Positions 1 through 64,000 of a stretch of DNA of 64,000 bases are shown here, in pieces; within the stretch, counting starts at the first letter, position 1, and the number at the start of each line of letters is the position of its first letter. A model generated the notes under the pieces. It searched no databases. It had not been told where the DNA came from and saw only the letters and a program-made list of their open reading frames with translations. The translations under genes and the position numbers were made by a program. The DNA comes from Proluteimonas flavola (GTDB taxonomy: Bacteria; Pseudomonadota; Gammaproteobacteria; Xanthomonadales; Xanthomonadaceae), in contig NZ_JAIWPU010000028.1 of assembly GCF_021191705.1 (NCBI RefSeq), forward strand, positions 1-64,000, written 5' to 3'.

Positions 1-18
1 TAAGTATCCTGCGCACAC

Positions 19-30
19 TGTCAAAGATCT
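19..30 (-). promoter_or_regulatory. boxA-like antitermination element of an rRNA leader
   Basis: Read on the minus strand the sequence is AGATCTTTGACA, close to the boxA consensus TGCTCTTTAACA. It lies downstream of two tandem strong promoters and no protein gene separates them. This arrangement is typical of the leader of an rRNA operon, where boxA recruits the Nus antitermination factors. The 16S gene itself would lie to the left of the window and is not seen. Confidence 0.7.
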
Positions 31-92
31 GCGGAAGCGGCCTCAGCGCCTGCTTCCCAGTGCTTCGAAGTTTCCTCCGAAGCGAGCCGCCC

Positions 93-120
93 ATTGTAGC
101 GCGGTTTTGGCTTTCGTCAA
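93..120 (-). promoter_or_regulatory. rRNA-type promoter, proximal of two
   Basis: On the minus strand a -35 TTGACG is followed by 16 bases and a -10 TACAAT. A GC-rich discriminator (GGGCGGCTCGCTTC) follows the -10, as in stringently controlled stable-RNA promoters. The core closely resembles the promoter about 100 bases upstream on the same strand, including the shared discriminator GCGGCTCGCTTC. Confidence 0.75.
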
Positions 121-191
121 CACCTCGGTGAGGGTTGGTTTCCGCCTGCTTCTCCGCCTGCCCGAAGGCGTTTCGTTGAAGCGAGCCGCAC

Positions 192-219
192 ATCTTACCG
201 CGGCTTTCGAGTCTGTCAA
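192..219 (-). promoter_or_regulatory. rRNA-type promoter, distal of two
   Basis: On the minus strand a perfect -35 TTGACA is followed by a 16-base spacer and a -10 TAAGAT, then a discriminator GTGCGGCTCGCTTC. With the proximal copy and the boxA it forms a tandem rRNA promoter region directed out of the left edge. Bases 221-396, up to the glmS stop, show no other feature. Confidence 0.75.
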
Positions 220-396
220 CACCGCGTGAAGGCTGCCGTCGTTCTCGTCCCGCTCGACCCGCCGCCCCGAAGAGCAGCCCGCCGTGCGGGGCGCGAATTA
301 TGCATAGATGAAAGCGGTTTGAAAAGAGGCTGCCACGAATTTCCGTATGAACACGTTAAACGCCGCCGCCTGTTCAGCGCGATTGCCGCAACCGCG

Positions 397-2229
397 CTAT
401 TCGACAGTGACCGATTTCGCCAGATTGCGGGGCTTGTCGACGTCGGTGCCGCGCGACAGGGCCGTGTGATACGCCAGCAGCTGCACCGGGATGGTGTGCA
501 CGATGGGACTGAGTACGCCGACGTGCCGTGGCGTGCGGATCACATGCACGCCCTCGGACGCACTGAAGTTGCTGTCGGCATCGGTGAACACGAACAGTTC
601 GCCGCCACGCGCGCGTACTTCCTGCATGTTCGACTTCACCTTCTCCAGCAAGGCGTCCTTCGGCGCGATCACCACGACGGGCATCTCCGCATCCACCAGC
701 GCGAGCGGACCGTGCTTCAGTTCGCCGGCCGGGTACGCCTCGGCGTGGATGTAGGAGATCTCCTTGAGCTTGAGCGCGCCTTCCAGCGCGATCGGGTAGT
801 GCACGCCGCGGCCCAGAAACAGCGCGTGGTGCTTGAGCGTGAACTTCTCGGCCCAGGAGGTGATCTGCGGTTCGAGGTTCAGCGCGTGCTGCACGCTGCC
901 CGGCAGTTGCCGCAGGTCTTCGATATAGGCGGCCTCCTGCTCTGCACCCAGGCGATCATTGAGCTTGGCCAGCGTGACCGCGAGCGCGAACAGGCCGACC
1001 AGTTGGGTGGTGAACGCCTTTGTCGATGCCACACCGATCTCGGCACCGGCGCGGGTGTAGAACACCAGTCCGCTGGCGCGTGGAATCGCGCTCTCGGGCA
1101 CGTTGCAGATCGACAGGGTACGCGTATGCCCGAGCGATTTGGCGTACTTGAGCGCTTCCATCGTGTCGAGCGTTTCGCCCGACTGCGAAATCGTGACGAT
1201 CAGATGCTTCGGATTCGCGACCGCTTTGCGATAGCGGTACTCGCTGGCGATCTCGACCGAACATGGCAGGCCGCTGATGGCCTCGATCCAGTAGCGCGCC
1301 ACCGAGCCCGAATAGAAGCTGGTGCCGCAGGCGAGGATCTGCACGCCGTCGATGCCGCGCAGCACGGCTTCGGCGTCCTTGCCGAACAGGGTGGGCTCGA
1401 ACGCCGCGGCGTCGATGATCGCCTCGATGGTGTCGGCCAGCGCGCGCGGCTGTTCGTGGATTTCCTTCTGCATGAAGTGCCGGTACGGACCCAGTTCCAG
1501 CGACGCGAGCGAGACGTCGGACAGGTGTTCGCCCCGTTCGACCGCCGCGCCCGCGCCGTCGAAGACCCGCACGGCCGAACGTGTGATCTCGGCGGTGTCG
1601 CCTTCCTCGAGGAAGATCACGCGGCGGGTCGCCTGCAGGATCGCCGAGACGTCGGAGGCGACGAAATTCTCGCCGTCGCCGAGGCCCACCAGCAGCGGGC
1701 AGCCCATGCGCGCGACGACCATGCGGTCCGGATCGCGCTTGTCGATGACCGCCAGCGCGTAGGCGCCGTCGAGTTCGCGGGCCGAGGCCTGCAACGCGGC
1801 CAGCAGGTCCAGGCCCTGCGACTGGTGGTGGTGGATCAGGTGGGCGATGACCTCGGTATCGGTCTGCGACTCGAACACGTAGCCGAGTCTCGACAACCGC
1901 TCGCGCTGCGCCTCGTGGTTCTCGATGATGCCGTTGTGCACCAGTGCCAGGGTGTCGTGGCTGATGTGCGGGTGCGCGTTGCCTTCGGTGACGCCGCCGT
2001 GCGTGGCCCAGCGGGTATGGCCGATGCCGAGCGGCGCATGGAAGTCCTCGGCCCCGGCCGCGGCCTCCATCTCCGAGACACGCCCGGTGCGGCGCACGCG
2101 CCGCACCGCGCCATCGACGACCACGGCGATGCCGGCGGAATCGTATCCGCGATATTCCAGGCGCTTGAGGCCCTCGATCAGGACCGGCACCACATCACGC
2201 CCCGCGATCGCACCGACGATTCCGCACAT
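397..2229 (-). CDS. glmS: Glutamine-fructose-6-phosphate aminotransferase (isomerizing)
   Basis: GlmS makes glucosamine-6-phosphate from fructose-6-phosphate and glutamine, the first committed step towards UDP-GlcNAc for peptidoglycan and LPS. The 610-residue product matches the usual length. The N-terminal Cys in [10 protein letters not shown] becomes the glutaminase nucleophile after Met removal, and [10 protein letters not shown] is typical of this Ntn-hydrolase domain. Two SIS sugar-isomerase domains fill the C-terminal half (for example [11 protein letters not shown] and [17 protein letters not shown]), and the product ends in the usual KSVTVE. AGGAG lies upstream of the ATG. It follows tonB on the same strand after 69 bases. 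glmU, the next enzyme of the pathway, lies 13 kb away on the same strand. Confidence 0.97.
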
Positions 2230-2298
2230 GCCGCCTTACTCCTGGAGGTCAACGCGCCATTCTAGGGCGTCGTGCATTGCCGGACGGTCCCCGCCGCC

Positions 2299-3144
2299 TC
2301 AACGGATGAAGAATTCGACCGGCACCGCGATCTCGACCTCGTCGGCCATCGTGTCCGGGATGCGCGGCAGCGGTTCGGCGCGGTGGAAGGTCTCCAGGGC
2401 CGCGGCGTCGAGGCGCGGCGACCCCGAGGAACGCTCCAGCACCACGGACAGCACCTTGCCGGCGCGGTTCATGCGCATGCGCACGACGGCGACCCCTTCC
2501 TCGCGGCGCGCGCGCGCCGCACCGGGATAGCGCCGGAATTCCGCCAGTCGCGCCATGACGCGCGCCTCCCAGCGGTCGTCGACCTGGCCCGCAAGCTGCG
2601 GTCCCGGCGGCGCCGGCGGGCTGGGTGGCGCGGCGGCCAGCGAATCGAGCTGCGCCGGAGCGACGGCAGCCGTGGCGGAGGCGTCGCTGGCGGCCGGCAG
2701 CGGCGCATCGGGCAACGGCGGCAGCGGTTCGGGCTGCACGGCGTCCACCCGGTCCGGTGCGTCGTCCCGCACAGGTTCCGGCGGCTCGGGATCCGGCGAC
2801 GCCCGCCGGGCATCGGGCGTCGGCGCCGGGGCCACACGCGTCTCCACCGGTACTGGTGGTGTCGCGGGCGGCAGGAACACCACGCTGATCACCGCATCGG
2901 GCGGCGGCGGCAGCGGCGGCGGCTCACGCAGCGTCCAGCCGGACAGTGCGAACACGGCGACCACGACATGCAACGCGACCGTCGCCAGCAGGGCGATGCC
3001 GCCAGGGATGCGCTCGCCCGGCGGGGTGGCCGGCGCGGCGAATCGCAGCGCACCGGCCTGCCGGCCGGGTACCCCGGTTTCCTCCGGGACGCCTTCGGGG
3101 ACGGTGCCGACGGCGTCCCGGTGGCGATCCGACGGTGCGTCCAT
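2299..3144 (-). CDS. tonB: TonB family energy-transducing protein
   Basis: This 281-residue protein should carry proton-motive energy from the inner membrane to outer-membrane receptors. It has an extended cytoplasmic N-terminus of about 45 residues, one membrane segment (about 49-70, ending in VFALSGW), a long Pro/Ala/Asp-rich periplasmic spacer, and a C-terminal TonB domain containing RRYPGAARARREEG and a typical ending VPVEFFIR. The ATG lies 5 bases after the receptor stop, so the two are probably co-transcribed and this TonB may be dedicated to that receptor. The same frame stays open far upstream through the receptor gene, so the start was chosen from the TonB domain layout and spacing. 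Confidence 0.88.
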   Translation of the reverse strand: MDAPSDRHRDAVGTVPEGVPEETGVPGRQAGALRFAAPATPPGERIPGGIALLATVALHVVVAVFALSGWTLREPPPLPPPPDAVISVVFLPPATPPVPVETRVAPAPTPDARRASPDPEPPEPVRDDAPDRVDAVQPEPLPPLPDAPLPAASDASATAAVAPAQLDSLAAAPPSPPAPPGPQLAGQVDDRWEARVMARLAEFRRYPGAARARREEGVAVVRMRMNRAGKVLSVVLERSSGSPRLDAAALETFHRAEPLPRIPDTMADEVEIAVPVEFFIR

Positions 3145-3149
3145 CGCGC

Positions 3150-5963
3150 TCAGAACGACAGCGTGAAGCCGACGCGGAACGTGCGTCCCGGCGCCGGGGT
3201 CAGGCCGACCAGCAGCGCGTCGGCGTAGTAGCGGTCGGTGAGGTTGTCGATGTTGAAGTCGAAGCTCAGCCGCTCGCTGACCTCGTAGCTGGCGAACAGG
3301 TCGACGACGGTGTGCGCCGACCACGCCACCGTCGCGCGCCCGGCCCCGGCGAAGTCCATGTCCGGCCGCTCGTCGTTGTAGACAGCGCGCGCGCCGAGCG
3401 TCAGCGCCTCGGCGAACAGCCGTGTGCCCAGGGTCGCGCTGGCCGAACGCTCCGGCGGAACCTGCAGGTCGGCATAGCCGATGCCCTGCCGGGTGCATTT
3501 CTCGAAGCCGCTCGATGGATTCTCCGGGGTATAGGCGCAGTAGTTGATGTCGGTGTACCAGTTGACCGAGAACGCGCCGAACGCCGTGCCGCGGTCGTAC
3601 TCGAGCGACAGTTCGGCGCCGCGGAAACGCGCGCTCTCGATGTTGACGGTCATGAAGCCGCCACGGGTCAGGTAGTCGCGGATGCTGTTGTCGAAATAGG
3701 CGGCGTGCATGCGCAGCTGGTCGCCTGCGCCGAACACGTCGCGGCGGTCGAAGTTGATGCCGGCCTCCCGGCTGCGGCTGCGCTCGGGCCTGAACTCGAC
3801 CAGCGGGTTCTGCTGGTCGAGCGAGAAGCCGGACGTGCTCTCGAACAGGCTCGGGCCGCGGATCGCCTCGGCGTAGCGCAGGTAGAACTGCACGCCGTCC
3901 CAGGGCGTGAACATCGCCGCGACGATCGGCGAGAGGCCGTTGCCGCGCTGCTGCATGTGCAGCCAGTCGGTGTAGACGAGCTGGTTGTTCCCGTCGCGGC
4001 CGAGCGCCTTGCGCGTGAGCTTGCGGTCGAACGAATGCCAGCGGGTGTAGCGCAGCGCGCCGTCGAGCCGCAGCCAGTCCCTGGGCTCCCACTGCAGCGA
4101 CACGAACGCGCTCTGCTCGTCGCGCTTGCCGTCGCGGCGCTGGATGCCGAGCAGGTCGGCGCCGATGCCGATCTCCTCGCCGATGTCGACCAGCGCGTCG
4201 TTGACGTCCTGGTAACTCGTATTGTCGGAATGCACGTTTTCCTTGGTCATCGATGCGCCGTAGCGCAGCGTCAGCGCGCCGAACCCGCCCCACCAGCGGC
4301 TGGTGTTGTCGACGTCGAAACCGGTGCGCTCGGAGAACTCGGGACTGGCCGGATCGATGCGGATGTTGGGGTTGTACTCGGCGAACCACGCGAGCAGGCC
4401 GTAGTAGAGGTTGCGCTCGGCCTCGAGCTCGGTACGCCAGAGATTGACGCGCAGGTCGAGCAGGTCGAGATCGGCGGGGTCGAGGCGGTAGCGCGCGGTC
4501 CAGGTGTCGATGGCGACGTGGCTTTCCAGACCCTGCTTGAAGCCTTCGCCGCGGATGATCTCCGACGGCATCATGTCGCCGAAATCGCTGTCGAAGCGGT
4601 TGAAGCCGAGGTCGAGCGTCTGTCCGTCTCCCCAGCGCAGCGCGCCCTTGAGCAGGTACGAGGTGTTGTCCTGGGCGCTGTTGACCACCTGTTCGCCGGC
4701 ACGGAAGCGGGTGTCGCCTTGCCAGGTCACCTGGTCGCGGTACACGGTGCCGCCACGCACGTGGGTCTCGGTCGGCACGACGACGACGCGCGCGGCATTG
4801 CCGCGGGTGCCGGCGAAGTAGTTGCCGGTGCTGCGCCGGGCATAGGCCGCGACGAGATCGACGTGGTCCCAGCGCCTGGCCAGCGCGATGCTGCCGCCGC
4901 CGTCGGTCGGCGCCAGCAACCCGGGACGATCGCCCGGCATCGGCGCCTGCTCGAACGCCGAATCGGGGATCGGCCGTGGCTGGTTGCTGGCGCTGTTGCA
5001 GAAACCCGGATATCCCGCGTTGGCCGTGCAACCGCTCACCCAGCTGCCGAAGTTGCTGGTATGGAGACCGCCCAGGGTGCCCTCCGGCGGCGGCGAGGCC
5101 GAATTGCCGCGCAGCTCGCCGCGCAGGCGCACGCCGAAGTCCTCGCCCTCGCGCAGGATGTCGTCGGCGCCGATCGTGCGCACGACGACCACGCCGCCGG
5201 TCGCGCCGACGCCTTCTGGGCCGGCGCTCGGCCCTTTCTCGATCGTCATGCTGCCGAGCAGGTCGGGATCGAGATAGGTGCGCGAGGCCACGCCGGCGTA
5301 GCCCCGGTAAACCACGGTCGACTGCTGGCTGCCGTCGACGACCACCGGCACCCGGTTCATGCCCTGCATGCCGCGGATGTTGACGTCGAGCGCGCCGCTG
5401 TTGCGGTTCTCGCCGGCCAGCACGCCCGGCGTGCCGCCGAGCATGTCGCCCGGCGAGGTGCCGCGGAAGCGCTGGATGCGTTCGCGCGAGAAGTGGGCAT
5501 ACGAGCCCGGTGCGGTGTACGGCAGGTCCTCGGGCGGCGTGTCGCTGCCGGGTGCGCTCCCGGGCAGCGCGCCGCCTTCCACGCGCAGCGTGCCGATGCG
5601 TAGCGGCCCGTCGTCGCCGGCAGCGGCATCGGCCTGGGCGGGCCGTACCGTCAATGCACCGCTGGGCGTGACCTGCAGGTGCAGGCCGCTGCCCTGCAGC
5701 GCGCGCCGCGCGGCGTCCTCGACGGTCATCGCGCCGGTCACCGCGGGTGCCTGGCGGCCCTGCACCAGCGCCGGATCGATCGAGATCACGCGTCCGCCAT
5801 CGACCGCGATGCGGTTGAGGGTCGCGCCGAGCGGGCCGGACGGGATCGTGTACGCGTGCACGGACGTGACGGGGGACTGCGCCAGCGCCGCCGGCAGCGA
5901 CAGCGACAGGACCAGCGCGAGGGCGAGGCGCCGCCGGGTGGGACGGGACAGGATCGGGGACAT
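3150..5963 (-). CDS. TonB-dependent outer-membrane receptor with N-terminal signalling (STN) domain, FecA type
   Basis: The 937-residue protein is an outer-membrane importer, most likely for an iron chelate. The chosen ATG gives a good signal peptide (about 1-28, cleavage after PAALA). Next comes a secretin/TonB short N-terminal domain (about 33-105), which in the FecA family contacts FecR and signals substrate binding. A plug domain (GDMLGGTPGVLAGENRNSG, NIRGMQGMNRVPVVVDG) and a long beta-barrel ending in aromatic GFTLSF follow. The preceding genes are fecI and fecR, and a tonB follows. The substrate (siderophore, citrate or heme) cannot be read from the sequence. An in-frame ATG 25 codons upstream is possible but would bury the signal peptide. 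Confidence 0.93.
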   Translation of the reverse strand: MSPILSRPTRRRLALALVLSLSLPAALAQSPVTSVHAYTIPSGPLGATLNRIAVDGGRVISIDPALVQGRQAPAVTGAMTVEDAARRALQGSGLHLQVTPSGALTVRPAQADAAAGDDGPLRIGTLRVEGGALPGSAPGSDTPPEDLPYTAPGSYAHFSRERIQRFRGTSPGDMLGGTPGVLAGENRNSGALDVNIRGMQGMNRVPVVVDGSQQSTVVYRGYAGVASRTYLDPDLLGSMTIEKGPSAGPEGVGATGGVVVVRTIGADDILREGEDFGVRLRGELRGNSASPPPEGTLGGLHTSNFGSWVSGCTANAGYPGFCNSASNQPRPIPDSAFEQAPMPGDRPGLLAPTDGGGSIALARRWDHVDLVAAYARRSTGNYFAGTRGNAARVVVVPTETHVRGGTVYRDQVTWQGDTRFRAGEQVVNSAQDNTSYLLKGALRWGDGQTLDLGFNRFDSDFGDMMPSEIIRGEGFKQGLESHVAIDTWTARYRLDPADLDLLDLRVNLWRTELEAERNLYYGLLAWFAEYNPNIRIDPASPEFSERTGFDVDNTSRWWGGFGALTLRYGASMTKENVHSDNTSYQDVNDALVDIGEEIGIGADLLGIQRRDGKRDEQSAFVSLQWEPRDWLRLDGALRYTRWHSFDRKLTRKALGRDGNNQLVYTDWLHMQQRGNGLSPIVAAMFTPWDGVQFYLRYAEAIRGPSLFESTSGFSLDQQNPLVEFRPERSRSREAGINFDRRDVFGAGDQLRMHAAYFDNSIRDYLTRGGFMTVNIESARFRGAELSLEYDRGTAFGAFSVNWYTDINYCAYTPENPSSGFEKCTRQGIGYADLQVPPERSASATLGTRLFAEALTLGARAVYNDERPDMDFAGAGRATVAWSAHTVVDLFASYEVSERLSFDFNIDNLTDRYYADALLVGLTPAPGRTFRVGFTLSF

Positions 5964-6034
5964 TCGGGAGGCTCTCCGCAATGGGGGTCGCCTTCCCTGT
6001 GTCGCGAGGGCACGCGAAGCGGACACGGTCCCGG

Positions 6035-6991
6035 TCAATGCCCGCGTTCGATGACGGTGACCGGCCCGAACCGGCGGACCTGCAGCGGCAGGGTCTCGGC
6101 GAGCGCGGCCAGTGCACGGCCGCTGTCGTCGAGCGGGAACACGCCCTGCACCCGCAGCGCGGCGGCGTCGGGCGCCAGCCGCAGCAGGCCGTGGCGGTAC
6201 GACCGCAGCCGGTCGACGACCTCGGCCAGTGGCGCGTCGAGCACCGCCAGGCGGCCGTCGATCCAGTCGGCCATGCCGGCCGCGCCGTGTGCGAGACGGT
6301 GGGTGCCGCGCGCATCGGCGTCGAACGCGTCGCCGGGACGCAATGCGATGCGCGCACCGGCCGCGTCCAGGACCGCATCACCCTCGAACAGCGCGACCCG
6401 GTCATGGCCGTCGGCGCGCAGCAGCAGGCAGCGCCCGGCACCGACGTCGAGCCGCGCATGGCCGCCGGCAACGCGCCATGATGGCGGGTTGCCGGGCACG
6501 GCCTGCAGCAGCAGGCACCCCTGGCGCAGATGCAGCCGCCGCCCGCCACCATCGAGATTCACCGCCGAACGGGCATCGAGGGTCAGCACGCTGCCGTCGT
6601 CGAGCGTCCAACTGCGCCGCTGCGCGGTCGCGGTCTGCAGGTCGGCGGTCCAGCCGCGCCACGGCGATGCACGGTCGGCCACGAAACCGCCGCCGGCGCC
6701 GAGCACGCACAGGCCTGCGAGGCCTCGCAGGACCCGCCGCCGCGGCCGCAACAGGGTCTCGCGGGCCGCACGGGCGCCTTCCGGACTGCGCGTTGCGAGG
6801 CGCCGGACCTGCGCGAACGGCGCGGTCGCCGCCTGCAGTCGCATCCAGGCCGCCGCGTGGCGGCGGTCGGCGGCCAGCCAGGCCGCGAACGCCGGCGGCG
6901 CATCGGCCACGTCGGCCATGGGGCCGAGCCTCAGCATCCAGTCGATCGCGGCCTCGGCGACCGCATCGCGCCCGGCGCCCGCCGCGTTCAT
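6035..6991 (-). CDS. FecR family transmembrane sigma regulator
   Basis: This 318-residue anti-sigma/sigma-regulator passes the receptor signal from periplasm to cytoplasm. The first 45 residues form the cytoplasmic Trp-containing FecR N-terminal domain (AIDWMLRLG, FAAWLAADRRHAAAWMRL). One membrane segment lies near residues 87-103, followed by the periplasmic FecR domain (WTLDDGSVLTLDARSAVNLD) and a C-terminal secretin-like part expected to meet the receptor STN domain. Its ATG overlaps the stop of the sigma gene by four bases (ATGA), so translation is probably coupled. A 71-base gap separates it from the receptor gene and could hold a FecI-dependent promoter, though I cannot identify one. 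Confidence 0.9.
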   Translation of the reverse strand: MNAAGAGRDAVAEAAIDWMLRLGPMADVADAPPAFAAWLAADRRHAAAWMRLQAATAPFAQVRRLATRSPEGARAARETLLRPRRRVLRGLAGLCVLGAGGGFVADRASPWRGWTADLQTATAQRRSWTLDDGSVLTLDARSAVNLDGGGRRLHLRQGCLLLQAVPGNPPSWRVAGGHARLDVGAGRCLLLRADGHDRVALFEGDAVLDAAGARIALRPGDAFDADARGTHRLAHGAAGMADWIDGRLAVLDAPLAEVVDRLRSYRHGLLRLAPDAAALRVQGVFPLDDSGRALAALAETLPLQVRRFGPVTVIERGH

Positions 6992-7494
6992 GCGAGACCG
7001 GCGCCGGCCAGCCAGCAGCGGCGCAACGCATCGCGCAGGTAGCGACGCACGGTCCGGCTGGAGACGCCAAGGCGGGCGGCGATCGCGGCCTGATCGAGAC
7101 CGTCGAGCTGCAGCAGCAGGAAGGCTTCGCGCGCACCCTGCGGCAGGCCCGCGAGCAGGCGGTCGATCGCGGCGATCGCCTCCAGCAGCGCGACCTGCTC
7201 TTCCGCCGACGGGGCGAACGCGTCCGGCAGCGCGCGCATGCGGTCGAGCCAGGCCGATTCGAGATCGCGCCGGCGCCGCAGGTGGAACAGCAGCCGCGAC
7301 GCGATCGTCGTCAGGTAGGCACGCGGCTCGCGGATCGCCGCCGGATCGATACGCGAGACCAGCACCTGGCAGAACGCCTCGGCGGCCAGGTCCTCGGCAT
7401 CCCGGCGATCGGCGACGCGCCCGCGCAGGCGCTGCAGCAGCCAGCCGTGGTGATGGCCATAGAACCGGGCGAGCGGCGAATCGGCGGCGGACAT
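6988..7494 (-). CDS. ECF sigma factor, FecI type
   Basis: A 168-residue extracytoplasmic-function sigma factor. Region 2 is visible (DAEDLAAEAFCQVLVSR, ARAYLTTIASRL-like segment), as is region 4 with a helix-turn-helix (LPQGAREAFLLLQLDGLDQ, AIAARLGVSSRTVRRYL). It should direct polymerase to the receptor gene when FecR is activated. The ATG at 7494 was chosen because the family begins close to this point and a Fur box starts 16 bases upstream. The open frame continues upstream without coding character. It is the first gene of a minus-strand unit fecI-fecR-receptor-tonB. Confidence 0.92.
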   Translation of the reverse strand: MSAADSPLARFYGHHHGWLLQRLRGRVADRRDAEDLAAEAFCQVLVSRIDPAAIREPRAYLTTIASRLLFHLRRRRDLESAWLDRMRALPDAFAPSAEEQVALLEAIAAIDRLLAGLPQGAREAFLLLQLDGLDQAAIAARLGVSSRTVRRYLRDALRRCWLAGAGLA

Positions 7495-7509
7495 TGCGGC
7501 ACAAGAAAC

Positions 7510-7528
7510 GAGAATGATTCCTATTCTT
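7510..7528. promoter_or_regulatory. Fur box
   Basis: The 19 bases GAGAATGATTCCTATTCTT match the Fur consensus (GATAATGATWATCATTATC) at most positions and retain its dyad. The site is 16 bases upstream of the fecI-type ATG, where a bound Fur repressor would block transcription in high iron. It lies in a 179-base divergent region shared with the exporter operon. Confidence 0.75.
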
Positions 7529-7555
7529 TCACATCCTCGCGACACGCGCCCGCGT

Positions 7556-7592
7556 GGACGTCCGGTCACTTGCCTCGGACACGTCCGGACAC
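7556..7592. promoter_or_regulatory. Candidate activator-binding repeats upstream of the sigma-54 promoter
   Basis: Two copies of GTCCGGNCAC occur 23 bases apart (7560-7569 and 7583-7592). Each overlaps a small dyad, GGACGTCC at 7556-7563 and GGAC-AC-GTCC at 7577-7586. They lie 35-70 bases upstream of the -24 element. This would suit an enhancer site for the NtrC-type regulator encoded by the same operon, though closer than the common 100-150 bases. This is inference from position and symmetry. Confidence 0.4.
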
Positions 7593-7623
7593 CTTTAAAT
7601 CCATTCATTTCAATGACTTGAGT

Positions 7624-7640
7624 TTGGCACGATGCATGCT
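7624..7640 (+). promoter_or_regulatory. Sigma-54 (-24/-12) promoter
   Basis: The sequence TTGGCACGATGCATGCT fits the sigma-54 consensus YTGGCACGRNNNTTGCW with one mismatch. The invariant GG (7626-7627) and GC (7638-7639) are separated by exactly 10 bases. Transcription would start near 7651, 23 bases before the exporter ATG at 7674. A sigma-54 activator with an intact GAYTGA loop is encoded in the same operon. Confidence 0.75.
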
Positions 7641-7673
7641 TGAACCGAAATATCTCCCGCCGACACCACCCGT

Positions 7674-8987
7674 ATGCGCCACATCCAGCCTTCGATCCGC
7701 CCCAGCGGCATCCGCGACACCTCCGAACAGGACACCGTCCGCACCGGGGGGGCACCCGGCCGCGCACGCCTGACACGCTGGCTCGTCGTCGGCGGGGTCG
7801 TGCTGGCGGTCCTCGCCGGCCTGGCCTGGCTCGTCGCCGCCTGGGCCGGCGGCGCGAATTCGGTCGACGCGCAGCGCCTGCGCTTCGCGGAGGTCACCCG
7901 CGGCGACCTGGTCCGCGACATCGCGGCCGAGGGGCGGGTCATCGCCGCCAACAGTCCCACGCTCTATGCGATCTCCGGCGGCATGCTGACGCTGAAGGTC
8001 GTGGCCGGCGATCGTGTCGAGCGCGGCCAGGCACTGGCCGAGATCGACAGCCCGGAACTGCGCAGCAAGCTCGCGCAGGAAGAGGCCACGCTCGCCAGTT
8101 ACGAGGCCGAGGCCGGACGCGCCGCGCTCGATGCGCAGTTGCGCCGCGCCGAAGCGCGCAAGGTGCTCGACCAGGCGCAGATCGACCGCACCGCGGCGCA
8201 ACGCGACCTGCAGCGTTACCAGCGCGCATTCGAGGGCGGCGCGGTGGCGCAGGTCGACCTGGCGCGCGCGCAGGACACGCTGCAGAAGACCGAGATCGGC
8301 GTATCCGCCGCCAACGAGGATCTCGGCCTGCAGGGGCGCGGCGCGAGTCTGGACACGCGCAACAAGCAGCTCGTCGCCGAACGCCAGCGCAGCGTGGTGA
8401 TGGAGATGCGGCGCCAGGTCGAGGCGCTGACGCTGCGTGCGCCATTCGACGGCATCGTCGGCCAGGTGCAGGCGGTGCAGAGCAGCAACGTCGCCGCGAA
8501 CGCGGCGGTGCTGTCGGTCGTGGACCTGTCGGTGTTCGAGGTCGAGATCCGTGTGCCGGAAAGCTTCGCGCGCGACCTGGAAATCGGCATGCCGGCCGAA
8601 CTGCGCAGCGTCGGCACGACGTATCCGGCGAAGGTGTCGGCAGTCTCGCCCGAGGTGGTCAATGGCGAAGTCGTCGCGCGGCTGCGCTTCGACGCGGGCA
8701 GCCAGCCCCCCGGGCTGCGCCAGAGCCAGCGCCTGACCGCGCGCATCCTGCTCGACACCCGCAAGGACGTGCTGATGGTCGCGCGCGGTCCGTTCCTGGA
8801 CCAGGAAGGCGGCAGCGCGGCCTATGTGATGGACGGCAACACGGCAGTGCGCAGGCCGATCACGGCCGGCGCCAGCAGCCTGTCGGCAGTGGAAATCGTC
8901 GATGGCCTGCAACCCGGCGAACGGGTCGTCGTCGCCGGCACCGATCTGTTCGACAACGCGGAACGCATCCGCATCTCGGGACTCTGA
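7674..8987 (+). CDS. Periplasmic adaptor (membrane fusion protein, HlyD/MacA family) of an ABC exporter
   Basis: A 437-residue adaptor anchored by one N-terminal membrane helix (about 34-56, containing LVVGGVVLAVLAGLAWLV). A biotinyl-lipoyl-like half-motif (GDRVERGQALAEIDSPELRS) follows, then a long alpha-hairpin coiled coil (about 125-215, rich in Arg/Gln/Ala/Glu), the second lipoyl half (LRAPFDGIVGQVQ) and beta-barrel domains. It should bridge the inner-membrane permeases to an outer-membrane channel; no TolC-like gene is present here. It is the first gene of the unit and sits behind the sigma-54 promoter. No strong Shine-Dalgarno is seen before the ATG, so a start slightly downstream is possible. 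Confidence 0.88.
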   Translation: MRHIQPSIRPSGIRDTSEQDTVRTGGAPGRARLTRWLVVGGVVLAVLAGLAWLVAAWAGGANSVDAQRLRFAEVTRGDLVRDIAAEGRVIAANSPTLYAISGGMLTLKVVAGDRVERGQALAEIDSPELRSKLAQEEATLASYEAEAGRAALDAQLRRAEARKVLDQAQIDRTAAQRDLQRYQRAFEGGAVAQVDLARAQDTLQKTEIGVSAANEDLGLQGRGASLDTRNKQLVAERQRSVVMEMRRQVEALTLRAPFDGIVGQVQAVQSSNVAANAAVLSVVDLSVFEVEIRVPESFARDLEIGMPAELRSVGTTYPAKVSAVSPEVVNGEVVARLRFDAGSQPPGLRQSQRLTARILLDTRKDVLMVARGPFLDQEGGSAAYVMDGNTAVRRPITAGASSLSAVEIVDGLQPGERVVVAGTDLFDNAERIRISGL

Positions 8988-8989
8988 CC

Positions 8990-9190
8990 ATGCACACCTA
9001 CCTCGATTGCCCGTTCCCCACCGCCTGGACCGCCGACGAACTCGCCAGCGCCGTACCGCGCCGGCTGTCGGCTGCATTCGCGGCCGGCATTCCATTCGAC
9101 GCTTCGTCCGGCGCATGCGTCCCCGCCTTCTTACGCGCACGCCGGCGTCCGGTCGACCACGGCCTGCCGATCCTGTTCCGCGTCCGCTGA
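8990..9190 (+). CDS. Possible 66-residue protein inside the exporter operon
   Basis: An open frame starts with ATG two bases after the adaptor stop and fills most of the 251-base gap before the ATPase gene. By hand count about 80% of its third codon positions are G or C, in keeping with coding sequence here. The product (beginning MHTYLDCPFPTAWTADELAS) has two Cys, a basic C-terminus and no clear membrane helix or signal peptide. I do not recognise a family and see no Shine-Dalgarno of its own, though translational coupling is possible. If it is not a gene, the stretch is an unusually long spacer for this operon. Confidence 0.4.
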   Translation: MHTYLDCPFPTAWTADELASAVPRRLSAAFAAGIPFDASSGACVPAFLRARRRPVDHGLPILFRVR

Positions 9191-9238
9191 GCGCGACGCG
9201 TCTCTCCTCTCTCCAGTCACGCCACAGGACACATTCCC

Positions 9239-9961
<723 letters not shown>

Positions 9962-9972
9962 GGAGATCCGGC

Positions 9973-11274
9973 ATGTTCGGTTACTACCTGCAGCTCGCGC
10001 TGCGCAGCTTCCGCAACAGCAAGATGCTCACCGCGTTGATGGTGCTGGCGATCGCGCTGGGCATCGGCGCGAGCATGACCACGCTGACCGTGTTCCATGT
10101 GCTGTCGGGCGATCCGATTCCCGACAAGAGCGATCGTCTGTTCTACGTGCAGCTCGACCCCGAAAGCATGCATGGCTACGTCGCCGACAGCGAGCCGAGC
10201 CGCAACATGACGCGCTTCGATTCGGAGACCCTGCTGCGCGAGGCACGCGGCAAGCGCCAGGCGTTCATGACCGGCGGCTTCGTTGCGATCGAGCCGGACG
10301 GTGCGCGTGCCCCGTTCTTCACCGATGCGCGCTACAGCTCGTCGGAATTCTTCGACATGTTCGACGCGCCCATGGCCTATGGACGCGGCTGGACGAAGGA
10401 AGACGACGCCGCGGGCGCGCGCGTGGCGGTGATCTCCGAGGAGACCAACCAGACCGTGTTCGGCGGGGGCGACAGCACCGGCAAGACCTTGCGTATGAGC
10501 GGCAGCGCGTTCCGCGTGATCGGCGTGCTCGCACCATGGCGGCCGACGCCGCGGTTCTGGGACCTCAATCTCGACGGCTTCGAGTCGCTGGAATCGGTGT
10601 TCGTGCCCTTCTCGGCGGCGATGGACACCAAGCTCTCGCGCATGGGCAGCATGAGCTGCTGGGGCGAGTCGAGCGGCATCGATTCCAATTCGCTCAATGC
10701 ACCCTGCTCGTGGCTGCAGTACTGGGTGGAACTGGAATCGCCCGGCGATGCAGCCGCCTACCGCGATTATCTGGAGTCCTACTCGGAGCAGCAGCGCACG
10801 GCGGGTCGCTTCCAGCGCCCGGTCAACGTGCGCCTGCGCGACGTGCGCGCGCATTTGGACCATGCCCAGGTCGTGCCGAGCGACGTGCGCCTGCAGGTGT
10901 GGCTGGCACTGGGATTCCTGTTGGTCTGTCTGGTCAACACCGTCGGTCTGCTGCTGGCGAAGAGCCTGCGGCGCGCGTCGGAGATCGGCGTCCGCCGGGC
11001 GCTGGGCGCATCCCGCCGGGCGATCTTCGCTCAGGTCCTGGTCGAAGCGGGTGCGATCGGTGTGGCGGGCGGCATCTGCGGGCTGGGGCTGGCACTGCTC
11101 GGCCTGTGGGCCGTGCGCCAGAACCCGAGCACCTATGCGGAACTTGCGCGGCTCGACGCCTCGATGCTTCTGCTGACTTTCGGCCTGTCGGTCACCGCCA
11201 GCCTGCTCGCCGGCCTGCTGCCCGCCTGGCGCGCCATGCAGGTCACGCCGGCGATCCAGCTCAAGTCGCAGTGA
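9973..11274 (+). CDS. ABC transporter permease, MacB/FtsX family (first of two)
   Basis: A 433-residue permease with one N-terminal membrane helix (about 16-35, LTALMVLAIALGIGASMTTL), a large periplasmic MacB-PCD-like domain to about residue 305, and three C-terminal helices. The cytoplasmic loop SEIGVRRALGASRRAIFAQV is the family coupling region that meets the ATPase. It pairs with a second, different permease downstream, so the transporter is probably a heterodimer. GGAG precedes the ATG closely. Confidence 0.92.
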   Translation: MFGYYLQLALRSFRNSKMLTALMVLAIALGIGASMTTLTVFHVLSGDPIPDKSDRLFYVQLDPESMHGYVADSEPSRNMTRFDSETLLREARGKRQAFMTGGFVAIEPDGARAPFFTDARYSSSEFFDMFDAPMAYGRGWTKEDDAAGARVAVISEETNQTVFGGGDSTGKTLRMSGSAFRVIGVLAPWRPTPRFWDLNLDGFESLESVFVPFSAAMDTKLSRMGSMSCWGESSGIDSNSLNAPCSWLQYWVELESPGDAAAYRDYLESYSEQQRTAGRFQRPVNVRLRDVRAHLDHAQVVPSDVRLQVWLALGFLLVCLVNTVGLLLAKSLRRASEIGVRRALGASRRAIFAQVLVEAGAIGVAGGICGLGLALLGLWAVRQNPSTYAELARLDASMLLLTFGLSVTASLLAGLLPAWRAMQVTPAIQLKSQ

Positions 11275-11359
11275 CCGGTGCCGTCGAACCGATCTGAATC
11301 CCACCCCCGTCGCCGTCATCCCCGCCTGCGCGGACATGATGGCAGACACTGGAGACTCC

Positions 11360-12583
11360 ATGGACATCCGCCCCATCCTCTCGACGCTGCGCCGGCACAA
11401 GACCGCAGCGACGCTGATCGTCGTCGAGATCGCGCTCGCCTGCGCGATCATCTGCAATGCGATCTATCTCATCGATCGCCGCATCGACCACATGTCCCGG
11501 CCCAGCGGCGCAACCGAGGACGAGATCGTGCATCTCCAGATGCCGACCGTGAACACCGATGGCAACACCGACCTCGACGCCTTCGTTGCGCGGGACCTGG
11601 CCGCGCTGCGTGCGATTCCCGGTGTGAAGCACGTGGCCAGCGCCACGCAGATCCCCTACGGCAACAGCAGCTCGACCAGCGGCGTGCGGCTCAAGGCGGA
11701 CCAGGTGGACAACACCCTCGTCTCGTCGCCCTATATGGGCAGCGAGGACCTGTTCGACACCATGGGACTGCGTCTGGTGGCAGGGCGCAAGTTCAATGCC
11801 GACGAGTACGTGGACATGGCCACACTCGACGCCGGAGGCGACGACGCGAAAGTGCCGGCAGTGATCATCAACCAGGCGATGGCAGCGTCTCTGTTTCCAG
11901 GGCAGGACGCGGTCGGCAAGCACATCTACAGCTGGGGCAACGCGCCGATGCCGATCGTGGGCGTAGTGGAGACGCTGTCACGGCCCAACGACGGTTCGGG
12001 GCCGGGCAACGCGACCATGCTGATGCCGGTGCGCGTTGCCTCGCCCAATCTCAACTATCTGCTGCGCACCGATCCGTCGCAGCGACATGAGGTGCTGGCG
12101 GCCGCCGAAGCTGCTCTGAAGCAGATCGATCCCAATCGCGTCACCGTCAACAGCAACCTGCTCAGCGAACTGCGCGAGAAGTACTACCGCGAGGATCGCG
12201 CGATGGCGATGCTGCTGGTCGTGGTGTGCATCGCGCTGCTGGTCGTCACCGCGCTCGGCATCGTCGGCCTGGCCAGCTTCTGGGTGCAGCAACGCACCAA
12301 GCAGATCGGCATCCGACGCGCGCTCGGCGCGACGCGCGGGCAGATCCTGCGCTACTTCCAGGTCGAGAATTTCCTGCTCGCGTCGATCGGCATCGCGCTG
12401 GGCATGCTGCTGGCCTACGGGCTCAACCAGCTGCTCATGTCGCGCTACGAGCTCGGCCGGTTGCCGCTGATGTACCTGCCGGCCGGCGCTGTGGTGTTGT
12501 GGCTGCTCGGACAGGTCGCGGTGTACTGGCCCGCGCGGCGCGCGGCCTCGGTGCCGCCGGCCGTGGCGACGCGGAGCATCTGA
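11360..12583 (+). CDS. ABC transporter permease, MacB/FtsX family (second of two)
   Basis: A 407-residue relative of the preceding permease with the same plan: one N-terminal helix (KTAATLIVVEIALACAIICN), a periplasmic domain, and three C-terminal helices. The coupling loop is KQIGIRRALGATRGQILRYF. The ATG at 11360 was chosen over an in-frame ATG eight codons earlier because GGAG lies about six bases upstream and the first permease also begins close to its helix. It ends just before a strong hairpin that separates the transport genes from the regulators. Confidence 0.92.
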   Translation: MDIRPILSTLRRHKTAATLIVVEIALACAIICNAIYLIDRRIDHMSRPSGATEDEIVHLQMPTVNTDGNTDLDAFVARDLAALRAIPGVKHVASATQIPYGNSSSTSGVRLKADQVDNTLVSSPYMGSEDLFDTMGLRLVAGRKFNADEYVDMATLDAGGDDAKVPAVIINQAMAASLFPGQDAVGKHIYSWGNAPMPIVGVVETLSRPNDGSGPGNATMLMPVRVASPNLNYLLRTDPSQRHEVLAAAEAALKQIDPNRVTVNSNLLSELREKYYREDRAMAMLLVVVCIALLVVTALGIVGLASFWVQQRTKQIGIRRALGATRGQILRYFQVENFLLASIGIALGMLLAYGLNQLLMSRYELGRLPLMYLPAGAVVLWLLGQVAVYWPARRAASVPPAVATRSI

Positions 12584-12588
12584 CCAAT

Positions 12589-12619
12589 GTCGCCGGTTGC
12601 GCGCGTCGCAACCGGCGAC
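12589..12619. repeat. Perfect 13-bp inverted repeat (intercistronic hairpin)
   Basis: GTCGCCGGTTGCG (12589-12601) is the exact reverse complement of CGCAACCGGCGAC (12607-12619), with a five-base loop CGCGT. It begins five bases after the second permease stop and ends 48 bases before the response-regulator ATG. No T-run follows, so it is more likely an RNA-stabilising or partial-termination hairpin than a full intrinsic terminator. Confidence 0.85.
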
Positions 12620-12667
12620 GACCATGCCTGTCGATCACGCACCTTCCCGCCGGATGCCCAGCCACTG

Positions 12668-14008
12668 ATGCCCACGATCCTCGTCATCGACGACAACCCC
12701 GCCGTCGCCACCGCGCTGGAGGTGCTGTTCTCGCTGCACGACATCGCCTGCGAACACGCGGCGACGCCCGAGGCCGGCATTGCCCGCTTGCAGGCGGGCG
12801 GTATCGATCTGGTCGTGCAGGACATGAATTTCCACGCCGACACCACGTCCGGCGAAGAAGGCATCGCCCTGTTCCACGCGATCCGGCGCTTCGATCCCGA
12901 TCTGCCGGTCGTGCTGCTGACCGCGTGGACGCGCCTGGAATCGGCGGTGGAACTGATCCGCTCGGGGGCGGCCGACTACCTCGGAAAACCCTGGGACGAC
13001 GGCAAGCTGCTGGCCACGGTCAACACGCTGCTGGAGCTGTCGTCGACGCGCCGGGCACTGGATGCACGCACGCGCGACGATCGCCGCCGCCGCGATGCGC
13101 TGGTGCAGGGCCGGGATCTACGCGGCCTGGTCTGGGACGATCCGGCCAGCGAAACCACACTGTCGCTCGCATTGCAGGTCGCCGCGTCGATGCTGCCGGT
13201 GCTGATCACCGGCCCCAACGGCAGCGGCAAGGAAAAGTACGCCGAGATCCTGCACGCGAACTCGAATGTCCGCGGCGGCCCGTTCGTCGCGGTCAACTGC
13301 GGCGCACTGCCCCATGATCTCGTCGAAGCGGAACTGTTCGGCGCAGAAGCCGGCGCCTACACCGGCGCGACCCGGTCTCGCGAAGGCAAGTTCGAAGCGG
13401 CCGATGGCGGCACGCTGTTCCTCGACGAAGTCGGCACCCTGCCGCCCGCCGGGCAGGTCAAGCTGCTGCGCGTGCTGGAGACGGGGCGCTTCGAACGGCT
13501 GGGCGGCAATCGCGAACGCAGCGTGTCGGTGCGCGTGCTCAGCGCGACCAATGCCGACCTGCAGGCGATGATCGCCGATGGCCGTTTTCGGGAGGATCTC
13601 TACTATCGGCTCAACGGCATCGAACTGCGCCTGCCGCCGCTGGCACAACGGCCGCGCGACATCCTGCCGCTCGCACGGCATTTCCTCGATGGCCGCAAAC
13701 CGCTGACGGCAGGCGCGGAACGCGCCCTGCTGCAGCACGGCTGGCCGGGCAACGTGCGCGAACTGCGCAATGTGATCCAGCGCGCGGAACTGCTGGCGCG
13801 CGAGGCGCAGATCGACGCGCGCGATCTCGCGTTGCCCGCCGCGCCCGTTGCGGCCGTCGAAGTCGATGCCGTCGAGCCGGATCGCGCCGAGATCGAGGCC
13901 GCACTCGCGCGCAGCGGCGGCGTGCTCGCACAGGCCGCGACCGAACTCGGGCTGTCGAGGCAGGCGCTGTACCGGCGCCTCGACCGCCTCGGCATCCGTC
14001 GCGACTGA
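12668..14008 (+). CDS. NtrC-family sigma-54-dependent response regulator
   Basis: A 446-residue activator with three domains. The receiver (1-120) has acidic pair D8-D9, phospho-acceptor D52 (VVQDMNF), and the conserved Thr (LLTAW) and Lys (LGKPWDD). The AAA+ domain has Walker [10 protein letters not shown] (unusual for the common GESGTGKE), sigma-54 contact loop GAYTGA and Walker [13 protein letters not shown]-terminal Fis-type helix-turn-helix ([19 protein letters not shown]) binds DNA. An intact GAYTGA means it should act with sigma-54, and a good sigma-54 promoter heads the operon. The ATG at 12668 gives the canonical receiver start; the frame is open further upstream. The kinase ATG follows its stop by one base. 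Confidence 0.93.
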
Positions 14009-14009
14009 C

Positions 14010-15323
14010 ATGCGCTGGCAACAGCGGCTGCCGTTGACGGGCGTGGTCATCGCGATCGCACTGGTGCACGTCGCGCTGGGCGCGGGATTCGCGTTGCTGC
14101 TGCTGCGCTGGTGGTCGCCATGGGTGGCAGTCGTGGGCGCCACGGCTTGTGTGCTGCCCTCGCTCGCCTTGTCGCTGCAACGCGCATTCGCGCCGTCGCA
14201 TGCGCTGTTCCGGGCACTCGCCGGCACCGTGGCGAGCTATCGCGACAGCGACTACGGCTTCAGCGTGACGTGGCAGGGCGGCGGTGCGCTGGGTGAACTG
14301 GTCGCCGCGCACAACGAGCTGGGCGAAACCCTGCGCGCGCAGCGTCTGTCGCTGGTGCAGCGCGAACTGCTCCTCGACACGATGGTGCAGAACACGCCGG
14401 TCGCGATGCTGCTGCTCGATCCCGGCGACCGCGTGGCGCACGCGAACCTCGCGGCGCGCCGCGCGCTCGGCGGCGGTCGCAAGCTGGAAGGCCAGGCGTT
14501 CTCCGCCTTGCTCGCCGACGCGCCGCCAGCACTCGCCGACGCGTTCGCCCGCGGCGGCGACGGACTGTTCACCATCGGCGACGGCGAGACCGAGGAGATC
14601 CATCACCTGTCGCGCCGGCACTTCCGATTGAACGGCCGGCGCCACGAACTGCTGCTGCTGCGGCAGATGACCACCGAACTGCGGCGCCAGGAAGTGCAGA
14701 CCTGGAAGAAGGTCATCCGCGTCATCAGCCACGAACTCAACAATTCGCTGGCGCCGATCGCCTCGCTCGCGCATTCGGGCAGCGAGCTGCTGCGCCGCGG
14801 TCAGACCGCGCGCCTGCCGGAGGCGCTGCGCACGATCGAGGAACGCGCGCGGCATCTGGAAGGCTTCATCCGCGGCTACGCGCATTTCGCCAAGCTGCCG
14901 GCGCCGCGTCGCGAACCGGTCCGCTGGCGCGCGTTCCTCGACCAGCTGCGCTCGCAGGTGCCGTTCGTGGACGTCGGTCCGCTGGACGATGCGTTCACCG
15001 CGTCCTTCGATGCCGCCCAGGTCGAGCAGGCGCTGTTGAACCTGCTGCGCAATGCGCACGAGGCCGATGGCGATCCCGATGCGGTCGCGGTCGGACTGCG
15101 TCGCACCGTGGATGGCTGGCGGATCGACGTGCTCGATCGCGGGCCCGGCATGAACGAGGCGGTGCTGGCGAACGCGCTGTTGCCGTTCTATTCGACCAAG
15201 CGCAACGGCACCGGCCTCGGGCTTGCGCTCGCGCGCGAGATCGCCGAAGCGCACGGTGGCCGCATCGCCCTGCTCAACCGCGAGGGGGGCGGGCTCTGCG
15301 TGTCGCTGGTCTTGCCGGACTGA
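14010..15323 (+). CDS. Sensor histidine kinase, NtrY-like
   Basis: A 437-residue kinase with two adjacent membrane helices (about 7-30 and 33-52) and almost no periplasmic loop. A HAMP-like linker and a PAS-type domain (about 120-190, NTPVAMLLLDPGDRVAHANL) follow. The H-box is VISHELNNSLAPIASL with His near 241. The ATPase carries N-box LLNLLRNAHEA, G1 DRGPGM and G2 GTGLGLALARE. The lack of a periplasmic sensor suggests that it senses a membrane or cytoplasmic cue, or the transporter itself. It starts one base after the response-regulator stop and is the last gene of the exporter unit. Confidence 0.92.
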   Translation: MRWQQRLPLTGVVIAIALVHVALGAGFALLLLRWWSPWVAVVGATACVLPSLALSLQRAFAPSHALFRALAGTVASYRDSDYGFSVTWQGGGALGELVAAHNELGETLRAQRLSLVQRELLLDTMVQNTPVAMLLLDPGDRVAHANLAARRALGGGRKLEGQAFSALLADAPPALADAFARGGDGLFTIGDGETEEIHHLSRRHFRLNGRRHELLLLRQMTTELRRQEVQTWKKVIRVISHELNNSLAPIASLAHSGSELLRRGQTARLPEALRTIEERARHLEGFIRGYAHFAKLPAPRREPVRWRAFLDQLRSQVPFVDVGPLDDAFTASFDAAQVEQALLNLLRNAHEADGDPDAVAVGLRRTVDGWRIDVLDRGPGMNEAVLANALLPFYSTKRNGTGLGLALAREIAEAHGGRIALLNREGGGLCVSLVLPD

Positions 15324-15329
15324 GCGCTC

Positions 15330-15402
15330 GTGCAGGAGCGCGCTTGCGCGCGACGGCGCCTTGCCGCTGATGCCCCGTCGCGCGCGAGCGCGCTCCTACA
15401 GG
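15330..15402. repeat. REP-type hairpin element
   Basis: An imperfect inverted repeat with left arm around GCAGGAGCGCGCTTGCGCG and right arm around CGCGAGCGCGCTCCTAC. It fills the gap between the convergent kinase and glmU genes. Related elements occur at 28533-28598, 36548-36613 and 53676-53743. Confidence 0.8.
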
Positions 15403-15426
15403 AAGCAGTGCGTCGTGAAATGCGCC

Positions 15427-16791
15427 TCAGCGCTTCTTCGGCCGTACCCAGCCTTCGACCACCGTCTGCCTGCCACGTGCAACCGCAAGCTTGCCGTCGG
15501 GCACATCGTTGACGATGACCGAGCCGGCGGCCGTCGTCGCGTCGTGGCCGATCCGCACCGGCGCGACCAGCGCCGCGTTCGAGCCGATGAAAGCGCGGTC
15601 GCCGATCACCGTCTTCGACTTGTTCGCGCCGTCGTAGTTGCAGGTGATCGTGCCGGCGCCGATGTTGCTGCCGGCGCCGATCTCGGCATCGCCGAGGTAC
15701 GTCAGGTGGTTGGCCTTGCTGCCGACGCCGAGCGTGGTGTTCTTGGTCTCGACGAAATTGCCGATGTGCACGCCATCGGCGAGCACCGTGCCCGGGCGCA
15801 GGCGCGCGAACGGGCCGATGGTCACCGCGCCTTCCGCGCGCACGCCTTCGAGGTCGCAATGCGCGCGCACTTCGGTGCCCTCGCCCAGGCCCACGTCCTT
15901 CAGGCGACAGAACGGCCCGACGCGCACGCCGTCGCCGAGCGCGACGCGTCCTTCGAAGATCACGTCGACATCGATCTCGACATCGCTGCCGACGATCACC
16001 TCACCGCGGATGTCCACGCGCGCCGGATCGGCGAAGCGTGCGCCGGCGACGCACAGGGCGCGCACCGCGCGCAGCTGCCATGCGCGTTCGAGCTGCGAGA
16101 GCTGCCAGGAATCGTTCGCGCCTTCGGCCTCGAGCGGATCGTCGACCATGACGATCTGCGCGGCGCTGTACTCGTCTGCCGCCATCGCGAACACGTCGGT
16201 CAGGTAGTACTCGCCCTGCGCGTTGTCCGCCGACAGCCGCGCCAGCCACGCCTTGAGCGCGGTCGCTTCGGCGGCGAGGATGCCGGTGTTCACCAGATCG
16301 ACGCGGCGCTGTTCGTCGCTGGCATCCTTGTGTTCGACGATCGCGCCGACGTGGCCTTCCGGATCGCGCACGATACGGCCGTAACCGGTCGGATCCTCGA
16401 GCTGCGCGGCCAGCACTGCGAGCCGGCCTTCGACCGATACCAGATGGCGCAGTGTCTCCGCGCGCATCAGCGGCACGTCGCCGTAGAGCACCAGCACCTG
16501 CGCGCCATCGGGCACCTCGGGCATCGCCTGGCGCACCGCATGGCCTGTGCCGAGCTGTTCGCGCTGCTGCGACCAGTGCAGGTCGGGCTGATCGGCGAAC
16601 GCGGCCTGCACCTGCTCGCCGCGATGGCCATAGACCACATGGATGCCGGCGGGTTCGAGCGCACGCGCGGCCTCGACGACATGCCACAGCATCGGCCGCC
16701 CGGCGATCTTCTGCATCACCTTGGGCAGCGACGATTTCATGCGCTTGCCCTCGCCTGCGGCGAGGATGACGACGTGCAGGGGTGCAGTCAT
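15427..16791 (-). CDS. glmU: Bifunctional UDP-N-acetylglucosamine pyrophosphorylase / glucosamine-1-phosphate N-acetyltransferase
   Basis: GlmU catalyses the last two steps to UDP-GlcNAc. The 454-residue product is close to the E. coli length of 456. The N-terminal uridylyltransferase domain opens with [19 protein letters not shown], containing the signature GxGxRMxxxxPK. The C-terminal half is a left-handed beta-helix of hexapeptide repeats ending in the acetyltransferase core ([32 protein letters not shown]). The ATG was chosen by homology to the family start; the frame is open upstream. It is separated from atpC by two plus-strand genes. Confidence 0.96.
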
Positions 16792-16852
16792 GGCATTCGA
16801 AAAGCGGAAGGACGTTCGATGATAATGCACCCCTTGCACGTCAGGATCGACG

Positions 16853-18865
16853 ATGTCCCGCATCGAAGCGAACATGCATCCGGTTGCCGGACCGCACTGG
16901 AAAACCGCGCTGTGGCTGCTGGGCCCGGCGCTCGTATTGACCGGTCTCACGGTGCACGGCGTCTGGCGGGCGCTGCCGTGGGAGCGCTTCGCGCTTTCGC
17001 TCGTGCTCGCCGCCGTCGCCGCGCTGGTTGCGTGGCCGCTTGCCCGCTTCGCGCGATGGCGCTGGGCGTCCGCGCTCGCAGCAGTCTGGTGCGCGGCGCT
17101 GGTGCTGTACGCGGGACCCTTGCCGATCCTGGCGACCGCGCTGATTGCGATTGCAAGCCTGGCGTTGGGCCTGCGCTGGATACCCACCGACGTGCCGGGA
17201 CGGATCGCGATCGCAGCCGTGTCCGGTTATGCGGTGATCGCTGGCATCGCGGGTTGGCTGGTCTCCCTGCCGCTCCATTTCGCAGTGGTCTGGATGCTCG
17301 CGCTCGCGCTCCCGATCGCCCTGAACCGCAACGCATTGAAGAGCCAGTGGCAGACCACGCGGATCGAGTGGCGCGCATTCGCCGACGCATCGCCGAAGGG
17401 CGCCGCCGCCGCGGTGATGCTGCTCGGACTGGCCTCCACCGGCGCATGGCTGCCCACCATGCAGATGGACGATCTGACCTATCACCTCAATCTGCCCGCG
17501 CAGCTTGCGCAGCACGCGCGCTATCTTGCCGATCCCGCCCACGGCGCATGGGTCTACGCGCCATGGATGGGGGATGTCGGCCAGGGCCTGGCATGGCTGC
17601 TGGCCGGTCGCGAAGCGCGCGGCGCCGTGAACGCGTTCTGGCTGGTGAGCGCCGCCATCGCATTGGCCGGGGCTGCACGTGCGCTGGGCGCAGCGCCTGT
17701 CGAGCGCATCGCCATCCTGGCGCTGTTCGCAAGTTTTCCGCCGCTGGTCTGGCTGATGGCCGGCATGCAGACCGAATTACCTGCGATGGCCGTGCTCTTC
17801 TCGCTGGTTGCGCTGGTACTGCACGACCGTAGCGGGCGTCATCTGGCGGCGATGACGCTCCTGATGGCGGCACTGGCGGCGCTCAAGCCCATGCACGCGC
17901 TCGCCGCATTGCCGTTGCTGGCCTATGCAACGCGGTATGCGCCCGGCCGCCTGCTGCGAAGCCTGCCGATGCTGGCGGTACTGTGGATCGCGATCGCGGG
18001 TTCGAGTTATGCGCACGCGTGGTGGCATACCGGCAATCCGGTCTTTCCGCTGTTCAATGCGGTGTTCCGGTCACCGCACTATCCGCTCGAGAACATGTCC
18101 GATACGCGATGGCTCACCGGCTTCGGACCGGCGCTGCCGTGGCGCATGACCTTCGAGAGCAGCCGGTTCGTCGAAGCCTGGGACGGCGGCATCGGGTTCC
18201 TGTGGATCGGTCTCGCAGGCGCCTGGCTGCTTGCGCTGTGCCGGCCTGCCACGCGTGCATTCGCGTGCATCGCGGCATGCATCGCGCTGCTGCCACTGGT
18301 ACCGATGCAGTACGCGCGCTACGCCTTTCCCGGTCTGCTCCTGCTGTTGCTGCCGGCATTGAGCGGCAGCCGTGCGGATGTCGGCCGGCGCGTGTGGCGA
18401 TGGCCGATCGTCATGCTCTGCGTGCTCAGCCTCGCCTATCAGGCCAACGCCGGCTGGACGCACCACTCGGCCGCGCTCAAGCGCGCCGTTCGTGCGCCGG
18501 GCGCACCGGACGCGGTGCTGCCTTATTACGTCGCCGAACGCACGCTGATCGCGCGACTGCCCGCAGACGACATGGGCGTGGTGCTGGCCACCGATCCGCA
18601 GCGTGGTCATGTCGCCGAACTCGCCGGCCGCGGCCGGCTGATGTCGATCCACGCACCCGCCCTCGCCGCCGCGCGCGAAGCGGCCGACCGCGACGGCAGC
18701 GGAGAAGCGTGGCGATCGGTGTTCGAGCAACTCGACGCACGCTGGATCCTGATGACCGAAGACACGGCGTCGCCGGCGCTGATGCAGGCGTTGACAGACG
18801 ATCCGGCCATCGAACACGTCGAATCGGTGCAGGGCATCGCCCTGTGGCAGCGGACCTCACCGTGA
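16853..18865 (+). CDS. Large integral membrane protein, possible GT-C-type glycosyltransferase
   Basis: A 670-residue protein with at least ten predicted hydrophobic segments in its first 530 residues and a soluble C-terminal part. The sequence [11 protein letters not shown] near residue 205, with acidic residues in an early extracytoplasmic loop, recalls the acidic motifs of GT-C enzymes that use polyprenyl-phosphate sugars, but no classical signature is certain. The next plus-strand gene is GtrA-like, a family that works with such glycosyltransferases on lipid-linked sugars, which supports an envelope-glycosylation role. AGGA lies six bases before the ATG. It is divergent from glmU with only 61 bases between them. 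Exact function unknown. Confidence 0.7.
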
Positions 18866-19067
18866 ACCTGGGCGGTCGAACGGTGGCCGCACCCGCGATC
18901 AGCAGTGCAGCGCACGCTGCCCAGACGATCGCACGTCGGCGCCCGCGTCACATCGACAGCGCCGCGCTGTACACCGCCGCAGGAAAATCTAACGCGCGCC
19001 TGCGTACGATGCCGATGCCGCCGCGGCCGGTGTCGCGCGACGTTCTCCGTGCGTAGCTGGAACCGCG

Positions 19068-19451
19068 ATGAGCCTGACCCGACAAAGTCGCCACTATCTT
19101 GCGATCGGCCTGCTGCAGTGGCTGGTCGACTGGGGCGTGGTTGTCGGCCTGACCCATGTCGGCCTGCCGGTAGCGTCGGCGAACGTGGCCGGGCGTATCA
19201 GCGGCGCGCTGCTGGGCTACTGGCTCAATGGCAAACTGACGTTCGCGGGCGACGACACGACGATCGGCGTGACCCAGTTCCAGCGTTTCATGCTGATGTG
19301 GATCACCACCACCCTGATCAGCACCTGGGCGATGACGCAGATCGACGACGTGTTCGGGCTGAGATGGGTCTGGCTGGCGAAGCCGGCGATCGAACTGGCA
19401 CTCGGCGCGGTGGGCTTCGTGCTGTCGCGGTACTGGATTTACAAGCGCTGA
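19068..19451 (+). CDS. GtrA family membrane protein
   Basis: A 127-residue protein with four membrane helices, the size and layout of GtrA/DPMS family proteins. Typical features are the early helix YLAIGLLQWLVDWGVVVGL, the middle motif GRISGALLGYWLNGKLTF, and the C-terminal FVLSRYWIYKR. Family members help move polyprenyl-linked glucose or similar sugars across the inner membrane for O-antigen or other surface-glycan modification. It lies 202 bases after the large membrane protein, in the same direction. I see no promoter I would defend in that gap. Confidence 0.85.
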   Translation: MSLTRQSRHYLAIGLLQWLVDWGVVVGLTHVGLPVASANVAGRISGALLGYWLNGKLTFAGDDTTIGVTQFQRFMLMWITTTLISTWAMTQIDDVFGLRWVWLAKPAIELALGAVGFVLSRYWIYKR

Positions 19452-19569
19452 TGCATGGCACGGATCGTCCGATGGCGCGTCAAGGTGCTACCGGCGCCTG
19501 CGCGCCTTGCGAGCGCAGCATCGGCAGCGCGAGGCCGGTGACAGCGCCACGCATGGGAGTCCGCGGAGC

Positions 19570-19654
19570 CTAGTGCCGCGTCCCGCATCAGATGCCGGTC
19601 TGCACTTGCCCTCGGCGCGCAGCCTGCGACATCTGATGCGGGACGCGACACTAG
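19570..19654. repeat. CTAG-bounded inverted repeat, MITE-like
   Basis: Two 25-base arms (19570-19594 and 19630-19654) are reverse complements at 24 of 25 positions. Both begin or end with CTAG, and a 35-base centre separates them. The outer arms start CTAGTGCCGCGTCCCGCATC. The element lies between gtrA and the atpC terminator and encodes nothing. Its shape fits a small non-autonomous mobile element or an extragenic palindrome. Confidence 0.75.
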
Positions 19655-19661
19655 ACACGGA

Positions 19662-19684
19662 AACGCCGGCACGAGGCCGGCGTT
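19662..19684 (-). terminator. Hairpin downstream of atpC
   Basis: AACGCCGGC (19662-19670) pairs with GCCGGCGTT (19676-19684) around a five-base loop. It lies 25 bases beyond the atpC stop in the minus direction and is followed there by only a short T-tract. It is a plausible end of the ATP synthase transcript. Confidence 0.6.
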
Positions 19685-19708
19685 CCAGGTGTTGCCTGGC
19701 GCGATGGA

Positions 19709-20131
19709 TCAGTGCTTGAGGGTCTTGCGCAGACGCTCGAGCGCCTGCAGCTGGACCACGGCCTCGGCCAGCTTCTGCTGGGCCTCGGCGATGTCCATCG
19801 CCTCGCCGCGGCCGGCCAGGATGCGCTCGGCCTCGTCCTTGGCCGCCTTCACCGCGGCCTCGTCGATGTCGTCGGCGCGGATCGCGGTGTCGGCCAGGAT
19901 CGTCACGACCTGCGGCTGCACCTCGAGAATGCCGCCGCCGATCGCGAAGTCGAGCACTTCACCGTTGGGCTGGGTCACGACGACCTTGCCCGGCTTCAGA
20001 CGCGTGATCAGCGGCGCGTGGCGCGGCGCGATGCCGAGCTCGCCAAGCTCGCCGGTGGCCACGACCAGGGTCGCTTCGCCGTGGAAGATCTCGGCCTCTG
20101 CGCTGACGATGTCGCAACGGATGGTGCTCAT
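19709..20131 (-). CDS. atpC: ATP synthase F1 epsilon subunit
   Basis: The 140-residue epsilon subunit sits on the central stalk and regulates ATP hydrolysis. It has the N-terminal beta-sandwich ([39 protein letters not shown]) and the C-terminal two-helix part. It is the last gene of the operon. A 145-base spacer containing a GGGATT-rich inverted repeat separates it from atpD. Confidence 0.97.
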
Positions 20132-20155
20132 GGTGTCCTCGCTATGCTCGGAAAC

Positions 20156-20259
20156 GGGATTGGGAATTCGGGATTGGGGATCCGGAAAAGCCGCTTCCGA
20201 AGCACGTCCAATCGTCCGATGTCCCGCTCTTTCGAATCCCGAATCTTCAATCCCAAATC
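20156..20259. repeat. GGGATT-rich inverted repeat between atpD and atpC
   Basis: A left arm built of tandem GGGATT/GGAATTCGGGATT units is answered about 60 bases later by TCGAATCCCGAATCTTCAAT and similar CCC-AATC units. The RNA could fold into a long imperfect hairpin. It resembles the elements at 21716-21798 and 22687-22784. Confidence 0.8.
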
Positions 20260-20276
20260 ACGGGAAGCTCGCGGCC

Positions 20277-22668
<2,392 letters not shown>

Positions 22669-22686
22669 TTAGCTCGCTCCGCTCGC

Positions 22687-22784
22687 GGGGATTCGGGATT
22701 GGGGATTGGGGATTCGCACAATCGATCCCGTCCCGTCACGAAGCCCTGGTTTTCCTAATCCCGAATTCCGAACACCCAATCCCG
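22687..22784. repeat. GGGATT-rich inverted repeat between atpA and atpG
   Basis: GGGGATTCGGGATTGGGGAT on the left is answered by CTAATCCCGAATTCCGAACA and CCAATCCC on the right. This is the third copy of the type in this operon, again filling an intercistronic spacer. Confidence 0.82.
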
Positions 22785-22789
22785 CGGGC

Positions 22790-24355
<1,566 letters not shown>

Positions 24356-24407
24356 CGGGGGTTCCCTTGAGCCGGCGTTGCCGCCGACGTTGCAATTGAA
24401 AATCGTG

Positions 24408-24935
24408 TCAGTGCGTCAGCGCGGACTGCAGGCGCGCCAGCTTGCCCTTGAGCGAGCCGTCGATCACCACGTCACCGGCCGAGATCACCGCGCCGCCGAT
24501 CAGCGATGCGTCCACGGCCGTCTCGACCTGGACCTCGCGACCGAAACGACGCTTGAGCGCGGCGCGGATCTGCTCCACTTCTGCGTCCGGCAGTTCGGCT
24601 GCCGACGTCACCGTCGCCAGCACGATGTGCTCGGCTTCGGCACGCAGCTCCTCGTACTGGCCGGCAATCTCCGGCAACTGTGCGAGACGGCCATTGCTGG
24701 CCAGCAGTGTGAGGAAGCCGGCGAACTTCTCGTCGGCGCCCTCCGGTGCGAGCAGCGCGACGGCATCGTCGTGCGACAGCGCCGGGTGGCCGAGCAGCGC
24801 GGCCGCCTGCGGATCGGCAGCGACGCGGGCCGAAAACGCGAGCGCGTCCGACCACGGCGCGAACTGGCCGCCGTCACGCGCGATCGCGAACGCGGCGCGG
24901 GCATACGGACGGGCGATCGTCATGGCCTGGCTCAT
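24408..24935 (-). CDS. atpH: ATP synthase F1 delta subunit
   Basis: The 175-residue delta subunit that joins the F1 head to the b-stalk. The N-terminal helical bundle starts [20 protein letters not shown], and the C-terminal segment contains the family motif [20 protein letters not shown]. It starts 5 bases after the atpF stop, so the two are closely coupled. Confidence 0.96.
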
Positions 24936-24940
24936 CGGGC

Positions 24941-25411
24941 TCAGATCTCCGCGGCGAGTTCGTCGAGCAGCGCCTTGTGGGCGTTGGCGTCGATCTCACG
25001 CTTGAGCAGACGCTCGGCGCCGGTCACCGCCAGGCTGGAGACCTGACGACGCAGCTCTTCGCGTGCACGGGTGGCCGAGGCCTGGAGTTCAGCGTCGAAC
25101 ATCGCCTTCTGGCGCAGGCCCTCGGTGACCGCTTCGGCCTTGGCGGCCTCGACGATCTGGGTGCCACGCTGGTGGGCCTGCTCGATGATCTCGTTGGCCT
25201 TCGCACGCGCGGCCTTGAGTTCTTCGTTGGCGGTTTCCTGGGCCTGCGCGAGGGCACGCTGGCTGTTGTCCGCCGCGGCCAGACCTTCGGCGATCTTCTT
25301 CTGGCGCTCCTCGATGGCACGGAGCAGCGGCGGCCAGATCTTGGTCGCGATGATCCAGATCAGACCGGCGAACGCCAGTGCCTGGGCAATTAGGGTCAGA
25401 CCGATATTCAT
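24941..25411 (-). CDS. atpF: ATP synthase Fo subunit b
   Basis: The 156-residue peripheral-stalk protein, the same length as E. coli. One N-terminal membrane helix ([20 protein letters not shown]) is followed by a long charged coiled coil ([20 protein letters not shown] to the C-terminus). The ATG before NIGLTLIAQ was chosen; an in-frame upstream ATG would add 13 residues not usual in the family. Confidence 0.96.
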
Positions 25412-25519
25412 GGGCTTGTGACTGCCTGTCGTGAAGGGTTGGGCGCGCACGCGCGCCCCCTGTCATCCACCGGTGCGGTCATGCGCGAGGCACGCACCGC
25501 ACTGGAAGCGTCAGCTGGA

Positions 25520-25876
<357 letters not shown>

Positions 25877-25893
25877 TCACGTGACGCTGCCGA

Positions 25894-26691
25894 TCAGTGG
25901 TCGTCCTCGGCCAGGCTGAGGTAGACGATCGACAGCATCATGAAAATGAAGGCCTGCAGCGGAATGACCAGCAGGTGGAACAGCATCCAGCCCAGGCCGA
26001 GCACACCGCCGCCGAGCACGCCCAGCAGGCTTGCGCCACCGAGGACCCAGATCAGCAGGAACACGATCTCGCCGCCGAACATGTTGCCGAACAGTCGCAT
26101 CGCCAGCGAAATCGGCTTGCTCAGCCACTCGACGATGTTGAGGATCAGGTTGAACGGCACCATCCACTTGCCGAACGGTGCGAACAGGAATTCCTTGGTC
26201 ATGCCGCCGACGCCCTTGGCGCGCAGCGCGAAGAACACCGTCAGGAAGAACACGCTGATCGACAGGCCGAGCGTGGCGTTGACGTCGGCGGTCGGCACCG
26301 GCTTCCAGTAGTGCACGCCCAGCAGTTCGAGCGGCTTGGCGATGAAGTCCGCAGGAATCATCTTCAGCAGATTCATCAGCAGGATCCAGAAGAACAGCGT
26401 GATCGCGATCGGCGTCACGAGCTTGCTGGAACCGTGGTACGTATCGCGGGCCTGCTTGTCGACGAATTCGAGGCAGATCTCCACGAACGCCTGCCACTTG
26501 CCCGGCACGCCGGCGGTGGCCTTGCGGGTCGCCATCCAGAATGCGAACACCATCAGGCCGCCCATCAGCAGGGCGGTGATCAGCGTGTCCACGTGCAGTG
26601 TCCAGAAGCCGCCGTCGCCCACGGAGGCGGTCAGGTTCTGCAGGTGGTGCTGGATGTAGCTGGTTGGAGTCAGTTCCGCATCAGCTGCCAT
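25894..26691 (-). CDS. atpB: ATP synthase Fo subunit a
   Basis: The 265-residue stator channel subunit with five to six membrane helices. The essential Arg of the proton half-channels is in PISLAMRLFGNMFGGE. The C-terminal helix LLVIPLQAFIFMMLSIVYL and the ending LAEDDH are typical. It is followed by atpE after 83 bases. Confidence 0.97.
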   Translation of the reverse strand: MAADAELTPTSYIQHHLQNLTASVGDGGFWTLHVDTLITALLMGGLMVFAFWMATRKATAGVPGKWQAFVEICLEFVDKQARDTYHGSSKLVTPIAITLFFWILLMNLLKMIPADFIAKPLELLGVHYWKPVPTADVNATLGLSISVFFLTVFFALRAKGVGGMTKEFLFAPFGKWMVPFNLILNIVEWLSKPISLAMRLFGNMFGGEIVFLLIWVLGGASLLGVLGGGVLGLGWMLFHLLVIPLQAFIFMMLSIVYLSLAEDDH

Positions 26692-26719
26692 AAGATCGAA
26701 AACCCTGCCTGTGATTGGT

Positions 26720-27097
26720 TCAGTGCCTGGCCAGAGGCCTGGACATTGCGAGCAACTGCGCGAAGAGCGCGACGACGACCCCGGCGAGCATCGGAACCGG
26801 CGACAAACCCGCCATTCCCACGCCCAGCAGCAGAACCGCCACCACCACGACCCACTTCAACGCCACCCCTACCAGCAGACGCGCGAGCGCGCCTGCCGAC
26901 GGATTGACCCCCCCCCCCAGCGCGACCACGCTCGACAGCCAGCCCCCGAGTGCGATCGCCGCACCGCCGAGACCTGCCGCCAGCGCCCAGCCGGCTCCCT
27001 TTGCGAGGAAGGCGAGCACTGTCACCGCGATCGCGACCGCCTGCCAGGCGATTGCGCGCTGTGCCAGCCGCCGACCCACTGCGACGGACGTCAACAC
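26720..27097 (-). CDS. atpI: ATP synthase assembly protein I
   Basis: A four-helix membrane protein of about 125 residues that assists c-ring assembly or magnesium supply and heads most proteobacterial atp operons. Helices are visible from WQAVAIAVTVLAFLAKGAGW to MLAGVVVALFAQLLAM. The start is uncertain. GTG at 27097 (then LTSVAVGRRLAQRA) has GGAA about ten bases upstream and fits the usual N-terminus; TTG at 27094 and GTG at 27112 are alternatives, and the frame is open to an ATG far upstream. The coding strand holds a run of 11 G in the segment ALGGGVNPS. Confidence 0.85.
   Translation of the reverse strand: MLTSVAVGRRLAQRAIAWQAVAIAVTVLAFLAKGAGWALAAGLGGAAIALGGWLSSVVALGGGVNPSAGALARLLVGVALKWVVVVAVLLLGVGMAGLSPVPMLAGVVVALFAQLLAMSRPLARH
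26908..26918. repeat. Homopolymer tract of 11 C (11 G on the atpI coding strand)
   Basis: Eleven consecutive C on the plus strand lie inside atpI, encoding the Gly run after VVAL. At this length the tract keeps atpI in frame to a normal C-terminus. Such a tract is prone to slippage in replication and to length errors in sequencing. Confidence 0.95.
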
Positions 27098-27159
27098 TTC
27101 AAAGGATTCCACTGTCTGGAGGACACGGGGGCATCGAAACGGCCCCGTCGAGCCGCAAA

Positions 27160-27189
27160 AGTATAGCAGCGGGGTCATTTCCCCTACAA
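27160..27189 (-). promoter_or_regulatory. Candidate promoter of the atp operon
   Basis: On the minus strand a -35 TTGTAG (27184-27189) and a -10 TATACT (27160-27165) are 18 bases apart. The -10 differs from the consensus by one base. The start of transcription would lie near 27152, about 55 bases before the chosen atpI start. Confidence 0.6.
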
Positions 27190-27377
27190 CCGGCGGAGGT
27201 CCTGTTTCGCAATACGCCGCACACCGGCCATCGACCGGAGCCGTGGCGCCCGCGTATTCACAATTTTTCTGCGGATTTCTTCGCAACTGCCCGGAACTTC
27301 CGCCCGCCGGGCCAGTCGTACCTGTGTGTCCGATCTGCCGTCCTTCCTCGTCGGTCCCGCCTGCAGATCGCCACCCC

Positions 27378-27408
27378 GAGCCCCGGCCCGCCCGCCGGGG
27401 CTCTTTTT
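27378..27408 (+). terminator. Intrinsic terminator with no assigned upstream gene
   Basis: GAGCCCCGG (27378-27386) pairs with CCGGGGCTC (27395-27403) around an eight-base loop, and five T follow. It faces the plus direction, yet no plus-strand gene lies between it and gtrA. It may end a small RNA or a leader transcript that starts within about 27190-27300. The rest of the 27190-27541 gap holds no gene I can support. Confidence 0.75.
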
Positions 27409-27541
27409 GCGCGTCGGCAGGTTGCGCGCAGCGCGCGCCACGCTGCGGGAAGAGAAGCGAACGTCGATTCCATGACGACTTCACGTCGGAAAGACTACGG
27501 GTTGCCGACTATCGCCCGCCTCTCCCAGGAAGACTCCCCCG

Positions 27542-28456
27542 ATGTCCCGACCCGCGTCCCGCCTCGCCCTCGCCCTGCTTTCCACCGCCATCCTCGCCAC
27601 GGTCGCCACCGCAGCGCAGGCGCAGAACCGCGACGATCGTTTCGTCCTGCGCCTGAGCGCGTTCAATCCGGAAGCCGAACTCGGTTTCTCGGGTCATGGC
27701 GTCGTCACCGACGGCAGCAGCGACGCGACCTTCGGCTTCGACGAGAGCTTCGACACCGGGCGCGAGTGGCGCCCGCGTGGCGCTGTGGGCTTCCGCATCA
27801 GCGAACGGCAGGCGCTGGTCGGCAACTTCTACGATTACCGCCGCGACGAAACCTGGGAATACGGCGGCAACGTGCTCGATACCGGCACGATCATTCCGGG
27901 CGGCGATGCCATCGAAATCCCGGGCGCCCGCATCGACGGACGCCTGTCGTTCCGCCTGGCGAACCTCAACTACGAGTACGCCGTCGTCAAGAACGACAGC
28001 TTCGAATGGGGCCTGGGCCTGGGCGTGACCTACGCCAAGCTGGAAGCCTTTGCGAACGGCACCTCGACCGGTACCGATCTGGTCGACCCGCAGTTCGAAA
28101 CCGTGAGCTGGGAGCGCGACGGCTTTTCGCCGGGACTGCATACACGCCTGACCTGGACGCCGGCCGAGCGCTGGACGGTCGGCCTGGAAGCCCAGTACCT
28201 GGACACGACCTGGGGCGACATCCTCGAGGAGGACGGCCACTTCGAACGCGGCGGCCTGCTGGTCGAGTACATGGTCAGCGAGCGCGTCGGCCTCCATGTC
28301 GGTTACGACTGGTTCCGCCTGAAGCTCAAGGACCAGTATCGCGGCACCGCGCGCGCCCCGGACGGCATCGACGCAGGCCCGTTCCCGTACTCGGGCAACG
28401 TGACCGGCGATCTGAAGGTCCACGGCCCGATGGCCGGCGTGACGTTCCGGTTCTGA
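27542..28456 (+). CDS. Outer-membrane beta-barrel protein
   Basis: A 304-residue protein with a signal peptide (about 1-28, cleavage after ATAAQA). Many alternating amphipathic strands follow (for example WEWGLGLGVTYAKLE-like and RVGLHVGYDWFRLKLKDQ) and the C-terminus VTFRF ends in Phe, the usual signal for insertion by the BAM complex. Length suggests a small barrel of 8-12 strands, with no plug or periplasmic domain. I do not recognise a defined family beyond general outer-membrane beta-barrel. AGGAAG precedes the ATG. A bidirectional terminator follows the gene. Confidence 0.8.
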   Translation: MSRPASRLALALLSTAILATVATAAQAQNRDDRFVLRLSAFNPEAELGFSGHGVVTDGSSDATFGFDESFDTGREWRPRGAVGFRISERQALVGNFYDYRRDETWEYGGNVLDTGTIIPGGDAIEIPGARIDGRLSFRLANLNYEYAVVKNDSFEWGLGLGVTYAKLEAFANGTSTGTDLVDPQFETVSWERDGFSPGLHTRLTWTPAERWTVGLEAQYLDTTWGDILEEDGHFERGGLLVEYMVSERVGLHVGYDWFRLKLKDQYRGTARAPDGIDAGPFPYSGNVTGDLKVHGPMAGVTFRF

Positions 28457-28501
28457 TTCTCGGCACCGATCCGCGCGCCGGGCAACCAGCGCGCGGACAT
28501 G

Positions 28502-28532
28502 AAAAAAGCCCCGGCATGCCGGGGCTTTTTTT
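28502..28532. terminator. Bidirectional intrinsic terminator
   Basis: A six-A run, a perfect stem AAGCCCCGGC-AT-GCCGGGGCTT and a seven-T run make a strong terminator in both directions. It lies between the outer-membrane protein gene and lpdA, which converge here. Confidence 0.92.
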
Positions 28533-28598
28533 GGGAGCGCGCTTGTGCGCGAGAGACATTGGAGCGAAAGCTTCTTCGCGCGCGAGCGCGCTCCCACA
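28533..28598. repeat. REP-type hairpin element
   Basis: GGGAGCGCGCTTGTGCGCGA on the left and TCGCGCGCGAGCGCGCTCCC on the right are near-perfect inverted arms around a 25-base centre. It follows directly on the terminator, between convergent genes. Confidence 0.82.
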
Positions 28599-28610
28599 AG
28601 GTCGACGCGC

Positions 28611-30437
28611 TTACTTCTTTTTCGGGATGTACAGGTCGGTGATCGTGCCGTCGAACACTTCCGCCGCCATCGCCACCGATTCGCTGAGCGTGGGGTGCGG
28701 ATGGATCGTGTGGCCGATGTCGGCGACTTCGGCGCCCATCTCGATCGCCAGTGCGGCCTCGGCGATCAGATCGCCGGCGTGCACGCCGACGATGCCCGCG
28801 CCGACGATGCGGTGCGTGGCCTCGTCGAACACCAGCTTGGTGAAGCCTTCGGTGCGGCCGATGCCGATCGCGCGGCCACTGGCCGCCCACGGGAACTTGC
28901 CGACGCCGACCTTCAGGCCCTTGGTCTTGGCCTCGGTCTCGGTGATGCCGACCCAGGCGATTTCCGGATCGGTGTAGGCAACCGACGGGATTACCCGTGC
29001 GACCCATTCCTTCTTTTCGCCGGCGGCGACTTCGGCCGCGAGCTTGCCCTCGTGCGTGGCCTTGTGCGCCAGCATCGGCTGGCCGACCAGATCGCCGATC
29101 GCGAAGATGTGCGGCACGTTGGTGCGCATCTGCGCGTCCACGGCGATGAAGCCGCGATCCGACACGCGTACGCCGGCGTTGCCCGCGGCGATCTTGCCGC
29201 CGTTGGGCGTGCGGCCCACGGCCACCAGCACGCGGTCGAAGGTCTTCGTGTCCGGAATGCTCTCGCCTTCGAAGGTGACGTCGATGCCGGTCTTCGCGGC
29301 CTTCGCCTCGACGACCCTGGTCTTGAGATGCGCGGACACGCCCTGCTTCTTCAGGCGGTCGGCCAGCGGCTTGACCAGATCCTTGTCGGCGCCGGGCATC
29401 AGCTGGTCGGCGAGCTCGACGACGGTCACCTCCGAGCCGAGCGCGTGATAGACCGTCGCCATCTCGAGACCGATGATGCCGCCGCCGACGACGAGCAGCT
29501 TCTTCGGCGTTTCGGCCAGTTCCAGCGCGTCGGTCGAATCCATGACGCGCGGGTCGTCCCAGGGGAAACCGGGCAGTTTGAGCGCCTGCGAGCCGGCGGC
29601 GATGATGCACTGCTCGAAGCGCACGAGCTGGGTCGTGCCGTCGCTGCCGGTGACTTCGATCTCGTTGGGCGACACGAACAGGCCTTCGCCGGTGACCACG
29701 CGCACCTTGCGCTGCTTGGCCATGCCAGTCAGGCCCCTAGTCAGCTGGCCAACGACTTTTTCCTTGTAGCCGCGCAGCTTGTCGAGTGCGATCGTCGGCG
29801 CGACGAAATCGACGCCGTAGTCGCTGGCGTGCTTGGCCTGGTCGATCACCTCGGCCGCGTGCAGCAGCGCTTTCGACGGAATGCAGCCGACGTTGAGGCA
29901 GACGCCGCCGAGCGTCTCGTAGCGCTCGATCAGCACGGTGTCCAGGCCGAGATCGGCGGCGCGGAATGCGGCGGTATAACCGCCGGGGCCGGAGCCGAGC
30001 ACGACGATGCGGCATTCGACATCGGCCTGGCGACCCGACGACGGCGCGGCCTTGACCGTTTCCGGCTCGACCGGCGCGCGATGCGAGCGCGCGACCGGCG
30101 GATTGCTGCCCGGCGCTTCGCTCTTCTTCGCTGGCGCGTCCGGTTTCTTTTCAGGCTCGGCGGGCTTCGCGTCGGGGGCAGTCGCATCGCCCGCGCCTTC
30201 GACTTCGATCACCGCGACCACGCTGCCTTCCGACAGCGTGTCGCCGACCTTGACCTTCAGTTCCTTGATGACGCCCGCGCTCGAGGCCGGCACTTCCATC
30301 GTGGCCTTGTCCGATTCCAGCGTGACCAGGCTCTGGTCCTTGGCGACGGTCTCGCCGACCGCGACCAGCACCTCGATCACCGGCACGTCGTCGTAACCGC
30401 CGATGTCGGGGACTTTCACTTCGAGGGTCTGGGCCAT
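28611..30437 (-). CDS. lpdA: Dihydrolipoyl dehydrogenase (E3) with N-terminal lipoyl domain
   Basis: This 608-residue flavoprotein reoxidises dihydrolipoamide in the pyruvate dehydrogenase complex with NAD+. An N-terminal lipoyl domain (about 1-80, lipoyl-Lys in TLESDKATMEVPAS) and a Pro/Ala-rich linker precede the usual E3. The E3 part has the FAD motif VVLGSGPGGYTAAFRA, the redox disulfide GGVCLNVGCIPSKAL, the NAD motif LLVVGGGIIGLEMATV and the active-site His-Glu in HTIHPHPTLSE. Lipoyl-E3 fusions are known in Neisseria and Xanthomonas-type complexes. Its ATG shares a base with the preceding stop (TGATG), implying coupling. GGAG is present upstream. Confidence 0.96.
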   Translation of the reverse strand: MAQTLEVKVPDIGGYDDVPVIEVLVAVGETVAKDQSLVTLESDKATMEVPASSAGVIKELKVKVGDTLSEGSVVAVIEVEGAGDATAPDAKPAEPEKKPDAPAKKSEAPGSNPPVARSHRAPVEPETVKAAPSSGRQADVECRIVVLGSGPGGYTAAFRAADLGLDTVLIERYETLGGVCLNVGCIPSKALLHAAEVIDQAKHASDYGVDFVAPTIALDKLRGYKEKVVGQLTRGLTGMAKQRKVRVVTGEGLFVSPNEIEVTGSDGTTQLVRFEQCIIAAGSQALKLPGFPWDDPRVMDSTDALELAETPKKLLVVGGGIIGLEMATVYHALGSEVTVVELADQLMPGADKDLVKPLADRLKKQGVSAHLKTRVVEAKAAKTGIDVTFEGESIPDTKTFDRVLVAVGRTPNGGKIAAGNAGVRVSDRGFIAVDAQMRTNVPHIFAIGDLVGQPMLAHKATHEGKLAAEVAAGEKKEWVARVIPSVAYTDPEIAWVGITETEAKTKGLKVGVGKFPWAASGRAIGIGRTEGFTKLVFDEATHRIVGAGIVGVHAGDLIAEAALAIEMGAEVADIGHTIHPHPTLSESVAMAAEVFDGTITDLYIPKKK

Positions 30438-32056
30438 CACGGGTTCTCCGGAGTCTGTTGCGTGGGGTCTGCCACCGCCATGCGCGACGCCGGGCGACGC
30501 GCCCAAGTCAGCGCGTAGAGATCGTGGCGGCGGTCGTTGAGGTTCTGCACGGTGCCGTCGTTGCGGGCGACGACGAGATCGTTGAGGCGCAGGTCGGCGA
30601 ACGCGACCTGCTCGACGTTCGGCGTGGTGTCGGCGGCGACGCCGTCGCGCGCGAACGGGAAATCGCAAGGGGTGAGGATGCAGCTCTGCGCGTACTGGAT
30701 GTCGAAGTTGTTGACGCCCGGCAGGTTGCCGACGTTGCCCGACAGCACGACGTAGCACTGGTTCTCCACCGCGCGCGCCTGCGAGCAGTAGCGCACGCGC
30801 AGATAACCTTCGCGGGTGTCGGTGCAGAACGGCACGAACAGGATCATCGCGCCCTGGTCGACCAGGTGGCGGCCGAGTTCGGGGAACTCGCTGTCGTAGC
30901 AGATCATGACGCCGATCGGCCCGCAGTCGGTCATGATCGCCTGCGCACTGTCGCCGCCGCCGATGCCCCACCAGGTGCGCTCGTTGGGCGTGGGATGCAG
31001 CTTGTCGCGCGTGTGCAGCGAGCCGTCGCGCAACGCGACGTAGCAGATGTTGCGCACCTTGCCGTCTTCACCGTCGCTGGTCCGCGTGGGATGCGAGCCG
31101 CCGACGATGTTGATGTTGTGGCGCACCGCCAGTTCGCACAGCAGCTGCGCGAACCGCTCGGTGTAGCCGGTCAGCGCCAGCAGCGAATCGACCGGCGACA
31201 GCGGCTTGTTCTCGACCGACAGCAGCTGCAGCGTGAACAGTTCGGGGAACACGACGAAATCGGCGCGGTAGTCGGCGGCGATGTCGACGAAGTACTCCAC
31301 CTGCGTGGCGAACTCCTCGAACGAGGCGACGCGGCGCTGCTGGTACTGCACGGTCGCCACGCGCACCGAATCGGGCAGCGGGCGCTGCGTGCCGCGCGTC
31401 GGCGCGTTCGCGTCGATCTTGGGATTGCGCCAGAGCAGGTGCGCGGCGTAGCCGGCCGATTCGAGATCCTGCGGCAGATAGCCGGGCAGCACGCCGATCA
31501 GTTCGAAGCCGTTGCGCAGCTGGAAACTCAGCGCGCGGTCGCGGACCCGGCCGGCGACCACATCGGCGACGTAGGCGCGCACATCGCCCCGATAGCGGCG
31601 CGCGCGACGCGAGAAGCCCGGCAGGCGTCCGCCGAACACGATGCCCTTCAGGCCCAGGTCCTGGCACAGCCGCTTGCGCAGTTCGTACATGCGTCGCCCG
31701 ATGCGCAGGCCGCGATGCGCCGGATCGACGCAGACCTCCATGCCGTAGAGCCAGTCGCCCGTCGACAGATGCCGCGATGCGTAGCCGCCGCCGGAGATCT
31801 CCTGCCAGCGATGCGGCGCCATCGCCGCGCGCTCGTCGATGCGGAAGGTCGCGCAGTAGCCGACCGCCACATCGTCGTAGTACGCGACGAACACGCCCTG
31901 CGGGAACTGGGCGATCTGGCCGTTGAGCATCTCGGCCGTGTAGCCGTTCTCGTGACCGTAGATGCGGTCGCTCAGCGCGACGATCGCCGGAATGTCGGCG
32001 ATGCCGGCATGGCGCAACGTCAGTCGCGCCCGCTCGCGCGTGGACGTGTCGCTCAT
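30437..32056 (-). CDS. GNAT acetyltransferase - carbon-nitrogen hydrolase (nitrilase) fusion protein
   Basis: A 539-residue two-domain protein. Residues about 10-200 form a GNAT N-acetyltransferase fold with the acetyl-CoA loop in DPAHRGLRIGRRMYELRKR. Residues about 240-510 form a nitrilase-superfamily hydrolase with the full Glu-Lys-Cys triad: FPELFTLQ, RDKLHPTPNER and GVMICYDSEFPE. Such fusions are known from genomes, but the substrate is not established. It lies between aceF (16 bases upstream) and lpdA (one-base overlap), so it is transcribed with pyruvate dehydrogenase. That position suggests a link to acetyl-CoA or lipoyl metabolism, which is inference. Confidence 0.9.
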   Translation of the reverse strand: MSDTSTRERARLTLRHAGIADIPAIVALSDRIYGHENGYTAEMLNGQIAQFPQGVFVAYYDDVAVGYCATFRIDERAAMAPHRWQEISGGGYASRHLSTGDWLYGMEVCVDPAHRGLRIGRRMYELRKRLCQDLGLKGIVFGGRLPGFSRRARRYRGDVRAYVADVVAGRVRDRALSFQLRNGFELIGVLPGYLPQDLESAGYAAHLLWRNPKIDANAPTRGTQRPLPDSVRVATVQYQQRRVASFEEFATQVEYFVDIAADYRADFVVFPELFTLQLLSVENKPLSPVDSLLALTGYTERFAQLLCELAVRHNINIVGGSHPTRTSDGEDGKVRNICYVALRDGSLHTRDKLHPTPNERTWWGIGGGDSAQAIMTDCGPIGVMICYDSEFPELGRHLVDQGAMILFVPFCTDTREGYLRVRYCSQARAVENQCYVVLSGNVGNLPGVNNFDIQYAQSCILTPCDFPFARDGVAADTTPNVEQVAFADLRLNDLVVARNDGTVQNLNDRRHDLYALTWARRPASRMAVADPTQQTPENP

Positions 32057-32072
32057 GCCGGGCCCGGGCCGG

Positions 32073-33785
32073 TTACAGCAGCACCCGGCGCATGTCGCCG
32101 AGCAGCTGCGCCAGCGTCGCGGTGAAGCGCGCGGCCGCTGCGCCATCGATGACGCGGTGGTCGTAGGACAGCGACAGCGGCAGGGTCAGGCGCGGCTGGA
32201 AGGCCTTGCCGTCCCACACCGGCTTCATCGCCGACTTCGACACGCCGAGGATCGCGACTTCCGGTGCGTTGACGATCGGGGTGAAGCTGGTGCCGCCGAT
32301 GCCGCCGAGCGAGCTGATCGAGAAGCAGCCGCCCTGCATGTCGGCCGGGCCGAGCTTGCCCTCGCGTGCCTTCTTCGCCAGCGCGGACATCTCCTGCGAG
32401 ATCTCCATGACGCCCTTCTTGTCGGCGTCGCGGATCACCGGGACGACCAGACCATTGGGCGTGTCGGCGGCGAAGCCGATGTGGAAGTACTTCTTGAGCG
32501 TCAGGGTCTCGCCCGCCGCGTCGAGCGAGCTGTTGAAGCGCGGGTACTGCCTGAGCACCGCGACCGAGGCCTTGATCAGGAAGGCGAGCATGGTCAGCTT
32601 GACGCCGGCCTTCTCATTCTCCTTGTTGAGCTGCACGCGCAGCGCTTCGAGATCGGTGATGTCGGCATCGTCGTGCTGGGTGACGTGCGGGATCATCGCC
32701 CAGTTGCGCGCGAGGTTGGCCGCCGAGATCTTCTGGATGCGGCCCAGTTCCTGGACCTCGATCTCGCCGAACTTGGCGAAGTCGACCTTCGGCCACGGCA
32801 GAAGATTGAGACCGCCGCCCGCCGTTGCCGGCGCACCGGATGCGGCCTTCGCGCCGCCACCCTGCAACGCACTCTTGACGAAGGACTGCACGTCCTCGCG
32901 GAGGATGCGGCCGCCCTTGGCGCTGCCCTTGAGCTGGGTCAGATCGACGCCGAGCTCGCGTGCGAACAGACGCACCGCCGGACTCGCGTACGGCACCTTG
33001 TCAGGGAAGATCGCATCGGCGTCGAACCGCACCGGCGGATTGCCGCCGCCCGGCGCGCGATGCTCGATCGAAGCTTCGGCGATCCTGTCGGGCTTGCTCT
33101 GCGTCGCGACCGGCTCGACCGCGTTGTCGTCGGTGCCCTTGGCCGGCGCGGCGGCCGGCTCGGACGCAGCGGCAGGTGCATCGCCCGCGGCTTCGATGAT
33201 CGCGACCACGGCGCCTTCCGACAGCGTGTCGCCGACCTTGACCTTCAATTCCTTGATGACGCCGGCGACCGCAGCCGGCACTTCCATCGTGGCCTTGTCC
33301 GATTCCAGCGTGATCAGGCCCTGGTCTTTCTCGACCGCATCGCCGACCGCGACCAGCACTTCGATCACCGGCACGTCGTCGTAGCCGCCGATGTCGGGCA
33401 CCTTCGATTCCTGCGCGCCGCCACCGCCGGACTGCGCCTTCGGCGCCTCGGCCTTCGCGGCCGGCGCTGCTTTCTCGGCGACCGGCTTGTCGGCAGCCTT
33501 CGGGGCTTCGGCCTTCGCCGGCGCCTCGGCCTGGGCGTCGCCGCCCTCGGTTTCGATGATCGCGACCACGCCGCCTTCCGACAGGGCGTCGCCGACCTTG
33601 ACCTTCAGTGCCTTGACCACGCCCGCGAACGGCGCCGGCACTTCCATCGTGGCCTTGTCCGATTCGAGCGTGACCAGCCCCTGGTCGACCGACACCGTAT
33701 CGCCGACGGCGACCAGCACCTCGATCACCGGAACATCGTCAAACCCGCCAATGTCGGGGACGCGTGCTTCTTTCAGGTCGGCCAT
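32073..33785 (-). CDS. aceF: Pyruvate dehydrogenase E2, dihydrolipoamide acetyltransferase
   Basis: A 570-residue core subunit with, in order, two lipoyl domains (about 5-80 and 125-200, each with ESDKATMEVP carrying the lipoyl-Lys), Ala/Pro/Lys-rich linkers, a peripheral-subunit-binding domain (SPAVRLFARELGVDLTQLKG) and the catalytic acyltransferase domain with active-site SYDHRVIDGAAAARF. It transfers acetyl groups to CoA and scaffolds E1 and E3. The first lipoyl domain starts almost at the N-terminus. GGAGGG precedes the ATG, and a sigma-70-like promoter is seen at 33815-33843. The E1 gene aceE is not in the window. Confidence 0.97.
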   Translation of the reverse strand: MADLKEARVPDIGGFDDVPVIEVLVAVGDTVSVDQGLVTLESDKATMEVPAPFAGVVKALKVKVGDALSEGGVVAIIETEGGDAQAEAPAKAEAPKAADKPVAEKAAPAAKAEAPKAQSGGGGAQESKVPDIGGYDDVPVIEVLVAVGDAVEKDQGLITLESDKATMEVPAAVAGVIKELKVKVGDTLSEGAVVAIIEAAGDAPAAASEPAAAPAKGTDDNAVEPVATQSKPDRIAEASIEHRAPGGGNPPVRFDADAIFPDKVPYASPAVRLFARELGVDLTQLKGSAKGGRILREDVQSFVKSALQGGGAKAASGAPATAGGGLNLLPWPKVDFAKFGEIEVQELGRIQKISAANLARNWAMIPHVTQHDDADITDLEALRVQLNKENEKAGVKLTMLAFLIKASVAVLRQYPRFNSSLDAAGETLTLKKYFHIGFAADTPNGLVVPVIRDADKKGVMEISQEMSALAKKAREGKLGPADMQGGCFSISSLGGIGGTSFTPIVNAPEVAILGVSKSAMKPVWDGKAFQPRLTLPLSLSYDHRVIDGAAAARFTATLAQLLGDMRRVLL

Positions 33786-33814
33786 GCGGCCCTCCGGGCA
33801 TCTCGTGACCCGCT

Positions 33815-33843
33815 ATTGTGCGGCCCAGCCCGGTTTGCGCCAA
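33815..33843 (-). promoter_or_regulatory. Candidate promoter of the aceF operon
   Basis: On the minus strand TTGGCG (33838-33843) and CACAAT (33815-33820) are separated by 17 bases. The start of transcription would be about 25 bases before the aceF ATG. Confidence 0.5.
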
Positions 33844-34054
33844 CTGTTGCATCGCGTACGGCCGCGCATGGCGGCGCGGACGCGTGACGATGTGCACGCA
33901 GCGCGCGTGCCCGCCAACTGCCATTGCGGAACGCTGCGTCACGATCATGGCGTTCCACGCCGGTACATGAATTTTCCGGCACTTGCATTGCGTGGATGGC
34001 GCTTGGGCAGGCACTCGCGGATGAACTGCCGGCATGGGTTCCCGAAGGCGCCGT

Positions 34055-34073
34055 GAAGCGTTGCGAACGCTTC
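34055..34073. promoter_or_regulatory. Perfect palindrome in the aceF-ompW divergent region (operator candidate)
   Basis: GAAGCGTT-GCG-AACGCTTC is a perfect 8-bp inverted repeat with a three-base centre, 150 bases upstream of the ompW-type ATG. It lacks a T-run and so is more like an operator than a terminator. No regulator gene lies beside it. The remainder of the 437-base gap, apart from the aceF promoter, shows no gene. Confidence 0.45.
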
Positions 34074-34222
34074 AGGAAGCGCAAATCGCGGATTCAGGTT
34101 TCGATTGCGAGCATGGCGCCGCCTTCCCGCAGAGGAAGGTCGCAGCGCTGCCCCCGCACGCCGCGACATGTCGCAACGCCGGACCCGCAACACGGTCCGG
34201 CCTTCAAGAAGGAGCACACCCC

Positions 34223-34855
34223 ATGCTGAAGTCCAACAAGCGCGTCCTCGCCCTCGCCACCCTGGCCAGCTTCGCCGTCTCGTCGGTCGCATTCGCCCAG
34301 GACGCCGGTGACACCGCGTCCGGCAAGCGTTTCTCGGTCGTCGGCGGCGCCACCCTGCTCGAGCCGACCAACCGCAGTGCCAACGATGGCGTCGAAGTCG
34401 ACGGCGGCCCGGCGCCGACCGCATCGGTCTCGTACAACTTCACCGACAACATCAGCGCCGAACTGTGGGGCGCGCTGGACAAGTTCGATCACCGCGTCCG
34501 CAACGACGCCGGCAAGGTCGGCACCGTCGAGCAGCAGCCGATCGCGCTGAGCGGCCAGTACCACTTCGGCCAGGCCGACAACACCTTCCGTCCGTTCGTG
34601 GGCCTGGGGTACCACCACTCCAACATCAGCGGTGAAGACCTGAATCCCGGCGGCGAGCACGTCAGCCTGTCCACGCCGAAGGGCGCGATCGGCACCGTCG
34701 GCGTCGACATGAACATCACCCCCACCTGGTTCGCTCGTGCCGATGCGCGTTATCTGCGCAGCCGCGCCGACGTACACCAGGCCGGCGTGTCCACCGGCCA
34801 GGAGCTCAAGCTCGACCCGTGGACCGTGGGTTTCGGGATCGGCGCACGTTTCTGA
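34223..34855 (+). CDS. ompW: OmpW family outer-membrane protein
   Basis: A 210-residue eight-stranded barrel protein, close to E. coli OmpW in length. The signal peptide (about 1-25, SSVAFA then QD) is followed by strands such as RFSVVGGATLLEPTNRS, the conserved turn TASVSYNFTDNISAEL and LGYHHSNISGED, and it ends FGIGARF. The family forms small hydrophobic channels and often responds to stress or iron. AAGAAGGAG lies nine bases before the ATG. A strong terminator follows. The frame is open further upstream, but the signal peptide fixes the start. Confidence 0.9.
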   Translation: MLKSNKRVLALATLASFAVSSVAFAQDAGDTASGKRFSVVGGATLLEPTNRSANDGVEVDGGPAPTASVSYNFTDNISAELWGALDKFDHRVRNDAGKVGTVEQQPIALSGQYHFGQADNTFRPFVGLGYHHSNISGEDLNPGGEHVSLSTPKGAIGTVGVDMNITPTWFARADARYLRSRADVHQAGVSTGQELKLDPWTVGFGIGARF

Positions 34856-34881
34856 TCTCTCTCCCCAGAGTCGTGCACCAG

Positions 34882-34906
34882 AAAGGCCCGCTTCGGCGGG
34901 CCTTTT
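34882..34906 (+). terminator. Intrinsic terminator of ompW
   Basis: AAAGGCCCGC-TTCG-GCGGGCCTTT with six T is a classic terminator 27 bases after the ompW stop. Confidence 0.92.
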
Positions 34907-34956
34907 TTGGTTCCGGGTGTCGACGATTCCGGCCCACCCGCGTGACCGGGAGCCGA

Positions 34957-35493
34957 TTACAGCCAGCGCCCCAGCCGCCACTGCAGCAGCACCGCATACA
35001 GGGCGTGGTAGCCGACCACGAGCCCGGCCACCGCGAACAGGCCGGCCGGTTCGCCGAGCGGGCCCCACGCGGCGAGTGCCGCGTAGTCGCCGCGCATGCG
35101 TTCCCAGGCCTGCCAGATGCCGGCGAACACCCGGGCGACCACCACGAGGGTCAGCGCCAGCACCAGCCAGCGGTTCGGCGTGTACCAGACCTGGCCCGGA
35201 CGATGCTCGACGCGCGTCAGCGCCCAGCCCGCCCCACCGAGCGCCAGCCCGGCGAGCACGCCGAGCGCGGCATACGGAAACGCATGCGCGACGAACAGCT
35301 GGGCGATGCCCATGCCGCCGAGGAACACCAGCGCCGAGGCCGGAATCAGCCAGGCATTGAGCCGGGTCAGCCAGCGCGGCGGACGCCGGCGCGAGGTGCC
35401 GACGCGATAGCGGTTCCACAGTGCCAGCGGCCACAGCAGAAGCAGCAGCGCGAACACGAGCAGCAGGACCACGGCAAACAACAGAAGAGGCAT
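34957..35493 (-). CDS. Integral membrane protein of unknown function
   Basis: A 178-residue protein with about five hydrophobic segments, beginning with a very hydrophobic helix (LLLFAVVLLLVFALLLLLW). A central polar loop carries RVEHRPGQVWYTPNRWLVLA. It has some resemblance to the CcdC/DUF1453-like small membrane proteins, but I cannot confirm that. No catalytic motif is evident. It lies 76 bases downstream of the DMT exporter gene on the same strand and may be co-transcribed with it. Confidence 0.7.
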   Translation of the reverse strand: MPLLLFAVVLLLVFALLLLLWPLALWNRYRVGTSRRRPPRWLTRLNAWLIPASALVFLGGMGIAQLFVAHAFPYAALGVLAGLALGGAGWALTRVEHRPGQVWYTPNRWLVLALTLVVVARVFAGIWQAWERMRGDYAALAAWGPLGEPAGLFAVAGLVVGYHALYAVLLQWRLGRWL

Positions 35494-35569
35494 GGCGGCG
35501 TCGCGGTCCCGGCGTGTCGATGGGCGGCATGATCGGCGATCCAGCGCGCGATCACGATGAAGGGGCGCG

Positions 35570-36499
35570 TTACGGCCGTGGCGTACCGTCGAGACGCTTG
35601 ATCCCGGCGTCCACCGTGCCCGCTTCCGACAACGCCTTTTCGCGGCGGAACATGTAGAGGCCGCTGGCGACGATGATGCCGGCGCCGAGCCACGTCATGC
35701 CGTCGGGCAGCACCTGCCAGACGAACAGGTCCAGCAGCACGACCCACAGCAGCGCGGTGTATTCCAGCGGCGCGACCTGGCTGGCTTCGCCGAGCCGGAA
35801 GGCATGCGTCAGCCCGACCTGGCCCAGCGCACCGGTGACGCCGATCAGCGCGAGCACCCACCAGTGCCCGCGCTGCAAGGGCTGCCACTCCGGCCACGCC
35901 AACGCGCCGGCGAACACCGCCATCAGCACCAGGAACCAGAACACCAGCGCCTCGGGACTGTCGCGCTGCGCGAGCTTGCGCACGGTGATCGATGCGATCG
36001 CGTAACACAGCGCACCGCCGACGACCGACAGTCCGGCCAGCGTCGCCACTCCTTCGCCGGTCGGCCGCAACACGACCAGCACACCGACCACGCCGAGCGC
36101 GATCGCCGTCCAGCGCCGCGGCCCGACTTTCTCGCCGAGCAACGGCACCGCCAGCGCGGTGACCATCAGCGGCGACACGAACACGATCGCGTACGCCGTC
36201 GACAGCGGCATCCGCGCCAGGCCGTAGACGAAGCCGGCGATCATGCCGACGCCCAGGATCCCGCGCAGCAGATGCAGCGGCCAGTGGATGCGCAGCAGGC
36301 TGCCCGCACGCCCGCGCAGCAGCAGCCAGCCGACGATCAGCGGCAGCGTCGCCAGGCTGCGGAAGGTCGCGACCTGGAACGCGGAATAGTCGTTCGCGAT
36401 CCACTTCATGCCCGCATCCATGCCGGCGAACGCGAGCACGGCGAACAGCATCCACAGCGCTGCTGCGCGGGCGCGGGTCGGATCGGTGGGAGCGGGCAT
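35570..36499 (-). CDS. DMT superfamily (EamA) transporter
   Basis: A 309-residue exporter with ten membrane helices in two EamA repeats, each about 140 residues. Typical features are MKWIANDYSAFQVATFRSLA after helix 1, the PLMVTALAVPLLGEKVGPRRW loop in repeat one and PLEYTALLWVVLLDLFVWQV in repeat two. Members export metabolites or amino acids; the substrate here is unknown. The ATG before PAPTDPTRARAA was preferred to one 11 codons upstream because it leaves a short cytoplasmic tail. Confidence 0.88.
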   Translation of the reverse strand: MPAPTDPTRARAAALWMLFAVLAFAGMDAGMKWIANDYSAFQVATFRSLATLPLIVGWLLLRGRAGSLLRIHWPLHLLRGILGVGMIAGFVYGLARMPLSTAYAIVFVSPLMVTALAVPLLGEKVGPRRWTAIALGVVGVLVVLRPTGEGVATLAGLSVVGGALCYAIASITVRKLAQRDSPEALVFWFLVLMAVFAGALAWPEWQPLQRGHWWVLALIGVTGALGQVGLTHAFRLGEASQVAPLEYTALLWVVLLDLFVWQVLPDGMTWLGAGIIVASGLYMFRREKALSEAGTVDAGIKRLDGTPRP

Positions 36500-36547
36500 G
36501 ACGGCGGACGATGCGGCGGAACGGACGCGCATCCTAGCATGCGCCCC

Positions 36548-36613
36548 GTGGGAGCGCGCTTGCGCGCGAGGGGCGTTACTGAGAACGGCCCCGTTCGCGC
36601 GAGCGCGCCCACA
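36548..36613. repeat. REP-type hairpin element
   Basis: GTGGGAGCGCGCTTGCGCGC on the left and GCGCGAGCGCGCCCACA on the right. It lies between the DMT exporter and the alcohol dehydrogenase gene on the same strand, where it could act in the mRNA. Confidence 0.8.
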
Positions 36614-36636
36614 GGCGCATGCAGGCGAGCCGCGGA

Positions 36637-37686
36637 TCAGCCCTTGAGCGTGGCCGTATCGATGACGAAGCGGTAGCGCACGTCGCCCTTGAGCATCCGA
36701 TCAAAGGCGGCGTTGATGTCGACGATGCCAATGCGCTCGATGTCGGAGACGATGCCGTGTTCGGCGCAGAAGTCGAGCATCTCCTGGGTTTCGCGGATGC
36801 CGCCGATCAGCGAACCGGTCAGGCGACGGCGCTGCATGATCAGTGCGGCGGCGGCGACCGGAGCCGGCTGGTCGGGCACGCCCAGCAGGATCATGGTGCC
36901 GTCGACCTTCAGCAGCGACAGATAGGCGTTGTAGTCGTGCGGCGCGGAGACGCTGTCGACGATGAAATCGAAGGTCTTGGCCAGCGTCCTGAACGTGGCC
37001 TCGTCGCGCGTCGCGGCGAAATCGTGCGCGCCGAGCTTCATCGCATCGTCGCGCTTGGATTCCGACGTGCTGAGCACGGTCACGCGTGCGCCCATCGCCA
37101 CGGCGAACTTCACCGCCATGTGGCCGAGACCGCCGAGGCCGACCACCGCGACCGCATCGCCGGCCTTGACGCCGAAATGGCGCAGCGGCGAATACGTGGT
37201 GATGCCGGCGCACAGCAGCGGCGCTGCGGCGTCGAGCGGCAGGGACTCGGGCACGCGCAGCACGTAGTCCTGGTCGACGGTGATGCGGGTCGAGTAGCCG
37301 CCGTAGGTCGGGGCGCTGCCGTCGCGCTCCATCGCGTTGTAGGTGCCGGTCATGCCCTGCTCGCAGAACTGCTCCTCGCCCGCCTGGCACTGCGCGCAGG
37401 ACCGGCAGGAATCGACGAAGCAGCCCACGCCGACCGCGTCGCCGACCTTGAACTTCGTGACGCCGGTGCCGACTTCGGCGACATGGCCGACGATCTCGTG
37501 GCCCGGGACCATCGGGAAGATCGAACCGCCCCATTCGTCTCGGACCTGGTGCAGATCGGAATGACAGACGCCGCAGAAGGCGATGTCGATCAGGACGTCG
37601 TTCGCGCGCGGCGCGCGGCGCTGGATCGTGGTCGGTGCCAGCGGCGTGGTGGCGTCGGCGGCGGCATAGGCAGGCGTATCGAGCAT
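36637..37686 (-). CDS. NAD(P)-dependent zinc alcohol dehydrogenase, YahK/cinnamyl-alcohol type
   Basis: A 349-residue medium-chain dehydrogenase. Catalytic zinc ligands are in FCGVCHSD and VPGHEIVGHV plus a later Cys. The structural zinc is bound by four Cys in DSCRSCAQCQAGEEQFC. The Rossmann motif is VGLGGLGHMAVKFA, and STSESKRDDA after the second strand suggests NADP(H) preference, as in YahK-type broad-range aldehyde reductases. GAGG precedes the ATG. The leader contains an ATGGGC/GCCCAT inverted repeat. It is divergent from yajQ with 135 bases between. Confidence 0.92.
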   Translation of the reverse strand: MLDTPAYAAADATTPLAPTTIQRRAPRANDVLIDIAFCGVCHSDLHQVRDEWGGSIFPMVPGHEIVGHVAEVGTGVTKFKVGDAVGVGCFVDSCRSCAQCQAGEEQFCEQGMTGTYNAMERDGSAPTYGGYSTRITVDQDYVLRVPESLPLDAAAPLLCAGITTYSPLRHFGVKAGDAVAVVGLGGLGHMAVKFAVAMGARVTVLSTSESKRDDAMKLGAHDFAATRDEATFRTLAKTFDFIVDSVSAPHDYNAYLSLLKVDGTMILLGVPDQPAPVAAAALIMQRRRLTGSLIGGIRETQEMLDFCAEHGIVSDIERIGIVDINAAFDRMLKGDVRYRFVIDTATLKG

Positions 37687-37785
37687 GTGAGGCCTCGTGA
37701 TGGGCAGTCGGGGGATCGCCCATTCTGCGCGCTGCCGTGTGCTCCTGGCGTGGCAGTGGCGGAACAGGCCATACCGCCCGTGCGG

Positions 37786-37791
37786 TAATCT
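37786..37791 (+). promoter_or_regulatory. Possible -10 element of the yajQ promoter
   Basis: TAATCT lies 30 bases upstream of the yajQ ATG. The dyad ACCGC-CCGT-GCGGT (37773-37786) sits directly on its upstream edge and could be an operator. No good -35 is seen. Confidence 0.35.
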
Positions 37792-37821
37792 GCGCGCCTT
37801 CGTCCCGCCTGCAGGTGCCCC

Positions 37822-38304
37822 ATGCCTTCCTTCGATATCGTCTCCGAAGTCGACACCCACGAGCTGACCAACGCCGTCGACCAGGCCAACCGCGAACTGA
37901 CCACGCGCTTCGACTTCAAGAGCGTGGAAGCGAAGTTCGAGCTCGAGGAATCGACGATCAAGCAGTCGGCGCCGAGCGACTTCCAGGTCCAGCAGATGAC
38001 CGAAATCCTGCGCCAGCGCCTGGCGGCGCGGAAGATCGACGTGAAGTGCCTGGAGTTCGGCGACATCGAGACCAACCTCGCCGGCGCGCGGCAGACGGTG
38101 ACCGTCAAGCAGGGCATCGAGCGCGAGCTGGCCAAGAAGATCCAGAACACGCTCAAGGAGGCCAAGCTCAAGGTCGACAGCCAGATCAACGGCGACAAGC
38201 TGCGCGTGAACGGCAAGAAGCGCGACGACCTGCAGGCCGCGATGGCGCTGCTGCGCGGCGCCGAGTTCGAGCTGCCGCTGCAGTTCGACAACTTCCGCGA
38301 CTGA
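37822..38304 (+). CDS. yajQ: YajQ family nucleotide-binding protein
   Basis: A 160-residue protein with the whole-length YajQ fold, beginning PSFDIVSEVDTHELTNAVDQ and ending FELPLQFDNFRD. In Xanthomonas campestris the homologue binds cyclic di-GMP and influences virulence genes through a transcription factor partner; that role is family knowledge and not shown here. The DUF1415 gene follows after five bases, so the two probably form an operon. Confidence 0.95.
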   Translation: MPSFDIVSEVDTHELTNAVDQANRELTTRFDFKSVEAKFELEESTIKQSAPSDFQVQQMTEILRQRLAARKIDVKCLEFGDIETNLAGARQTVTVKQGIERELAKKIQNTLKEAKLKVDSQINGDKLRVNGKKRDDLQAAMALLRGAEFELPLQFDNFRD

Positions 38305-38309
38305 TCCGC

Positions 38310-38858
38310 ATGGTTCCCGGCGCCGACCCGATCGCCGACACCCGCCTGTGGCTGGAGCGCGCGGTGATCGGGCTCAACCTCTGCCCGTTCGCCAAGGCGG
38401 TCGTGGCCAAGGACCAGGTGCGTTTCGTGCTGAGCGACGCGACCACGCCCGAAGCCCTGCTCGAAGAGCTCGGGGAAGAACTGCTGCGCCTGCGCGACAC
38501 ATCGGCCGCCGAAATCGACACGACGCTGATCGTGCATCCGCGGGTACTCGGCGATTTCCTCGAGTACAACGATTTCCTCGACGAGGCCGATGGCCTGGTC
38601 GAAGCGCTGGAACTCGATGGTGTGCTGCAGGTCGCGAGCTTCCACCCCGACTACCAGTTCGCCGGCACCGCGCCCGACGACATCGGCAACTACACCAACC
38701 GCGCGCCGTACCCGACGCTGCATCTGCTGCGCGAGGACAGCGTGGCACGCGCCGTGGAGGCGTATCCGGAACCGGACAGCATCATCGACCGCAATCTGGG
38801 CACGCTCGAAACGCTGGGGCATGCCGGCTGGGCGCGATTGTTCACCGAGGCGAACTGA
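38310..38858 (+). CDS. DUF1415 family protein
   Basis: A 182-residue cytoplasmic protein beginning MVPGADPIADTRLWLERAV. Conserved blocks are GLNLCPFAKAV near the N-terminus (possible Cys active site or metal site), VASFHPDYQFAGT, and NYTNRAPYPTLHLLREDSVA. These match the DUF1415 family, whose biochemical function is not established. The start ATG is five bases after the yajQ stop. No signal peptide or membrane segment. Confidence 0.88.
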   Translation: MVPGADPIADTRLWLERAVIGLNLCPFAKAVVAKDQVRFVLSDATTPEALLEELGEELLRLRDTSAAEIDTTLIVHPRVLGDFLEYNDFLDEADGLVEALELDGVLQVASFHPDYQFAGTAPDDIGNYTNRAPYPTLHLLREDSVARAVEAYPEPDSIIDRNLGTLETLGHAGWARLFTEAN

Positions 38859-38912
38859 GCTTCGCGCGACGCATTGTTGCGTCGCATGCGCGGCCCCGCA
38901 CAGGAAAACAGG

Positions 38913-39221
38913 TCAATGGGCCAGCGCTGCCCGCCCGGCAGGGCGCTGCAGCTCCTGCGGATGAAGCACCTGGTGTCGTTCCACTTCGGGCGCCTGCGTC
39001 GCGGCCCGATCGCACGCCGCCAATCGGGCCCGACCTTCGGCCAGCCATGCCTGCGCGCCTGCCGTCTCCATCCGTGCGGACGACGCCTGTTTCGCAGCCT
39101 CCGTATCGCCCTGCCTAACCGCCGAGAACAGCGGGTTTGCACGTCCACAGGCCCGGCCCGCAGGGTGGCTGAAACGCGGCCACGCGACGTGCGCCGGGAT
39201 CGTGAACAGGTTCTCAGCCAT
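38913..39221 (-). CDS. Possible small protein downstream of rsuA
   Basis: A 102-residue open frame whose ATG overlaps the 3' end of rsuA by eight bases, as expected for a coupled gene. The product begins MAENLFTIPAHVAWPRFSHP and includes RANPLFSAVRQGDTEAAKQA. The mix of hydrophobic and charged residues is protein-like. By hand count GC at third positions is about 75%, lower than in sure genes here. I recognise no family. If it is not a gene, 38859-39213 is an intergenic stretch with no other feature. Confidence 0.5.
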   Translation of the reverse strand: MAENLFTIPAHVAWPRFSHPAGRACGRANPLFSAVRQGDTEAAKQASSARMETAGAQAWLAEGRARLAACDRAATQAPEVERHQVLHPQELQRPAGRAALAH

Positions 39222-39921
39222 GGGCGGCCATCAAGGTCTCGATATCCGCGGCATCGAGCGCACGCCATTCGCCTTCCGGCAGATCATCGAGCGCGAGTCC
39301 GCCGACGCGGCTGCGATGCAGCGCGACGACGTGGTTGCCGACCGCGGCGAACATGCGGCGCACCTGGTGATAGCGGCCTTCGGTGATCGTCAGTCGCGCC
39401 TGCGTCGGCGAGAGGACTTCGAGCACCGCAGGCTTGAGCGGTGTGGTCTCCGACTCCAGCAGCATCGCGCCGCTCGCGAACAGCACGGCTTCGTTGCCAC
39501 GCAACGATTCGGCGAGCGTGGCCTCGTAGACCTTCGGCAACGCAGCCTTCGGCGAGATGATCCGGTGCAGCAACTGGCCGTCGTCGGTGAACAGCAACAG
39601 GCCGCTGGTGTCGCGATCGAGCCGGCCGACCGTCGACAGCACCGGCGACCGCAGGCGGAAACGCGGCGGCAGCAGGTCGTAGACCAGGCGTCCGGTGTCT
39701 TTCGTCGAACAGGTGTAGCCGGGCGGCTTGTGCAGCAACAGGGTCAGACCCAGCGGCGGATCCAGCGGTTCGCCGTCGACGCGCACGTCGTCGTGGCCGA
39801 CCTGGTCGTCGGCGTACAGCACCTCGCCGGCCGCATCGGTGACCCGGCCTTCGCGGAACATCCACGCGACCTGCTTGCGGCTGCCGTAGCCGAGATTGGC
39901 GAGCAGTCTGACCAGCTTCAC
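39214..39921 (-). CDS. rsuA: 16S rRNA pseudouridine(516) synthase
   Basis: A 235-residue S4-domain pseudouridine synthase. The N-terminal S4 RNA-binding domain is about 1-60. The catalytic Asp lies in VGRLDRDTSGLLLFTDDG. The C-terminal stretch TPLKPAVLEVLSPTQ, with RYHQVRRMFAAVGNHVVALH, closely follows E. coli RsuA, which modifies U516 of 16S rRNA. The start is a GTG at 39921 that overlaps the rsmC-like stop (GTGA), so the genes are coupled; no ATG in a sensible place exists. Confidence 0.88.
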   Translation of the reverse strand: MKLVRLLANLGYGSRKQVAWMFREGRVTDAAGEVLYADDQVGHDDVRVDGEPLDPPLGLTLLLHKPPGYTCSTKDTGRLVYDLLPPRFRLRSPVLSTVGRLDRDTSGLLLFTDDGQLLHRIISPKAALPKVYEATLAESLRGNEAVLFASGAMLLESETTPLKPAVLEVLSPTQARLTITEGRYHQVRRMFAAVGNHVVALHRSRVGGLALDDLPEGEWRALDAADIETLMAAHG

Positions 39922-40988
39922 GCGCGGCGCCTCGCCGGTGTCGCGCGGGCACGCACCGCGTGGATCACCTTGAACGCGCCGCTGGAGGCGATCTCGTTGA
40001 CCTCGCTGAAACGCGAATCCAGCACTTCCTCGTAGGGCAGATGCCGGTTGGCGACCAGCCACAGCGCGCCGCCCGGCTTCAGCGCGGCCGCGGCGGCGCC
40101 GATGAACGCGCGCCCGATGTCGGGCCGGCCTTCGCGGCCGTGCGCATGGAACGGCGGATTGCTGACGATGAAATCGAAGCCCTGCGGTACGCCGGTGGTG
40201 ACGTCGTGCCAGTGGTAGGCGAGCGTCGCGCTCGCGCCGAGCGCGGCGAGGTTCTGGCGGGCCAGCGTCAGCGCGCGACCTTCGGCTTCGAAGACATCCA
40301 GCGCGGTGACGCCCTTGCAACGCTGCAAAAGCTCGGCCGAGAGATAGCCGTAGCCGGCGCCCAGATCGGCGCCGCGCCCGGCCAGCGTGGCCGGCAGGTG
40401 CGAGGCCAGCAGCGCGGACGCGGGATCGATGCGATCCCAGGCGAACACGCCGGGACGGCTGCGGAAGCGGCCGCCGAGCACGTCGCGCGGACGGTCCAGC
40501 GTGGCCCACGTCTCCACCAGCGCGGTGTCGACGGTGTCGCCGGCCTGCGCCCAGAACACGCGGCATTTGTGCTTCGACAGCGCGCCGATGTTGCCGGCGA
40601 GCCGGGCGAGATCGTCCTGCGCGGACTTCGCGCCCTCGTCGTTGGAGACGCTGGCCAGCACCCAGCCGCCCGGCGTCACCGCCTGCAGCGCGCGCGCCAG
40701 CACCGCGCGCGATTCGTCGCGCTGGCGCGGCGGCAACACGAGCACGAGCGGCTTGCGCGGCAGCGCGGCATCGCCATCGTCGCCGGGCAACACCTCGAGG
40801 CCGGCGCGCTGCAGGGCCACGTGCAGCGGCTTGAGGCTCTGTTCGCAGACCAGGCCCGGCCAGCGCCCGCCGGTGGTGGGTACGCCCGGACGCGCGCGCA
40901 GGAACAGCGCGCCATCGTCGGGCCAGGGGATCTGGCCGTGTTCGAGCGGCAGGAACAGGGCGTCGAGGGCGGGATCGGACTGCGACAA
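39918..40988 (-). CDS. rsmC: Class I methyltransferase, probable 16S rRNA m2G1207 methyltransferase
   Basis: A 356-residue SAM-dependent methyltransferase with a degenerate N-terminal half and an active C-terminal half, as in RsmC. The SAM motif is ADLGAGYGYLSAELLQ, and the catalytic NPPF motif appears as FDFIVSNPPFHAHGREGRPD, typical of guanine N2 methylation. The best start is a TTG at 40988 giving SQSDPALDALFLPLEHGQ; no good Shine-Dalgarno is visible. It is followed by rsuA with a four-base overlap. Both proteins act on 16S rRNA. The 208 bases upstream show no other gene. Confidence 0.85.
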   Translation of the reverse strand: MSQSDPALDALFLPLEHGQIPWPDDGALFLRARPGVPTTGGRWPGLVCEQSLKPLHVALQRAGLEVLPGDDGDAALPRKPLVLVLPPRQRDESRAVLARALQAVTPGGWVLASVSNDEGAKSAQDDLARLAGNIGALSKHKCRVFWAQAGDTVDTALVETWATLDRPRDVLGGRFRSRPGVFAWDRIDPASALLASHLPATLAGRGADLGAGYGYLSAELLQRCKGVTALDVFEAEGRALTLARQNLAALGASATLAYHWHDVTTGVPQGFDFIVSNPPFHAHGREGRPDIGRAFIGAAAAALKPGGALWLVANRHLPYEEVLDSRFSEVNEIASSGAFKVIHAVRARATPARRRA

Positions 40989-41196
40989 GGCGGATACGCA
41001 CGCGGGGAGATCGGGACGCGGATTCTAACCGGCCGCCTGCCGCGGCCGGTTCAGGACCCGCAGTCTGGAGACCGCACTGCGCGCGTTTCGACCTGTACAC
41101 GAAGGGACGCGCAATCGAATCCCAACGCGATCTTGAGCATTTGCGAACATCCGCGCGCGCAGGCTGCCAGTCCTGTCCAGTGATCAGGAGATTCCG

Positions 41197-41460
41197 ATGC
41201 GCGCACTGTTCGTCGGCGGTGTCATCGACAACAACGAACTCGATCTCGACCTCGAGGGCAGCGAACCGCCTACCCACTATCCGCCGGAAACCGGCAGCGG
41301 TCAGTCGCGCTATCGGCTGCACGCGATCGGCCGCAGCGGCGATGACGTCGCGTATGCGATCTATGGCGCGCCGGATGTGCCGACGGAAGAAGTCCAGCGC
41401 GTCAGCGGCGAGCGCGAGTACGCGCGGCGCTTCGACGCCACCGAGACTGCAGTCGACTGA
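41197..41460 (+). CDS. Small acidic hypothetical protein
   Basis: An 87-residue protein beginning MRALFVGGVIDNNELDLDLE, rich in Asp and Glu, with no membrane segment or signal peptide. AGGAG lies six bases before the ATG, which supports translation. I recognise no family. It is convergent with the anti-sigma gene, with three bases between their stops. Confidence 0.7.
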   Translation: MRALFVGGVIDNNELDLDLEGSEPPTHYPPETGSGQSRYRLHAIGRSGDDVAYAIYGAPDVPTEEVQRVSGEREYARRFDATETAVD

Positions 41461-41463
41461 GTC

Positions 41464-41889
41464 TCAAACGGCGCTCGGCGTGCGCGCTGCCAACGCCATG
41501 GCGCGACGCCATGGCAGGACAGAGACCGCCAGACAGGCCGCGGCGGCAAGCCCCCATTGCAGCGCCCTGTCGCCGACGGCCGATGCGATGGTCGTCGCCC
41601 ATACGCTGCCGTAGACGAACGCGCAGACCACCGCGCCGATCGCCATTGCAGCGACGAGTCCCCACACCAGCACCTGCTCACCGCGACTGCAGCTGGCCTC
41701 GCTGCTACGTGCGTGCGTCGCGGCGCGCGCAACGCCTGCTGCGAAATCAGAAGGTGGCGAAGACGACGGCAACGTGCGCAGCGCCTGCGCCAACAGCGCA
41801 TCGACCGGATCCCGCGGCGTGCCGCTCAGCGCGCGTTCCTGCACCTGCCAGCGGGCGTGGTCCGATTCGAAACCCGGTATCCGGTTCAT
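41464..41889 (-). CDS. Putative membrane anti-sigma factor
   Basis: A 141-residue protein with a cytoplasmic N-terminal part (about 1-75, including ARWQVQERALSG) and two membrane helices (about 78-97 VLVWGLVAAMAIGAVVCAFV and 108-125). Its ATG overlaps the sigma-factor stop by four bases (ATGA), the classic layout for an ECF sigma and its regulator. It has no clear zinc-binding HxxxCxxC motif and no periplasmic domain, so its sensing mode is unlike RseA. Function inferred mainly from context. Confidence 0.75.
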   Translation of the reverse strand: MNRIPGFESDHARWQVQERALSGTPRDPVDALLAQALRTLPSSSPPSDFAAGVARAATHARSSEASCSRGEQVLVWGLVAAMAIGAVVCAFVYGSVWATTIASAVGDRALQWGLAAAACLAVSVLPWRRAMALAARTPSAV

Positions 41890-42488
41890 GCGGCGAAGAC
41901 TCCCAAGCGGGGTTCCAGCAACCCGCGCAACAGCTTGCGGCTCCGGAACAGGTGACTCTTGATGGTGCCGTCGGCGAGCCCGGTGATGGCGGCGATCTCG
42001 CCGATCGGCAGTTCATCGAGGTGATAGAGCGTCAGCAGCGTGCGCTGCAGCGGCGGCAGGCGGTCGATCGCGGCATGCAGGCGCGCGGCCATCTCGTGGT
42101 CCGACGCCGCCTGTTCGAGATCGAAGCCATCGGCGACCCGTTCGGCCAGCGACAAGCCGTCGGCATCCTCGGGTACATCGGCCAGTGGAATGCGCCGGCG
42201 TTCGAGATGCCGCTTCGCCACCGAGTACGCGACCTGCGCGATCCACGACTTGAGTGCGCTGTCGCCCCGGTACTGGTGCAGCGCCCGGTGCACGCGCAGG
42301 AAGGTCTCCTGGCACAGCTCGCGGGTGTCTTCCGGGTGGCGGACCATGCGCTCGATCACGTGCCAGCACAGGCCCTGGTGCGTGCGCACCAGCCGCTCGA
42401 ACGCGCCCGGCACGCCTGACAGCACGTCGGCGACCAGGGCGTGGTCGGCGCGTCTCGCATCATCGGAGGTCGGTGCGTCAGGCGGCAT
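41886..42488 (-). CDS. ECF RNA polymerase sigma factor, RpoE-like
   Basis: A 200-residue sigma factor. Region 2 is clear (DVLSGVPGAFERLVRTHQGL, RELCQETFLRVHRALHQYRG, with the -10 binding SALKSWIAQVAYSVAKRHLE). Region 4 contains LPPLQRTLLTLYHLDELPIG and the helix-turn-helix AIAGLADGTIKSHLFRSRK-like segment. The ATG at 42488 was preferred to one 41 codons upstream on protein grounds. A promoter-like element ends only five bases before this ATG, so the mRNA may be leaderless. The same element occurs on the other strand in front of the divergent gene, suggesting that this sigma controls both. Confidence 0.92.
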   Translation of the reverse strand: MPPDAPTSDDARRADHALVADVLSGVPGAFERLVRTHQGLCWHVIERMVRHPEDTRELCQETFLRVHRALHQYRGDSALKSWIAQVAYSVAKRHLERRRIPLADVPEDADGLSLAERVADGFDLEQAASDHEMAARLHAAIDRLPPLQRTLLTLYHLDELPIGEIAAITGLADGTIKSHLFRSRKLLRGLLEPRLGVFAA

Positions 42489-42492
42489 TGCA

Positions 42493-42525
42493 GACAGGGA
42501 TACGCCGGGCGGGCCGGTGGTTGCA
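42493..42525 (-). promoter_or_regulatory. ECF-type promoter of the sigma/anti-sigma operon
   Basis: On the minus strand TGCAACC is followed by exactly 16 bases and then TATCCCTGTC. It matches the element at 42559-42591 on the plus strand at the same spacing. The AAC core at -35 is typical for ECF sigma factors. The downstream edge is five bases from the sigma ATG. Confidence 0.65.
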
Positions 42526-42558
42526 AGACAACCGGAGACACGGACAGGCGACGCCAGC

Positions 42559-42591
42559 TGCAACCGCCTGCGCGGTCGCCGCATCCCAGTC
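42559..42591 (+). promoter_or_regulatory. ECF-type promoter of the divergent membrane-protein gene
   Basis: TGCAACC, exactly 16 bases, then CATCCCAGTC. This repeats the element on the opposite strand at 42493-42525, with shared core TGCAACC-N16-YATCCCWGTC. Transcription would begin about 35 bases before the ATG at 42629. Confidence 0.65.
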
Positions 42592-42628
42592 TTCGAACCC
42601 CACACCTCCATCCAACGGAACCCGCCCC

Positions 42629-42955
42629 ATGGACTTCGCCATCCTGATCCCGGTCACCCTGTTCGTCTGCGTCCATCTCTCCATCAAGGCCGTCGTCGAT
42701 GCGCGTACGCGCCGGCAGATGGTCGCCGCCAACGGCTCGGAGGACATGCTCCGCTCGATCCTCGAAGGCGAGGAAACCCGGCGGCGCCAGGCCTCGCTGC
42801 GCTGGGGCACGATCCTCGTCGCGCTGGCGCTGGGCTTCGCCGGCATCGAGGCCTTCGGCTGGACCAAGCCGACCCCGGGCGTGTTCGCGCTGCTGCTGGG
42901 CGCCACCGGCATCGGCAATCTGGTCGCCTACGTGCTGGCGCGCCGCCTCGGTTGA
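42629..42955 (+). CDS. Small membrane protein, possible ECF-regulon member
   Basis: A 108-residue protein with an N-terminal helix (FAILIPVTLFVCVHLSIKAV), a charged cytoplasmic stretch (RTRRQMVAANGSEDMLRSIL, with EGEETRRRQ after it) and two C-terminal helices (LRWGTILVALALGFAGIEAF and VFALLLGATGIGNLVAYVLA). I do not recognise the family. It is divergent from the sigma factor and shares a matching promoter element with it, which suggests a role in the same envelope response. GGAA precedes the ATG. A protease gene follows after 45 bases. Confidence 0.75.
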   Translation: MDFAILIPVTLFVCVHLSIKAVVDARTRRQMVAANGSEDMLRSILEGEETRRRQASLRWGTILVALALGFAGIEAFGWTKPTPGVFALLLGATGIGNLVAYVLARRLG

Positions 42956-43000
42956 CCCCCATCCGGCCGCGCCCCGCGGCCGCATTCCTGGAAATCCGCC

Positions 43001-43969
43001 ATGCCCCGATACGCCTCCCGCGGTCGCGCCACGCCGCGCGCCCGCCCTGCACGATGCCTCGCGCTGGCCGCGCTGGCGCTGCTCGCCCCCTGCGCTGCCC
43101 AGGCAGCGCCGCCGCCCGGCGCCTGCGCGCTGGCGCAGGCCCCGCCCGGCCGCGCACTGGTCGATGTGCCCTTCGATGTCGTCGACGGCCGCATCTACGT
43201 GACGGCACGGGTGAACGACGCGGGGCCGTTCCGCTTCGCCGTCGACACCGGCGCCAGCGGCGTTGCCCGCGCCGATGCACGCCTGATCGAGGCCCTGGGC
43301 CTCGCGCGCGCGGGCAGCGTCGCCAATTCCGATGGCGTGCACACTGCGCAGGCCGACACGACCCGGCTGCGCGTCCTGGCGCTGGACGGCCTGCAGCGCC
43401 AGGACGTGGTCGCAATCACCCGCGACTACAACGCGCGCCAGTCGGAGGATGCGGCATTCGACGGCATCCTCGCGCGCGAATTCTTCGCCGACGGCCTGCT
43501 GGCGATCGACTTCCCGACGCGGCGCCTGAGCTTCCGGCGCGACGTCGCGCTGTCGTCCGCGCAGCCGGACACGCTGGCCTATGCGCGTCCGTTCCGCATC
43601 CCGGTGTCGATCGGCCCGATCGCTGCCGAGGCGCAACTCGACACCGGTGCGAACGTGAGTTTCGTGATGCCTGCCGCCCTGCACGCACGCGTCGCCGATG
43701 CACCGGTAACGGCGGACGGCCGGCTGACGCTGACGCACGGCGAAGTCGATGGCGCCCGCGCGCGCGTGGCCGGGCCGTTCCGGGTCGGCGGACTGTCGCT
43801 GGACGATGTCGAGGTCCGGGTGTCCTCAAGCTATCCCGAACTGGTCGTCGGCGCCCACGCGCTGCAGGACGCCGTCGTGCTGATCGACCAGCGCGCGCAG
43901 CGCGTGGCGATCTGCGATGGGGCATCGCCAGCCGAGGCAACCGGCGGCCGCCAGCACGACGGATCGTGA
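43001..43969 (+). CDS. Periplasmic retropepsin-like aspartyl protease with two DTGA motifs
   Basis: A 322-residue protein with a signal peptide (about 1-36, ending CAAQA). Two catalytic-type motifs occur in one chain, FAVDTGASGVARAD near residue 80 and QLDTGANVSFVMPA near 210, each in an aspartyl-protease-like fold. Two half-sites in one chain would allow a single-chain active site like pepsin instead of a homodimer. It may cleave an envelope protein; the substrate is unknown. It lies 45 bases after the small membrane gene and may share its ECF-type promoter. Confidence 0.8.
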   Translation: MPRYASRGRATPRARPARCLALAALALLAPCAAQAAPPPGACALAQAPPGRALVDVPFDVVDGRIYVTARVNDAGPFRFAVDTGASGVARADARLIEALGLARAGSVANSDGVHTAQADTTRLRVLALDGLQRQDVVAITRDYNARQSEDAAFDGILAREFFADGLLAIDFPTRRLSFRRDVALSSAQPDTLAYARPFRIPVSIGPIAAEAQLDTGANVSFVMPAALHARVADAPVTADGRLTLTHGEVDGARARVAGPFRVGGLSLDDVEVRVSSSYPELVVGAHALQDAVVLIDQRAQRVAICDGASPAEATGGRQHDGS

Positions 43970-43983
43970 CGGTCGGCGGCGGG

Positions 43984-46512
43984 TCAGTTCTGCAACGCCC
44001 GCAACGTCACCGACGGCGGCGCGTCGAGCACCTTGCGCGTTGCCCACAGTCCGGCCAGCAGCGTCATCAGCGTGCCGATGCCGCCACCCGCCGCGGCCAA
44101 CATCCAGTTCGGCGTCCACGGCAGATCGAAGACCTGCACCGCGACCACGCCGGCCAGTACCGACGCCGCGATCGCGGCCACCAGTCCCGCCAGCAGCCCG
44201 ATCGCCGCGAACTCCGACGCCTGCGCCAGCCGCAGCTGCGCCCGCTTGCCGCCGAGCACGCGCATCACCCCGCCTTCGAGCAGGCGCTCGTCCTGGCTGG
44301 CGCTGACTGCCGCCAGCAGCACCAGCACGCCTGCGGCGAGCGAGAACCAGAACACCACCTGCACCACCGTCGACACCTGGTCGGCGGTGCTGCGCACCTG
44401 GGTCAGCACCGCGTCGATGTCGACCACCGACAGGTTCGGGAACTGCTGCACCAGATCGGCGGTGAAGCGTGGCGTGTCGGGCGGTACCCGGACCGCGGTG
44501 ATGTGGCTGGCCGGATAGCCATCGAGCGCGCCGGGCGAGGCGACGACGAAGAAGTTCGGCCGGAAGCTTTCCCATTCGATGCTGCGCAAGCTGGTGATCG
44601 GCGCTTCGAAACGCTGGCCGGCGATGTCGAAGACGATGCGGTCGCCGAGCTGCCAGCCGAGATCCTTGGCGAAGCCTTCCTCGACCGAGATCTCCGGCGT
44701 CGCCGGCGCGGACTCGCCCCAGAAGATACCGGCCGTCACGCGATTGTCGTCGCGCAGGTCGCGCTGCATCGAGAGGTTGAACTCGCGCTCGGCACGGCGC
44801 TGCGCCTGCCGGTCCTGCGCCTCGTCGCCGCTGCGGCCGGCGTAGTCCTCGCCGCGCACGGGTTCGCCGTTCCGCTCGACCAGACGCGCGCGGATCATCG
44901 GAAACAGCACCGGCGCATCGACGCCCTGATCGGCGATGAAGGCGCGCACCGGATCGAGCTGGTCGGGCTGTACGTTGATGATGAAGCGGTTCGGTGCGTC
45001 CTGGCCGATGGCGAGCTGCCAGCGGTCGAGCAGATCGGTGCGCACGAAGGTCAGCAGCAGCAACGCCATCAGGCCGAGCCCGAGCGCGGTGACCTGGGCG
45101 ACGCTGGTGCCCGCGCGCCGGCTCACATTGGCCAGGCCGTAACGCAGGCTGCCGTGCAGCCGCGACCGCAGCGCGCGCACCAGCAGGATCAGGCCCCAGG
45201 CCAGCAGCGCGAGTACCGCGAACGTCGCGGCGATACCCGCGAGCATCGCGCCCCCCAGCGTCGCCGAACCGGCCTTCCACCACAGCAGTGCGGCGAGGCC
45301 GACGAAACCGGCGCCGCCCACCAGCCAGGCGCTCGGCTCGAAACCACCGAGGTCGCGCCGCAGCACGCGCAGGGCCGGTACGCGACGCAGCGCGAGCACC
45401 GGCGGCGCGCCGAAAGCCATCAGCACGACGAGGCCGACGCCGTAGCCCTGCAGCGCCGGCATCAGCCCGGCGGACGGGATCGACAGGCCCAGCAACGATT
45501 CCAGCCAGCGGCCGATGCCCCACTGCAGGCCGAAGGCGATGGCCACGCCCAGGGTGCAGGCGATCACGCCGAGCAGCAGCAGTTCGCCGACATGGATGCC
45601 GACCAGCGTGCGCTGCTGCGCGCCCATGCAGCGCATGACCGCGACGGATGTGAGATGCCGCGCCGAATGCTGGCGCGCCGCCATCGCGACGGCAACCGCG
45701 GCGAGGATCACCGACACCAGCGCGGCGAGGCCGAGGAAGCGGCCGGCGCGGTCGAGCGAGGAACGCACTTCCGGGCGCGCATCGCCGATGGTTTCCACCC
45801 GCTGGCCGCGGCCGATGTTCGCGCGTGCGGCCGTGACAAACCCGTCGACGGCATTCGCGTCGCCGGCGATCACCAGGCGATAGCGGATGCGGCTGCCCGG
45901 CTGGATCAGGCCGGTGGCCTCGAGATCGGACAGGTGCAGGAAGACCTTCGGCGCGACATTGAAGTAATCGATCGACGCATCCGGTTCCTGCAGCACCAGC
46001 GCGGTCAGGCGGAAGCTGCGGTCGCCGAGGAACACGGTGTCGCCGACCGCCGCGCCCAGCGTGTCGGCGCCGGCGCGGCTCATCCACGCAGTGCCGGATT
46101 CGGGTACGGCCTCGGCATCGCGTTCGACGCCGTCGGCGCCGGCGATGCGGAAGCTGCCGCGCAGCGGGAAGCCGTCGCCGAGCGCGCGCACGTCGCCCAG
46201 TTGCAGGGTCGCGGCATCGCCCGCGCCGACGCGGATCATACTGTCGAGTTCGATCGTATCGACCGATTCGAGACCCGGCGCATTGGACGCATCGCGGATC
46301 GCGCCTGCGATCGGCGCATCACCGCCCACCACCGCGTCGCCGCCGAGCAGGCGGTTGGCCTCGATCGCCAGCGCGCGTTCGGCGCGATCGGTGACGAAGC
46401 CGACCGCGGTCACCGCGACCACGGCCAGCACCAGCGCCGCGAACAGGATGCGGATGTCGCCGGCGGCAAAATCGCGGCGCAGTTGGCGCCACGCGAGCGC
46501 GGCGGTCCTCAT
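43984..46512 (-). CDS. ybbP: ABC transporter permease, YbbP type
   Basis: An 842-residue FtsX-superfamily permease with about ten membrane helices: one N-terminal (RILFAALVLAVVAVTAVGFV), a group of four near residues 240-420, a further helix after RRAGTSVAQVTALGLGLMAL, and the C-terminal three. Large periplasmic domains lie between. It is the partner of YbbA, whose stop its ATG overlaps by four bases. The E. coli pair lies beside tesA in the same divergent order as here. The transported or released substrate is not known; a role in lipid or lipoprotein handling is suggested for the family. Confidence 0.92.
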   Translation of the reverse strand: MRTAALAWRQLRRDFAAGDIRILFAALVLAVVAVTAVGFVTDRAERALAIEANRLLGGDAVVGGDAPIAGAIRDASNAPGLESVDTIELDSMIRVGAGDAATLQLGDVRALGDGFPLRGSFRIAGADGVERDAEAVPESGTAWMSRAGADTLGAAVGDTVFLGDRSFRLTALVLQEPDASIDYFNVAPKVFLHLSDLEATGLIQPGSRIRYRLVIAGDANAVDGFVTAARANIGRGQRVETIGDARPEVRSSLDRAGRFLGLAALVSVILAAVAVAMAARQHSARHLTSVAVMRCMGAQQRTLVGIHVGELLLLGVIACTLGVAIAFGLQWGIGRWLESLLGLSIPSAGLMPALQGYGVGLVVLMAFGAPPVLALRRVPALRVLRRDLGGFEPSAWLVGGAGFVGLAALLWWKAGSATLGGAMLAGIAATFAVLALLAWGLILLVRALRSRLHGSLRYGLANVSRRAGTSVAQVTALGLGLMALLLLTFVRTDLLDRWQLAIGQDAPNRFIINVQPDQLDPVRAFIADQGVDAPVLFPMIRARLVERNGEPVRGEDYAGRSGDEAQDRQAQRRAEREFNLSMQRDLRDDNRVTAGIFWGESAPATPEISVEEGFAKDLGWQLGDRIVFDIAGQRFEAPITSLRSIEWESFRPNFFVVASPGALDGYPASHITAVRVPPDTPRFTADLVQQFPNLSVVDIDAVLTQVRSTADQVSTVVQVVFWFSLAAGVLVLLAAVSASQDERLLEGGVMRVLGGKRAQLRLAQASEFAAIGLLAGLVAAIAASVLAGVVAVQVFDLPWTPNWMLAAAGGGIGTLMTLLAGLWATRKVLDAPPSVTLRALQN

Positions 46513-47237
46513 GCGGTCATCGCCTCGTCGGCGACCAGCCGGCCGCTGTCGATGCGCAGGCGACGCTTGCAGCGCTGCGCCAGATGATCGTCGTGGGTGA
46601 CCAGCACCAGGGTGGTGCCGGCGTCGGCATTGAGCGCGAACAGCAGTTCGATGATCGACTGGCCGGTCGCGGTGTCGAGGTTGCCGGTGGGCTCGTCGGC
46701 GAACAACAGCGACGGCCGGGTCACGAACGCGCGCGCCAGTGCCACGCGCTGCTGCTCGCCGCCCGAAAGCTGGCGCGGGTAATGGCCCAGACGCTCGCCC
46801 AGGCCCACGCGCGCGAGCACCTCGCGCGCCGGCCCGTCGACCTCGCGGTCGCCGCGCAGTTCCAGCGGCAGCATCACGTTCTCCAGCGCGGTCAGCGACG
46901 GCAGCAGTTGGAAGCTCTGGAACACGAAGCCGACCTTCTCGCCGCGCACCTTCGCGCGGCCGTCCTCGTCGAGCGTCGAGATCGGCGCGCCGTCGAGCAC
47001 CACGCTGCCGGTGCTCGGCGTATCCAGACCGGCGAGCAGCGACAGCAGCGTGCTCTTGCCCGAACCCGATGCGCCGACGATCGCGACAGTATCGCCATGG
47101 CCGACGCGGAACGCCACGTCCTGCAGGATCGTCAGATCGCCCGACGGCAACGCGACCCGCTTGCCCAGCCCGGCGACAGCGAGGGCATGGCCGGCCGCGC
47201 GCGCGGTTTCATCTTGCATGGGGGTGCCGTCGTGCAT
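46509..47237 (-). CDS. ybbA: ABC transporter ATP-binding protein, YbbA type
   Basis: A 242-residue ATPase with Walker A GASGSGKSTLLSLLAG, Q-loop FVFQSFQLLPSLTALENV, signature LSGGEQQRVALARAF, Walker B LLFADEPTGNLD and switch VTHDDHLAQR. AAAGGAT lies six bases before the chosen ATG; the frame is open upstream. It is divergent from tesA with 78 bases between and coupled to ybbP by an ATGA overlap. Confidence 0.93.
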   Translation of the reverse strand: MHDGTPMQDETARAAGHALAVAGLGKRVALPSGDLTILQDVAFRVGHGDTVAIVGASGSGKSTLLSLLAGLDTPSTGSVVLDGAPISTLDEDGRAKVRGEKVGFVFQSFQLLPSLTALENVMLPLELRGDREVDGPAREVLARVGLGERLGHYPRQLSGGEQQRVALARAFVTRPSLLFADEPTGNLDTATGQSIIELLFALNADAGTTLVLVTHDDHLAQRCKRRLRIDSGRLVADEAMTA

Positions 47238-47315
47238 AGATATCCTTTCGATGTTTCGAACCAGCCGCGCACGTCGCCAAGCAGCGGCGTCGCCGGACCG
47301 ACCGGAGATGTGGGA

Positions 47316-47999
47316 ATGACTGAGGGAACTGCGGCCGCGCGCCGCCGGATGCAAGCGCGGTGTGCGCGCTGGATGTTGGCGTGCCTGCTGGCCCTGCCTG
47401 TTCTAGCACAGGCGCAGGCGGCGTCGCCCGCAGTCGCGGCCGGCGGCGATGCGAGGACCATCCTGGTCATGGGTGATTCACTCTCCGCGGGCTACGGCAT
47501 GGCCGCCGGCGAAGGCTGGGTCTCGCTGCTGCAGCAGCGCCTGCAGCGCGATGCGCCGGGTTGGCGCGTGGTCAATGCGAGCATCTCGGGCGAGACCAGT
47601 GCGGGCGGCGCATCGCGGATCTCCGAGGCGGTGGTCCGCGAGCAGCCCGGCATCGTGATCATCGCGCTCGGTGCCAACGACGGCCTGCGCGGCCTGCCGC
47701 TGGCCGATGCGCGCCGCAACCTCGCGCGGATGATCGGCGCATCCCAGCACGTCGGCGCACGGGTGCTGCTGGTCGGCATGCGCATGCCGCCGAATCTGGG
47801 CGTCGACTACACGCGCGGCTTCGAGGACAACTACCGTCTGCTGGCGAAGACCTTCGACACCGCCCTGCTGCCGTTCCTGCTCGAGCCGATCGCCACCGAC
47901 CGCGCGAATTTCCAGGACGACAACCTGCACCCGACAGCTGCGGTGCAGGCGCAACTGCTCGACCATGTGTGGCCCGCCCTGCAGCCGCTGCTCGACTGA
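47316..47999 (+). CDS. tesA: Periplasmic SGNH/GDSL esterase (TesA / arylesterase family)
   Basis: A 227-residue lipase/thioesterase with the GDSL block VMGDSLSAGYGMAAGEGW (nucleophile Ser), the GxND block LGANDGLRGLP and the catalytic Asp-His block DDNLHPTAAV. A signal peptide is present (hydrophobic WMLACLLALPVLAQAQA), placing it in the periplasm as for E. coli TesA. The ATG at 47316 has GGAG eight bases upstream; an internal ATG 11 codons later also gives a good signal peptide. The 184 bases after it hold no gene. Confidence 0.92.
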   Translation: MTEGTAAARRRMQARCARWMLACLLALPVLAQAQAASPAVAAGGDARTILVMGDSLSAGYGMAAGEGWVSLLQQRLQRDAPGWRVVNASISGETSAGGASRISEAVVREQPGIVIIALGANDGLRGLPLADARRNLARMIGASQHVGARVLLVGMRMPPNLGVDYTRGFEDNYRLLAKTFDTALLPFLLEPIATDRANFQDDNLHPTAAVQAQLLDHVWPALQPLLD

Positions 48000-48183
48000 A
48001 ATGTGCGGGACCCCGGGTGGGGGCGAAATTTTCCCGCCACGTTCGCGGACGTCAATGCCACGTGATCGACACGGTACTGATGCCATCGCGGTGCAGGCCT
48101 GATCGACGGACCGGGTCCGCGGTTCCATGGATACGACAGAGGCGGCCGAAGAGCCGCTCTCCGTCCTGCGGGATCGCGGTTGA

Positions 48184-48927
48184 TTACGACGACGGCTGTG
48201 CGGGCGCGGCGGTGCCGTCCGCCGCACGGAGCAGCGGATACGGATTGACCGGCTCTCCGGTCCACCACTGCCGCTCCGGTGTCAGCCGGAACACCGCGAA
48301 ATGCAGATGCGGCGCGGCGGGATCCGCATTGCCGGTGCTGCCGACGGTGCCCAGCACGTCGCCGCGTTGTACCGTCGCGCCTTCGACCAGGCCCGGCGCA
48401 TACGCCTGCAGGTGCGCGTAGTAGTAGGAGAACTGCCCGCCGGGTTCGAACTGGTAGATCGTCAACCCACCGAGATCGCTGGTGAACAGCTTCTCGATCG
48501 TGCCGTCGGCGACGGCGAGGACCGGCGTGCCGGCCGGCGCCATGATGTCCAGCGCCTCGTGCTGGCGCTCGCCGCCGCGCGCATCGCCGAAGGTGTCGTG
48601 GATGTCGGCGATGGCGATCCCCTGCACCGGCAGCAACAGGCCATCGGGCGATGCGGAATCCATGGCCGCTGCCGTGGATGGCTGCACGGTCGCCGGATCA
48701 GGCGATATCGCCGCGACCGGCGCACCGATCACCGCTGCAGTCGCAGGTGGGTCCGCCACGCTGGACGTCGCAGTGCCGGCGACCGCCTGCGCGGACGCCA
48801 TGCCGGTCGTGTCGCTTGCCCGGCTCGCGCCCCGCTCGAACAGCGGCCCGCCCTGCCAGAAGAACCACGCGACATTGGCCAGCAGCAGCACCGCAATCAG
48901 CGCGATCCAGATTCCCGACCGTTGCAT
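48184..48927 (-). CDS. M23 family metallopeptidase, membrane anchored
   Basis: A 247-residue protein with an N-terminal membrane helix (IALIAVLLLANVAWFFW), an Ala/Thr/Pro-rich linker and a C-terminal LytM/M23 domain. Zinc-site motifs are HEALDIMAPAGTPVLAV and HLHFAVFRL, with the loop GGLTIYQFEPGGQFSYYYAHL. It should cleave peptidoglycan peptide cross-bridges or act as a regulator. The ATG lies three bases after the L,D-transpeptidase stop, making a cell-wall remodelling pair. Confidence 0.9.
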   Translation of the reverse strand: MQRSGIWIALIAVLLLANVAWFFWQGGPLFERGASRASDTTGMASAQAVAGTATSSVADPPATAAVIGAPVAAISPDPATVQPSTAAAMDSASPDGLLLPVQGIAIADIHDTFGDARGGERQHEALDIMAPAGTPVLAVADGTIEKLFTSDLGGLTIYQFEPGGQFSYYYAHLQAYAPGLVEGATVQRGDVLGTVGSTGNADPAAPHLHFAVFRLTPERQWWTGEPVNPYPLLRAADGTAAPAQPSS

Positions 48928-48930
48928 CGC

Positions 48931-49944
48931 TTACTCCTCCAGGAGCGCGACCGTACCCGGCTTGACCACGTCGGCGACGCGGCGCGCGCTCCAGTTGGTC
49001 ATGCGGATGCAGCCGTGCGACTGGGTCTTGCCGATGTTCTGCGGCTCGGGCGTGCCGTGGATGCCGTAATGCGGCTTCGACAGATCGATCCACACCGTGC
49101 CGACCGGATTGTTCGGACCGGCCGGCAGCACAGCCTTCGCATGCGATGGGTCGGCGTCCCAGAACAGCTCCGGGTTGTAGTGGAAGGTGGGATCGGTGGC
49201 GACGCCCTCGATCTTCCACTCGCCGATCGGCAGCGGATCGTGCTCGGTGCCGGTCGATGCCGGGAACTGCGCATAGACCGTGCCGCCCGCATCGACCAGA
49301 CGCACGACCGAATCCGACTTGCTGACGACCACGCGCGCCGGCTCGGCCAGCGGCGCGGCCTCGGCGACGTTCGGGACGACGATTCGCGAACCGGCCTTGA
49401 AGTCGCTGCCGGGATTGAGCCGGCGCAGCAGCGCGGGCGATGCGTGGAAGCGTTCGCCGAGTGCTTCGACGACGTTCTCGAAACCAAGGGCGTCCTGCTT
49501 CGACTGCGCCATCATGTCGTCGGGCACCGCGACGAACGGACCGGCGACCTCTTCGGCCGTCAGCGTGTGCGCGAGCAACGCGGGTGCACTGTCGCCGGTC
49601 AACGCGTCCCAGGTAGGCGCATCAAGTTCACCGCTCGCGTCGATCCCGCGGAAGCGCTGGAACGCGGCGATCGCACGTGTGGTGTTGGTGCCGCCGCGCG
49701 CGTCGATCTCGCCGGGGGAGAAATGCACGCGATCGAGCAGCACCTGGGTGCGCAGCATCGCGGCATCGCCGGCGTCCATGTCGGCCGCGTTGACCGACTC
49801 GACCGTCAACGTCGATGACGCCTCGGCGGTCTGCGCGGCGTCCTCGCGCGCCGGGGCGTCCTGCGCGAACGCGGGCGCTGCGACCAGCAGCAGGGCAAAT
49901 GCGCAGACAGGCGCGCGGGCGGTGCGGATCCAGTGGGCGGGCAT
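48931..49944 (-). CDS. L,D-transpeptidase (YkuD family) with peptidoglycan-binding region
   Basis: A 337-residue periplasmic enzyme with a signal peptide (cleavage near PAFAQD). A peptidoglycan-binding-like helical part follows (about 65-120, LLDRVHFSPGEIDARGGTNT, AFQRFRGIDASGELD), then a LysM-like segment (ERFHASPALLRRLNPGSDFK) and a C-terminal YkuD domain. The active-site motif is HGTPEPQNIGKTQSHGCIRM with the catalytic Cys. It forms 3-3 cross-links or attaches proteins to peptidoglycan. It is followed by the M23 gene after three bases. Confidence 0.93.
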   Translation of the reverse strand: MPAHWIRTARAPVCAFALLLVAAPAFAQDAPAREDAAQTAEASSTLTVESVNAADMDAGDAAMLRTQVLLDRVHFSPGEIDARGGTNTTRAIAAFQRFRGIDASGELDAPTWDALTGDSAPALLAHTLTAEEVAGPFVAVPDDMMAQSKQDALGFENVVEALGERFHASPALLRRLNPGSDFKAGSRIVVPNVAEAAPLAEPARVVVSKSDSVVRLVDAGGTVYAQFPASTGTEHDPLPIGEWKIEGVATDPTFHYNPELFWDADPSHAKAVLPAGPNNPVGTVWIDLSKPHYGIHGTPEPQNIGKTQSHGCIRMTNWSARRVADVVKPGTVALLEE

Positions 49945-50045
49945 GGCGTCGTTCCTTGGGCTCGAGACGCCGCATGCTCCCGGCGCGCGCGCGCCGGTCG
50001 CGTGAAGCCGCGCGCGGAGCGTTCAGCCGGGCCCTCCCGGCCACA

Positions 50046-50069
50046 TCGCGGACCGAGGGCAGGGATTCG
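50046..50069. repeat. Inverted copy of part of the gntR-type coding sequence
   Basis: These 24 bases are the exact reverse complement of 50284-50307, inside the helix-turn-helix region of the downstream regulator gene. Similarity continues a little on both sides, including GCCGGG beyond a two-mismatch stretch. The copy is in a non-coding gap 107 bases upstream of the regulator ATG. The rest of the gap 49945-50154 shows only a TTGACG at 50140. Confidence 0.85.
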
Positions 50070-50154
50070 AAGGGTCATGCAATCCGCGCCGTGATCGACG
50101 ATCAGGCGGGATTCCCGTCCATCCACGTGCGAACGGCACTTGACGCAGATCCAA

Positions 50155-50176
50155 GTGTATTGTTGTATTGATACAC
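50155..50176. promoter_or_regulatory. Operator palindrome in front of the GntR gene
   Basis: GTGTAT (50155-50160) and ATACAC (50171-50176) form a perfect inverted repeat with a ten-base centre, ending directly at the ATG. GntR/YtrA regulators often bind GT-N-AC palindromes at their own promoters. A TTGACG at 50140-50145 could be the -35, which would put the transcription start close to the ATG. Confidence 0.65.
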
Positions 50177-50566
50177 ATGGACGCAAGCCTGCTCTCGATC
50201 CAGCCCAACGCCGCCGAACCCCTGTATCGGCAGATCACCGGGCAGATCCGTCGGCTGGCCGCGGGCGGTGTGCTGCGACCCGGCGAATCCCTGCCCTCGG
50301 TCCGCGAGGTCGCCGGGCTGCATGCGATCAATCCGATGACCGTGTCCAAGGCCTACAGCCAACTCGAAGCCGAAGGCGTGCTGCTGCGGCTGCGCGGCAA
50401 GGGCATGGTCGTCGCCGATCACGCCGCGCCACCCGATCTCGCCGCGCGCTGGGCGCTGATCGACCCGGCGCTGGATGCGCTGGCGCGCCAGGCGCGCGAA
50501 CTCGAACTCCCGGCCGATGCCCTGCTCGACCGCCTCAAGACCCGACTCACGGAGGATCCGCAATGA
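50177..50566 (+). CDS. GntR family regulator, YtrA subfamily
   Basis: A 129-residue regulator with the winged helix-turn-helix (PLYRQITGQIRRLAAGGVLR, SLPSVREVAGLHAINPMTVS, LEAEGVLLRLRGKGMVV) and a short C-terminal dimerisation helix pair, the YtrA type that controls adjacent ABC exporters. The ATG at 50177 follows the operator and has no Shine-Dalgarno, so a leaderless message is possible. Its stop overlaps the ATPase ATG (ATGA). The encoded protein probably represses its own operon until an inducer such as an envelope-active drug is sensed. Confidence 0.92.
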   Translation: MDASLLSIQPNAAEPLYRQITGQIRRLAAGGVLRPGESLPSVREVAGLHAINPMTVSKAYSQLEAEGVLLRLRGKGMVVADHAAPPDLAARWALIDPALDALARQARELELPADALLDRLKTRLTEDPQ

Positions 50567-51474
50567 ACGCGATGCTCGAACGCGCCCTGCCCACCCTCGA
50601 TTCCGCGGCGCCACTCGCCGTCGATGGCCTGATCAAGCAGTACGACCACCGCAGCGTGTTGCGCGGCGTGTCGCTCGACGTGGAACCGGGCACGGTGCTC
50701 GGCCTGATCGGGCGCAACGGCGCCGGCAAGAGCACGCTGATCCGGGCGATGCTCGGCCTGATCGAGCCCGATGCGGGCGACGCGACGGTATGGGGCACGC
50801 CAGCGCTGCGCCTGACCGACGCTATCAAGCAGCGCCTGGGCTACGTGCCGCAGCAGCCCGAGGCGATGGCCTGGCTGAAGGTCGGCGAGATGCTGGATTT
50901 CATCGGGCGTTTCTATCCGCGCTGGGATGCCGCGTACGTCGACGCAACCCTGGAACGCTGGAACCTGCCGCGCAAGCGTGTGCTGGCCAAACTGTCACCG
51001 GGCGAACGCCAGCGTGTCGCGATCCTGCGTGCGCTCGCGCCGCAACCCGAACTGCTGGTGCTCGACGAACCGGCGTCGGCGCTCGATCCCGTCGGCCGCC
51101 GCGAACTGCTGCGCGAGATCGCCTCGCGCGCCGGCGAGTCCGGCACCACGGTGCTGTTCTCGACCCACATCGTGTCCGACCTCGAACGCGTCGCCTCGCA
51201 CGTCGCCTTCCTGCACGAGGGCCAGCTGCTGCTGCACAGCGAGCTCGACAGCCTCAAGGAACGCAACCTGCGCCTGCACGTGCCCGAAGCCGTCGCCGCG
51301 CAGCTGCGCGAGGACGTGCCCGGCGAAGTCTCGCGACGTGCGCATCCCTACGGAGGCCTGTCGATCACGGTCTTGCGCGGCGAAAACGCAGCCTGGCCCG
51401 ACCTGCTGCAGGTACCCGGCGTGCGCGCCGAAGCATTGCCGCTGGAGGATCTGTTCATCGAGGTGTCGGCATGA
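50563..51474 (+). CDS. ABC transporter ATP-binding protein
   Basis: A 303-residue ATPase with Walker A GRNGAGKSTLIRAMLGL, signature variant LSPGERQRVAILRAL (LSPGE in place of LSGGQ), Walker B LLVLDEPASALDP and switch FSTHIVSDLER. A C-terminal accessory domain of about 80 residues follows, as in CcmA/YtrB-type exporters. GGAGG lies upstream and it overlaps both neighbours by four bases, so the three genes are one unit. Confidence 0.93.
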   Translation: MNAMLERALPTLDSAAPLAVDGLIKQYDHRSVLRGVSLDVEPGTVLGLIGRNGAGKSTLIRAMLGLIEPDAGDATVWGTPALRLTDAIKQRLGYVPQQPEAMAWLKVGEMLDFIGRFYPRWDAAYVDATLERWNLPRKRVLAKLSPGERQRVAILRALAPQPELLVLDEPASALDPVGRRELLREIASRAGESGTTVLFSTHIVSDLERVASHVAFLHEGQLLLHSELDSLKERNLRLHVPEAVAAQLREDVPGEVSRRAHPYGGLSITVLRGENAAWPDLLQVPGVRAEALPLEDLFIEVSA

Positions 51475-52943
51475 GCGCGATCGTGATGCCGACGCCCCGT
51501 ATCGGTGGACCGGCCGATGCCCTCGCCGCCCTGCGCGCGTCGACCTCCGGCCGCCATCGCGTGTGGATGCTGGTGGTGGCGGCGACGATGCTGTGTCTCG
51601 CAGGCGTGGTCGCGGTACTCGCGCCGGTAGACTCGAACCGGTACGACTTCATCGCCCTGTTCGCCGTGCTGGCCAACTTCGTGCTGTGGTCTGGCCTGCT
51701 CGGACGTCTGGTGCTGCTGCGCAGCCAGGCAATGCACGGATGCATGCCGGGCATCCATGCCGCGAGCCGCCTCGCCGTGTCGCTGGGCGTGCTGGTCACG
51801 GTCCTGTTGCCGGGCGTGCTGCTGCTCGCGGCCGGGGTGGAGCCGGTGCGGGCCTTCGCGATTCCCGCGCTCGGCGCGCTGGCCGGCCTGCTGTTCGTAC
51901 TGGCGCCGCCGCCGGTCGTGGGCGTCATGTTCATGCTGCCGGGCATGATCCACCTGGTACCGCGGGACGTGTTCGCAGCGCTGGAACGCGCATTCGGCAT
52001 CGAGCTGTTTCCGAGCGCACCGCTGCCGCTGCTGGTGGCGGTCTGCACCGTGACTGTCATCTGGCTCTGGACCCGCGCATCGCGGATCGCGGATCCCGAG
52101 TCCATTCCACGCTGGCGCCGTCCGATGGTGATGTTCAATCCCGGAAATGCGATGGATTTTGGCACCGGCGATACCGACGCCACCGCCCGGGATCTCCAGG
52201 GACGCACCGGTTGGCTGGTGCCCGCGACCCGCGCCGACAACGCCGGACCGCACGATCCGCGTTCAGCGATCGGCGCAGCGCTCGGCGGCGCGATGGGGCA
52301 GGTCGCGCCGCGCGAAGCACGCAGGCAATGGGCCCTGATCGCATTGGCGGTGAGCGCGTTGCTGGTCATTCCGTTCCGCGGCGATTCGTTGCTGGTCCGG
52401 GACGGCCTGCTGGTTGGCGGCCTCGTCGGCCTGCTCGCGGCCGGCTGGACCTTGGCGATGCGGCTCGATCGCCAGCGCCAGCGGCCGTCGGGAGAGTTCG
52501 CGGAGCTCGCATTGCTGCCGGGCCTGGGAGATCCGCGCGCAGCCCGCCGTTCGTTGCTGCAGGGCGTGATGCACCGGCTCGCCCGGCTGATGCTGGTCGC
52601 GTTCGCGGCGCTGCTGCTGTTCGCCTGGATCCGGGAGATCGCGTGGCCCCACTTCGCCCTGCTCGTCGCCATGCTCGTGGGCGTCGGCGCAGGCAGTGTG
52701 CTGATGTGCCTAGTCGCGCTGGCCGGGCCGGGCCTGCGCTCGATCCGCATGGGCCTGGTGATGCTGCCGTTGATGATCGCGGCGACGGCGACGCTCATGG
52801 TCGTGGCGATCGGGATTCCGATCGACGGGAACCTCCCGGCCTGGGCGACGACGTGGACCCTGCTCACCTGCGCCTATCTGGGGGCCGCGACCCGTCCGCT
52901 GCGGAAGTTCCACGCGCGAGCGCATGCGTTCGTCTTGGAGTGA
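51471..52943 (+). CDS. ABC exporter membrane subunit (poorly conserved)
   Basis: A 490-residue membrane protein with about ten to twelve hydrophobic segments in two groups (about 30-190 and 290-480) separated by a hydrophilic stretch containing NPGNAMDFGTGDTDATARDL. It starts four bases before the ATPase stop and is almost certainly the partner permease. I recognise no specific substrate family. Members of such YtrA-ABC units are linked to export of antimicrobials or envelope stress. Confidence 0.8.
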   Translation: MSAIVMPTPRIGGPADALAALRASTSGRHRVWMLVVAATMLCLAGVVAVLAPVDSNRYDFIALFAVLANFVLWSGLLGRLVLLRSQAMHGCMPGIHAASRLAVSLGVLVTVLLPGVLLLAAGVEPVRAFAIPALGALAGLLFVLAPPPVVGVMFMLPGMIHLVPRDVFAALERAFGIELFPSAPLPLLVAVCTVTVIWLWTRASRIADPESIPRWRRPMVMFNPGNAMDFGTGDTDATARDLQGRTGWLVPATRADNAGPHDPRSAIGAALGGAMGQVAPREARRQWALIALAVSALLVIPFRGDSLLVRDGLLVGGLVGLLAAGWTLAMRLDRQRQRPSGEFAELALLPGLGDPRAARRSLLQGVMHRLARLMLVAFAALLLFAWIREIAWPHFALLVAMLVGVGAGSVLMCLVALAGPGLRSIRMGLVMLPLMIAATATLMVVAIGIPIDGNLPAWATTWTLLTCAYLGAATRPLRKFHARAHAFVLE

Positions 52944-53043
52944 ACCGCCGCAAGACCTTGATTGCCGGTTAAGCCCACCCGGCGCATGATCGAATCCCAG
53001 TCATCCATCCTGCGCGCACCGCCCGCAGTCGGGAGTCCCCGCG

Positions 53044-53607
53044 ATGAATCGTCGATCCCTGCCCCTGTTGCTCGCCGCTGCGTTGAGCGCCCTCGCCATG
53101 CCGGCCCTTGCGGGCAACGATGTCACCGATCCCGAACTGCCGCGCAGCCTGGCCGGCGACAGCCCGGTTGCGGTGCAGTGGACCGATCCCGAAGCATTCT
53201 CCGACATCCGCTTCAGCGGCAATCGCTGGGAAGCGCGTCGCGGCGACTGGGTCGAGCAGATCGCCCGGTACGTGCGCCAGCGCGCCGAGCGTGAGCTGCC
53301 CGCCGGCAGCACGCTCGACGTGACCATCCGGGACATCCGCCGCGCCGGCATGTACGAGCCGTGGAACGGCCCGCGGATGGACCACGTACGGATCATCAAG
53401 GATCATTACCCGCCGCGCATCGATCTCGACTTCGTGCTGCGCGATGCAGACGGCCACGTGGTCGCCGAGGGTGCGCGCGAACTGCGCGACCTGGGTTTCC
53501 TCAACCGTGCCGGCGCGGCAATGAACAGCGATGCGCTGCGATACGAAAAGCAGTTGATCGACGACTGGCTGCGACGCGACCTGCGTTCGACGATCGCGCA
53601 GCGCTGA
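53044..53607 (+). CDS. DUF3016 family periplasmic protein
   Basis: A 187-residue protein with a signal peptide (about 1-23, SALAMPALA then GN). The mature part has VAVQWTDPEAFSDIRFSG, YVRQRAERELPAGSTLDVTI and a closing LIDDWLRRDLRSTI, features of DUF3016, a family of unknown function. GGAG precedes the ATG. An intrinsic terminator follows at 53623. Confidence 0.82.
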   Translation: MNRRSLPLLLAAALSALAMPALAGNDVTDPELPRSLAGDSPVAVQWTDPEAFSDIRFSGNRWEARRGDWVEQIARYVRQRAERELPAGSTLDVTIRDIRRAGMYEPWNGPRMDHVRIIKDHYPPRIDLDFVLRDADGHVVAEGARELRDLGFLNRAGAAMNSDALRYEKQLIDDWLRRDLRSTIAQR

Positions 53608-53622
53608 TCGTCTGAGACAGAA

Positions 53623-53644
53623 AAGCCGCGCGGAAGCGCGGCTT
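53623..53644 (+). terminator. Intrinsic terminator of the DUF3016 gene
   Basis: AAGCCGCGC-GGAA-GCGCGGCTT with a T-rich tail (CTTCTTT) 15 bases after the stop. Confidence 0.85.
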
Positions 53645-53675
53645 CTTCTTTGAAGCACGTCTCGCGAAGTTCCCC

Positions 53676-53743
53676 TGTAGGAGCGCGCTCGCGCGCGAAG
53701 GGCTTTGCCGGTGAAGCCAATGGCGCGCAAGCGCGCTCCTGCA
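53676..53743. repeat. REP-type hairpin element
   Basis: TGTAGGAGCGCGCTCGCGCG on the left and GCGCGCAAGCGCGCTCCTGC on the right, flanked by the terminators of two convergent genes. Confidence 0.82.
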
Positions 53744-53765
53744 CAAGGCATGCTCCCGCCCAAAG

Positions 53766-53792
53766 AAAAGGCCGCGCAGTGCGCGGCCTTTT
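53766..53792 (-). terminator. Intrinsic terminator of the BCCT transporter gene
   Basis: AAAAGGCCGCGCA and GTGCGCGGCCTTTT form a strong stem with A and T runs on both sides, ten bases beyond the transporter stop. Confidence 0.9.
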
Positions 53793-53801
53793 CCGTTGCA
53801 A

Positions 53802-55814
53802 TCAACGCACCACGTTGAGGAAGTGGATATGCCGCTGGTACTGGTCGAGCACGTCGTGGATCAGCTCGTCCTTGCGCCAGCCCATCACGTCGTAATCCTG
53901 GCCGCCTTCGCGCAGGTGGACTTCACCGCGATAGAAGCGGTCGGTTTCCTTCCGGCGACGGCGCGGGTCCTCGAACATGAAGCTCGGCGGCTCGTACGGC
54001 ACCGGACGCACGGAGTAGAAGAAGTCCATCTCCTCGCCGTGGCCGACCTGCAGCCAGATGCGGCCGTCCTCGCCTTCTTCCACCGCGACATCGAGGGACT
54101 GCTTGCGCAGTTCCGCGGCCACGTCCTCGAACGCCGGCTTGACCTGCGTCTGCAGGAACGCGAGCACTTCCTTCTGCATCGGATGGTGGGCGAGCGAGCG
54201 CAGGCGCGCCTTCCAGTCGCCGCCCCCTCCGATGCCGACCGGTGCGATGCGCGCGTCGCGCAGGCTGTCGCGCTTGACCACTTCCAGACGCATCGCCCGC
54301 ACCATGCCCCAGCACATCAGGATCATGACCACGGTGAACGGCAGCGCGGAAGCGATCGTCGCCGCCTGCAGCGCGGCCAGGCCACCGGCGAGCAGAAGGG
54401 CGATCGCGACCACACCTTCGGCCAGCGCCCAGAAGATGCGCTGCCACACCGGCGATTCCTCCTCGCCCTTCGTCGTGAGCATGTCGATCACCAGCGAGCC
54501 GGAGTCGGACGACGTCACGAAGAAGATCACCACCAATGCGGTCGCCAGACCCGAGGTGATCGTCGAGAACGGCAGGTTCTCGAGGAACTGGAAGATCGCA
54601 ACCGAACTGTCGGCCGCCACCGCATCGACGAGCTGCGTCGCCCCGTCGACCATGACCATGTGCAGCGCGGTGTTGCCGTAGATGGTCATCCACAGGAAGG
54701 TGAAGCCCAGCGGCACCAGCAGCACGCCGACGACGAACTCGCGGATCGTGCGGCCACGCGAGATGCGCGCGATGAACATGCCGACGAACGGGGACCAGGC
54801 GATCCACCAGCCCCAGTAGAACAGCGTCCAGCCGCCCAGCCAGGTGCCGCGGGACTCGTAGGCGTACAGGTTGAACGTCATCGCGAACACGTTCGAGATG
54901 TACATGCCGGTGTTCTGCACGAAGGTCTGCATCAGATAGACCGTCGGGCCGGCGATCAGCACGAAGGCCAGCAGCGCCACCGCCATGATCATGTTGAGCT
55001 CGGACAGACGGCGCACGCCCTTGTCCAGGCCGCTGGCCACCGAACCCGTCGCGATCAGCGTGATCACGCTGATCAGGATCACCTGCGTCGTCGTGCCGAC
55101 CGGCATGTCGAACAGATAGTTCAGACCGGCGTTGATCTGGATCACGCCCAGACCCAGCGACGTCGCCAGACCGAAGATCGTGCCGAGCACGGCGAAGGTG
55201 TCGACCGCGTGGCCGATCGGGCCGTGGATGCGATCGCCGATCAGTGGATACAGCGACGACCGGATGCGCAGCGGCAGGCCGTGGCGGTAGGCGAAGTACG
55301 CCAGCGACAGCGCGACCACCGCGTAGATCGCCCACGCGTGGATGCCCCAGTGGAAGAAGGTGATGCGCATCGCCTGCCGCGCGGCGGCGACCGTCTGCGC
55401 ATCGCCGACCGGCGGTTCGGCGTAATGCATGATCGGCTCGGCGACACCGAAGAACATCAGGCCGATGCCCATGCCGGCGGCGAACAGCATCGCGAACCAG
55501 GTCGCGTAGCTGTAATCGGGACTGCTGTGGTCGGGGCCGAGTTTCAGGCGGCCGAAGCCGCTGATCGCGATGCCGACGATGAAGACAAGGAAGCCGGCGA
55601 CCGCGAGCACGGTGAACCAGCCCGCCTCGTCGGCCACCCAGGCCTTGGCATGGCCGAACATCGTGTCCATCGCCTCGGGCGCGAGGAAGGACATCACGAT
55701 CAGCGCCAGCACGATCAGTGCCGACGGATAGAACACGGGACCGAGGATGCGCGAGTGCCAGCGTTCTGGCGGCGCGGCCGGACCGGTGTCCGGACGCACG
55801 GTGGGATCGTTCAT
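53802..55814 (-). CDS. betT: BCCT family transporter, BetT-like (choline/betaine)
   Basis: A 670-residue transporter with twelve helices and a long cytoplasmic C-terminal domain of about 140 residues (from RDSLRDARIAPVG to HIHFLNVVR), as in E. coli BetT where the tail senses osmotic state. The family signature WWIAWSPFVGMFIARISRGR is intact, and the substrate-box segment is FFHWGIHAWAIYAVVALSLA. GMGIGLMFFGVAEP points to proton or sodium coupling of the choline-glycine betaine type. AGGA precedes the ATG. A hairpin sits in the leader. No bet dehydrogenase genes are nearby. Confidence 0.92.
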   Translation of the reverse strand: MNDPTVRPDTGPAAPPERWHSRILGPVFYPSALIVLALIVMSFLAPEAMDTMFGHAKAWVADEAGWFTVLAVAGFLVFIVGIAISGFGRLKLGPDHSSPDYSYATWFAMLFAAGMGIGLMFFGVAEPIMHYAEPPVGDAQTVAAARQAMRITFFHWGIHAWAIYAVVALSLAYFAYRHGLPLRIRSSLYPLIGDRIHGPIGHAVDTFAVLGTIFGLATSLGLGVIQINAGLNYLFDMPVGTTTQVILISVITLIATGSVASGLDKGVRRLSELNMIMAVALLAFVLIAGPTVYLMQTFVQNTGMYISNVFAMTFNLYAYESRGTWLGGWTLFYWGWWIAWSPFVGMFIARISRGRTIREFVVGVLLVPLGFTFLWMTIYGNTALHMVMVDGATQLVDAVAADSSVAIFQFLENLPFSTITSGLATALVVIFFVTSSDSGSLVIDMLTTKGEEESPVWQRIFWALAEGVVAIALLLAGGLAALQAATIASALPFTVVMILMCWGMVRAMRLEVVKRDSLRDARIAPVGIGGGGDWKARLRSLAHHPMQKEVLAFLQTQVKPAFEDVAAELRKQSLDVAVEEGEDGRIWLQVGHGEEMDFFYSVRPVPYEPPSFMFEDPRRRRKETDRFYRGEVHLREGGQDYDVMGWRKDELIHDVLDQYQRHIHFLNVVR

Positions 55815-55831
55815 GGGAAGTCCTCATGGCA

Positions 55832-55877
55832 GGACGCGGCAGCGCGGTGGCAACGTGGACCGGATGCTGCCGCGTCC
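55832..55877 (-). promoter_or_regulatory. Hairpin in the betT leader
   Basis: GGACGCGGCAGC and GCTGCCGCGTCC are perfect 12-bp inverted arms with a 22-base loop. The structure ends 17 bases before the betT ATG, next to the Shine-Dalgarno, within the 126-base gap that separates the porin from the transporter. Confidence 0.6.
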
Positions 55878-55940
55878 AGGTGAAACCGCCGGCGACCGGC
55901 AGCCGTATCGATGCGGCCGGGCAGCGCGCCCGGCCGTGGA

Positions 55941-57056
55941 TCAGAAGTAGAAGCCGACGTTGACGTTGAGCCGCGAGTGCCAGCCATCGTTGGCCGGATC
56001 GCGCACGCCGATGCCGGGGCCGCCGGCGAACCACATGTTCCTGCCGGCGATCCAGTCGACGTAGGTCAGCATCGCGCCCTTGCCGAAGCTGCAGCCGGTG
56101 ACGTTCTGGATCGAATCGCGCAGACCCGGGTCGTTGCCGACCGGCAAGGTCGCGCTGGCGTTGTTGTAGCAGGTGATGCTGTCGAACCAGCCGGTGCGCT
56201 GCATGTCGTACGCGACGTTCAAGGTCGGCACATCGGCCTGCGACGCGATCTCGAACGGGAACATGAAGGCCGACATCGCGATGCGCGATTCCGGGTTGTC
56301 GTAGCGGTAGCGCGCCCACTGCGCCTGCAGCGTCAGCGGACCGCGCACCCACTGCCCGTGCACGGCGGCGCCGGCGTGGTCGTGCCTGCCGCCGTCGAGC
56401 CGGTTCTCGATGCGTCCTGCGAAGGCCGATGCGCCCCAGCTCGTGTCCCAACCGTCGGCTTCGCTGGTGTGCGCGTAGCGCACGATGCCGCGTTCGCGCT
56501 CTCGGTAGGGCAGATCCCTGGTCGTCGCGACGTCGAACGAATACCGGTCGAAGTTCGCGCCGGTACCGTACTCGTCGCCGGCGAACACGCCCGCGTGCCA
56601 CTGGTGCGCGCCGGACTGGCGCTGCCACACCACGCCGAGGTCGTAATCGTCCTCGATGCCGAGGTAATAGCCCGAGCCGAACCAGAAATTGTGCGAGGCC
56701 GTGGGCAGCAGGCCGAACGGCACCTGCTGGATACCGGCGCGGATGTCGGACGTGGCGCCGTCGCTGCCGTCTTCGAGTTTCCAGCCTGCGTAAGCGTGGT
56801 GCACGGCGTCGAATCCGTCGTACCAGCGATACTGCAGCGAGAAGAACGCCGGACCGGCGTTGCCGCGTGCATCGACCCGGAGGAGTTCGAGTTCGGGACC
56901 GCTGCTGGGCCCGTAATCGAGCCACCCGTAATTGAAGCGGACCGCGCCGCCGAGTTCGAAACCGGGTGTTTCGTCGGCATTGTCCTGCGCCGGCACTGCG
57001 GGCGCCGCAGCCACGAAAACACCACACAACAACCACTTGAAACCGCGCGAAATCAC
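55941..57056 (-). CDS. Outer-membrane porin-like protein
   Basis: A 371-residue barrel protein beginning at GTG (57056), with GAGGAGGG ten bases upstream; an ATG 12 codons earlier is the alternative. The signal peptide contains FKWLLCGVFVAAAPAVPAQ. Strands such as AGPAFFSLQYRWYDGFDAVH and WHAGVFAGDEYGTGANF alternate, and the end LNVNVGFYF has the terminal Phe for insertion. Two Cys (SITCYNN and VTGCSFG) could form a disulfide. It lies upstream of betT on the same strand and could admit its substrate across the outer membrane, which is inference. Confidence 0.82.
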   Translation of the reverse strand: MISRGFKWLLCGVFVAAAPAVPAQDNADETPGFELGGAVRFNYGWLDYGPSSGPELELLRVDARGNAGPAFFSLQYRWYDGFDAVHHAYAGWKLEDGSDGATSDIRAGIQQVPFGLLPTASHNFWFGSGYYLGIEDDYDLGVVWQRQSGAHQWHAGVFAGDEYGTGANFDRYSFDVATTRDLPYRERERGIVRYAHTSEADGWDTSWGASAFAGRIENRLDGGRHDHAGAAVHGQWVRGPLTLQAQWARYRYDNPESRIAMSAFMFPFEIASQADVPTLNVAYDMQRTGWFDSITCYNNASATLPVGNDPGLRDSIQNVTGCSFGKGAMLTYVDWIAGRNMWFAGGPGIGVRDPANDGWHSRLNVNVGFYF

Positions 57057-57104
57057 GACGGGCCTGCCCTCCTCGATGCACTCGTATTGCAATGCAGGCC
57101 GGCC

Positions 57105-57133
57105 ATTCTAGCGATTTCCGCACGAACCCCCAA
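57105..57133 (-). promoter_or_regulatory. Candidate promoter of the porin gene
   Basis: On the minus strand TTGGGG (57128-57133), 17 bases and TAGAAT (57105-57110). The palindromes GGCCGGCC (57097-57104) and ATTGCAAT (57086-57093) lie between the -10 and the start codon. Confidence 0.5.
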
Positions 57134-57359
57134 ACTCACGAAGTTTCGAAGACTGCAGAAAACGGCTTGAAAACAGGGGTTTTCACACGTCCATGAAAAT
57201 GCAACGCGCACGCGCTTCCATGTCGCCCGACGATACGCCTGCAGGCGAAGGCACAGCGGAGAAGAATGCGATGGCCGGGCGCAGAGCCCGATGCATGCGT
57301 CGCCACATGCGCCGGCTATGATCCATGGACGGCGATGATGCCGATGTGCAGGCACGTTC

Positions 57360-57644
57360 ATGACCGTCTATGTCGACGATGCGGTCCACCTTTGGCGCGG
57401 CGAACGCTGGGCGCATCTGCTCGCCGACACGCTGGACGAACTGCATGCCTTCGCCGCCCTGCTCGGCATGCCGCGGCGCGCCTTCCAGGACCGCACCAGC
57501 GGCGCGCATTACGACGTGACCGCAGCGATGCGCGAGCGTGCGATCGCGCTGGGTGCGATGCCGATCTCCCGCCACCACGATCGCGCGCTCGTACGCGCGG
57601 TGATCGCGAACGCGCGACGGCAGGGACGCGGCGAGGCGCCGTAG
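57360..57644 (+). CDS. DUF4031 domain protein
   Basis: A 94-residue soluble protein beginning MTVYVDDAVHLWRGERWAHL, with LHAFAALLGMPRRAFQDRTS and a closing helix DRALVRAVIANARRQGRG. The opening VYVD and the HYDV block are characteristic of DUF4031, whose function is unknown. It has no signal peptide. The DUF3297 gene follows after 60 bases. Confidence 0.8.
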   Translation: MTVYVDDAVHLWRGERWAHLLADTLDELHAFAALLGMPRRAFQDRTSGAHYDVTAAMRERAIALGAMPISRHHDRALVRAVIANARRQGRGEAP

Positions 57645-57704
57645 GTGAAGCCTGCACCCGGCGACGGTATCCTGCGCGCAGTTTCCACACCGCATTCCGA
57701 CACC

Positions 57705-57947
57705 ATGACCGATACGCCGCCCGACCATCTCTCCAACGATCCGCGCAGCCCGCACTACAACGAGGCGGCGATGAATCGCGGCATCGGGATCCGCTTCAAC
57801 GGCGACGAGCGTCGCGACGTCGAGGAATACTGCGTCAGCGAAGGCTGGATCCGCGTGGCCGCCGGTCGCGCGCTCGACCGCCGTGGCCAGCCGCTGACGG
57901 TGAAGCTGCGTGGCACCGTGGAACCCTACTTCCATCTCGACGCCTGA
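57705..57947 (+). CDS. DUF3297 family protein
   Basis: An 80-residue protein beginning MTDTPPDHLSNDPRSPHYNE, with NRGIGIRFNGDERRDVEEYC and a closing LRGTVEPYFHLDA. These match DUF3297, a small proteobacterial family sometimes labelled glutathione peroxidase without evidence. The ATG at 57705 gives the family start. No function can be assigned from sequence. Confidence 0.85.
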   Translation: MTDTPPDHLSNDPRSPHYNEAAMNRGIGIRFNGDERRDVEEYCVSEGWIRVAAGRALDRRGQPLTVKLRGTVEPYFHLDA

Positions 57948-58030
57948 CCCGCAGGTCCGAAGACGCGCCCGATGCAGTGCCTGCTGCTGATCTATGCCGG
58001 CGACACGCTTCGCTGCGTGAGGCGTGCGGA

Positions 58031-58609
58031 TCAGCCGCCGCGCGCTTCGGCGACGATCTGGTCGGTGATCGCCTGCACCTGCTTGACCGTCATCGGCGCG
58101 AAGATGCCCTGCCACGCGCTCGACGCGGTGTCGTAGGTCCGCGTCGCCGCGACCTTGCCGCCGGGCACTTCGATGAACTGCGCACTGGCCTTGATATGCG
58201 CATTGCCGGTCATCGCGCCGAGGCCGTAACGCGCGCCGGTGGAGACGTAGCGGAAGCTATCGACGCGTACGACCACGACCACGCCCGGCGGGTCCAGCGA
58301 CGCCGGCCGGCTGTCGCGCACGCTGCCCTGGATGCCGGCGGCGGTGGCCGAGGTACGGATCGCGTCGTTCCACAGTGCGCGGAACTCCGTCCAGTCCTCC
58401 TGTGCACGCGCGGTGTCGCTGCCTTCGACGACCAGCACGACCTGGCGCACATCGCTATTGATGGCGACCGGATCGACGGGGGCGGCAGTGGGTCGCTGCA
58501 CCGTCGCCGCGCATGCGGACAGCAGCGCGGCGGCGCCGAGCAGAACGAGCGAACGGAAGATGCGCGGCAGACGCGCCGCGGACGGAGTCACAGGGGTGCG
58601 GATATGCAT
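58031..58609 (-). CDS. Lipoprotein of unknown function
   Basis: A 192-residue protein with a lipoprotein signal (LVLLGAAALLSACAATV, lipobox LSAC, modified Cys near residue 35). The mature part is a single alpha/beta domain with alternating hydrophobic strands (VRQVVLVVEGSD, PGVVVVVRVDSFRYVSTG, KVAATRTYDTASSAWQG), somewhat like DUF4410-type lipoproteins. The ATG at 58609 lies 11 residues before the basic stretch leading into the signal. No operon partners. Confidence 0.75.
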   Translation of the reverse strand: MHIRTPVTPSAARLPRIFRSLVLLGAAALLSACAATVQRPTAAPVDPVAINSDVRQVVLVVEGSDTARAQEDWTEFRALWNDAIRTSATAAGIQGSVRDSRPASLDPPGVVVVVRVDSFRYVSTGARYGLGAMTGNAHIKASAQFIEVPGGKVAATRTYDTASSAWQGIFAPMTVKQVQAITDQIVAEARGG

Positions 58610-58735
58610 GGCAAGGCCTCGTCGGATGGCTGGCATCGCGCGGCCCCGGACCACTCCCCCTGCGCAGCGTCCGGTGCGCGCGCTTCGTTTCTAGCGGGGA
58701 TTCCATTCACTGCAGGTGAAAGGAGCCCAAGGCTT

Positions 58736-58912
58736 TGAGCCCTCCCCTGCTTGCGGGGGAGGGTTGGGTGGGGGCGAGCTGCCAGGTCTAGGCAGGACCC
58801 GGGATCATCCCAGTGCGTTGGCCAGGAGATCTTTCGCGATCGGGTCGTTTGCCCCCATCCCAGCCTTCCACCCGTAAAGGGCGCAATGCCCCGCAGGCGG
58901 GGGAAGGAGCCG
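58736..58912. repeat. Dispersed-type inverted repeat with CCCTCCCC and GGGTTGGG arms
   Basis: CCCTCCCCTGC-TTGC-GGGGGAGGG (58741-58763) is a tight hairpin followed by GGGTGGGGGC. After about 75 bases the sequence GCCCCCATCCCAGCCTTCCA and then CCCCGCAGGCGGGGGAAGG mirrors it. Together they form a 175-base near-palindrome between the lipoprotein gene and the DUF58 gene. It codes for nothing supported. Confidence 0.75.
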
Positions 58913-58952
58913 TTCGCTGCACTTTTCAGGACCTCATGAGACGTTCGTCGCC

Positions 58953-60254
58953 TCAGAGCAACCCATCCCGCTTCACCGCCAGATAGCGCTGGACGAGCGC
59001 CGATGGCAGCTCTTCGCCGGTGACGTCGAGCACGGCGATGCGATGGTTGCGCAGTGCGTCGTGTGCGGCCTTGCGCTGGGCGAGGTAGCGGGCGGTGGCC
59101 CCGGCGCGGATCGCGTCGTCGTGGTCGCGGACTTCGGTCGACAGCACGTCGTCGAGTGCGCGTTCGCGCAGGGAGGCGACGATCACCAGATGCCGCTTCT
59201 GCAGCATGCGCACCGCAGCGAGCACGTCCTCGATGTCCTCGTCGCGCAGATTGGTCACCAGCATCAGCAGGCCGCGGCGGCGCTGGCGCAGCGACAGTTC
59301 GGTCGCGGCGGCGAGATAGTCGGTCGCGACCGGTTGCGGCTGCAGGTCGTGGCTGACGCGCAACAGGGTATCGACGGCGCCCATGCCGCGCTGCGGCGCC
59401 ATCCAGCGGCTTTCGCCGCCGGTCGCGAACAGGCCCACCGCATCTCCTTGGCGCAGTGCGAGATAGGACACGACCAGCGCGGCATCGAGTGCGTGGTCGA
59501 AATGCGACAGCGCGCCATCCTGGGCGAGCATGCGGCGGCCGGTGTCGAGCACGACGACGAGTTGCTGGTTCTTCTCGTCCTGGTACTCGCGCGAGATCAG
59601 CTTGCGTGCGCGCGAACTCGCCTTCCAGTCGATCTGGCGCAGGCTGTCGCCGACGCGGTACTCGCGCATCTGATGGAAATCGGTGCCTTCGCCGCGGCGA
59701 CGCTTGATGTGCGCGCCGACCAGTCGCGAGGCGCGGTCGGCGCTGAGCAACGCGAAACGCGTCAATGGCGCGAAGTTGGGGAAGACGCGCACCCGGTGAC
59801 GCGTGCCGGCCTCGCGACGCTGGCGCCACAGCGCGAGCGGCGAACGCAGCCGCAGCTGCACGCCTTCGAATACCGCCGCGCCGCGCATGTCGGGCTGCAG
59901 GGTGTAGTCGACGCGCGACACGGTGTCCGGCGTCAGCCGCAGGCGTCGCGGCAGGCCGTCGACGCGCCAGCCCGGCGGATGCAGATCGAAGACCTCGAGA
60001 TGCTGGACCTTCGGTCCGCCCTCGATCTGCAGCGAGACCGGCCGCGCGATGCCGATCGGCCAAGCCTCCGCCATCGTGCGCACGACATCCGGCGTCGGAC
60101 GCCGCAACAGCAGCACGAGATCGAGGATCGACAGCAGCAACAGCGCCGTGCCGAACACGTTCCACGGCAGCACGGCCGCAGGCCACAGCGACGCGGCGAC
60201 GCCGCCCAGGCCCCAGACGACCAGCAGCACGACGAGCACGATCGTCGGCCTCAT
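58953..60254 (-). CDS. DUF58 / vWA-like domain protein
   Basis: A 433-residue membrane protein with two N-terminal helices (IVLVVLLVVWGLGGVAASLW and NVFGTALLLLSILDLVLLL). The DUF58 core has GEGTDFHQMREYRVGDSLRQ and IDWKASSRARKLISREYQ, and a vWA-like metal-site segment VVVLDTGRRM. It usually acts with a MoxR ATPase as a chaperone pair for large periplasmic or membrane complexes. The MoxR gene is directly upstream (34 bases). Confidence 0.9.
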   Translation of the reverse strand: MRPTIVLVVLLVVWGLGGVAASLWPAAVLPWNVFGTALLLLSILDLVLLLRRPTPDVVRTMAEAWPIGIARPVSLQIEGGPKVQHLEVFDLHPPGWRVDGLPRRLRLTPDTVSRVDYTLQPDMRGAAVFEGVQLRLRSPLALWRQRREAGTRHRVRVFPNFAPLTRFALLSADRASRLVGAHIKRRRGEGTDFHQMREYRVGDSLRQIDWKASSRARKLISREYQDEKNQQLVVVLDTGRRMLAQDGALSHFDHALDAALVVSYLALRQGDAVGLFATGGESRWMAPQRGMGAVDTLLRVSHDLQPQPVATDYLAAATELSLRQRRRGLLMLVTNLRDEDIEDVLAAVRMLQKRHLVIVASLRERALDDVLSTEVRDHDDAIRAGATARYLAQRKAAHDALRNHRIAVLDVTGEELPSALVQRYLAVKRDGLL

Positions 60255-60288
60255 GCGTAGCGCCTCAGGTGCGGGCGTCGCGACCGGC

Positions 60289-61281
<993 letters not shown>

Positions 61282-61291
61282 GGTCGGGCTC

Positions 61292-62416
61292 TCAAAGTGC
61301 GTTTCGCATCTGGATCAGTCGGGCGATGCGCTGGCGGAACGCCATCGCATCATCGGGTCGGGGCGCCTGCAACGCGTGGCGGACATCGCGCGGCGACAGG
61401 CCGGTGCGCGCGGCGATGGCCTCGATACCGGCCTCGCCTTCGAGCGCGGCAGCGAGCGGATCGCGCCGGCGCAGGCGATCGAGAAACGCGGCGCGCACCG
61501 CGTCGTACAGCAACGGCGCGCGGCCGTAGCGCACGAGATGTTCGCCGCTCGCGGCGACGTGTTCGAGCAGTGCGCGACGTGCGGCCGGCGGCGCCGGCAG
61601 CACCGGGCCGAGCCGCTGCGTGCGCATCCACAGCCATGCGAGCAGGGCGAGCAGCAACGGTCCCCACGCCATCCAGCCGCGCGTGAGGATCTGGTACCAC
61701 AGCGGCGGCACGCTGGCGGCGTACACCAGATGCACGGTGCCCGCGCCCCAGTTCGGCGCCAGCAGTTGCCGGGTCAGCAGCGCGTGCGGCACTTCGCGCA
61801 GATCGGCGTTGCGCATGAAATCGAAGTCGGCGAGCACATCAATGGTGCCGGCGCCGTGCGCCAGTCGTGCGAACACCAGACCGTCCTCGCCGCTGTCGCC
61901 CCATTCGAGCATCGGGTCTTCATCGACGAGGAACCGGCGCCCGCTGCAGAACTCGACATGGCCGCCCTGCCCGGTCACCAGCAATGGCTCGCAGTGCGTA
62001 CGGCCGTCGACGGTGTGCACGCCGAGCCGTTCCAGCAGATCCCAGGGACGCGCGGCATCCGCGCGGCGGCGCGGCAGCGGCGTGCGCACCAGCAGATGGC
62101 CGCCGCCGTCGACCCAGCCGAGCAGCGCTTCGACCTCGGACGGCAGCAGCGTGCGCGGTTCGCTGTAGAGCAGCATGGTATCGCGCGGTCCCAGCGGCAC
62201 GCTGGAGAGCTGCAGGCGCTGGCGCGAACGCGCCTCCACGCCATCGGCGCGCAAGGTTTCGCGCAACGCGTACAGTGGGTTGTAGGCGGCCTCGCCGCGC
62301 GGCGGCAGGTCGACGGTGTCGATCACGCGCTCGTGCGTATGCAGGAACCAGGCAACGGCCAGTGCGATGAGCAGCGCGCCGAGGGCGGCGAGTCCGATGC
62401 GGGTGGACCAGCGCAT
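61292..62416 (-). CDS. DUF4350 domain membrane protein
   Basis: A 374-residue protein with one N-terminal helix ([20 protein letters not shown]), a periplasmic DUF4350 domain (RGEAAYNPLYALRETLRADG, GWVDGGGHLLVRTPL) and a second membrane helix near 250 (WGPLLLALLAWLWM). A cytoplasmic tail ends in RIARLIQMRNAL. The ATG at 62416 overlaps the upstream stop (TGATG); ATGs 4 and 7 codons earlier are possible. Confidence 0.85.
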   Translation of the reverse strand: MRWSTRIGLAALGALLIALAVAWFLHTHERVIDTVDLPPRGEAAYNPLYALRETLRADGVEARSRQRLQLSSVPLGPRDTMLLYSEPRTLLPSEVEALLGWVDGGGHLLVRTPLPRRRADAARPWDLLERLGVHTVDGRTHCEPLLVTGQGGHVEFCSGRRFLVDEDPMLEWGDSGEDGLVFARLAHGAGTIDVLADFDFMRNADLREVPHALLTRQLLAPNWGAGTVHLVYAASVPPLWYQILTRGWMAWGPLLLALLAWLWMRTQRLGPVLPAPPAARRALLEHVAASGEHLVRYGRAPLLYDAVRAAFLDRLRRRDPLAAALEGEAGIEAIAARTGLSPRDVRHALQAPRPDDAMAFRQRIARLIQMRNAL

Positions 62417-64000
62417 CAGGCGGACCATCCGAAACACGGCGCAAGACGCGTCAGCAGCGCGTCGAGGCCGGCGTCATCCGGCAGCCGCTGGCCGTAGGCG
62501 GCACGCTGCCACACGCGCACCATCTCGGCGAACGCTTCGCGGTCCTCGGCATCGGGCAGGCGCCGCGAGACGCGCAGCACCTGCGCCTCGGTCGCGCCCG
62601 GCACCAGGGCCACGCCGGCGCGCGCGGCCATCGCCTCGACGCTGCCGCGATACAGCAGCGCCAGTGCGCGGCGATGCCGGCCCTCGGCCCACAGGCGGCG
62701 TACTTCGGACACCAGATCCGCGGGCAATGCCTCCGGCAGTGGCGGCGCGGCCTCGACGACGATCTCGCTCGGCGCGCGCACCGGTCCCAGCGTATCGCGC
62801 ATCCACGGCCACCAGCGGCGCGCGGTCCAGGCCAGCACGCCGACGAGGATCGCCAGCACGATCCACAGGCCGTACTCGGCGATCAGTGCGAAGACCTGCG
62901 CGATCGAGACCAGCAGGCCGGCCTTCGGCGTGGGCAAGGTCTTCGCGTCTTGCTTCGTCTCATCGACGTCCTTGCGCTGCCAGCGCATGACCTCGCGCGT
63001 GTTGTCGAGCAGCGGATCGGCATAGGCACGTTCGATCGCGCGGCCGAACGACGCGCCGTCCTCGACCTGTCCGAACACCTGCGGCAGCGTCGGCGCCTGC
63101 GGTGCGTCGGCTGCGCCGTGCTTGCGCTCGCCGGGGCGCCAGGTCTTGGTCGGATTGATCTCGCGCGTGGCGTCGTCGTTGCCGCTCGCCGGGTCCTGCG
63201 CATGCCCGGACACCGGCGCCAGCATCAGGCCGGCGAGCAACAGGCCGACCATCAGCGTCGCCGCCGGTGCCAGGCGCGCGCGCAGGCGCCGGAATGCGAT
63301 CTCCAGATCCCAGGCTTCCAGCTGCGTGCGGCGGTTGAGGTACAGGCCGAAACCGGCGCCGATGTAGAACGGCTCGACCAGCCCGATCGCCATCCAGAAC
63401 GCGAGATTGCCCAGCACCTGCACCCAGCGCGGCGGCTGTTCGGAGATCAGCGCCCACATCGCGCGCGCCGATTCCGACAGCAGTTCGGTCGGCACGAACA
63501 TCAGCACCAGCGTCGTCAGCGACAGCAGCAGCGCGGCCACGAACAGCTGGCAGATCGCGGTCAGCAGCAGGGCATGCCCGCCGATGCCGTCGGCGAGCAG
63601 ACGCCGCCGCTGCGCGAGCGGCGCGCCGGACAGGCCTTCGAGCAGATCCACCGGCAGCGTCGCCGCGCGCCAGGGGCTGAAGCGGCGCCAGGTCAGATGG
63701 CCGATCAGCGGCCGCCAGCCCCACCGCCATTGCGCATCGAGCGTCGCGCGCATGCCGGGGGCCGCGCCGAACACCGCGCGCGACAGCACGAACAGCGGCA
63801 CGCGATCGAACACCGGCTTGAGCCACCACAGCAGCAGCGCGGACAGCCACAGCTGGTCGATCGCCCAGCCCAGCGCATTGAGCGCCACGAACACCGGCAG
63901 GCCGAGCAGCAGCGACGGCCCCCAGATCGCCAGTGCGTGCCGGCGCACCAGCGCGTTGCCGAGTTCCATCGCTTCCCACGCGGTGCGCGGCCGCAGTTCC
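62416..64000 (-). CDS. DUF4129 domain membrane protein, 5' end outside the window
   Basis: The frame is open from the stop at 62416 to the right edge. An ATG at 63969 exists, but the codons before it read ELRPRTAWEA, which fits the usual LRPR.PWEA segment near the start of this family, so the true start lies beyond 64000. Visible parts are five or six helices in the first 270 residues, a periplasmic linker (ATREINPTKTWRPGERKH), one helix (GLWIVLAILVGVLAWTARRW) and the C-terminal DUF4129 domain (RLWAEGRHRRALALLYRGSV). It belongs with the MoxR cluster downstream. Confidence 0.88.
   Translation of the reverse strand, partial: ELRPRTAWEAMELGNALVRRHALAIWGPSLLLGLPVFVALNALGWAIDQLWLSALLLWWLKPVFDRVPLFVLSRAVFGAAPGMRATLDAQWRWGWRPLIGHLTWRRFSPWRAATLPVDLLEGLSGAPLAQRRRLLADGIGGHALLLTAICQLFVAALLLSLTTLVLMFVPTELLSESARAMWALISEQPPRWVQVLGNLAFWMAIGLVEPFYIGAGFGLYLNRRTQLEAWDLEIAFRRLRARLAPAATLMVGLLLAGLMLAPVSGHAQDPASGNDDATREINPTKTWRPGERKHGAADAPQAPTLPQVFGQVEDGASFGRAIERAYADPLLDNTREVMRWQRKDVDETKQDAKTLPTPKAGLLVSIAQVFALIAEYGLWIVLAILVGVLAWTARRWWPWMRDTLGPVRAPSEIVVEAAPPLPEALPADLVSEVRRLWAEGRHRRALALLYRGSVEAMAARAGVALVPGATEAQVLRVSRRLPDAEDREAFAEMVRVWQRAAYGQRLPDDAGLDALLTRLAPCFGWSA

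Follow-up and report, generated by a model that had tools for sequence, protein, structure and literature searches.

A candidate sigma-54-controlled MacAB-like exporter operon with a conserved promoter, a small seventh gene and permease pairs that appear to be inherited apart from the rest of the operon

The locus described here raises the question of how a MacAB-type exporter could be controlled by an activator encoded in its own operon, and what such a pump might export. The window, which is the whole stretch of 64,000 nucleotides that was analysed, carries at 7674-15323 genes for an adaptor, a 66-codon small ORF, an ATPase, two permeases, an NtrC-type activator and a histidine kinase, all on one strand. 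With the starts chosen in this analysis the intergenic gaps are 2, 48, 11, 85, 84 and 1 nt, which is consistent with a single operon. The features are as follows.

7556 to 7592, forward strand: candidate activator half-sites, GTCCG at 7560, CGGAC at 7576, GTCCG at 7583 and CGGAC at 7586
7608 to 7620, forward strand: IHF-like element TTTCAATGACTTG, one mismatch to WATCAANNNNTTR
7625 to 7640, forward strand: sigma-54 -24/-12 promoter element TGGCACGATGCATGCT, predicted start at 7651
7674 to 8987, forward strand: MacA-like periplasmic adaptor, 437 aa, ATG at 7674, one N-terminal membrane helix
8990 to 9190, forward strand: small protein gene, 66 aa, beginning 2 nt past the adaptor stop, with no Pfam or NCBIfam match
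9239 to 9961, forward strand: ABC ATPase, 240 aa
9973 to 11274, forward strand: MacB-type permease 1, 433 aa, matching the first half of ADOP
11360 to 12583, forward strand: MacB-type permease 2, matching the second half of ADOP (ORF open from 11336, start chosen by eye)
12589 to 12619, forward strand: GC-rich 13-bp hairpin with no T run, in the gap between permease 2 and the activator
12668 to 14008, forward strand: NtrC-type activator, receiver with QDMNF, AAA+ domain with GAYTGA, Fis-type HTH (ORF open from 12587)
14010 to 15323, forward strand: histidine kinase, 437 aa, with HATPase_c and two hydrophobic helices separated by almost no loop

Matches above the Pfam cut-offs identify an HlyD-type adaptor, ABC_tran in the ATPase, MacB_PCD and FtsX in both permeases, Response_reg, Sigma54_activat and HTH_8 in the activator, and HATPase_c in the kinase. 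A sequence-only reading of this DNA had already recognized the adaptor, the ATPase, two MacB-type permeases, the activator and the kinase, but it overlooked the seventh gene at 8990-9190; its overall observation is confirmed, while the IHF-like element went unmentioned, as did the multiplied and exchanged permease pairs. The closest named matches of the adaptor are from Lysobacteraceae bacterium PS02340 (89%) and Luteimonas sp. 9C (88%), and the genome is accordingly taken here to be that of a Luteimonas-like bacterium within the Lysobacteraceae/Xanthomonadaceae. Downstream, on the opposite strand, lies a glmU-like ORF with NTP_transferase and hexapeptide repeats.

The activator probably starts at 12668 rather than 12587, because the receiver match begins at residue 31 and most relatives align from about residue 19-28. 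This start leaves an 84-nt gap before the activator, which holds the 13-bp hairpin. As a shared element the hairpin was rejected: a stem of at least 8 bp is present in just 20 of 82 relatives.

Is the operon preceded by a genuine sigma-54 promoter? The sequence-only reading had placed a -24/-12 site with exact GG-N10-GC spacing ahead of it, and TGGCACGATGCATGCT at 7625-7640 has precisely this form, with GG at 7626-7627 and GC at 7638-7639 and a single mismatch to the sigma-54 consensus TGGCACGN4TTGCW. The strict pattern TGGCAYGN5TGC occurs once on the forward strand of the 64-kb window and not at all on the reverse strand. Genome-wide it shows no enrichment (30 sites compared to 36 for the reversed control), so a lone match proves little. 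What decides the call is conservation across relatives, the check that the same reading had proposed: the strict site lies upstream of the operon in 75 of the 76 loci with at least 120 nt ahead of the adaptor (L142, with 23 nt, was excluded), and the 76th, L085, is one base off (TGGCACACTTTCTGC). Both strands of these 76 loci and the window, 2.1 Mb in all, contain 82 occurrences of the pattern.

The direct repeats further upstream had been proposed as candidate activator sites. GTCCGGNCAC occurs in the 64-kb window at 7560 and 7583 on the forward strand and once, at 55786, on the reverse strand; GTCCG at 7560 lies within GTCCGGTCAC (7560-7569), and GTCCG at 7583 and CGGAC at 7586 lie within GTCCGGACAC (7583-7592). 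The half-sites are indeed conserved, as the interval 25-130 bp upstream of the -24 element holds 388 copies of CGGAC/GTCCG in 75 loci compared to a mean of 54.8 in 200 dinucleotide shuffles (sd 7.4, maximum 81). In many relatives, however, they are the halves of a palindromic dyad: 45 dyads with two-base spacing occur in 30 of the 75 loci (shuffle mean 0.2, maximum 2), and many congeners carry a sequence close to GTGTCCGN2CGGACAC, often as two copies spaced 21 bp apart. In the window's subclade the dyad spacing is altered, and the two-base spacing of many relatives is absent at 7556-7592.

We searched for TGTCCGN2CGGACA in 15 congeneric genomes, including the window's own. Ten of them hold 17 distinct exact dyads, and because 16 of these are at the operon promoter and only one is elsewhere (G010, contig C30), the circuit of activator and promoter looks local to the operon. 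The window's own genome counts against this, as its one exact dyad lies off the operon (contig C76) and none is at the operon; G020 likewise has a single dyad, away from the operon, and three of the 15 genomes lack the exact dyad altogether. With the pattern reversed as a control, 5 sites turned up across all 15. Together with the conserved promoter site at 75 of 76 loci, the placement of the dyads supports the earlier proposal of a single local unit made up of exporter, activator, kinase, promoter and activator sites.

Between the half-sites and the -24 element, 55 of the 75 loci carry an IHF-like element with at most one mismatch to the IHF consensus WATCAANNNNTTR, compared to a mean of 1.3 (maximum 6) over 100 shuffles in which only base content was preserved. 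Its offset from the T of the -24 element is -17 in 35 of the 55 loci and -18 in 16.

The activator combines a receiver, an AAA+ domain with GA[FY]TGA and a Fis-type HTH, as an NtrC-type sigma-54 activator (bEBP) should; the receiver motif is QDMNF in 84 of 86 loci and ADMNF in two, and GAYTGA is intact in the window and in 84 of 86 loci. The activators of L069 and L071 have GAYTSA, yet their promoters keep the -24/-12 site, which counts against the circuit. By hydropathy, the kinase has hydrophobic stretches at about residues 5-35 and 36-57 with no room for a periplasmic domain, and these lie side by side in the 12 loci viewed (window included) of 53; its matches to HisKA and PAS_8 are below their own cut-offs. 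Two-helix kinases without a periplasmic domain usually sense the membrane or a partner transporter, and since almost no periplasmic loop joins the two helices here, this kinase probably reads the membrane or the transporter. With the activator gene downstream of the promoter, positive feedback would follow from the gene order. In some relatives (L040, L041, L045, L048, L118) there is a gap of about 0.5-2 kb between the last permease and the activator gene, in which another promoter could lie.

How does the operon compare to known exporters? Its adaptor and permeases match MacA and MacB of MacAB-TolC by sequence, and a MacA-like adaptor accompanied by MacB_PCD/FtsX permeases makes it a putative MacAB-type exporter, although the cut-offs of the NCBIfam MacA and MacB models are not reached. 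Unlike MacAB-TolC, it has a separate ATPase, two different permeases and its own sigma-54 regulation. It is not MacB proper, the ATPase-permease fusion, for which 966 bits are needed and the ATPase scores 213.5, permease 1 35.5 and permease 2 63.8; nor does it encode the duplicated ADOP permease (TIGR03434), a single protein scoring over 622.3 where the window has two proteins of 181.7 and 219.9 bits. The best NCBIfam match of the ATPase is DarD of the darobactin exporter DarBCD, at 259.6 bits, but this misses the DarD cut-off of 375, and the equivalog cut-offs of DarC, DarD and DarB are not reached. BceAB-BceRS systems are flux-sensing modules in which a two-helix hairpin kinase without a periplasmic domain stands beside an ABC transporter of the MacB superfamily. 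The window's kinase resembles such intramembrane-sensing kinases as far as hydropathy goes, whereas its regulator is NtrC-type rather than OmpR-type, a MacA-type adaptor is present, and two 4-helix permeases take the place of one large BceB, to which the match is weak (E 0.0006).

A single permease pair is present in 61 of the 77 loci that have adaptor, ATPase and activator; 10 have two, two have three and four have four, and four more loci, cut before the adaptor, have at least four or five. A lone ATPase is thus accompanied by anything from one to at least five pairs in the relatives. Identity between the window's permeases and the third pair of L091 is 84 and 84%, and between the activators 72%. 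Compared to L033, the permeases are 83 and 77% identical and the activator 95%; compared to L035, 65 and 59% and 87%. In the chassis tree, which concerns the rest of the operon, the window stands with L033, L034 and L035/L036, and in the permease tree with the third pairs of L090-L093. Both trees are quick searches that left out 57 of 86 loci; the permease tree was also flagged for two long branches, L089_1 and L085_2, and for four rows of uneven composition. AU tests on the permease tree rejected the grouping of the window with L033 (p 2.65e-5), with L033 and L034 (3.6e-8) and with these plus L035 and L036 (1.6e-4), and on the chassis tree they rejected the window with L090-L093 (1.9e-22) and a group of L035, L036, L039 and L047 (2.3e-5). 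The groups were picked with the identities and trees already in view, so these p values carry less weight, but the log-likelihood gaps are 68 to 568. These sequence comparisons indicate that the permease pair is a cassette inherited apart from the rest of the operon. We read this as exchange of the pair, either through transfer or through pairs being gained, lost and converted among arrays.

What, then, is the small ORF at 8990-9190? It overlaps or abuts the adaptor stop in most relatives listed, and neither it nor 56 family members match Pfam or NCBIfam. By profile match it is present in 27 of 34 congeneric loci with the whole region (L043, where it is interrupted, is counted here and excluded from the divergence correlation below). 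In the bacterial family it occurs in 68 of 247 genomes by profile A1 and 69 of 247 by profile A3 (whose 56 rows are a separate set of 69 small ORFs, recounted among the loci at a 25-bit cut, minus 14, plus the window's own), spread over 20 of 54 genera. The activator is also carried by 67 of the 69 genomes, and the other two, G067 and G074, are 72% and 82% complete. All 20 loci fetched by a match to the small ORF have it between adaptor and ATPase. The small ORF has pN below pS in 15 of 15 pairs compared, which fits a weakly constrained coding gene. In 8 pairs compared gene by gene, its pN exceeds that of the adaptor by a factor of about 3 to 12, and in some pairs (for example L040/L041) it is only about equal to that of the permeases; its pS mostly resembles that of the adjacent genes, L035/L036 being a pair in which it is clearly higher. 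It evolves several times faster than the adjoining adaptor and ATPase. A search for RNA structure in the gap between small ORF and ATPase gave no signal (z 0.42), and the best match of the protein profile among solved structures (E 0.22) was taken as chance.

One plausible explanation, which we hold to be nearly as probable as not, is that the small protein serves the chassis as a cytoplasmic accessory, which would link the ATPase to the adaptor or the permeases or would feed back on the kinase or activator. Such a role would refine our best explanation of the operon rather than exclude it. It agrees with the gene's position directly after the adaptor stop and with the ends of the protein, where the consensus is firmest (N-terminal W..LADAVP.RL and C-terminal LP..FRV). 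It agrees as well with the divergence of the small ORF, which in 38 single-cassette loci tracks that of adaptor, activator and kinase (partial r 0.53, 0/500 permutations) compared to a partial r of 0.07 with the permeases (73/500 permutations); this argues against a substrate matched to the permeases and for an accessory or feedback role. However, the small ORF is missing from many otherwise complete-looking operons, its fast change is unusual in a core subunit, and the predicted model is mostly unstructured and of low confidence (mean pLDDT 61.4, pTM 0.24).

It has also to be considered that the pump secretes something the cell itself makes and that the small ORF encodes this product or its precursor, a peptide pheromone or an antibacterial peptide that a single operon would both produce and export. 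The gene stays with the operon: at a 25-bit cut it is found in 35 of 78 named loci with adaptor and ATPase, 34 times between them and once (L222) just before the adaptor (earlier counts included negative-scoring fragments, and L186 and L198 are left out as no ATPase is on their contigs). It is seen in the family only, within the genomes sampled, as among 274 sampled genomes of the class (the window's included) only the window's own gave a match; it is duplicated in one of the 20 fetched loci, it is among the fastest-changing genes of the operon, and the best NCBIfam model of the ATPase, below its cut-off, is a darobactin exporter. A cognate substrate should nevertheless travel with the permease, and the small ORF diverges with adaptor, activator and kinase instead. 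Moreover, it is absent from 7 of the 34 congeneric operons and from all but one of 34 named loci labelled Xanthomonas, Stenotrophomonas or Pseudoxanthomonas (33 lack it, and L190, which has it, comes from a metagenome bin), no modification enzyme was noticed among the operon's genes, and the same low-confidence, mostly unstructured model speaks against it. We therefore regard a secreted product as unlikely.

For the operon as a whole, we consider it likely that it encodes an envelope exporter that regulates its own amount via the kinase, the activator and the sigma-54 promoter. We infer that the kinase would monitor the condition of either the inner membrane or the transporter and phosphorylate the NtrC-type activator. 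The activator would occupy paired CGGAC half-sites some 30-80 bp ahead of the -24 element, and bending of the DNA at the IHF-like element may then bring it to the sigma-54 polymerase waiting at 7625-7640. The transcript would yield a tripartite MacAB-like pump of adaptor, ATPase dimer and permease heterodimer, along with the small protein and more activator and kinase. Most likely the pump would remove peptide- or lipid-like amphiphiles from the periplasm or membrane; exchange of permeases between lineages is expected if substrates change, and this turnover and the analogy to MacAB hint at a possible defensive role. A housekeeping function in the manner of LolCDE, releasing lipoproteins or envelope lipids, with the glmS/glmU neighbourhood reflecting coordination with cell-wall synthesis, seems improbable to us. 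A divergent ORF starting with MCGIVG, which we take to be the start of a glmS-like protein, lies at most 900 nt from the promoter in 55 of 75 loci, a glmU-like ORF follows the operon in the window, and the activator is widely conserved (at E<=1e-120, 210 of 247 family genomes and 47 of 54 genera have an orthologue). The remaining 37 of 247 genomes have no activator at this cut-off, though, and multiplied, discordant permease pairs are not expected of a housekeeping Lol system. Returning to the self-regulating exporter, a bolder form of it, which we offer tentatively and with some doubt, is that a family-wide chassis (adaptor, ATPase, activator, kinase and fast-evolving small protein) under a private sigma-54 promoter drives interchangeable, multiplied permease cassettes, with the kinase reading pump activity and the small protein acting as a new subunit, a feedback peptide or an exported signal.

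The general link between sigma-54 and FtsX-like permeases is already published: in gamma-Proteobacteria, Opitutia and Bacteroidia, a 2025 survey found FtsX-like permeases (COG0577) to be enriched among genes with predicted sigma-54 promoters (PMC12316311). The permease class is the same as here, and the survey, in its accessible text, gives a class-level enrichment count with no operon, activator site, IHF-like element, small ORF or permease exchange. Among the matches listed in a search of the open literature, the accessible text did not contain the operon, the dyad, the small ORF or the exchange of permeases. The locus offers a clean, testable case of sigma-54 controlling a pump via an apparently single private promoter, with candidate activator site, bending element and promoter all readable in dozens of species. 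The apparent exchange of permease pairs under a fixed regulator suggests that the regulator senses no single fixed substrate, which bears on how pumps may keep pace with changing toxins. The small ORF, in turn, represents a protein family missing from Pfam and NCBIfam.

The 4.2-Mb genome to which the window belongs has two sigma-54 genes, recognized by an activator-interacting domain above cut-off, in line with the proposed circuit. It also contains a second module with the same gene order (contig C88, L083), the activator of which is 42% identical; a -24/-12 site is present there, and GAYTDA replaces GAYTGA.

The exporter operon of the window is flanked by a divergent iron-uptake set, beyond which lies a glmS-like start, the features on this side being as follows:

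2229, minus strand: glmS-like start
within 3150-7494, minus strand: FecR-domain ORF and TonB-dependent receptor, in the same divergent set as the ECF sigma gene
6991-7494, minus strand: ECF sigma gene, divergent from the exporter operon
7511-7530: Fur-box-like stretch, recognized by eye, preceding the ECF sigma/FecR/TonB-dependent receptor set

Since a glmS-like start lies within 900 nt of the promoter in 55 of the 75 loci, insertion may account for the presence of the iron-uptake set at this place. At the other end of the operon, an inverted repeat of AGGAGCGCGC..., REP-like by eye, directly follows the kinase gene (15334-15397), and another stands at 53679-53740.

The window's genome carries a second exporter module (L083, on G000:C88), in which the genes follow the same order and a separate -24/-12 site is present. 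The activator of this module has GAYTDA in place of GAYTGA; the similar loci L081 and L079 have GAYTDA and GAFTDA, respectively. Among the activator orthologues, those of L069 and L071 read GAYTSA, yet the -24/-12 site is retained. Two more adjoining MacB-type permease matches (43% and 31% to permease 1) are found outside the operon at G000:C1:19980-22521, and the small ORF is tandemly duplicated in the adaptor-ATPase interval of the related locus L129 (3006-3504).
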